Below, in pieces: positions 1 to 26,368 of a stretch of 26,368 bases of DNA. The notes beneath the pieces are model-generated. The model had not been told where the DNA came from, did no database searches, and worked only from the letters and a program-made list of their open reading frames with translations. Origin of the DNA: a virus; IMG/VR virus record IMGVR_UViG_3300002144_000205, positions 1 to 26,368 of that record. One strand, 5' to 3'. The translations under genes and the position numbers were made by a program. Position 1 is the stretch's first letter. Each line of letters starts with the position of its first letter.

Positions 1-276
1 CTGAATTGTTGACGTTACTCTATCTTCTATTAATTTTAACGTACCGGGTGTTAAATTTTCAAATAACATTGCTCTGATATTGCCACCCATATAAGGTTGC
101 ATTAATCTTTCGCCGCGATCTGTTAATATTAAATTCTTAATTGATTCTTTAACTGCTTCTTCATCTTTTAGAAGCACTACATCAAATGAAACTGGACTCA
201 CGAGCAGATCTTTACGAAAATCAGTGTTAAGATTAATCTTTTTCTTTACTGGTGAAATGTAATCTGCAATTGCCAT
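1..276 (-). CDS. 25: Baseplate wedge subunit gp25-like (partial, 3' end beyond window)
   Basis: The first 92 residues are present; the rest lies left of the window. The protein starts MAIADYISPVKKK, and further on has a block with LILTDRGERLMQPYMGG followed by MLFEN, which is the hallmark of the gp25/GPW family of phage and type VI secretion (TssE) baseplate proteins. In T4, gp25 sits at the inner baseplate and helps start sheath assembly. The start codon overlaps the stop of the upstream M15-peptidase gene by one base (TAATG), so translation is probably coupled. It is the last gene visible in the minus-strand baseplate operon. Family call from motif memory, quite sure. Confidence 0.88.
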   Translation of the reverse strand, partial: MAIADYISPVKKKINLNTDFRKDLLVSPVSFDVVLLKDEEAVKESIKNLILTDRGERLMQPYMGGNIRAMLFENLTPGTLKLIEDRVTSTIQ

Positions 277-1838
277 TATAGTATTTCTCTTATATCTAAA
301 TGAATCTTATTTAACTCTGGGTAATCCTTAACATATTTAAATCCACCTTTTAATGCATTTTGAATAAAGGCTTCGGGATCTGCCATATCTCTTTTAACAT
401 CAATAACCAAACCACTCAAGTGTGAATTGTCTTCAGGTCCGTCTACTTTTGTGTTATAAGCTTTACTTACCCAGCCTTCTGTTATCGTTAAAGGCTTTTC
501 CGCATTCGTTAATTTCTGTAATCTTTCAAGGTATACTTTAACATCAAGGTCAATTCTTGTCCAGGCGTATATACCGATACCTTCTTTTTCATCAAACGAA
601 TCTCCTTCAACTCTAAATACGTCTGACGATCCATTAAATACATTACCACATCTTGGAAGGTTTTTATAGTCCGCAGCAGTAATAGGTTTAACATTCTGTG
701 GTATTTTGCCTGTATCAGTCAATTCATTACCGCCGGGAGAAGTCCATCTACCTTGTAATCTATTTATTACCTCTTTCCTAGTTGATGGAGAATACCTTAT
801 AGCTCCTGCTCTGATAGCAGATGACTCATTAATTCTTGAGATGTTTTTAAGACGATCTACAATCGTACTGTATCGCCTTGTATAATCATCAAGGGGTTTA
901 TTAATGTCCCTTATCAACGATTCTATTGACCCCGCAAGTGCACAGATCCTAGCTACAATATATTGAATCTCTTCGATACCAGGCGATTCAAATGCAGCTA
1001 CTGCGTAATCAATTAAACCTTTTATCTTATCTTTAATACCTTTCTTATTCTCTTCAGTAAAGAATGCACACATCTGTTCTCTTGTTGTCATAATACCCTT
1101 TACAACTTTTGCATTCACAAATGTTTCCGCATCAGCAACTAAAGCACCTGGGTCAAAGTTATTAATCATATCTTGTACTTCTTGAAAGACTTTATCAATT
1201 ACTTCAGTAATCTTATCTTTAATTGCTTTAATTAATTTTTTGATTAGTTCTTGAACTGTAAGATCTTTAATACCATCATAACCTCTTTGAACTTTGTTAA
1301 CCAATTCTAATGCATCAGCTATGATACCATCAACCACTCCAATTAAATCAAAGAACGCATCCACTGATAAAAAGAATTTATCAAAGGCATCACAAAATCC
1401 ACCTAAGATAGAAGTATTGAAATCATTCTTATAATATGCATCAAGGTTTCTTGCTAGCTTAGGCGTATTACTATCATTAATTAAATTGGCTGGTGTATAG
1501 TTATATGTTTGCATAAAGTCAGCAGTTTCAAGATTTGATATATCACCACGTTGCCATCTATTAGATAAATCAGGATAACTACTTAAATCACCTATTTGTT
1601 GTCTAAGCAAACCATTTAAATAACCAGTCGCGTCGTATATCTTACTACCGTATTTGTTAACTGCTCTGTTTAACGGATTTGTTTCTGCATCTCGGAGTAT
1701 ACTATTCGCAATCTCTTGAGTCACAAGATCAATTTGTCCAAGAGTATATCTTCCTGCACCATCAATAGCTGGAATTTTATTAATTAATAAAGTATTCTGA
1801 GTTACTTGATCATTACCGTCTACGCATGCATCAACCAT
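276..1838 (-). CDS. Baseplate/hub-associated protein with C-terminal M15-like peptidase domain
   Basis: 520 residues. The N-terminal and middle parts are mostly helical and charged and I do not recognise them. The last ~75 residues look like an M15 (D-Ala-D-Ala carboxypeptidase/endolysin-like) zinc peptidase: H473 and D480 form an H-x6-D motif in SHLSGLVIDVK, and H513 lies in IHLDIR close to the C-terminus. These three would bind zinc. The gene lies between gp5 and gp25 and overlaps both by one base. Because the neighbouring gp5 has no lysozyme domain, the likely role is cutting peptidoglycan cross-links while the tail penetrates the cell wall. Peptidase domain: fairly sure. Location on the virion: inferred from context only. 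Confidence 0.72.
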   Translation of the reverse strand: MVDACVDGNDQVTQNTLLINKIPAIDGAGRYTLGQIDLVTQEIANSILRDAETNPLNRAVNKYGSKIYDATGYLNGLLRQQIGDLSSYPDLSNRWQRGDISNLETADFMQTYNYTPANLINDSNTPKLARNLDAYYKNDFNTSILGGFCDAFDKFFLSVDAFFDLIGVVDGIIADALELVNKVQRGYDGIKDLTVQELIKKLIKAIKDKITEVIDKVFQEVQDMINNFDPGALVADAETFVNAKVVKGIMTTREQMCAFFTEENKKGIKDKIKGLIDYAVAAFESPGIEEIQYIVARICALAGSIESLIRDINKPLDDYTRRYSTIVDRLKNISRINESSAIRAGAIRYSPSTRKEVINRLQGRWTSPGGNELTDTGKIPQNVKPITAADYKNLPRCGNVFNGSSDVFRVEGDSFDEKEGIGIYAWTRIDLDVKVYLERLQKLTNAEKPLTITEGWVSKAYNTKVDGPEDNSHLSGLVIDVKRDMADPEAFIQNALKGGFKYVKDYPELNKIHLDIREIL

Positions 1839-3598
1839 TATCTCCTCCCTCTTCTTGTTAGAGATTTCGTTTGATCTTTCGCCGAATCATCTAATGCTGA
1901 AATATATCCACCAGAATATCCCATCGCAAAATAACCGCGCGGAACAATCGATGTTGACTTCTTAGGTGGTTCAGGCATCTTGGCTAAAGTCATTCCCCAT
2001 GCTCCCAAACCAAGTGGTAAGAAGTCAGCAATAATTGCGGCAAATGCATTCACAGGATTTAATACCTTAGTAATAAATTCTGGACTATTACCTGTAGGAT
2101 ATGCCCAACCTGAAGTAATCCCTGGTAAAGGAGCAACGACTGGTGCAGAAACAGCAGGAGGTACTATCGCAGGCAAGGTTGGTATAGCTGGTGCTGTTGG
2201 TAGCGCTACGGCACGAATTGATAGTGGGTCTGCAGCATTTGGAGCACAAACAACACCTGGTGCAGAACTGATAGGTAAAGGCGCTGCTAGGTTTTGAGTG
2301 TTAACACCAGCTGCGTTAATAGCAGTTGCATTAAGTGTTGTTGCGTTTGCTGTTGTTGCTGTTAACGCACCAGCATTTACTACTCCTGCATTCCATATTC
2401 CGCTGAAACTTCCAGTGACTGCGGCAATTTGCATGGCAGGTGTTGTTAAACTCCAACCTGGTGTTGGTACGGCAGTTCCTGTTAAAAGAGTAGGTGGTAT
2501 TAAACCACTTGCTAAACTGATTATGTTTGAAGCTGTATTGTGTATATCGCCTGGAGTGGATAACTTAATTGCTTTTGTTGAGAATACATCATAAGTATTT
2601 AACGCAGTTGATTTAATATTTTTGGCAACGAAGTTTAATTGATTTCTTGCTTCAAATTGTATTTCCTTTTTCGCAAATAAAGTAGCAATACCTGCATTGG
2701 CTTCAATCTTAATATCTCCGCCTCTCATTTGAACCTGATCACTTGCATTTAAATACATTGCACCACCAACGCCAAACTCTGCGTGACCATGTACAAGTAA
2801 TTTATAATCGCCTTCTATTTCTTCTGTCTTATTTCCTTTTACATAAACATGAGCGTTACCATTAACTGTAACTACACTATGACCTGATGATTCGTGTTTT
2901 GTTCCAATATTAATTTCATAACGATCTGCAGCAGCTTTTTCAGTAACTGTACCTTTTGAATCTATTTGAATATATGCACCACTATCGTGATGAATCATAA
3001 TTCTTTCTGCACCAGGAGAATCATCTAATTCAATACTATGTCTTCCTGATTTAATTACTCTGTTGTATGGATATTTGGCTGCGTAAGCTGGTGGAGGTTC
3101 AGACCACGTTTCATCCATATCAGCAATCTTTTGATCATGTGTACGATTGGCTGCTTGTTGTAATAGATAAGTTTCATTTAATAATTCACCACGAGCTAAT
3201 CTATCTGGTCCACCGCCTGCGTTAAAATCATTTGGACTATAACCTCTTGCTAATAGATCGCCGTTCTTTTCAGCAATAACACCTTCACCGTCTTTAGTTG
3301 GATTTGATTCTTTATTATACATACCAGGCAATAAACCTAATATGATTGGATGTTGAGCCATTCTACCGTCTAAGAACATTCCGTATACAAAAGAGTTTAA
3401 TGGTGGAGGCGGATTGTTTGGATCGTAATTACCTGCCGCACACATTGCCCAAGGCAAATCTGTTGTCGGAATTTGCTTTTGTGTTCCGTGTACACCAAAC
3501 GCTCGAACTCTTACTCGACCTTCGTGTGTTTCATCGACATTGCCTTCAACCATACCAATGAAGAAGAACGGATTACTTATTCCTGAACCATCAATCAT
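1838..3598 (-). CDS. 5: Baseplate central spike gp5-like, without lysozyme domain
   Basis: 586 residues. Residues ~10-100 form the gp5/VgrG-type OB fold (FIGMVEGNVDETHEGRVRVR, then DLPWAMC, PPPPLNSFVYGMFLDG, and HPIILGLLPG). Residues ~185-350 carry repeated beta-strands rich in V/I and G (for example SIELDDSPGAERIMIHHDSG and VNGNAHVYVKGNKTEEIEGD) that match the triangular beta-helix spike of T4 gp5 C-terminal domain. No glycoside hydrolase domain lies between them, unlike T4 gp5. The region from ~residue 375 is unusually rich in Ala, Thr and Pro. The start overlaps the upstream hub gene by four bases (ATGA). The protein would trimerise to form the membrane-piercing needle below the hub. Confidence 0.87.
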   Translation of the reverse strand: MIDGSGISNPFFFIGMVEGNVDETHEGRVRVRAFGVHGTQKQIPTTDLPWAMCAAGNYDPNNPPPPLNSFVYGMFLDGRMAQHPIILGLLPGMYNKESNPTKDGEGVIAEKNGDLLARGYSPNDFNAGGGPDRLARGELLNETYLLQQAANRTHDQKIADMDETWSEPPPAYAAKYPYNRVIKSGRHSIELDDSPGAERIMIHHDSGAYIQIDSKGTVTEKAAADRYEINIGTKHESSGHSVVTVNGNAHVYVKGNKTEEIEGDYKLLVHGHAEFGVGGAMYLNASDQVQMRGGDIKIEANAGIATLFAKKEIQFEARNQLNFVAKNIKSTALNTYDVFSTKAIKLSTPGDIHNTASNIISLASGLIPPTLLTGTAVPTPGWSLTTPAMQIAAVTGSFSGIWNAGVVNAGALTATTANATTLNATAINAAGVNTQNLAAPLPISSAPGVVCAPNAADPLSIRAVALPTAPAIPTLPAIVPPAVSAPVVAPLPGITSGWAYPTGNSPEFITKVLNPVNAFAAIIADFLPLGLGAWGMTLAKMPEPPKKSTSIVPRGYFAMGYSGGYISALDDSAKDQTKSLTRRGRR

Positions 3599-4986
3599 AT
3601 ATCACCTTTTTGCCAACCATATTTTATCGCTTCCACTTTAGTATTCAGCGTGTTCATCTCCATTGAATGGTCAACGCTAGCAATTAAATATTTGCCACTC
3701 AATCTTTCGTTTTGTTTATTTTCTAACGCAATGTTAGGTTCTTGTGTAATTAGATTAATCACATCGCCTGGTACCAAATCTATCCTGCCTTCAATACCCA
3801 AAGAAACTGTTGAATTATTTAAATGATAATTATAAGCAACTCTGTTTTGAATAATCTCAACCATCTGTTGTGGCGTACGAAGTACTTGGCCTGGTATTGA
3901 AGTAACTCCATCAGGTTGCCAATCACGGTACACAACAAATTGTTTTGCGTTTTTGTTATCATCGTGAAACACTTTTTTAATAAAATCATCTGAATGTACT
4001 GCACCAACGTTTGATGTTCTTGGTTGTCCTGTCATACCAATGTATTTCTTTTTTGCGTTTTGATAATCAAAGTTATAAGAAGTTCTTGTATGATTCACGA
4101 AATCAATTTCCATTACCGTGTTCTTATAAGCACCACTATCAATGTCAGCGCCTGTATCAACATGATTCTGATTAGAAAAAGATACAACGTTTCTTACCAT
4201 TATGTTAGCATATTGTGAGGCGTCTTGTTCTGAAAAGCTTAAATAGTAAAAGTCTTTAATTTTACTTTCATTCTTTATTGCTCTTTTTAACATCCATTCG
4301 TCAGTTACCCAATAGTAACCATCAAAAGTTTCAAAGAAACGATACATGTTCGATGGAGATTGTGATCCTGCTTTTGATTTACTTGCTAAGAAGTTCATTG
4401 CTTGAGATGGAGTATAATCAGGAATGATCGTTCTCATCTGACCGTCAGACTCTTCAATATAAAACGCTCTTCCTTTATTTGAACTTAACTGTAAACCTGC
4501 AGAGTTGTCAGGCATTTCACCAACTGTCGTTGCCGCTGTTAATTCTTTACCTTGATTGAAATACTTTTTAAATATTTCTTTAGCAGCATATGATCCTGAT
4601 ATATTTGTAAAGGCAGTTATCACGCTTTGTATTCCTGCGCTAAAGGTTGTTCTGCTTACAAAGTGTAATGTATAAAAATAACCATCGCCTAAATCGTTTT
4701 TACTTAAACCATCAATTTTAACTATTTGACCTTTAATGTTTAATTCTGTTTGAAGATCATGTCCTTTAATTATTAATTCTAATTCTTCTTCTGCCCTTAA
4801 TGGGAAATCGTGTAACGTTCCAACTTGGTCTAAGACCTTAAGCGTTCCAGAAAAAGAAGAGCTATAGATAGATTGCTTTAGATTAAATCCATATATCAAA
4901 GCAGTAATAGAAGCGTCTCTATTGTCCACCGATTTAATCATAGCGCTCTCTATAGTACAATGAGAAGGATTAAAAGATTCTGACAT
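3595..4986 (-). CDS. 27: Baseplate hub protein, gp27-like
   Basis: 463 residues. The N-terminal half contains tube-like beta segments (SSSFSGTLKVLDQVGTLHDF and the ELELIIKG stretch), and the C-terminal end has the hub signature of a domain ending in LSGKYLIASVDHSMEMNTLN followed by TKVEAIKYGW, as in T4 gp27 and its relatives (Mu gp44, P2 gpD type). The hub trimer joins the tail tube to the gp5 spike, and here its gene is directly upstream of gp5 with a four-base overlap, the expected partner arrangement. I cannot tell from sequence alone whether it is an orthologue or a more distant structural analogue of gp27. Confidence 0.75.
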   Translation of the reverse strand: MSESFNPSHCTIESAMIKSVDNRDASITALIYGFNLKQSIYSSSFSGTLKVLDQVGTLHDFPLRAEEELELIIKGHDLQTELNIKGQIVKIDGLSKNDLGDGYFYTLHFVSRTTFSAGIQSVITAFTNISGSYAAKEIFKKYFNQGKELTAATTVGEMPDNSAGLQLSSNKGRAFYIEESDGQMRTIIPDYTPSQAMNFLASKSKAGSQSPSNMYRFFETFDGYYWVTDEWMLKRAIKNESKIKDFYYLSFSEQDASQYANIMVRNVVSFSNQNHVDTGADIDSGAYKNTVMEIDFVNHTRTSYNFDYQNAKKKYIGMTGQPRTSNVGAVHSDDFIKKVFHDDNKNAKQFVVYRDWQPDGVTSIPGQVLRTPQQMVEIIQNRVAYNYHLNNSTVSLGIEGRIDLVPGDVINLITQEPNIALENKQNERLSGKYLIASVDHSMEMNTLNTKVEAIKYGWQKGDI

Positions 4987-5243
4987 TATTCAGTACTTAC
5001 CGAGTTTTTGAATTCACGTGATAATTGACCTAAGAACGCGTTATCGAATAAAAAGATTTCTTTTTTGTTATCATTGATTTGCTCTTCATATTCAAAGATG
5101 CGATAAGGAACCCAATCTTCAGGAATGATTCTTTTAATGATTATCTTCTGTCCACGTTCAGTACGCATAATCACGCGATCTTCTTTACGAAGATAAATTG
5201 TTCGGAATGATTCCGGTGCTAAGATAATATTATCAACTGCCAT
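4986..5243 (-). CDS. Small conserved baseplate-operon protein of unknown function
   Basis: 85 residues, beginning MAVDNIILAPESFRTIYL and rich in basic and acidic residues, with no cysteine, signal peptide or membrane segment. It is predicted to be mostly beta-strand followed by a short C-terminal helix (FLGQLSREFKNSV). It is real by context: it sits between gp53 and the hub gene, its stop overlaps the start of the hub gene by one base, and it is preceded by a GGAAAT-type ribosome site. Position suggests a minor baseplate part or assembly factor, but I do not recognise the family. Confidence 0.7.
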   Translation of the reverse strand: MAVDNIILAPESFRTIYLRKEDRVIMRTERGQKIIIKRIIPEDWVPYRIFEYEEQINDNKKEIFLFDNAFLGQLSREFKNSVSTE

Positions 5244-5253
5244 TTGTTATTTC

Positions 5254-5634
5254 CTAAACTGTTTTAACATAGTATATAATGTTTTCGTCAATTGTTTCAT
5301 CTTTGGTCCAATCAAGAACGTCTTCTCCGATTCTACCAGACTGTGCTTGGTACTTATCAACCATGTAGTCGTTAAAAGTTTGAGTATTCATTGGCCATTC
5401 GTAATATGGATCTATGATATTGTTTGCCATGTACACTAACCAAATATAATCTACAGAGCCATAATAATCCAAGGCAATATCTTCTGCCCTCTCGCTTTCT
5501 TTAACTGTATAAGAATAATAAAGATAGGGGTTATTTGCGACTGCTCTTGCGAACGAAGGTCTTCGAGATATATCTCTAACCTTTCTGCCTTGGTAATCTA
5601 TAACCGGAAAGTGTTCAAAGTATTTAGTTGCCAT
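5254..5634 (-). CDS. 53: Baseplate wedge subunit gp53-like
   Basis: 126 residues from ATG at 5634. The reading frame also opens at TTG 5640, but ATG is preferred because it restores the usual MATKYF start and lies nine bases after a GGAG ribosome site. The stretch YYSYTVKESERAEDIALDYYG followed by WLVYMANNIIDPYYEWPMN is typical of the gp53 wedge family, which contains a LysM-like fold. In T4, gp53 helps join the six wedges around the hub. The start lies within the 3' end of the gp48-like gene (overlap of 11 bases), and a small unknown gene follows. Confidence 0.87.
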   Translation of the reverse strand: MATKYFEHFPVIDYQGRKVRDISRRPSFARAVANNPYLYYSYTVKESERAEDIALDYYGSVDYIWLVYMANNIIDPYYEWPMNTQTFNDYMVDKYQAQSGRIGEDVLDWTKDETIDENIIYYVKTV

Positions 5635-6616
5635 TATCAACGTCTCCTTTAGGCTCTGGCTCTAGATAATCTTGAGCCGTTTGTATTTCGAGTTCCTTAA
5701 AGCTCATAGAAAGTTTAACACCCTGAGGTACACCACCTTCAGCAACAATAATTTCACCACTTGCTCCATAGTCAATAGTTAAATCTGAGCACATGCAAGG
5801 TTTAAATCTAAGGAAATGCGATTCATCAATACCTAATAGATTAATATTAACAACCGCAGGATATGCTAAAAAGGCTCGATTTAATGAGGTACCTCCTACT
5901 GTACCTACTCCAAGTCCACCTTCAATGACACCGCCATCTATAGGCTGTGTTTCTGGTAATATATTTCTTTTTATTGATCTTATGATTTTTTTAATAGCTT
6001 CTGCTTCTTCTTTACTTTCAGGATATAGTGTCCAATCAAACTGGAAGGATCTTAGGTTAACTCCTTCGAAAGAAAGTGTTGCTTGTGGGTTAATTGCAGT
6101 TCCTCTAGAAGCAGATAATGCTTTACCTATTCCAGGAGCAACATTACCTACAATATTTTTTGCCATAAACGACGCTATCTTAGAACCTTGATTGGCCGCA
6201 GCTTTTTGCGCATCTGTTTTAGCTTCTCCAAATAAAGCGTCAATGCCCTTTTCCATCGCGCCTTCGCCTAACTCAAACAGATTTTTAGCGATGTCGCCAA
6301 TGTTGCCATCAAATGCAGGAGCCAATGTATCAGCAATAAACGATTCTAAGAAAGTTCTTTCAAATCCATTTACTTGAAGACCAGTCGCATCTGTTAATGT
6401 ACTAGGCATTGGAAGTTCAACAGCCAGTATACCAGTTTCTTCAGCACTCGAAAATTGACTCTTAGATCTTACGCCCTGCGCGCCCAACACTAGTTTTGTA
6501 TAATCATACTTCTTGAATATTAATTGAATGCCGTGTGGAAACCCGTTGGCAGGAAAGAAGAGTCGTTCAGTACTACCTCTTGCAGCTACTCTTTGTTCAT
6601 ATGTTGGTCTTGCCAT
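5624..6616 (-). CDS. 48: Baseplate tail-tube cap, gp48-like
   Basis: 330 residues and the first gene of the minus-strand baseplate operon. The C-terminal half carries a tube-protein-like section (SFQFDWTLYPESKEEAEAIK, then ILPE) and a late strand SGEIIVAEGGVPQGVKLSM followed by SFKELEIQT, which is how T4 gp48 and gp54 resemble the tail tube protein gp19. The middle (residues ~95-165) is Ala/Gly rich. T4 gp48 and gp54 stack on the hub to start tube polymerisation. Since a separate gp54-like gene lies at 7791-8570, gp48 is the better name here, though the two are related and could be swapped. Confidence 0.7.
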   Translation of the reverse strand: MARPTYEQRVAARGSTERLFFPANGFPHGIQLIFKKYDYTKLVLGAQGVRSKSQFSSAEETGILAVELPMPSTLTDATGLQVNGFERTFLESFIADTLAPAFDGNIGDIAKNLFELGEGAMEKGIDALFGEAKTDAQKAAANQGSKIASFMAKNIVGNVAPGIGKALSASRGTAINPQATLSFEGVNLRSFQFDWTLYPESKEEAEAIKKIIRSIKRNILPETQPIDGGVIEGGLGVGTVGGTSLNRAFLAYPAVVNINLLGIDESHFLRFKPCMCSDLTIDYGASGEIIVAEGGVPQGVKLSMSFKELEIQTAQDYLEPEPKGDVDNGN

Positions 6617-6649
6617 TGTTTATTTCCTTTACTGTCTCTGTCTAATTCT

Positions 6650-6657
6650 AATAAATA
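6650..6657 (+). promoter_or_regulatory. Possible late promoter for the plus-strand tail genes
   Basis: AATAAATA matches seven of eight bases of the T4 late box TATAAATA and lies about 50 bases before the GTG start of the gp4-like gene, in the divergent gap between the two tail operons. T4 late promoters need only this box, read by gp55 with gp33 and the gp45 clamp. A weak match in AT-rich DNA can arise by chance. Confidence 0.35.
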
Positions 6658-6678
6658 TATGTATACAGGTAATGTAAT

Positions 6679-6686
6679 TATTTATA
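6679..6686 (-). promoter_or_regulatory. Late promoter for the baseplate operon (TATAAATA)
   Basis: Read on the minus strand this is an exact TATAAATA, the T4-type late box, about 63 bases before the gp48-like start at 6616. The expected transcript start would be near 6673. No sigma70 -35 element accompanies it, as expected for late phage promoters. It would drive the run from gp48 through gp25. Confidence 0.6.
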
Positions 6687-6707
6687 ATAAAAATCGGAAA
6701 GTATATT

Positions 6708-7169
6708 GTGGCATATAAGGGTAAATTTAGACCAAAAAATCCGACCAAGTATAAGGGTGACCCTACAAAAATTATTTATAGGTCTTTGTGGGAGTTCAAG
6801 GTATTTAAATGGATGGATTCTCACCCAGATGTAATATGGTGGCAATCCGAAGAAGTGATTGTTCCATATAGATCACCGATTGACGGGAAGATACATAGGT
6901 ATTATCCAGATGTGGTTGTACATAAAAGAGATGGCGCAGGGCAACCTCAAACAATTATGATTGAGATTAAACCAAGCAGTCAATGTATACCTCCTGATAT
7001 TAAAAATAAGAACAAGACAAAGACAGGTAGAATATCGAGAAGATATTTAAATGAAGTTAAGACATGGGGTGTTAACGAAGCAAAATGGAAAGCAGCAAAG
7101 AACTTTTGCGCTGACCGCGGATGGCAGTGGACAATAATGACAGAAAAACATATACCAGGAGCACGTTAA
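6708..7169 (+). CDS. 4: Head completion nuclease gp4-like
   Basis: 153 residues from a GTG start at 6708; the GTG gives MAYKGKFRPKNPTKYKGD, which aligns with the family start, and GGAAAG lies just upstream. The protein matches T4 gp4 (also called gp50/65), needed to finish packaged heads before tail joining. It has a PD-(D/E)xK nuclease core like TnsA: E29 in SLWEFK, D68 in YYPDVVV, and E86-x-K88 in MIEIKP. The motif WWQSEEVIVPY is also characteristic. It starts the plus-strand run and ends one base before the GTG of the next gene. Confidence 0.92.
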   Translation: MAYKGKFRPKNPTKYKGDPTKIIYRSLWEFKVFKWMDSHPDVIWWQSEEVIVPYRSPIDGKIHRYYPDVVVHKRDGAGQPQTIMIEIKPSSQCIPPDIKNKNKTKTGRISRRYLNEVKTWGVNEAKWKAAKNFCADRGWQWTIMTEKHIPGAR

Positions 7170-7787
7170 GTGGCAACCTTATTTTCAGATATATTAGCAA
7201 AGGGTATACGACAAGGGCAAGTGCCTGCTAGAACACAGAGTGCGAGGGAATGGTACCGTAACCAAGCAACGTTAGCAGTAGGTAAAAGAATTACAGAAGA
7301 TGAGATTGTAGATAATACTGATAAAGGAAGAAACAAGGCAGCGTTACGTGGGGATTCTGTTTATGGATCAATGTACTTTTTTAGGTATGATCCTAAACAT
7401 AAATCTACTTTACCATACTATGACGCCTTCCCTTGCATATTTCCAATAAATAAAGTAAAGGGTGGTATACTTGGATTGAATATGCATTACTTACCACCAA
7501 AGATGAGAGCCCAATTAATGGATGCTCTTTATAAAACTGTATCAGACAAAAGCTATGATGAGAATACAACATTGAATATAAACTATAAGATTTTAAATAG
7601 TGCTTCCAATATGAAGTTCTTTGCACCTTGTGTTAAAATGTATTTGGCAAAACACGTAAGATCTAAGTTTGTTAAAATCAATTCATCAGAATGGGACACT
7701 GCGTTATTTTTACCAGTACAAAGTTTCCAAAACGCCGGGTCAGCGAAAGTTTGGGCAGACTCAAGAAAGATCGTAGAAGGGAATTAA
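7170..7787 (+). CDS. Conserved T4-like virion protein, possibly DNA end protector gp2
   Basis: 205 residues from a GTG at 7170, directly after the stop of gp4 with no gap. Conserved-looking blocks are FRYDPKHKSTLPYYDAFPC, GLNMHYLPPKMRAQLMDALY and SEWDTALFLPVQSFQNA. I have seen this type of sequence in T4-like phages next to gp4 and believe it corresponds to the gp2 group, which binds the ends of packaged DNA and shields them from RecBCD; in T4 genes 2 and 4 are also neighbours. The identification rests on memory and position, not on a catalytic motif. An unnamed structural protein is the alternative. Confidence 0.5.
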   Translation: MATLFSDILAKGIRQGQVPARTQSAREWYRNQATLAVGKRITEDEIVDNTDKGRNKAALRGDSVYGSMYFFRYDPKHKSTLPYYDAFPCIFPINKVKGGILGLNMHYLPPKMRAQLMDALYKTVSDKSYDENTTLNINYKILNSASNMKFFAPCVKMYLAKHVRSKFVKINSSEWDTALFLPVQSFQNAGSAKVWADSRKIVEGN

Positions 7788-7790
7788 TAA

Positions 7791-8570
7791 ATGTCATTTA
7801 ACATTAGTGAATTTAAAAGTCAGTTCGATAGATATGGCGGCCCAGCTATGTCCAATCTATTTTCTGTCCAAGTAACACTACCACCTCAGCTTCGCGCAAG
7901 AATACAACCAACAGAAAATAATGCTTTTAATATGAGTCATACGTTTACTTTCTTTTGTTATAAAATGGATATACCTGCGATTGGTATTAATACATCTGAA
8001 ATAGCATATACAGGACAAATGAAAAGGAAGCATCCAACAAGAGTTCAGAATCCAGGCCCTATGAGTGCATCTTTCTTTGTTGATTCTGATCATCATGTTT
8101 TAAGGTTCTTTCACGCTTGGGCTCAAAACATTATAAATTATAATAAAGGTAATAATGCATTTGCCGAAGTAGACGGTAAACTTCCACATGAAGTTGGATT
8201 TAAGAATGACTTTGCATGTGATATGATTATTAAACATTATTCAACAGATTCTTATCCTGACGTATATTACGAAACTAAACTACAAGGAGTATGGCCAGTA
8301 TCTATTGGAGCATTGAGTTTAGATTGGTCAACAAAAACAGCTCTTTCATTAGATGTTCAGTTTACAGTTACTGATATGTCATTCGATGGAGCAAAGTCAG
8401 GAAAAACGAATAGCAGATTATCGAGAGCAAGCGGCTTGTTAGATATCCTTGGAGATATCGCAGGCTTCGGAGACGCGGTAAGAGGAACATTAAAAAGCGG
8501 GAAACCGACAAGCATACAGGATGCTATCAATAAATTAGATAGACTTGGTAATGCATTTGGAAAAATATAA
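7791..8570 (+). CDS. 54: Baseplate tail-tube initiator, gp54-like
   Basis: 259 residues, starting four bases after the previous stop. The fold signature is that of the tail tube family (gp19/gp54): MSASFFVDSDHHVLRFFHAW, then CDMIIKHYSTD, a loop, and VWPVSIGALSLDWSTKTAL ending in DVQFTVTDMSF. In T4, gp54 sits on the gp48 cap and is the first ring on which the tube polymerises around the tape measure. The gp48-like gene lies across the divergent gap. The gp19 tube protein itself is another member of this fold, but it is usually shorter and lies elsewhere with the sheath gene. Confidence 0.75.
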   Translation: MSFNISEFKSQFDRYGGPAMSNLFSVQVTLPPQLRARIQPTENNAFNMSHTFTFFCYKMDIPAIGINTSEIAYTGQMKRKHPTRVQNPGPMSASFFVDSDHHVLRFFHAWAQNIINYNKGNNAFAEVDGKLPHEVGFKNDFACDMIIKHYSTDSYPDVYYETKLQGVWPVSIGALSLDWSTKTALSLDVQFTVTDMSFDGAKSGKTNSRLSRASGLLDILGDIAGFGDAVRGTLKSGKPTSIQDAINKLDRLGNAFGKI

Positions 8571-8601
8571 GTGATACAATTTTAAATTATAGGAGTATAG
8601 T

Positions 8602-9303
8602 ATGGCACTACCAAAAATTAACTTACCAATCTCGGAATTGATTTTACCGAGTACAGGTGAAAAAACTAAATATAGACCTTTTTCTGTAGCGGAAGAAAAG
8701 ATCTTGTTAGTTGCACAAGAATCGAATGACGCAGAACAAGAAGTATTAGCAATGAAACAAATCATTTCTAATTGCTTAATTGAAAAAGATGTTGAAGAAC
8801 TTGCATTGTTTGATTTTGAATATGTTTATTTAACATTAAGAGCACGTTCAGTTGATAACTTGGCTAAGTTCAAAATTAAAGATCCTGACACGGGTGAAGA
8901 AATTGAATTAGAACTTGATATGAGAGAGATTGATATTGCTCGAGATGCATCTCATACAAATGAAATTAAAGTAAACGATGAGTATACTCTTTTTCTAAAG
9001 TATCCATCTATTAATGAGTTCATAAAAATTGTTGGCATGAATAACGAAGATCCGTTAGTTAACTATTTTGTAATGATTTCTTGTTTAGATACATTAGCTT
9101 CAGAAGATGAAGTACATAATTTTAAAGATTATAGTGATGAAGATATTGAGACTTTTATGGATAGTCTCGGTGGAGATGTTATTCGAGGAATTACTTTATT
9201 CTTTGAAACCATGCCGAAGATACGAAAAGAATTACCATATACGAATAGTGAAGGTAAAGTAAATACGTTTGTCGTGGAGGGCACCCGTAGTTTTTTTATC
9301 TAA
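8602..9303 (+). CDS. 26: Baseplate hub assembly protein gp26-like (tail assembly chaperone, short form)
   Basis: 233 residues from ATG 8602, with AGGAG nine bases upstream. The start of the protein (ELILPSTGEKTKYRPFSVAEE, followed by KILLVAQES) and EYVYLTLRARSVDN match T4 gp26, needed for hub assembly. It is followed by a short overlapping reading frame and then a long tape-measure-like gene, which is the standard order of tail assembly chaperone, frameshifted extension and tape measure in many tailed phages. The final codons (AGT TTT TTT ATC TAA) form a slippery run, so this 233-residue protein is probably the zero-frame product and a 291-residue fusion is the minor product. Confidence 0.82.
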   Translation: MALPKINLPISELILPSTGEKTKYRPFSVAEEKILLVAQESNDAEQEVLAMKQIISNCLIEKDVEELALFDFEYVYLTLRARSVDNLAKFKIKDPDTGEEIELELDMREIDIARDASHTNEIKVNDEYTLFLKYPSINEFIKIVGMNNEDPLVNYFVMISCLDTLASEDEVHNFKDYSDEDIETFMDSLGGDVIRGITLFFETMPKIRKELPYTNSEGKVNTFVVEGTRSFFI

Positions 9304-9327
9304 GCCTTAGCCATATAACGCTAGGGC
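9291..9327 (+). promoter_or_regulatory. Programmed -1 frameshift signal
   Basis: The heptamer T TTT TTT (9291-9297) is in the correct phase for the X XXY YYZ rule: the first T is the third base of AGT. Six bases later comes a stem-loop with arms GCCTTAGC (9304-9311) and GCTAGGGC (9320-9327), eight pairs with one G-U, and an eight-base loop. Slippery site, spacer of six and stem are the three standard parts of a -1 frameshift site. The zero-frame stop TAA lies in the spacer. Confidence 0.78.
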
Positions 9328-9476
9328 ATTACTATCAAATGATTTTCTCCATGGCGCAACACCACAAATGGTCTGTGTCTGAAATTGAGGCAATGATGCC
9401 TTTCGAAAGAGATCTTTATTTTAGTATGCTAGTACAATGGATAGAAGAACAGAATGAACAACGAAAACGGGGTTAA
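9297..9476 (+). CDS. Frameshifted C-terminal extension of the gp26-like protein (gp51-type/tail chaperone extension)
   Basis: The -1 frame is open without a stop from the slippery run to TAA at 9474-9476 and adds 59 residues (YLSLSHITLGHYYQMIFSMA, then QHHKWSVSEIEAMMPFERDL, then a charged end), giving a fusion of about 291 residues. The pattern of Trp, a helix beginning SxxEIEAMMPFER and a Gln/Glu-rich end is typical of tail chaperone extensions that bind the tape measure. It could also start independently at ATG 9339 (45 residues) or ATG 9351, but no good ribosome site precedes either, which favours frameshifting. It ends five bases before the tape-measure start. Confidence 0.72.
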   Translation, partial: YLSLSHITLGHYYQMIFSMAQHHKWSVSEIEAMMPFERDLYFSMLVQWIEEQNEQRKRG

Positions 9477-9481
9477 TATAA

Positions 9482-11341
9482 ATGGCTGAAACAACACCAA
9501 AGAGCAAAGAGCTAAGTCCAGAGACTCAGGGTATAGTTAATAATCTTATCCGTGAGGGAGAGCGTGTAAGGAACTGGGGCAAGGAACTGATTAAAGAAAC
9601 TACAATTAACCTTGACAAATTTACTGGTGCTTTTGCTGCAATTCAAATAAACACTGAACAAACAACTAAAGCTATAACGGAATCTTGGAAAGGAAACGAA
9701 GCACAACTCAAAAATATTGATGAAAGATTAGATGCACAATTCGACGAATGGCAGGATGTTGAGAAAGCAAGAAGCGATCAGGCTAAAAGAGATTCTATCG
9801 AAGATAAAGAAAATAAGTCTGAATCTGGTATCCTCGCACAATCTTTAAAAACAACTCTTTCGATGGGATTTAAAGGTCTAAAAGATGGCTTCATGGCAGT
9901 AAAGAAAGATCCGTGGGGTACGTTATTAAGCATTGGCAAGTGGGCAATTATATTACCAATATTAGCCGGAGCGATTAAAGGATTACTTGATAAGATGTTT
10001 GGCGAAGGCGAAATGGCCAAATTCTATGACAGAATTTCAAACAGCCCGTTTGCTAAAATTGCTATGGAATATCCAATAGCAACTTTGCTTGGAAGTTTAG
10101 CTGCTATGGCCGGTCTTAAGTGGGCTGTTGTGTATAGAATGATGGAGAGTGCTGCAAAAAATATGGGTGTTAAGGGTGATAGTGTTGTTGGTACAGATGG
10201 TAAAGACGGCAAGAAAGGTGGTGGGAGATTCAAAGGTTTAGGTAAAAATGTGTTAAAGATGGTCAAAGGTAATTTAGCCATTACTGCTATTACTTCAGGA
10301 GGTTTATTACTTCTGTCAAATATGGATGACGGCGATACTACAGATGTTGCTTCTGAAATGGCCGCGCTTGATGCTGAATATTCTGATAAAGAAAAAGTAG
10401 CCAAAGATAAAATGCTAACAGGATTTGAAAACGATAGAGCAGGAATTAGTGATGTCATATTAGGAACTTTGGGTGGCGCAGGTACTGGTGCTGCGTTTGG
10501 TTTCGTTACCGGGGGTGGAGTTGGAGCTTTGCCAGGAGCTGTATTTGGTGCCTTAACAGGATTCTTTACTAGTGTTGGACAAGTTGGGTATGAAGCGTAT
10601 CAGGATTTTAAACATGACATTGATGAAGTTCCAAACGAATTAGAAGCGGCGTTAAAATATGAAATGTCACAGAACAAGTTATCATTACAGTACGGAAGAA
10701 CTGAACAGGCAGCAAAGTTAACTGAAGAGACAACAAAGGGTATGAAAAAGTTTGTTAACGACTTACGAGCCAATATGACTACTGATGCAATATTCGGCGA
10801 TGCAAATATTGCAGCTCTCGAAGCCGCAAGTAAGAGTGAGATAACAGCGAAGTCGACAGGGACCGGACGCAACAAAAGCACAGACGAATATGTTATGTTT
10901 GGTGGAGAACTAGTTAAGTTATCATCAATTAATGAACGTCTCGAAGAAGCTAAAAAAACAAGAGTAAATAGAGAAAGACAATTAAAAGCATCTGAAAGAT
11001 TACTTGAATTGAGACTAGGCGAAGTAGAATCTGTTGAAACTTCAGTTGATAACGCGAACAATTTAAATGCTCAAATTGATGAAGTAGCGGCAAAGGCAGC
11101 TGCAGCTAAACCAAATATTCTTCCTGATGTTGAAGAAAGAGATAAAAAACAAACAGTTGCAGCTGGTGGATTTGCTTTAAACATAACGAATAACTATTAT
11201 AATAAAGGTGGAGATACAATGGTACAGAATAAGTCTGATAATCGAGTATCTTCACAGAATAGTACTAATGCTGTTGTCTTTGGTGGTGGCGGTGGAAGAT
11301 TTGGCGGTGGAATTGGTTTACCGTCTGGCGCCATGGCATAA
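9482..11341 (+). CDS. 29: Tape measure / baseplate hub protein, gp29-like
   Basis: 619 residues, close to T4 gp29 (590), so a tail of about T4 length is expected. The first 130 residues are charged helix likely to form coiled coil. Hydrophobic segments follow at ~145-172 (around SIGKWAIILPILAGAIKGLL), ~195-217 and ~260-280, then a Gly/Ala-rich stretch at ~325-365 that could insert in a membrane. More coiled coil follows at ~470-535, and the end is Gly rich. Such a mix is typical of tape measure proteins, which set tube length and leave the virion at DNA injection. The position directly after the frameshifted chaperone gene supports the call; sequence similarity to gp29 itself I cannot confirm. 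Confidence 0.7.
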   Translation: MAETTPKSKELSPETQGIVNNLIREGERVRNWGKELIKETTINLDKFTGAFAAIQINTEQTTKAITESWKGNEAQLKNIDERLDAQFDEWQDVEKARSDQAKRDSIEDKENKSESGILAQSLKTTLSMGFKGLKDGFMAVKKDPWGTLLSIGKWAIILPILAGAIKGLLDKMFGEGEMAKFYDRISNSPFAKIAMEYPIATLLGSLAAMAGLKWAVVYRMMESAAKNMGVKGDSVVGTDGKDGKKGGGRFKGLGKNVLKMVKGNLAITAITSGGLLLLSNMDDGDTTDVASEMAALDAEYSDKEKVAKDKMLTGFENDRAGISDVILGTLGGAGTGAAFGFVTGGGVGALPGAVFGALTGFFTSVGQVGYEAYQDFKHDIDEVPNELEAALKYEMSQNKLSLQYGRTEQAAKLTEETTKGMKKFVNDLRANMTTDAIFGDANIAALEAASKSEITAKSTGTGRNKSTDEYVMFGGELVKLSSINERLEEAKKTRVNRERQLKASERLLELRLGEVESVETSVDNANNLNAQIDEVAAKAAAAKPNILPDVEERDKKQTVAAGGFALNITNNYYNKGGDTMVQNKSDNRVSSQNSTNAVVFGGGGGRFGGGIGLPSGAMA

Positions 11342-11363
11342 AAAAGGAACTCCGAAGAGTTCC
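11340..11363 (-). terminator. Rho-independent terminator of the prx/hsp20 unit
   Basis: On the minus strand: GGAACTC, loop TTCG, GAGTTCC, then six T. Seven perfect pairs capped by a C(UUCG)G tetraloop is the classic T4-type terminator. It lies 43 bases beyond the peroxiredoxin stop and its T run overlaps the stop codon of the convergent tape-measure gene. On the plus strand no T run follows, so it works in one direction. Confidence 0.88.
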
Positions 11364-11405
11364 ATAAACGGCTCGGCGGCTGTTACTACCACGGAGATTG
11401 TTTTA

Positions 11406-11921
11406 TTAAACTTTCCCTTTTAAATACTCAAGTACTTTTTCAGGAGAGGTTTCTTCATAGGGATCTGTAGCACAATCATCTTCTTGACCAGGTTCACTAA
11501 ACATCCTTTCAACAGTACCATCGTCTACGACCATAGCATATCTCCAAGATCTTTTACCGAAACCAAGATTATCTTTTGCGACTAACATATCCATTCCTGC
11601 TGTAAATTCACAAGATCCATCCGGAATAAATTTAACATTCTTTACTCTTAGATCTTCTGCCCAAGCATTCATAACGAATGTATCGTTACAAGCAATACAA
11701 TAAACCTCGTCAACGCCTTGCGCTACGATCTGATCGTGTAACACATCAAATCCTGGGACTTGATTATTTGAACAGGTTGGCGTAAATGCGCCGGGCAGGG
11801 AAAATACAACTACTCTTTTATTTTTAAAATAGTCTTCTGTTGTAGGATAGGTCCACTCGAACTCTCCGCTATCAACATTTCTACTTCTTACTTTAAAAGT
11901 TACATTAGGTATAGTTTTCAT
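11406..11921 (-). CDS. Peroxiredoxin, Prx5 (AhpC/TSA) family
   Basis: 171 residues, full length for the Prx5 group. The active-site motif P-x3-T-x2-C is PGAFTPTC with P43, T47 and the peroxidatic Cys50; the second conserved element is R127 in SWRYAMVVDDG. C150 (in EDDCATDP) could be a resolving cysteine. The enzyme would reduce hydrogen and organic peroxides using thioredoxin, glutaredoxin or glutathione, in the cytoplasm. It follows Hsp20 on the same strand and is closed by a terminator. A peroxiredoxin is a host-type metabolic gene and unusual in a T4-like genome, most likely acquired from bacteria to protect the infected cell from oxidative stress. Confidence 0.93.
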   Translation of the reverse strand: MKTIPNVTFKVRSRNVDSGEFEWTYPTTEDYFKNKRVVVFSLPGAFTPTCSNNQVPGFDVLHDQIVAQGVDEVYCIACNDTFVMNAWAEDLRVKNVKFIPDGSCEFTAGMDMLVAKDNLGFGKRSWRYAMVVDDGTVERMFSEPGQEDDCATDPYEETSPEKVLEYLKGKV

Positions 11922-11943
11922 TATATAGTTTCCATTTTATAGA

Positions 11944-11964
11944 TGGGAGGCATTGCGCCTCCCA
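11944..11964 (-). other. Strong hairpin between hsp20 and peroxiredoxin genes
   Basis: TGGGAGGC pairs with GCCTCCCA across a five-base loop (eight perfect pairs). No run of T follows on either strand, so it is not a normal terminator. It lies in the 57-base gap between hsp20 and prx and could partly halt transcription, protect the hsp20 message end or mark an RNA processing site. Confidence 0.5.
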
Positions 11965-11978
11965 GATTGATTAATAGA

Positions 11979-12428
11979 TTAACCTTTTAAGAATTCCTTC
12001 TTAGTATTAATCTTTATTTTACGAGCCTTTTTACTTTCTGGAATTATTCGTTCCAATGCAATTGTTAAAAGACCATTTTTGAAGTTAGCGTCAATTACCT
12101 CAATGTCGTCTGCAAGAGTAAAACTTCTTGTAAACTTTTTAAAGGAAATTCCGCGATGAACGTATTCGCCGCCGCCGTTAAAGTAATCTCCTGCTTCATC
12201 CCACGTGGAACGAACAGTTAATATATCTTCTTTTACTTCGATTTCTACATCATCAATATCAAGACCTGCTAAAGCAAGATCAATAAAGAACTTTTCACCT
12301 TTAGTGGTTCTGATATTATAAGGCGGGAAGCCTGCAGATTGATGTTGAGGGAACTGCTCCAGTCTGTTGAAAACTCTATCGAATCCAAGTGCAAACGGGT
12401 GTAGTTGGTTTATATTTAATCCAGTCAT
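11979..12428 (-). CDS. Small heat shock protein, Hsp20/IbpA-like
   Basis: 149 residues. The alpha-crystallin domain spans about residues 38-140: PPYNIRTTKGEKFFIDLALAG, then VEIEVKEDILTV, YVHRGISFKKFTRSFTLADD, and NGLLTIALERIIPESKK. This is the IbpA branch, found in many marine T4-like phages, where it may help fold or protect virion and replication proteins. Ribosome site AGGAG (12435-12439) is six bases before ATG. The ~90-base leader holds three hairpins, the last of which covers the ribosome site (separate entry). Early and late promoters both precede it. Confidence 0.95.
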   Translation of the reverse strand: MTGLNINQLHPFALGFDRVFNRLEQFPQHQSAGFPPYNIRTTKGEKFFIDLALAGLDIDDVEIEVKEDILTVRSTWDEAGDYFNGGGEYVHRGISFKKFTRSFTLADDIEVIDANFKNGLLTIALERIIPESKKARKIKINTKKEFLKG

Positions 12429-12433
12429 GTTAT

Positions 12434-12511
12434 TCTCCTATTAAGCAAGACTAATTGTTATCTGATGGTATACCCATCGGTTAGTTGTAAGACCCTATCG
12501 GCATCTTACAA
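12434..12511 (-). promoter_or_regulatory. Candidate ROSE-like RNA thermometer in the hsp20 leader
   Basis: The minus-strand leader folds into three hairpins: TTGTAAGA/TCTTACAA (12511-12504 with 12492-12485, eight pairs), GATGG/CCATC (12478-12474 with 12468-12464), and a last one that hides the ribosome site. In the last, UCUUGCU (12450-12444) pairs with AGGAGA (12439-12434) across a UAAU loop with one bulged G (12446). ROSE thermometers of bacterial ibpA-type genes use just this UYGCU element against AGGA. The fold is read by eye; function is inferred. Confidence 0.5.
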
Positions 12512-12514
12512 ATT

Positions 12515-12522
12515 TATTTATA
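12515..12522 (-). promoter_or_regulatory. Late promoter for hsp20 (TATAAATA)
   Basis: Exact T4-type late box on the minus strand, two bases downstream of the -10 element of the early promoter. Transcripts would start near 12508-12509, inside the first leader hairpin, so late mRNA would lack part of that hairpin but keep the one that covers the ribosome site. Confidence 0.55.
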
Positions 12523-12524
12523 TA

Positions 12525-12553
12525 ATTATACAACAGTTTTAGAAAAATGTCAA
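12525..12553 (-). promoter_or_regulatory. Early sigma70 promoter for hsp20-prx
   Basis: TTGACA (12553-12548), 17-base spacer, TATAAT (12530-12525): a perfect consensus promoter. The -35 begins directly after the regA stop codon. It would be read by unmodified host RNA polymerase. Confidence 0.88.
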
Positions 12554-12955
12554 CTATTTTTTTCCGATATTGTATTTTACTGTTAGTTCCCAATCATTCT
12601 TTTCTTTAAACGAAATAATTTTAATTTGATTTAGAGAAGCAACCGGATCTGCTGACTTTGAAGGATCCACTATTTTAACAAGTTCCCATTCTTGTAATAA
12701 GTTAACAATCGTATTACGACGAGAGATATCTTCTTCTGATAGCGTGTTGTGCTTCCCATCTAAAATAAACAATTCTTTAAAGTGCATAATAGCATACCTA
12801 CCTTGTTTGTGTAGGATATGACATGATTGATATAACTTTTTTTCTTTACGGCTTGAAATGCCTATACGAGTCAAAGTCTCTTTTACTTTAAGGAAAGAAT
12901 CCTGCGTGGGTAATTCAACTTCGACACCTACTCCCTTGAAAATATCTGTGTCCAT
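12554..12955 (-). CDS. regA: Translational repressor RegA
   Basis: 133 residues (T4 RegA has 122). The core is close to T4: DSFLKVKETLTRIGI, LYQSCHILHKQGRYAIMHF, and ISFKEKNDWELTVKYNIG at the end. An extra ~10 residues at the N-terminus distinguish it. RegA binds the ribosome sites of many early messages, including gp44 and gp45 in T4, and blocks their translation. As in T4, it is downstream of 45, 44 and 62. Unlike T4, the DNA polymerase gene 43 does not follow; hsp20 and prx do. A TATAAATA box lies upstream at 13012-13019. Confidence 0.96.
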   Translation of the reverse strand: MDTDIFKGVGVEVELPTQDSFLKVKETLTRIGISSRKEKKLYQSCHILHKQGRYAIMHFKELFILDGKHNTLSEEDISRRNTIVNLLQEWELVKIVDPSKSADPVASLNQIKIISFKEKNDWELTVKYNIGKK

Positions 12956-12973
12956 GATTAATATTCACCTGTT

Positions 12974-13019
12974 AATTATTATTAGTGGCAATGGTTTATA
13001 CCATTTAAGATTATTTATA
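12974..13019 (-). promoter_or_regulatory. regA upstream region: late box and hairpin
   Basis: The 75-base gap before regA holds an exact minus-strand TATAAATA at 13019-13012 and, just downstream, a short hairpin with six-pair arms AATGGT and ACCATT around a four-base loop (centred near 13000). The box may give late RegA expression. The hairpin may shape the regA leader, since RegA controls its own translation in T4. Both are small and could be chance. Confidence 0.4.
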
Positions 13020-13030
13020 ATAATCCTATT

Positions 13031-13423
13031 TTAGCCACCTTCATTAATTTTATCATGGATAGTTTCAAGTTGTTCTTTGTTTAATACTTTAAGATATTGT
13101 TTCGCAACTGTACGGTTACATTGATACACTTCTTGTATTGCATCTAAGTTTATATCTTTATCAGACTTTGGCCATTTTGAGAATCTTTTGCGTTTACGAA
13201 GTACAGCTTTATAGTAATCAAACTGAGCACCAGCAAATAAACCATGTCGCATATTCATTTCATTTGCGTGTAAGATCGTATCCTCAAAATTAGTGAAGCC
13301 GCGGTTCACCACATAGGCACTATACATCTTTTCAGTATGTTCAGGTATATCACTATTGCGAATCAAATCATCCTTAGAAAAGGAAGCAGCGTTCATAAAA
13401 TCAAATGGCGTTAGGTCTTTCAT
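13031..13423 (-). CDS. 62: Clamp loader small subunit gp62-like
   Basis: 130 residues, shorter than T4 gp62 (187). The N-terminal part (LTPFDFMNAASFSKDDLI) and the middle (YSAYVVNRGFTNFEDTILHA, then NEMN) match the gp62 family; the C-terminal part carries a basic block RKRKRFSKWPKSD and ends in helices. One gp62 joins four gp44 subunits to load the gp45 clamp on primer-template junctions. The missing length is at the C-terminal side of the T4 protein. The start lies 23 bases inside the upstream zinc-ribbon gene, so translation is coupled to it rather than directly to gp44 as in T4. Confidence 0.85.
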   Translation of the reverse strand: MKDLTPFDFMNAASFSKDDLIRNSDIPEHTEKMYSAYVVNRGFTNFEDTILHANEMNMRHGLFAGAQFDYYKAVLRKRKRFSKWPKSDKDINLDAIQEVYQCNRTVAKQYLKVLNKEQLETIHDKINEGG

Positions 13424-13586
13424 CGAGTACCTCTATTAATTCTTTTGCTATTATATCAAAGTCTTTACCACAAGGTTCACAGAGGGTTACTGTATGTTTA
13501 CCATCCGATGTGATCATTTCAACCGTATAAGCTTTCTTCTTTGAAGTTTTAGCTGTACAACTGAAACAAACAAGGCGGCCGAGCAT
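13401..13586 (-). CDS. Small zinc-ribbon protein between clamp loader genes
   Basis: 61 residues with two CxxC pairs, C8-x2-C11 (VCFSC) and C36-x2-C39 (LCEPC), likely binding one zinc ion. A helical tail follows (DFDIIAKELIEVL). The start overlaps the gp44 stop by one base (TAATG) and its 3' end overlaps gp62. It has no counterpart in T4 at this place. The context suggests a replication or transcription accessory, perhaps a protein- or nucleic-acid-binding partner of the clamp loader, but no function can be assigned. Confidence 0.78.
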   Translation of the reverse strand: MLGRLVCFSCTAKTSKKKAYTVEMITSDGKHTVTLCEPCGKDFDIIAKELIEVLDERPNAI

Positions 13587-14539
13587 TACGAATACTCACA
13601 TTCAATCATTACTTCTGTAAGGAATGCAACCATGTTGATTTCTTGGTCAGCAACCAAACCGGACTTGTACATATAATCAGCTAATGTAACTATGAATCCT
13701 GCTTGTGATTGTAATGTAACTTTACTCGACATCATATCATAGATACGACGAAACATTTCATTCATATCTTGATCTGAGTTCTTGGCAACCCATTTACGCA
13801 TATCGGTAAATTGTTTTGCTTTGAGTAAACGAAATAGATCATCAATAGATTCTTGAGCAATATTAACAAAGATACCTTCATCAATTTTACCAGATGCAGC
13901 ATATGATTGTAGTTCAGTTAATACTCTACGGAAATCTGGGAAGTGTTTCTCAATTACTTTAGCAACAACCTTAGGATCGTATTGAACTTCTTCTTGGTCA
14001 AGTATTGCCTTAACTCGTTTAAAAAATTCCATTGCCATCTGTGGGCGGTCAGCAGTATCAATAGAGAAGTCTATTTCAGATAACCTTGAGCGTAATGGAC
14101 TGATAATACGATTCTTGAAATTACAAGTAAAGATAAAGCCACAGTTTGAACTGTATTCTTCGATAAAGTTACGAAGAGCAGGCTGAACGTTTGCTGCGTT
14201 CAAATAATCTGCTTCGTCAAAGATAACATACTTACGACCTGTTCCTGTGAGAGAAACAGCAGAAGCGAAAGTAGAGATGTCGTATCGGAGGGTATCTATA
14301 TTAACATTAAGAGAACCATTCTTTACAATATAATCGCAACCTAGTTCTTCTAACATGGCTTTCGCAATTGTAGTTTTACCTACACCTGGTCCGCCTGTTA
14401 ATAATAGATTTGGAACACTTCCAGATGATACGAACTTGTGGAAGGATTCTTTTGTCTTGCTTGGTAGAATTGTATCTTTAACCACTTGTGGACGATACTT
14501 TTCAACCCATAAGACTTCATTTGATTTTGCATCAATCAT
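13586..14539 (-). CDS. 44: Clamp loader large subunit gp44 (AAA+ ATPase)
   Basis: 317 residues, matching T4 gp44 (319). The start VLWVEKYRPQVVKDTILP is typical of clamp loader ATPases. Walker A is GGPGVGKT at residues 49-56; Walker B ends in DEAD at 108-111; sensor 1 is FTCNFKNRI around 137-145; the arginine-finger segment PLRSRLSEIDF starts at 148. Four copies plus gp62 open and load the gp45 ring using ATP. The start context AATTATGATT resembles the T4 gene 44 RegA target, so RegA may repress it. Confidence 0.97.
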   Translation of the reverse strand: MIDAKSNEVLWVEKYRPQVVKDTILPSKTKESFHKFVSSGSVPNLLLTGGPGVGKTTIAKAMLEELGCDYIVKNGSLNVNIDTLRYDISTFASAVSLTGTGRKYVIFDEADYLNAANVQPALRNFIEEYSSNCGFIFTCNFKNRIISPLRSRLSEIDFSIDTADRPQMAMEFFKRVKAILDQEEVQYDPKVVAKVIEKHFPDFRRVLTELQSYAASGKIDEGIFVNIAQESIDDLFRLLKAKQFTDMRKWVAKNSDQDMNEMFRRIYDMMSSKVTLQSQAGFIVTLADYMYKSGLVADQEINMVAFLTEVMIECEYS

Positions 14540-14628
14540 AATTCACCATAAACATAATATAAAAATTCGAGTCAAAACGCGGGGTCCCCTTTTACAGTTT
14601 CCCCACTTCTCGAGAAATGAGCTGTAGT
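14540..14628 (-). promoter_or_regulatory. Leader between the small gene and gp44 with GC-rich structure
   Basis: This 89-base gap is GC-rich compared with its surroundings. On the minus strand GTGGGG (14606-14601) can pair with CCCCGC (14584-14579), six pairs with one G-U, followed by GTTTTG, a weak attenuator-like layout. A second hairpin, CATTTC/GAAGTG, competes for the same bases. It could tune the gp44 to gp45 ratio. The 3' end carries AAUUAUG at the gp44 start, similar to a RegA site. Confidence 0.35.
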
Positions 14629-14913
14629 TTAACCTACGAGCTTACTAGCCAATTCGCCTTCAGCACCAGTATCAACAGCTACGGCGTCCGCACCAACCCC
14701 TTCAGGTTGCTTTGGTCCTTTCTGTCTTAGGAATGCTTCGAGTTTATTTCTTAGCATACCGACACCAGCTAGTTCTTGCCCTTGGAATCCACCGCGAGTA
14801 CTGACCACATCAATGATCTGTAACAGGGTTGAAATATCTCCAAGAGTAATTACAGCTTCCTGCTCTTGCTGTTGGCCTTGTTGGCCGTTTTGCATTGCAT
14901 CTTTCATATTCAT
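14629..14913 (-). CDS. Small conserved protein between gp45 and gp44
   Basis: 94 residues: a Gln-rich start (residues 9-20), a conserved helical core ITLGDISTLLQIIDVVSTRG followed by GFQGQELAGVGMLRNKLEAF, and an acidic, Ala/Gly-rich tail. Proteins with this core (a helix, a RGAF/RGGF turn, a second helix ending in KLxxFL) occur in many marine phages without known function. The start overlaps the gp45 stop by one base. A link to replication is suggested only by the neighbours. Confidence 0.75.
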   Translation of the reverse strand: MNMKDAMQNGQQGQQQEQEAVITLGDISTLLQIIDVVSTRGGFQGQELAGVGMLRNKLEAFLRQKGPKQPEGVGADAVAVDTGAEGELASKLVG

Positions 14914-15575
14914 TACCTTTTATTATAAGTCGACTTTGAATCAATTGCCACGTAATACGTGACTCCTTTACCTTTAAATTGTGAGATACCTTTTGAACAA
15001 AGCGTAACCTCATAATCTATTGGCATTAGTTTCAAGTTATCAGTTTTAATGATAATCCTGAACTCATCAACAGTTTCACCAATTTCAACGCCAAAGTCAT
15101 CTGCGTTGCTGTTGGCACTGTCGATTGCTTTCAGATAGCATTTGCCGCCTTCGCCTACAAACGCAATCTCTGAAAATTGTAATACCCCTGCGGCCTTCAA
15201 TACTGAAGACAACGTATCTGCCGTTACATCCACAACAACATCAGCTGTAGGAATAACAATTTCCTTTTCTGGTGGAGTGTGAATCATCGATAGATCTGCA
15301 AAGACATACTTGGTACGTCTTTTTCCTTCCGAGATAATAAAGTATTTATCAAAAAACTCCACATCCGGATCGTTATATAGAGATAAAATTGAAAGAAACC
15401 GCGATAAGTCGTAAATACAAGCATCAGCTGGTATTTCTTGACTGATGTTTGCGATCGCAATCAGTGTTTTCTCTGGAGTTATAGTCTTAATAACTGAACC
15501 AGCTGCCAACAAGATAGACTTGTTGATAGAGGTAAAGCTTTTTAGGACCGTCAAGGTTTCGTTAGAAAATTTCAT
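14913..15575 (-). CDS. 45: Sliding clamp gp45
   Basis: 220 residues (T4 gp45: 228). The start MKFSNETLTVLKSFTSINKS, and IYDLSRFLSILSLYNDPDVE and KYFIISEGKRRTKYVFAD, match the phage sliding clamp family. The trimeric ring holds the DNA polymerase on the template and, in T4, also activates late transcription with gp33 and gp55; the TATAAATA boxes in this window fit that. A perfect early promoter lies 35-63 bases upstream. Confidence 0.96.
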   Translation of the reverse strand: MKFSNETLTVLKSFTSINKSILLAAGSVIKTITPEKTLIAIANISQEIPADACIYDLSRFLSILSLYNDPDVEFFDKYFIISEGKRRTKYVFADLSMIHTPPEKEIVIPTADVVVDVTADTLSSVLKAAGVLQFSEIAFVGEGGKCYLKAIDSANSNADDFGVEIGETVDEFRIIIKTDNLKLMPIDYEVTLCSKGISQFKGKGVTYYVAIDSKSTYNKR

Positions 15576-15609
15576 TATATAGGTTTCTCCATTAGTTTAT
15601 TGTTGTATA

Positions 15610-15638
15610 TTATAACAGGTTTATTTAGATTTGTCAAT
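15610..15638 (-). promoter_or_regulatory. Early sigma70 promoter for gp45 and replication genes
   Basis: TTGACA (15638-15633), 17 bases, TATAAT (15615-15610), with an extended -10 TGT just before. It overlaps the 3' end of the upstream glycosyltransferase gene and would drive 45, 44, 62 and regA. Confidence 0.88.
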
Positions 15639-16490
15639 AGGATTATAAGACTTTCTGTTAGATGTATTATCTGCAGTTGCCGTAACACCTAATTGACCAA
15701 GAGATCCCATGTCACCCTTAAAGATATAAGAACCAACATGGTTGATTTTCATCCAAGGACACATCCATACTGATAGACCAGCTTTGCGAGCCATTTTACA
15801 GAAGAAGTAGTCTTCGGATAAGTACCTTCTAGATTCTGGGTCGATGACACAATCAAAGAAAGCGTGGATATCTCGAGTACCGTCAAATTGTTCTGTCCTA
15901 ACGTGGTCTGGTCTATATGCCAATTCAGGATAAGCATCTCGATATTTCTCTAATGCACCTCTTGTAATTAACATAAATCCAGTACCGCCTTCGGCAACTT
16001 CAACTGGTTCTGCGAGTTTAAATTGTTTTATACCTCCAACTGGATTAAAAACAAAATCTGATGTAAATTTTTCTAAGTCAAACGGATTCTCTACGCCTAC
16101 GCCAGCTTTGGCAGCTGCAGCAACCTTTTCCCAAGCAATTGTCTTCTTAGGATATGGACCGCATACAACATCGTATTTTTCTGGATCTGAAATCTGCAAT
16201 GCAAGTAATGCTAATGCATCACGTGGATCAAATCCAATGTCTGCGTCAATAAACAACAGATGAGTACAGTCAGAACGAAGGAATTCATCTACGATATAGT
16301 TCCTTGCCCGTTGAATTAAACTTTCGTTGAATAGAAAGTAGTACTTCATTGGAATTTTGTGAGAACTACATAGCATACTTAAATCGTTAGTCGATTTGGT
16401 ATATAGTCCTGTACACTGACCACCATACATAGGTGTACCAATAAAGAGTCTTTGTTTTTGTAGTTCTTCTGTCTTTACTTCTAACTTCAT
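15621..16490 (-). CDS. GT-A type glycosyltransferase
   Basis: 289 residues. A Rossmann-like start (RLFIGTPMYGGQC), NESLIQRARNYIVDEFL, and the metal/nucleotide-sugar motif D82-A83-D84 in LLFIDADIGFDP mark a GT-A fold enzyme near family GT2. The acceptor side has EGGTGFMLITRGALEKY and YLSEDYFFCKMARKAGLSV, with a late His in MKINHVG. The stop lies over an early promoter and the start overlaps DexA by four bases. It could modify phage DNA, as a second transferase for the sugar pathway downstream, or host surface glycans. The acceptor cannot be read from sequence. Confidence 0.83.
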   Translation of the reverse strand: MKLEVKTEELQKQRLFIGTPMYGGQCTGLYTKSTNDLSMLCSSHKIPMKYYFLFNESLIQRARNYIVDEFLRSDCTHLLFIDADIGFDPRDALALLALQISDPEKYDVVCGPYPKKTIAWEKVAAAAKAGVGVENPFDLEKFTSDFVFNPVGGIKQFKLAEPVEVAEGGTGFMLITRGALEKYRDAYPELAYRPDHVRTEQFDGTRDIHAFFDCVIDPESRRYLSEDYFFCKMARKAGLSVWMCPWMKINHVGSYIFKGDMGSLGQLGVTATADNTSNRKSYNPIDKSK

Positions 16491-17125
16491 ACTGTAATTT
16501 GCTCCAAGTCGTTTTCAGCTCGAGTGATTGACTGTAATCTTAATACATCAGCCAATATGTCCCATGCAGAATCATGTGCTTTAAATACGGATTCCCACTT
16601 ATCTTCGTTTGCACAAGGAGCGAATCCGTTCTTCTTTAAACCAAAATCAAACTTTGCGTCAATATATGTTCTTGTATCTCTAACAGACCAATGTTTGAGG
16701 TGTGAGTGTAAATGGCCTACTTTACCCTGAGACTTAAATAGTCTTTCAAGAATAACGGGGTCAAAGGAATTGGATCTTGACCACCAATAGCTAATCTTTG
16801 GAGCATCAATTAAAAAGTCGGTAAATTGTTTCACAAAGTCTTCAACCGATAAGTCTGAACTTTTAGGAGCAATATTCTTTCTTACTTCAGGATCCTGTTT
16901 AGCCCAAAAGTCAAGAGTACTTCTATTAACTGCCCAATTATAGTTCTTTACTTGTTCTGCTACATCCAATTTAAATTTCTTTACCTTGAACACATCGCCC
17001 AAGGTGTAAGGATCGTTGGATGTAAACTTGTCCCACTGAAATACCATTACAGATATATCAATGACTGCACAATCCAGAACATCTTGTCCCATTGTTTCAA
17101 AGTCGATGATTAAATCATTTCTCAT
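16487..17125 (-). CDS. dexA: DexA-like 3'-5' exonuclease (DEDDh)
   Basis: 212 residues (T4 DexA: 227). Exo I is IIDFETMG with D8 and E10; Exo II has D122 in SNSFDPVIL; Exo III is HDSAWDI with H184 and D189, so all five DEDDh residues are present. NRSTLDFWAKQDPEVRKNIA and the RDTRT stretch match DexA. T4 DexA degrades single-stranded DNA and oligonucleotides early in infection. The gene is first after its own early promoter and is coupled to the GT-A gene. Confidence 0.92.
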   Translation of the reverse strand: MRNDLIIDFETMGQDVLDCAVIDISVMVFQWDKFTSNDPYTLGDVFKVKKFKLDVAEQVKNYNWAVNRSTLDFWAKQDPEVRKNIAPKSSDLSVEDFVKQFTDFLIDAPKISYWWSRSNSFDPVILERLFKSQGKVGHLHSHLKHWSVRDTRTYIDAKFDFGLKKNGFAPCANEDKWESVFKAHDSAWDILADVLRLQSITRAENDLEQITV

Positions 17126-17150
17126 ACTATATTCCTATGTTCAATGTATT

Positions 17151-17179
17151 ATTATAACACAGTTTAGTCATTATGTCAA
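17151..17179 (-). promoter_or_regulatory. Early sigma70 promoter for dexA
   Basis: TTGACA (17179-17174), 17 bases, TATAAT (17156-17151), with extended -10 TGT. It lies in the 59-base gap between the methyltransferase stop and dexA. Confidence 0.88.
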
Positions 17180-17184
17180 CGGTT

Positions 17185-18402
17185 TTATACAAAGAATTCA
17201 GTTAAATTTTGTCTCATGTCCTTACCGAGAGGATCAAACATCGTTTCTTCTTTGTGATTGTTTTGACGTAGGAAGGTTGTATCAGATAGTTCTAATTCAC
17301 CACGTAAGAATTTCGCAATTTCACCATGAATACTTGCGGATGTAGGAACAGGTACGTTTTGAGCAATATGATTTACTTTCGTAACACCACCAACAAGTTC
17401 AAAATCTGCAGGGAATCCCATCATGTGTAATGCTTCACGAATTGTCATTGATCTTTCGTATACAGGATGAATTGAATCAACCATGTTACGACCAATCACT
17501 GCATTCATATATTCACCAAAGACGTGAACTGAACCATCCCAAATACCTTTACCATCAGCAAACTTCATTATAGCATGATCAGATAGTTTAATGCCTTTCT
17601 CATTTTTGGTATCTTTAAACCATTTGTTGGCTTCTTCTAACATGCCGTTACGTTGAACCCATTGGAAGGTTGATTTAATATCTTCTTCAATACAGACTTC
17701 ACGAGGATCACGATTAGTTTTTACCTTGATGAATTTGTAATAAGGTTCTGTATCAATATTCTTATTAATAATCAAATCATGTTGTAACGCGCCATCAGGA
17801 ATCTCAGCAAGATGATCTTTAAATGATTTGCGATCTTTCTTGAACCAATTCATGACTGGCGCAGTAGGTGATTTCCATCCAATAGCAAAAGTACGATCTC
17901 TTGCTTGAGGTAAACCATGATATTTGGAAGATGTTTTATATAGAGTCAAACTATATCCACGTTCTTCACAAATCTTATAAAGGTTCTCGGCAACACCTCG
18001 GCCTTTCTTTGTGTATAATGCAGGAGCGTTTTCAACGACCACAACTTTTGCACCAAGACGGTCAATCCCATCTTCAAATACTTTGTACATCCATTCGTTC
18101 TTTGCACAACCTGAACCTTTTACTTCTTCGCTTTTACCAGTATTCAATTGAGATAGAGCAGCACAAGGAGGAGTACCAGAGACAACGTCAACTTGTCCTC
18201 TTGGTTCATCTGAATCCAAAAGTACGTATTCAAGACCTCGGTTATGTACATTGTTTTGATAGTTCATATAATGTGAATCGTTTGCTTCGAAACCATCATA
18301 CGAATATACTGCTTCAGGTGGAACGCCAAACGCACGTTCAGCGCCAAGCATTTGTCCACCAATGAGTGGCACAAGAGGTGCCCATTTAATTTGTTCGTTC
18401 AT
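17185..18402 (-). CDS. C5-cytosine DNA methyltransferase-like protein
   Basis: 405 residues. Motif I-like PLIGGQMLGAERAFG at 12-26, motif IV GTPPCAALS with nucleophile C80, motif VI VVENAPAL with E124, motif VIII GLPQARDRTF with Q166, R168 and R170, motif IX-like MTIREALHMMGFPADF, and motif X-like HIAQNVPVP. All catalytic residues for transferring a methyl group from S-adenosylmethionine to C5 of cytosine are present, and no matching restriction enzyme is seen. PCAALS and IAQNVPVP differ from the usual PCQxFS and GNAVPP and mark a phage subgroup. It is the last gene of the modification operon. Its job is puzzling because the same operon should make C5-hydroxymethylated cytosine. TTGGAG precedes the ATG. 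Confidence 0.88.
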   Translation of the reverse strand: MNEQIKWAPLVPLIGGQMLGAERAFGVPPEAVYSYDGFEANDSHYMNYQNNVHNRGLEYVLLDSDEPRGQVDVVSGTPPCAALSQLNTGKSEEVKGSGCAKNEWMYKVFEDGIDRLGAKVVVVENAPALYTKKGRGVAENLYKICEERGYSLTLYKTSSKYHGLPQARDRTFAIGWKSPTAPVMNWFKKDRKSFKDHLAEIPDGALQHDLIINKNIDTEPYYKFIKVKTNRDPREVCIEEDIKSTFQWVQRNGMLEEANKWFKDTKNEKGIKLSDHAIMKFADGKGIWDGSVHVFGEYMNAVIGRNMVDSIHPVYERSMTIREALHMMGFPADFELVGGVTKVNHIAQNVPVPTSASIHGEIAKFLRGELELSDTTFLRQNNHKEETMFDPLGKDMRQNLTEFFV

Positions 18403-18446
18403 TATTTAATCTCCAATTACGAAAAGTTTTAATCATCTATTATTAA

Positions 18447-19691
18447 TTATAATTCTAAACCGGCGAACTCTTTTACAAAGTGTTTAACACGATTATGTAA
18501 AAACGATCCATCAAATAGGCCATCGCTTTCTAAGAATCTCCAAAGTTTATCTTGTATAGCTTTACGTTCTTGTGGGTTTGCTTCAAGGTAATCTATCTTT
18601 TCCCACATATCCTCAGCACTATCAATTCTCAATATCTTGGGTATCGGTAAAATACTTTCAGTATCGTATCCTGGATGAAAGAATGGAATGATACCGTATA
18701 CGATCATCTTCCAAAATTTCTGAGTGACAAAGTTACCTGTGGGTTGATGCGGTGGTGGAATGATTGTATATTTTGTTCTATAAAATTCATCTTCCACTTC
18801 AGCAATTCTTTTTTCTTCAAACATATGTGGATACTGAGTCGTAAATTCTTCAGCCCATTTTCCATATACTTTAACATCGGTACGTCCTTTATCAAGAAAC
18901 CAATCTTTAATAAATCCGTCTCGAGATTGACCACCATTCAAACCAATAGTGAACAGGATATCCTTATCTATATCTCTCCAATCAACTTTCTTTTCATTAA
19001 GCATAAAGATTGTTTCGATTGCGGAATACCTGTGATCTTCGTCAACATCTATTCTATTCAAAGAATCGTCATAAGCAGTAATTCTTTTTGTTTTGAACTT
19101 GCCTTCTGTTTGACTCATTACAACCTTAGGTTCATTCAATATATCTCTTGCGATAGAAGGAACGTATTTAGGATCTCCACACAAACCAATCCAAGGAGTT
19201 TGACGAATATTTAGAACGTGCATAATCGGTGCATAATAGTTTTCAAACATTTCCAAAGATTTTGCTGGCCCAGTTCCATCAAGTCGCATAATACCTTTAT
19301 TAGAAATACCAACATTAGGCATTGGACCGTAATAGATAAGACCTAGATCAAACTGTAGATTCATATTATCAAGTTTAGTTAATAACCAATCATGAATAGC
19401 AATACCTGCAGCATCATTTGCTTTCTTATCCCAATCTTCAAATAGATCTATAATATTACTTGGTACTTTAGATTCAGGTTCCTCTCCAAAGAAAGATCCT
19501 AATGTATCAGTATTTTCTTTTTGGCGAATCCTTGTTAGATCCGAACGACCAAGTAAATAAAAGTTATGTTCAGGATGGCGTTCTGCCAACATAGTATACA
19601 TCATAGGCGCTTCTTCATCGCCTGCTGTCATACTACGATTTTTTTCGTTAAAGTAGATCGAGCGACCGATCTTACCAATTACAATATTCAC
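18447..19691 (-). CDS. Glycosyltransferase, GT-B fold, candidate DNA glycosyltransferase
   Basis: 414 residues from GTG 19691, chosen because GGGGGA lies 5-11 bases upstream and the protein then begins MNIVIGKIGRSIYF, a normal first Rossmann strand; the frame is open 27 codons further upstream. The C-terminal half resembles T4 beta-glucosyltransferase as I remember it: LNGGQSRDGF against a GGS-x-RSGQR segment, and NFVTQKFWKM against NFITLRVWET, the latter part of the UDP-glucose site, followed by a common T at YDT. It overlaps the nucleotidyltransferase gene by 20 bases. I infer that it moves the operon's sugar to hydroxymethylcytosine in DNA. A glycan-modifying GT-B enzyme is the alternative. 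Confidence 0.7.
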   Translation of the reverse strand: MNIVIGKIGRSIYFNEKNRSMTAGDEEAPMMYTMLAERHPEHNFYLLGRSDLTRIRQKENTDTLGSFFGEEPESKVPSNIIDLFEDWDKKANDAAGIAIHDWLLTKLDNMNLQFDLGLIYYGPMPNVGISNKGIMRLDGTGPAKSLEMFENYYAPIMHVLNIRQTPWIGLCGDPKYVPSIARDILNEPKVVMSQTEGKFKTKRITAYDDSLNRIDVDEDHRYSAIETIFMLNEKKVDWRDIDKDILFTIGLNGGQSRDGFIKDWFLDKGRTDVKVYGKWAEEFTTQYPHMFEEKRIAEVEDEFYRTKYTIIPPPHQPTGNFVTQKFWKMIVYGIIPFFHPGYDTESILPIPKILRIDSAEDMWEKIDYLEANPQERKAIQDKLWRFLESDGLFDGSFLHNRVKHFVKEFAGLEL

Positions 19692-21285
19692 TATTCGTCC
19701 CCCATTTATGTAGAAGTCTTTTGCCAAGATAGTACAGATACATTGAATATGGAAATTCGTGTAACGCAGCAACGTTTAAGTATATCAACGCCGTTAAAAT
19801 CTTGACTCTTTCAATGTCGAATCTATTATTATTTAGCCATTTATAATAATCTTGCTCAGCATCCACCAAGATAGAAGGACGATGAATATCAACAGTGACA
19901 TTCTTTGAGTCAGAATAATCAACACTAAACAGATCACGATGAACCATCCCATGAGAAACAATCAATCCATGATTGAATTTAGCAAGGTCATAATAAGCAT
20001 CGCCTATTTCAAGATTACCTTTACCAAAGTTTTGTCTCCAATCAATTAGAATAGGATCGCCGTTAGAATCAATCAAAATATTTTCGTTATGGAAATCACC
20101 ATGAAACGCAGTAGCATAAGGATCATCACAAAGCATATCCCAATTAATACCATCAAGCAAAGCCTGAACAGTTGGAACTTCAATTCCGTTAATTTTGCCT
20201 GCTTGATCCATTACTTCGTATTTGCTATGAAACAGATCGACACGGTCTTGTGTCTTTGTTTTGTAGAAATCATAACAAGAAGCAATAAGTTCTGGTGTTG
20301 CATCTGTTAGATTAGGTTGCCACATCTTTGCATTAATAGAATCTAATACATGATTCATTACAGGTTCGCTTATTTTACTACTAAGCAGACCACCTTCAAT
20401 CATATCATAGACATACAAGTTAGTATCTGAATACGTAATCTTTGGAAACAAATCTTTATCGAGAACTTCTAATCTTTTAATACGATCTGATATAAAGGTT
20501 TCATCAATTGAGAACTTAATTACTTGACCGTCTTTAAACCAGATTGCTTCGTTTTCTTTTTCGAGAATATTAAATTCATGTTCGTCTAATGTTTCTCTTG
20601 TCTTTCTAAGAGATTCCATATTACCAATATCACACCATGATTTAAATTCAATGGCTCTTACATTTGATAGACCTTGCATCCCGTACGACTCACCCATAGA
20701 CACTGCTTGAGGGCTTTCCATGTCCTGCCAGAACTTATGAAAATCTTGAATACCAGCAATACCAATGTAGACATTACCGTCGTTCTCGACTCCTTTCGCA
20801 TTAATGTTTCCGACCTTATATTGACAAGTTCCTTTATCGTATACAACACTTAATGTACGGTATTGAGTTGTATCTCCTTGGACTTTGTTATATCCCATCC
20901 AATTACCAAACTTTGACATTTCAGAAGGATCTAAATTACAGCGATCATTAGGAATAACAGTATCGTTAGAAACAAATATGAATGGACACTGCAGGCTCTT
21001 TTTGGCGCAGTTTAAAGTGTATCCAAGGCCTGCTCCTTTGCCCTCCCAATTATCCACTTGAATAAACTTTATGTTTCTCTCAGGAAAGAATGCAGTGACT
21101 ACCTGACGAACGTAATCGCCTTTGTAACCGAGTAAGATAATAATTTCTTCTGCATCAGGAAAGTTATCAATGATATGAGCGATTGCTGGTTTATTATTAA
21201 TTGTCACCAACGCTTTATTCATAAATTTAGTATAAGGGCCAATTCTTGACCCAATACCTGCTGATGGAATAACTACCTTATACAT
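19672..21285 (-). CDS. Fused sugar-1-phosphate nucleotidyltransferase and APH-like kinase
   Basis: 537 residues from ATG 21285, preceded by AAGGAG; the frame opens 24 codons earlier but that stretch lies inside the previous gene. Residues 1-235 are a nucleotidyltransferase: PSAGIGSRIG (7-16), KALVTINNKP (24-33), GKGAGLGYTL, and FVSNDTVI with D108. Residues ~245-537 are an aminoglycoside/choline kinase-like domain: Brenner motif HGDFHNEN at 395-402 and metal-binding IDW at 414-416. Such a fusion can phosphorylate a free sugar (or choline) and activate it as an NDP compound. With an isomerase, an epimerase and a phosphatase next to it, a sugar is the likely substrate. The gene overlaps the epimerase gene by eight bases. 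Confidence 0.88.
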   Translation of the reverse strand: MYKVVIPSAGIGSRIGPYTKFMNKALVTINNKPAIAHIIDNFPDAEEIIILLGYKGDYVRQVVTAFFPERNIKFIQVDNWEGKGAGLGYTLNCAKKSLQCPFIFVSNDTVIPNDRCNLDPSEMSKFGNWMGYNKVQGDTTQYRTLSVVYDKGTCQYKVGNINAKGVENDGNVYIGIAGIQDFHKFWQDMESPQAVSMGESYGMQGLSNVRAIEFKSWCDIGNMESLRKTRETLDEHEFNILEKENEAIWFKDGQVIKFSIDETFISDRIKRLEVLDKDLFPKITYSDTNLYVYDMIEGGLLSSKISEPVMNHVLDSINAKMWQPNLTDATPELIASCYDFYKTKTQDRVDLFHSKYEVMDQAGKINGIEVPTVQALLDGINWDMLCDDPYATAFHGDFHNENILIDSNGDPILIDWRQNFGKGNLEIGDAYYDLAKFNHGLIVSHGMVHRDLFSVDYSDSKNVTVDIHRPSILVDAEQDYYKWLNNNRFDIERVKILTALIYLNVAALHEFPYSMYLYYLGKRLLHKWGTNSEYCNW

Positions 21286-21979
21286 GCATATGCTCCTTAA
21301 TTGCAGCACTGTTCTCCGCGACAGTGAAAGGCTTCTTGTAAATTGTGGATGAACCACCTACAAAGAATGTTGCACCTGCTTTCTTAAGTTCAGGAATAGT
21401 GTCAAACGATACTGCACCGTCAACTTGAATTGTGCATGTGTCAGGGTTAATACCTTCTGCGATTAATCTTTCTTTGAACTCAATGATCTTTGCTGCAAGT
21501 ACTGCAGGTTTAGATACTTGGTCTAATACACCTGGATGGATACCTAAGAACAATACAAAGTCAAGGTCAAGATATTTTACTAACTGAATTGTAGACTCCA
21601 TGTTAGAACCCATATTCAAAGCAACACCTGCGGTCTTACCTAGTTTACGGATCTTGTCAATGATTCTTACTGAGTTTGCTTCGTTCCCATCAATATGGAA
21701 AGTAAAGGTTGTGATATTATCAATACCACTAAATTGGTCAATGACAAACTCTGGGTCTTCACACATGATATGACAGTCTTGTAACATATCAGGAAACTCT
21801 GTAGCGATACGTTGACATATCTCAGGAAAGATTCCTAAACGTGGAACATAATGACCGTCCATAATATCAATGTGTAGATACTTATGGCCCATTGCCTGTA
21901 GTTCAGCAATATCACGTTGAGTGTTTAAAGGATCAGTACATACGACTGACGCGGAAAAGGTTGGTTCTAGTATTTTCAT
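21278..21979 (-). CDS. Ribulose-phosphate 3-epimerase-like protein
   Basis: 233 residues with the Rpe TIM-barrel pattern. The four metal ligands of Rpe are in place: H36 and D38 in YLHIDIMDGHYVP, H70 in DCHIM, and D187 in TIQVDGAV. GIHPGVLDQVS replaces the usual MTVNPGFGGQ loop, and GGSSTIYK matches the phosphate-binding end. It should interconvert ketose phosphates at C3, most likely ribulose-5-phosphate and xylulose-5-phosphate; allulose-6-phosphate epimerase is the alternative. A metabolic gene with no counterpart in T4, placed between the isomerase and the activating enzyme. Confidence 0.87.
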   Translation of the reverse strand: MKILEPTFSASVVCTDPLNTQRDIAELQAMGHKYLHIDIMDGHYVPRLGIFPEICQRIATEFPDMLQDCHIMCEDPEFVIDQFSGIDNITTFTFHIDGNEANSVRIIDKIRKLGKTAGVALNMGSNMESTIQLVKYLDLDFVLFLGIHPGVLDQVSKPAVLAAKIIEFKERLIAEGINPDTCTIQVDGAVSFDTIPELKKAGATFFVGGSSTIYKKPFTVAENSAAIKEHMHV

Positions 21980-21982
21980 AGG

Positions 21983-22501
21983 TTACTCCAAAATTGAATG
22001 GTTATGTGTTATAATGTCTCTGTCAAGTTCTAAATTAGAAACAACTGATTCAGTTACATAGTCAAATAGTATATATGAATATTGTTCGTAAATAGTTTTC
22101 ATCAACTGATGAGATTCTAATGTAGGAGTCTCAACGACCAAATCACTTAACATAGCAATAGTACTAGTTTTGTTACAAGTGATGGTAATTATATATGAAC
22201 CTGCAGCTCGTGCCTGTTCAGCATATAGTATGTTCGTTGGAGTCTCGCCTGATGAGCTGTTAATTACAACTACTGAATTACTGTCAATTCGTGGGAGTGT
22301 TGTATCGCCGATGAACCATGTGTCGTATCCAATGTGTGATAGACGCATAATGTGAGCACGTAAAGAATAACCCATACGACCTGCACCAATACCGATGATT
22401 GGTTTCTTAGCAACATATGCTCCTTCTAGAGCAGTGATGTATCCTTCGAGACCTTTCGTACCTTCGTACATTGCTTCTATTTCTTCAAAAATCTTTTTCA
22501 T
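21983..22501 (-). CDS. SIS-domain sugar-phosphate isomerase
   Basis: 172 residues, a single SIS domain with no CBS domains. IIGIGAGRMGYSLRAHIMRL (36-54) and FIGDTTLPRIDSNSVVVINS, then SSGETPT (83-89), resemble 6-phospho-3-hexuloisomerase (HxlB) and arabinose-5-phosphate isomerase (KdsD). It should interconvert a ketose phosphate and an aldose phosphate. With the ribulose-phosphate epimerase downstream, ribulose-5-phosphate to arabinose-5-phosphate is an attractive guess. The start overlaps the HAD gene by four bases (ATGA). Confidence 0.85.
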   Translation of the reverse strand: MKKIFEEIEAMYEGTKGLEGYITALEGAYVAKKPIIGIGAGRMGYSLRAHIMRLSHIGYDTWFIGDTTLPRIDSNSVVVINSSSGETPTNILYAEQARAAGSYIITITCNKTSTIAMLSDLVVETPTLESHQLMKTIYEQYSYILFDYVTESVVSNLELDRDIITHNHSILE

Positions 22502-22959
22502 AATATAGGGGACCTGTTTAATATAGTTAGTGCAACATGCAATAATACACCTTCACCACCATTACAAGGTACTATGTGGTCAGCATAATGTTTTGCACGA
22601 TCTGTTGCGTTATAAGGAGCGAAACCTAATTCGCATTGTTGTAATGATTCTGCATCGTGCCATCCGTCACCGACAAATGCTGTACCTTCAAAACCAAATT
22701 CCGATTGAATGTAATCAAGCCTTTCAGATTCTGAAACTAACTTGATAGGAACATTCATATCGTTAAGGCGTTTTTCTGTAATAAAGAATCCACGTTTATC
22801 CGCAGTGATTGCATATGTCTTGATACCAGCCGCAGCCAACATCTTAATGCCATCATTATCGTGCGGACCGAACTTCTTCATTACTTTACCATCTTGGGTA
22901 TAGTAGAATCCACCATCAGTCATTACACCGTCTATGTCCGTAACTAATCTCTTAATCAC
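22498..22959 (-). CDS. HAD phosphatase, KdsC-like
   Basis: 153 residues, a cap-less type C0 HAD enzyme. Motif I is VTDIDGVMTDGGF with D8 and D10, motif II is AITAD with T52, and motif IV is VGDGWHDAE with D98 and D102. The usual motif III lysine appears to be R80 (SESERLDYI). KdsC removes phosphate from KDO-8-phosphate; relatives act on other sugar phosphates. Next to a SIS isomerase and a sugar kinase-nucleotidyltransferase it most likely removes phosphate from the isomerised sugar phosphate. It overlaps both neighbours by four bases. Confidence 0.88.
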   Translation of the reverse strand: MIKRLVTDIDGVMTDGGFYYTQDGKVMKKFGPHDNDGIKMLAAAGIKTYAITADKRGFFITEKRLNDMNVPIKLVSESERLDYIQSEFGFEGTAFVGDGWHDAESLQQCELGFAPYNATDRAKHYADHIVPCNGGEGVLLHVALTILNRSPIL

Positions 22960-23420
22960 TGGTTAAACTCCAATCTCTTAATCATGGTTAAACTCCATGC
23001 TATACCAACCTCGTCAAACATATCTTTTGTTTTATCAAACGAATCTATCCATCTTTGTGGAACATCTGTTGCATCCATTACAATTCTATTTATGCCCGTC
23101 TGAACAATTCCTTTGGCGCAGTTAGAACAAACGGGTAATCCATAAACATATAATGTTGCGTCTTTACAAGAGATACCATTAGCAGCTGCGTTGTAAATTG
23201 CATTCATTTCAGCATGAACAACCAATTCGTACTTAACTTCCCTGTTCTCATATCGTTCAGTGCTGTCATCAATACCTTTAGGAAAACCGTTATAACCCGT
23301 AGCAAGGATACGCTTATCTTTAACAATAATTGCACCAATTTTTTTACTAGGATCTTTTGACCAAGTAGAGATTTCTTTTGCTACAGCTAAGAATCGTTTA
23401 TCCCAAGTATCATTAAGCAT
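22956..23420 (-). CDS. cd: dCMP deaminase
   Basis: 154 residues. The zinc site is H69-A-E71 (VVHAEMNAIYN) with P96-x-C98-x2-C101 (LPVCSNCAKG), and the lead-in is KIGAIIVKDKRILATGYNGF. This is the deoxycytidylate deaminase family; T4 Cd (193 residues) turns dCMP, and hydroxymethyl-dCMP, into dUMP-type products for dTMP synthesis. It lies between the dCMP hydroxymethylase and the sugar genes and overlaps the HAD gene by four bases, so dCMP is drawn into both dTMP and hm-dCMP. Confidence 0.93.
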   Translation of the reverse strand: MLNDTWDKRFLAVAKEISTWSKDPSKKIGAIIVKDKRILATGYNGFPKGIDDSTERYENREVKYELVVHAEMNAIYNAAANGISCKDATLYVYGLPVCSNCAKGIVQTGINRIVMDATDVPQRWIDSFDKTKDMFDEVGIAWSLTMIKRLEFNQ

Positions 23421-23423
23421 TGA

Positions 23424-24110
23424 TTAGTTCTCGTCCCAATCATCGCTCGGAGCATTGATTAGTTCTTCAATTAAACTGAAATGCCTTTCATATACATGAA
23501 GATTAGAAGCAGTCCATATCAGATCACCACAAGCCACGCCAAGGTCATCGGCCAACTTACGTTGAACATACTTAGCCCAAGCTACATCATTGTTATAGCC
23601 AAACACTGCATCGTTAGAACGCATCAGGTAATGCGAAATCAAACAACCATCTCTAATCATAAATGTATTAGAATAAGTACACATGAAATCGTTCATTCCA
23701 TTGCGACTGAAATCCAAGTGCATAGACGGTCTGTTATATAGCATCACTGCACGTCGAGAGTTTGGATTGTTTCTCAATTCACGAAGAACGTGTTTATATT
23801 GGTCACCATTGTCTGGAGAGAATATGCACCAACCATAGTTAGAATTGATCTTACCTTCATTAGAAGATATATCTTTCCAAATCTGCGGTGTCTCTCCAGG
23901 AATATCATCAACATATAAGGATTGAGACTCGTACCATTCTAGTTCTCGTTCAATGTACTTATATGCTGGTTTTCGGATAATCCAATCTTCAGTAGCAACA
24001 AATGATTCACCAAGAACTTCAATAGTTTTTGCGCCTGTCCTATCAATGATAAAATCTTCTGCAAGATATTTCTCGATTAGGTCTGCTCTGATATCATTCG
24101 TGCATTTCAT
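23424..24110 (-). CDS. 42: dCMP hydroxymethylase, gp42-like
   Basis: 228 residues (T4 gp42: 246), closely matching T4 gp42: DFIIDRTGAKTIEVLGESF, IERELEWYESQSLYVDDIPG, and NEGKINSNYGW. It belongs to the thymidylate synthase fold. C144 in DFMCT is the nucleophile, equivalent to T4 C148. D175 in YNNDVAW equals T4 D179, the residue that sets dCMP instead of dUMP specificity (Asn in thymidylate synthase). The enzyme makes 5-hydroxymethyl-dCMP from dCMP and methylene-tetrahydrofolate. It implies that genomic cytosine is hydroxymethylated. Its start overlaps the DsbA-like gene by one base. Confidence 0.95.
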   Translation of the reverse strand: MKCTNDIRADLIEKYLAEDFIIDRTGAKTIEVLGESFVATEDWIIRKPAYKYIERELEWYESQSLYVDDIPGETPQIWKDISSNEGKINSNYGWCIFSPDNGDQYKHVLRELRNNPNSRRAVMLYNRPSMHLDFSRNGMNDFMCTYSNTFMIRDGCLISHYLMRSNDAVFGYNNDVAWAKYVQRKLADDLGVACGDLIWTASNLHVYERHFSLIEELINAPSDDWDEN

Positions 24111-24364
24111 TAGATTGCTTCCAACAGTGCTTCAATATCAGATACTTCGCCAATTAGATCTGAAACGTTTTGATTATGATAAGCTCGAGCCGCTTTGCGT
24201 AGAATACTTTTGGGTACTTCCACTTCGTCGGCTAAGGCATTAATTGCTTCTTTCTGAAAATCACGTTCTGCTGCCATTCTTGTATAAGAATTACTCATTT
24301 CTTCCATGCAACCACGGATTCGTTTCAAGTCTTCAGGTGAAGACGGTAATATCACATTACTCAT
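24110..24364 (-). CDS. dsbA: DsbA-like dsDNA-binding protein
   Basis: 84 residues, all helical. The C-terminal half (INALADEVEVPKSILRKAAR, then AYHNQNVSDLIGE and EALLEAI) resembles the pattern of T4 DsbA (89 residues), a double-stranded DNA-binding protein that stimulates late transcription. The N-terminal half is less alike. It overlaps both neighbours by one base in the modification operon. The call depends on memory of a short protein; a plain small helical protein is the alternative. Confidence 0.55.
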   Translation of the reverse strand: MSNVILPSSPEDLKRIRGCMEEMSNSYTRMAAERDFQKEAINALADEVEVPKSILRKAARAYHNQNVSDLIGEVSDIEALLEAI

Positions 24365-24723
24365 TATTTAGTACTCCTGTTAAATACATTTTTAGTAAAA
24401 TCCTGACCTTTAATACCTTGACGACAATATGCAACAAAGAAACTTGAGTAGTTAATCAAATCTTTTGCTGAATCTTCAAGTGATTCAAAGTTAGGGGTAT
24501 AATCATCTGACTGCATTGCATCCATCACTGACTTCATACGTAGCATTTTAGCGTGCATAATGTCATGGATAGTTATAATACCGTTCGGATAATAATCTGC
24601 TTGCTGAACTGTAGAGTTCGGATTTTGATAATCTTTAGACTTCTTCAACTGTAACTGAATACATTCTTGTAGAACATCAACCGAGACTGGGTTGGGCTGA
24701 GTGGATGGTGGTTCTTTTGTCAT
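24364..24723 (-). CDS. DUF1599/Nmad1-like nucleotide-modification-associated protein
   Basis: 119 residues. The pattern LQLKKSKDYQNPNS, a Gly-rich turn, IHDIMHAKMLRMKSVMD, then FESLEDSAKDLINYSSFFV, fits the DUF1599 family, named Nmad1 for its link with modified-base phages and distantly related to MazG-type all-alpha NTP pyrophosphatases (K-x2-DY, K-x2-R and E-x2-xD-x2-DLINY positions). It is the first gene behind the operon's early promoter. A role in nucleotide pool control, such as removing dCTP so that only the modified form is used, is inferred. Confidence 0.65.
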   Translation of the reverse strand: MTKEPPSTQPNPVSVDVLQECIQLQLKKSKDYQNPNSTVQQADYYPNGIITIHDIMHAKMLRMKSVMDAMQSDDYTPNFESLEDSAKDLINYSSFFVAYCRQGIKGQDFTKNVFNRSTK

Positions 24724-24746
24724 ATAGACTCCATAATAAAAAATGT

Positions 24747-24775
24747 ATTATAACACAATTTGACTGGTTTGTCAA
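24747..24775 (-). promoter_or_regulatory. Early sigma70 promoter of the modification operon
   Basis: TTGACA (24775-24770), 17 bases, TATAAT (24752-24747), with extended -10 TGT. It lies in the 55-base gap before the Nmad1-like gene. No other strong promoter or terminator is visible until 17185, so it probably drives ten genes. Confidence 0.88.
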
Positions 24776-24778
24776 TGG

Positions 24779-25024
24779 TTATTTTAGTAACTCTAAGAAA
24801 TGATCAAATACGCCTGGATTATCTTTGCAGACTCTTTCGAAGTTTCGTGCCATTGTTTCAAGGCCTTTCTTGTTATTCTTTTCTTTCATGTCTGCTACTC
24901 TAGCTTTAGCCTTATCATAGTCAAACTTATCAGCAGGATATATCTTAGGTTTCCATACTACAGTAGAATCCTTTGCCATGCCATAATATCTTCCGTCATC
25001 AATGTATTTAAATGGTACTGCCAT
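24779..25024 (-). CDS. Small early protein of unknown function
   Basis: 81 residues, MAVPFKYIDDGRYYGMAKDS, basic in the middle (KAKARVADMKEKNNKKG) and helical at the end (RVCKDNPGVFDHFLELL). No cysteine pair, signal or membrane segment. It has its own perfect early promoter and a GGAGA ribosome site, and its stop is followed at once by the next early promoter, which suggests expression in the first minutes of infection. No family recognised. Confidence 0.72.
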   Translation of the reverse strand: MAVPFKYIDDGRYYGMAKDSTVVWKPKIYPADKFDYDKAKARVADMKEKNNKKGLETMARNFERVCKDNPGVFDHFLELLK

Positions 25025-25053
25025 AATTATTCTCCATAATTTAATATACTACT

Positions 25054-25082
25054 ATTATATCAAAGATTCTTGATAATGTCAA
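25054..25082 (-). promoter_or_regulatory. Early sigma70 promoter
   Basis: TTGACA (25082-25077), 17 bases, TATAAT (25059-25054), just before the 81-residue gene (start 25024). Confidence 0.88.
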
Positions 25083-25098
25083 CAGGAACTTCGTATAC

Positions 25099-25644
25099 TC
25101 ATCGGTTTTTTTCCATAGCAACGTCTTTTAAATTGTTATGTTCTATTATACCATACTTTTCTACGGATGTAAATAGTTTTTTCTTACTATTGTAACGAAG
25201 CCATAAAGAACGATTAACTTTTGGTTTGTCTTCCTTTGTTGTCATCATAGTTTTTACAACGGCTTTTGGTATAAAGAAGTAATGTAATTTTTCTAAGTCA
25301 GGGTTAACAACAACCGCTCGGATAGCACCTTTCTTTAAGACACCGTCATGAGATCTTACGCTTGTGAGTTCGGCTGAACTGCTCTTGGCCGATAGGTGTA
25401 ATGTACCCGTTTTGGATTCAGATTCATCTGTGAAGTCTTCGTGGATACCGTCGTTGAATTCGTATAGACCATTTGAGCAGAGAGCGAACGATTGTTCTAT
25501 TAAATGTTCTAGATTAAAATCCGCGGGCCGTTGTAGAACAGCCTCACGGAAAGGACTTTCTTTATAGACTGGGTGGTTTTCAACAACGCAGTCTGCCATC
25601 AGTTTCAATTTAAGGTTTGTGTTAACCTTTTCATAATATGCCAT
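25099..25644 (-). CDS. Early protein of unknown function, 181 residues
   Basis: Begins MAYYEKVNTNLKLKLMADC. The middle contains HEDFTDESESKTGTLHLS followed by VRSHDGVLKKGAIRAVVVN and LEKLHYFFIPKAV. The acidic cluster followed by ESK and a strand, then a lysine, could be a degenerate PD-(D/E)xK nuclease core, and I recall similar unnamed phage proteins with SKT and YFFIPK blocks, but I cannot align the catalytic residues with confidence. It has its own early promoter (25675-25703). A second TTTACA-N17-TATAAT lies inside its 3' end. Confidence 0.78.
   Translation of the reverse strand: MAYYEKVNTNLKLKLMADCVVENHPVYKESPFREAVLQRPADFNLEHLIEQSFALCSNGLYEFNDGIHEDFTDESESKTGTLHLSAKSSSAELTSVRSHDGVLKKGAIRAVVVNPDLEKLHYFFIPKAVVKTMMTTKEDKPKVNRSLWLRYNSKKKLFTSVEKYGIIEHNNLKDVAMEKNR
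25145..25173 (-). promoter_or_regulatory. Possible extra sigma70 promoter inside a coding region
   Basis: TTTACA (25173-25168), 17 bases, TATAAT (25150-25145); one mismatch to consensus. It lies near the 3' end of the 181-residue gene, about 90 bases before the next promoter, and may add transcription of the 81-residue gene or be chance. Confidence 0.4.
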
Positions 25645-25674
25645 GATGTAAACCTTTATTTAATTTATAGTACA

Positions 25675-25703
25675 ATTATACAACAGTTCTTTATGAATGT
25701 CAA
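25675..25703 (-). promoter_or_regulatory. Early sigma70 promoter for the 181-residue gene
   Basis: TTGACA (25703-25698), 17 bases, TATAAT (25680-25675). Its spacer end and -10 (ACTGTTGTATAAT) are the same as in the hsp20 promoter. It begins four bases after the stop of the 29-residue gene. Confidence 0.88.
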
Positions 25704-25706
25704 TGG

Positions 25707-25796
25707 TTATTTGATAAATTTACGAATTACTCTCTGAATTCTGCTTCTTTTCATCATGTGGTCGAATTTCTTCCAATGTTTCTTAAGATATTTCAT
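25707..25796 (-). CDS. Very small basic peptide, 29 residues
   Basis: ATG at 25796 with an excellent AAGGAG ribosome site seven bases upstream encodes a 29-residue peptide with about twelve Lys/Arg (starts MKYLKKHWKKF, ends VIRKFIK). It ends immediately before an early promoter. T4-like phages make many tiny early proteins that bind host RNA polymerase or other targets; a strongly basic helix also fits nucleic-acid binding. That it is expressed is inferred from the ribosome site only. Confidence 0.5.
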   Translation of the reverse strand: MKYLKKHWKKFDHMMKRSRIQRVIRKFIK

Positions 25797-25878
25797 TGTT
25801 TCTCCTTTGTTGCTTATATGTTACACAAATGTTACATACAAAATTATATATAAGGAGAACCGTAACTAGAATCACAAT

Positions 25879-26103
25879 TTATACAACTTTTGGCGGAACT
25901 GTAGCCGCAAAGCGTCTAACTGTTGATAACTTATCTTCAGCTTCCGCGAGCAGGCCAACTTCTCCATCAATCGTTTCAATAATACCAGGATGTTCTGCTA
26001 CACCTACTCCATTCTCAAGCATCACCATGATATTTGCTGAATGTACTGCAATAGCAGATTCATACTTTGATACCAAAGCTTTTACTAATACTTCTTTTAA
26101 CAT
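25879..26103 (-). CDS. Small conserved phage protein of unknown function
   Basis: 74 residues, helical: ALVSKYESAIAVHSANIMVM, then ENGVGVAEHPGIIETIDGEV. The pattern KYE-A-I-x-A-x-ANI, a loop with VGVxEHP, and a second helix is a frequent short unnamed family in T4-like and other marine phages. It follows the MazG-like gene after a short gap (stop at 26108) with a GGAGAAT ribosome site. No known function. Confidence 0.7.
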   Translation of the reverse strand: MLKEVLVKALVSKYESAIAVHSANIMVMLENGVGVAEHPGIIETIDGEVGLLAEAEDKLSTVRRFAATVPPKVV

Positions 26104-26107
26104 TATT

Positions 26108-26368
26108 TTATTCTCCTTTTAATGTCGGTAGGATACCGTGATTCCCTTCATGGGATGGAGCCGTCCATCCTTCAGGTTTCATTAGATCAGGTAATCCTAG
26201 TGGGTTTGGCCTGCCTACCTTAATACCAGGTTCTTTGGCCATGTTTGCTTCGAGAACTGTGTCCCAAGCTTTATAAGGATCGACTCCGAAGGCATCAAGA
26301 GTACCGATTGCCACTACACAAAGGTCAACTAAACCATCAACGATTTCTTCGGAGTCGATATCTTTTTG
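26108..26368 (-). CDS. MazG-like NTP pyrophosphohydrolase, C-terminal part (5' end beyond window)
   Basis: 86 codons are present and the frame stays open to the window edge, so the GTG at 26314 is not the start. SEEIVDGLVDLCVVAIGTLD has the EIxDxLxD helix of MazG-type pyrophosphatases; then YKAWDTVLEANMAKEPG and GRPNPLGLPDLMKPEGW. The ANMAK signature and the proline-rich end are common in phage MazG-like proteins, which clear abnormal or unwanted nucleotides or lower ppGpp. The N-terminal E-x2-E half of the active site must lie outside the window. Confidence 0.72.
   Translation of the reverse strand, partial: QKDIDSEEIVDGLVDLCVVAIGTLDAFGVDPYKAWDTVLEANMAKEPGIKVGRPNPLGLPDLMKPEGWTAPSHEGNHGILPTLKGE

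Follow-up and report, generated by a model that had tools for sequence, protein, structure and literature searches.

A predicted DNA-glycosylation operon of a marine T4-like phage, in which the sugar-donor cassette and the glycosyltransferase seem to be exchanged as one unit

Does a phage operon that joins a cytosine hydroxymethylase to a set of sugar genes build modified DNA with a sugar of the phage's own making? This question is raised by a locus in the window, which is the whole stretch of DNA analysed here, a 26,368-base record of a T4-like marine myovirus. The clamp loader of this phage is nearest to those of Methylophilales phage Melnitz and of cyanophages, and no near DNA match to the locus was found among phage isolates. 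The initial annotation had proposed a minus-strand hypermodification operon and assigned a family to each gene that it listed. All of these genes are recovered on the minus strand by the ORF listing and the family scans, tightly packed from 24723 to 17185 (Table 1). The DsbA-like gene was missing from the earlier list; it is a backbone gene outside the pathway. With the likely starts of the nucleotidyltransferase-kinase (NTase-kinase; 21285) and the glycosyltransferase (GT; 19691), neighbouring genes overlap by 1 base (Nmad1-like/DsbA-like and DsbA-like/hydroxymethylase), 4 bases (deaminase/HAD and HAD/SIS), 8 bases (Rpe/NTase-kinase) or 20 bases (NTase-kinase/GT), or are separated by 3 bases (hydroxymethylase/deaminase and SIS/Rpe) or 44 bases (GT/methyltransferase). 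These junctions bear out the proposed packing, with overlaps of 1-20 bases and gaps under 50. The claim of a single consensus promoter also stands, as no further perfect TTGACA-17-TATAAT site was found inside the operon. The Nmad1-like gene is present as proposed, but its protein scores poorly in Pfam (PF07659, E 0.034, under the cut-off); its homologues, 53-94% identical, adjoin hydroxymethylases in other phages. A search for the same gene set in other phage genomes had been suggested, and the same gene order indeed recurs in independent IMG/VR contigs, so the order is more than chance.

Table 1. Features of the operon and its borders (positions in the window).
Feature	Position	Strand	Evidence or remark
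Sigma-70-like promoter, TTGACA-17-TATAAT, 12/12	24747..24775	-	consensus match only; precedes the operon
Nmad1/DUF1599-like small protein	24364..24723	-	phrog_18404 3.6e-13, phrog_1485 2.1e-10
DsbA-like late-transcription DNA-binding protein	24110..24364	-	phrog_639 2.8e-12
dCMP 5-hydroxymethylase, T4 gp42 type, predicted	23424..24110	-	PDB 1b49 E 2.8e-70
dCMP deaminase	22956..23420	-	phrog_174 2.2e-47; PF00383 5.8e-21; HAE, PxCxxC zinc motifs
Exchanged segment HAD-SIS-Rpe-NTase/kinase-GT	18396..22990	-	DNA comparison with sister contigs
KdsC-type HAD phosphatase, cassette gene 1	22498..22959	-	NF058599 1.7e-20; TIGR01670 4.6e-19
SIS phosphosugar isomerase, HxlB-like, cassette gene 2	21983..22501	-	TIGR03127 6.4e-29, below cut-off
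Rpe-superfamily ketose-phosphate 3-epimerase, cassette gene 3	21278..21979	-	PF00834 1.7e-36
Sugar-1-phosphate nucleotidyltransferase and APH-type sugar kinase fusion, cassette gene 4	19672..21285	-	
GT-B glycosyltransferase, T4 DNA beta-glucosyltransferase-like fold (predicted)	18447..19691	-	
C5-cytosine DNA methyltransferase, predicted	17185..18402	-	PF00145 2e-20; alignment A3
Second perfect sigma-70-like promoter	17151..17179	-	serves the next gene, marks the operon end

The base to be modified is indicated by the thymidylate synthase (TS) homologue of the operon. This protein matches T4 dCMP hydroxymethylase (PDB 1b49) with an E-value of 2.8e-70, compared with 3e-13 for the next family, and is approximately 50% identical to T4-type gp42. 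It has the catalytic Cys144 as well as Asp175, which replaces the dUMP-specifying Asn, confirming the dCMP-specifying D175 noted earlier. In the tree, the window protein, gp42 and marine relatives form one group with support of 97/96, and RB69 ORF048c and Thanatos TH1_062 pair apart on a long branch. The motif RSND...D is retained in the window, whereas RB69 and Thanatos have RSQN/RSEN. RB69 ORF048c has a PDB entry of its own (9iqc), and T4 hydroxymethylase is absent among the matches listed for it. The modified base is most likely hydroxymethylcytosine, the predicted product of a gp42-type enzyme; the initial reading of hm-dC synthesis is supported by the PDB match, the identity and the tree. 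An RB69-type 5-hydroxycytosine reading was ruled out by the TS phylogeny, the residues and the PDB matches. The precedent to which the initial annotation appealed, arabinosyl-hydroxymethylcytosine in RB69, does not hold: this modification was once so called, and the revising source describes Mosigvirus DNA as bearing arabinose on 5-hydroxycytosine, a base that comes from a TS homologue other than the hydroxymethylase (PMC13390438). Neither an hm-dCMP kinase nor a dCTPase, both needed for full replacement, was found among the proteins of the operon, and searches of longer relatives for T4 gp1 (dNMP kinase), gp56 (dCTPase) and TET, run without a positive control, were empty.

Four genes between the deaminase and the GT form a putative sugar-donor cassette. 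The HAD phosphatase has PDB matches 3mn1 and 1j8d, with its motifs present. The SIS protein matches PDB 1jeo (2.6e-18) far better than the phosphosugar isomerase 5uqi (8.2e-5), and its score of 101 bits against NCBIfam HxlB (6-phospho-3-hexuloisomerase) lies below the curated cut-off of 160. A KdsD-type arabinose-5-phosphate isomerase was considered and rejected, as the SIS protein is much closer to HxlB-type proteins; arabinose is therefore not claimable for the cassette. The Rpe-like protein contains the superfamily motifs and matches TIGR01163 (2.9e-36) and NF007266 (3.7e-30), both under the curated cut-offs (124.8 bits versus 212.6 for NCBIfam Rpe). The NTase-kinase, 537 aa from the ATG at 21285, matches phrog_4098 (6e-23) and has intact GIGSR, HGDFHNEN and DWR motifs (alignment A2). 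The anomeric kinase/nucleotidyltransferase pairs AmgK/MurU and the GDP-heptose pathway are analogues for such sugar activation. A set of the same four genes, in the same order, was observed in a SAR86 locus (L197), which has no hydroxymethylase or window-type GT and whose NTase-kinase falls outside the phage clade. Inspection of the sequence by eye suggests Wzz-like genes and UDP-sugar genes as its neighbours. This surface-polysaccharide locus is a possible source of the phage cassette. In the NTase-kinase tree, proteins from phages that have the GT fall into a clade of their own (92/86), separate from bacterial sequences and from those of other viruses; L025 is the single GT-bearing phage whose protein is not placed within it. 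The RB69-type NTase-kinase of Thanatos, TH1_060, is very distant (branch 3.95). Judged from these sequence comparisons, the cassette seems to be one for bacterial polysaccharide that was put to use on DNA, without a shared origin with the RB69 system.

The GT had been annotated as a GT-B glycosyltransferase acting on DNA. Its start is probably at 19691, with a TTG at 19772 as a possible alternative, and its GT-B signal in Pfam is weak. The AlphaFold model (29 homologues; mean pLDDT 85) has the full-length GT-B fold of T4 beta-glucosyltransferase (BGT), which also provides the best Foldseek matches (1nzd, 2.0e-9). BGT entries occupy the top four positions in VIA-align with Z scores of 20.2 to 19.4, followed by the next protein at 17.9; the alignment to 1j39 has a Z score of 20.2 and an rmsd of 4.3 over 315 residues. 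T4 alpha-glucosyltransferase is also found among the structural matches (Z 16.1). Sequence profiles likewise connect the GT to BGT (hmmsearch against 1nzd, E 0.0017; hhalign against BGT, E 1.1e-5). The fold and the profile matches are thus consistent with the earlier assignment, as a prediction. The hhalign alignment covers residues 108-326 of BGT, which leaves the catalytic base Asp100 outside, and places BGT Glu272, which we take to contact the UDP ribose, on Lys328 of the GT. Because Lys328 sits at the Glu272 position, the GT is not classed as BGT itself and is taken to be BGT-like in mechanism. Within the alignment, the equivalent residue is Lys in all eight GTs that accompany a cassette-A NTase-kinase, Glu in 18 of 18 GTs of other cassettes, and Glu or Ser in the three most distant GTs. 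The conserved GT-B glutamate of T4 a-gt, Glu311, is described as ribose-binding (PMC6024577). Lys328 may reflect a nucleotide other than UDP, or may simply follow clade descent with no meaning for the donor.

Scans of IMG/VR yielded 83 GT-family loci, a number that includes near-duplicate contigs and corresponds to 28 distinct loci at 92% identity. In every locus with enough upstream sequence (35/35), a gp42-like enzyme is encoded no more than 9 kb from the GT; a C5-methyltransferase lies within 6 kb in 81 of the 83. Among 66 viral loci found by the NTase-kinase alone, three have the GT and two a hydroxymethylase; neither gene occurs in any of 72 bacterial NTase-kinase loci. The marker of the DNA system is the GT, not the sugar cassette. 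As a stand-alone diagnostic the cassette was rejected, since NTase-kinases are widespread without a hydroxymethylase. The occurrence of sugar genes mainly where the hydroxymethylase is absent, which the initial annotation had named as evidence against its proposal, is thus found for the cassette and not for the GT.

Sister phages with the backbone of the window (such as L063, L056, L062 and L067) reveal how the cassette is connected to the GT. Their identity to the window is approximately 91% for Nmad1, 78-87% for the hydroxymethylase, 75-91% for the exonuclease, 85-99% for GT-A and 89-99% for the clamp. Six contigs with the GT of the window have flanks of 82-98% identity and GTs of 94-98%; 17 contigs with another cassette have flanks of 80-95% and GTs of 28-29%, and no intermediate between these two GT classes was observed among phages of this backbone. 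In 6/6 other-cassette contigs compared at the DNA level, similarity ends at 22978-23025 and returns at 18395. The breakpoints are sharp and coincide with the end of the deaminase gene and the start of the methyltransferase gene. In the sisters, the replacement genes encode a HAD-kinase-like fusion and a cytidylyltransferase-like protein, to which some add a protein of approximately 300 residues. In a third arrangement (L071, L074 and L083), a small HAD occurs with a distantly related NTase-kinase and a further large protein. The sister methyltransferases are 67-72% identical to that of the window. That the swap had replaced part of the methyltransferase was considered and rejected, as divergence is distributed over the full length of the protein (52-82% per 40 residues). 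The donor cassette and the GT seem to be exchanged as one unit among otherwise near-identical phages. Since the donor genes and the GT are swapped jointly while the surrounding genes stay fixed, the product of the cassette should be the donor of the GT; the HAD-SIS-Rpe-NTase/kinase set most likely supplies it. The earlier proposal of a self-made NDP-sugar gains support from this swap, with the sugar-making activity itself predicted.

The methyltransferase contains motifs IV (PC), VI (EN), VIII (QxRxR) and X. It accompanies the GT across deep divergence (32-98% identity), and in one locus with two GT-methyltransferase pairs (L100) it doubles along with the GT. The C5-methyltransferase is a constant partner of the GT and is not incidental. 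If every cytosine were hydroxymethylated, however, this enzyme would be left without a substrate, and its presence is an oddity that counts against a system in which all C5 positions are occupied. Partial replacement, action on residual or host DNA, or conversion into a partner of the GT could each explain it.

Building on the observed gene content, families, phylogeny, predicted fold, linkage and swap, we consider it likely that the operon makes hydroxymethylcytosine DNA and decorates it with a phage-made sugar, with cassette and GT swapped together. In the following scheme, all enzyme activities, the succession of the sugar reactions and the protection are inferred from sequence and predicted structure. 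The gp42-type enzyme would convert dCMP to 5-hydroxymethyl-dCMP, which is then polymerised into phage DNA, and the deaminase would turn leftover dCMP into dUMP. By analogy to known routes, the Rpe-like epimerase and the SIS isomerase may convert a ketose phosphate to an aldose phosphate, from which the KdsC-type HAD would strip the terminal phosphate; the APH-type kinase domain would then place a phosphate on C1 of the sugar, and the nucleotidyltransferase domain would complete the activation to an NDP-sugar. The BGT-like GT would transfer the sugar from this donor onto hydroxymethyl groups in DNA. The sugar coat may shield the phage DNA from nucleases, again by analogy, and one recombination event would change this coat by swapping the donor cassette and the GT.

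The sugar genes could instead remodel host-surface glycans, for example excluding other phages, with the hydroxymethylase a neighbour by chance. NTase-kinase relatives do occur in bacterial polysaccharide loci and in glycosyltransferase-rich viral regions without a hydroxymethylase, and O-chain modification has been argued for the glycosyltransferases of pelagimyophages (PMC7029224). The occurrence of this cassette in a bacterial surface-polysaccharide locus and the predominance of NTase-kinases without a hydroxymethylase count against a role in DNA. The GT, however, has a DNA glucosyltransferase-like fold, its family occurs with gp42-like enzymes in 35/35 loci, and cassette and GT swap jointly, flanked by deaminase and DNA methyltransferase genes; remodelling of the surface is an unlikely explanation. 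It is also conceivable, and quite improbable, that hydroxymethylation is real and the GT uses host UDP-glucose, the cassette sugar serving something else. This would be the arrangement of T4, whose BGT, the nearest solved fold, uses UDP-glucose. T4 is similar to the window in its hydroxymethylase and GT fold, and also in that the genes for both lie together close to those for the clamp and the polymerase; in T4, b-gt comes immediately downstream of gene 42. T4 borrows the host donor, whereas the window encodes four donor genes of its own as well as a C5-methyltransferase; the replacement of donor genes and GT as one block and the Lys at the Glu272 position of cassette-A enzymes also argue against host UDP-glucose.

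An arabinosyl-5-hydroxycytosine system of the RB69/Mosigvirus type resembles the window in its own donor genes, with a SIS gene and an NTase-kinase fusion adjoining a TS homologue (PMC6024577, PMC13390438), near clamp and polymerase genes in both. The NTase-kinases are homologous at a great distance and alike in domain plan, and that of the window is far from TH1_060 on the branch given above. RB69 differs in its base and in the clade of its TS homologue, whereas the window protein is gp42-like and outside the RB69/Thanatos clade; the RB69 module includes a U32 protein that is absent among the ten operon proteins of the window; and the RB69 SIS is described as KdsD/GutQ-like, in contrast to the HxlB-like SIS here. 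That the operon is such a system is highly improbable. Shewanella phage Thanatos, which is reported to have a (deoxy)pentose on cytosine, similarly clusters the NTase-kinase TH1_060 with the TS homologue TH1_062 (PMC12838424), but this TS is of the RB69 type and a separate UDP-xylose pyrophosphorylase, TH1_063, is present. Enterococcus phage 9183 has consecutive genes for a TS homologue whose dCMP position is Asp, a HAD, an NTase-kinase and a homologous GT. Unlike the window, it is a Gram-positive siphovirus with identities of 21-31%, and no SIS, Rpe or C5-methyltransferase was found in its examined stretch. Another isolate that encodes a homologous GT is Pseudoalteromonas phage vB_Psh_XG4.

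The presence of a real and coherent DNA-glycosylation operon is well supported, and resistance of the DNA to nucleases is an inference by analogy. The combination had been put forward as not previously described. The combination is new, above all the natural cassette exchange, and the operon's families are not mentioned in the MetaGPA paper; phage-made sugar donors for DNA are already known from RB69 (PMC6024577) and Thanatos (PMC12838424), and cytosine decorated with a phage-made sugar is known from Mosigvirus. A more speculative and rather doubtful reading is that of a widespread marine phage platform, made up of the gp42-type hydroxymethylase, the BGT-like GT and a nearly constant C5-methyltransferase, with plug-in cassettes, which here attaches an unseen sugar to hydroxymethylcytosine through a non-UDP nucleotide, and in which the methyltransferase-like protein is a partner of the GT. 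As part of this same tentative picture, that protein might, for instance, choose or flip sites for the GT and not be an ordinary methylase.

Sugars on viral DNA and their exchange determine whether a given restriction or type IV nuclease is active on it. This operon suggests that donor pathway and transferase move together as an exchangeable block, which may have been acquired from bacterial polysaccharide loci and gives viruses a means of changing this chemistry fast. The locus offers test objects for new DNA sugars and for DNA glycosyltransferases with defined donors, as well as a way into the purpose of the near-constant C5-methyltransferase.

Relatives of the C5-cytosine methyltransferase adjoin the DNA glycosyltransferase (GT) in 81 of the 83 loci of the GT family. 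The methyltransferase is thus a near-constant neighbor even though C5 of hydroxymethylcytosine is already occupied. Locus L013 carries two C5-cytosine methyltransferases in tandem. In cyanophage S-TIM5 (L242), a methyltransferase of the same family lies a few genes away from a homologue of thymidylate synthase (TS) whose residue at the dCMP position is Asp (motif RSND...D). In L100, two GT-methyltransferase pairs and two NTase-kinases accompany a single hydroxymethylase together with SIS, Rpe and HAD genes; this doubled set could perhaps yield a disaccharide or two different sugars.

Six perfect TTGACA-17-TATAAT sites span approximately 13 kb of the window, all on the minus strand. A second, GT-A-like protein is encoded immediately outside the operon and is also kept in sister phages with the other, unrelated donor cassette. 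Peroxiredoxin and Hsp20-like chaperone genes are located downstream of the replication genes; in L071, a peroxiredoxin-like ORF adjoins the hydroxymethylase.

Coordinates of the features discussed
Feature	Record	Positions
C5-cytosine methyltransferase	Window	17185-18402
GT-A-like protein (phrog_1574)	Window	15621-16490
Peroxiredoxin (phrog_2281)	Window	11406-11921
Hsp20-like chaperone	Window	11979-12428
TTGACA-17-TATAAT sites	Window	25703, 25082, 24775, 17179, 15637, 12553
Peroxiredoxin-like ORF	L071	6830-7390
Doubled gene set	L100	1222-13063
TS homologue to GT homologue	L003	8752-13185
Methyltransferase and TS homologue	L242	5757-10194
HAD-SIS-Rpe-NTase/kinase	L197	6281-9569
NTase-kinase locus	L099	9944-12762
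NTase-kinase locus	L118	9983-12895
NTase-kinase locus	L147	9983-12832

The gene order of the phage sugar cassette recurs in a SAR86 genome contig (L197) within a bacterial surface-polysaccharide locus, and a locus of this type is a possible source of the phage cassette. Three marine viruses (L099, L118 and L147) encode the NTase-kinase without a hydroxymethylase, next to many glycosyltransferases or to a cupin, a GatZ-like aldolase and a HAD protein (neighbors read by eye); these loci probably serve virion or surface glycans. In Enterococcus phage 9183 (L003), the product of a gene annotated as thymidylate synthase bears Asp as its residue at the dCMP position. After this gene come those for dUTPase, HAD and NTase-kinase and one for a homologue of the window GT. 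This phage of a Gram-positive host is likely a modified-cytosine phage.
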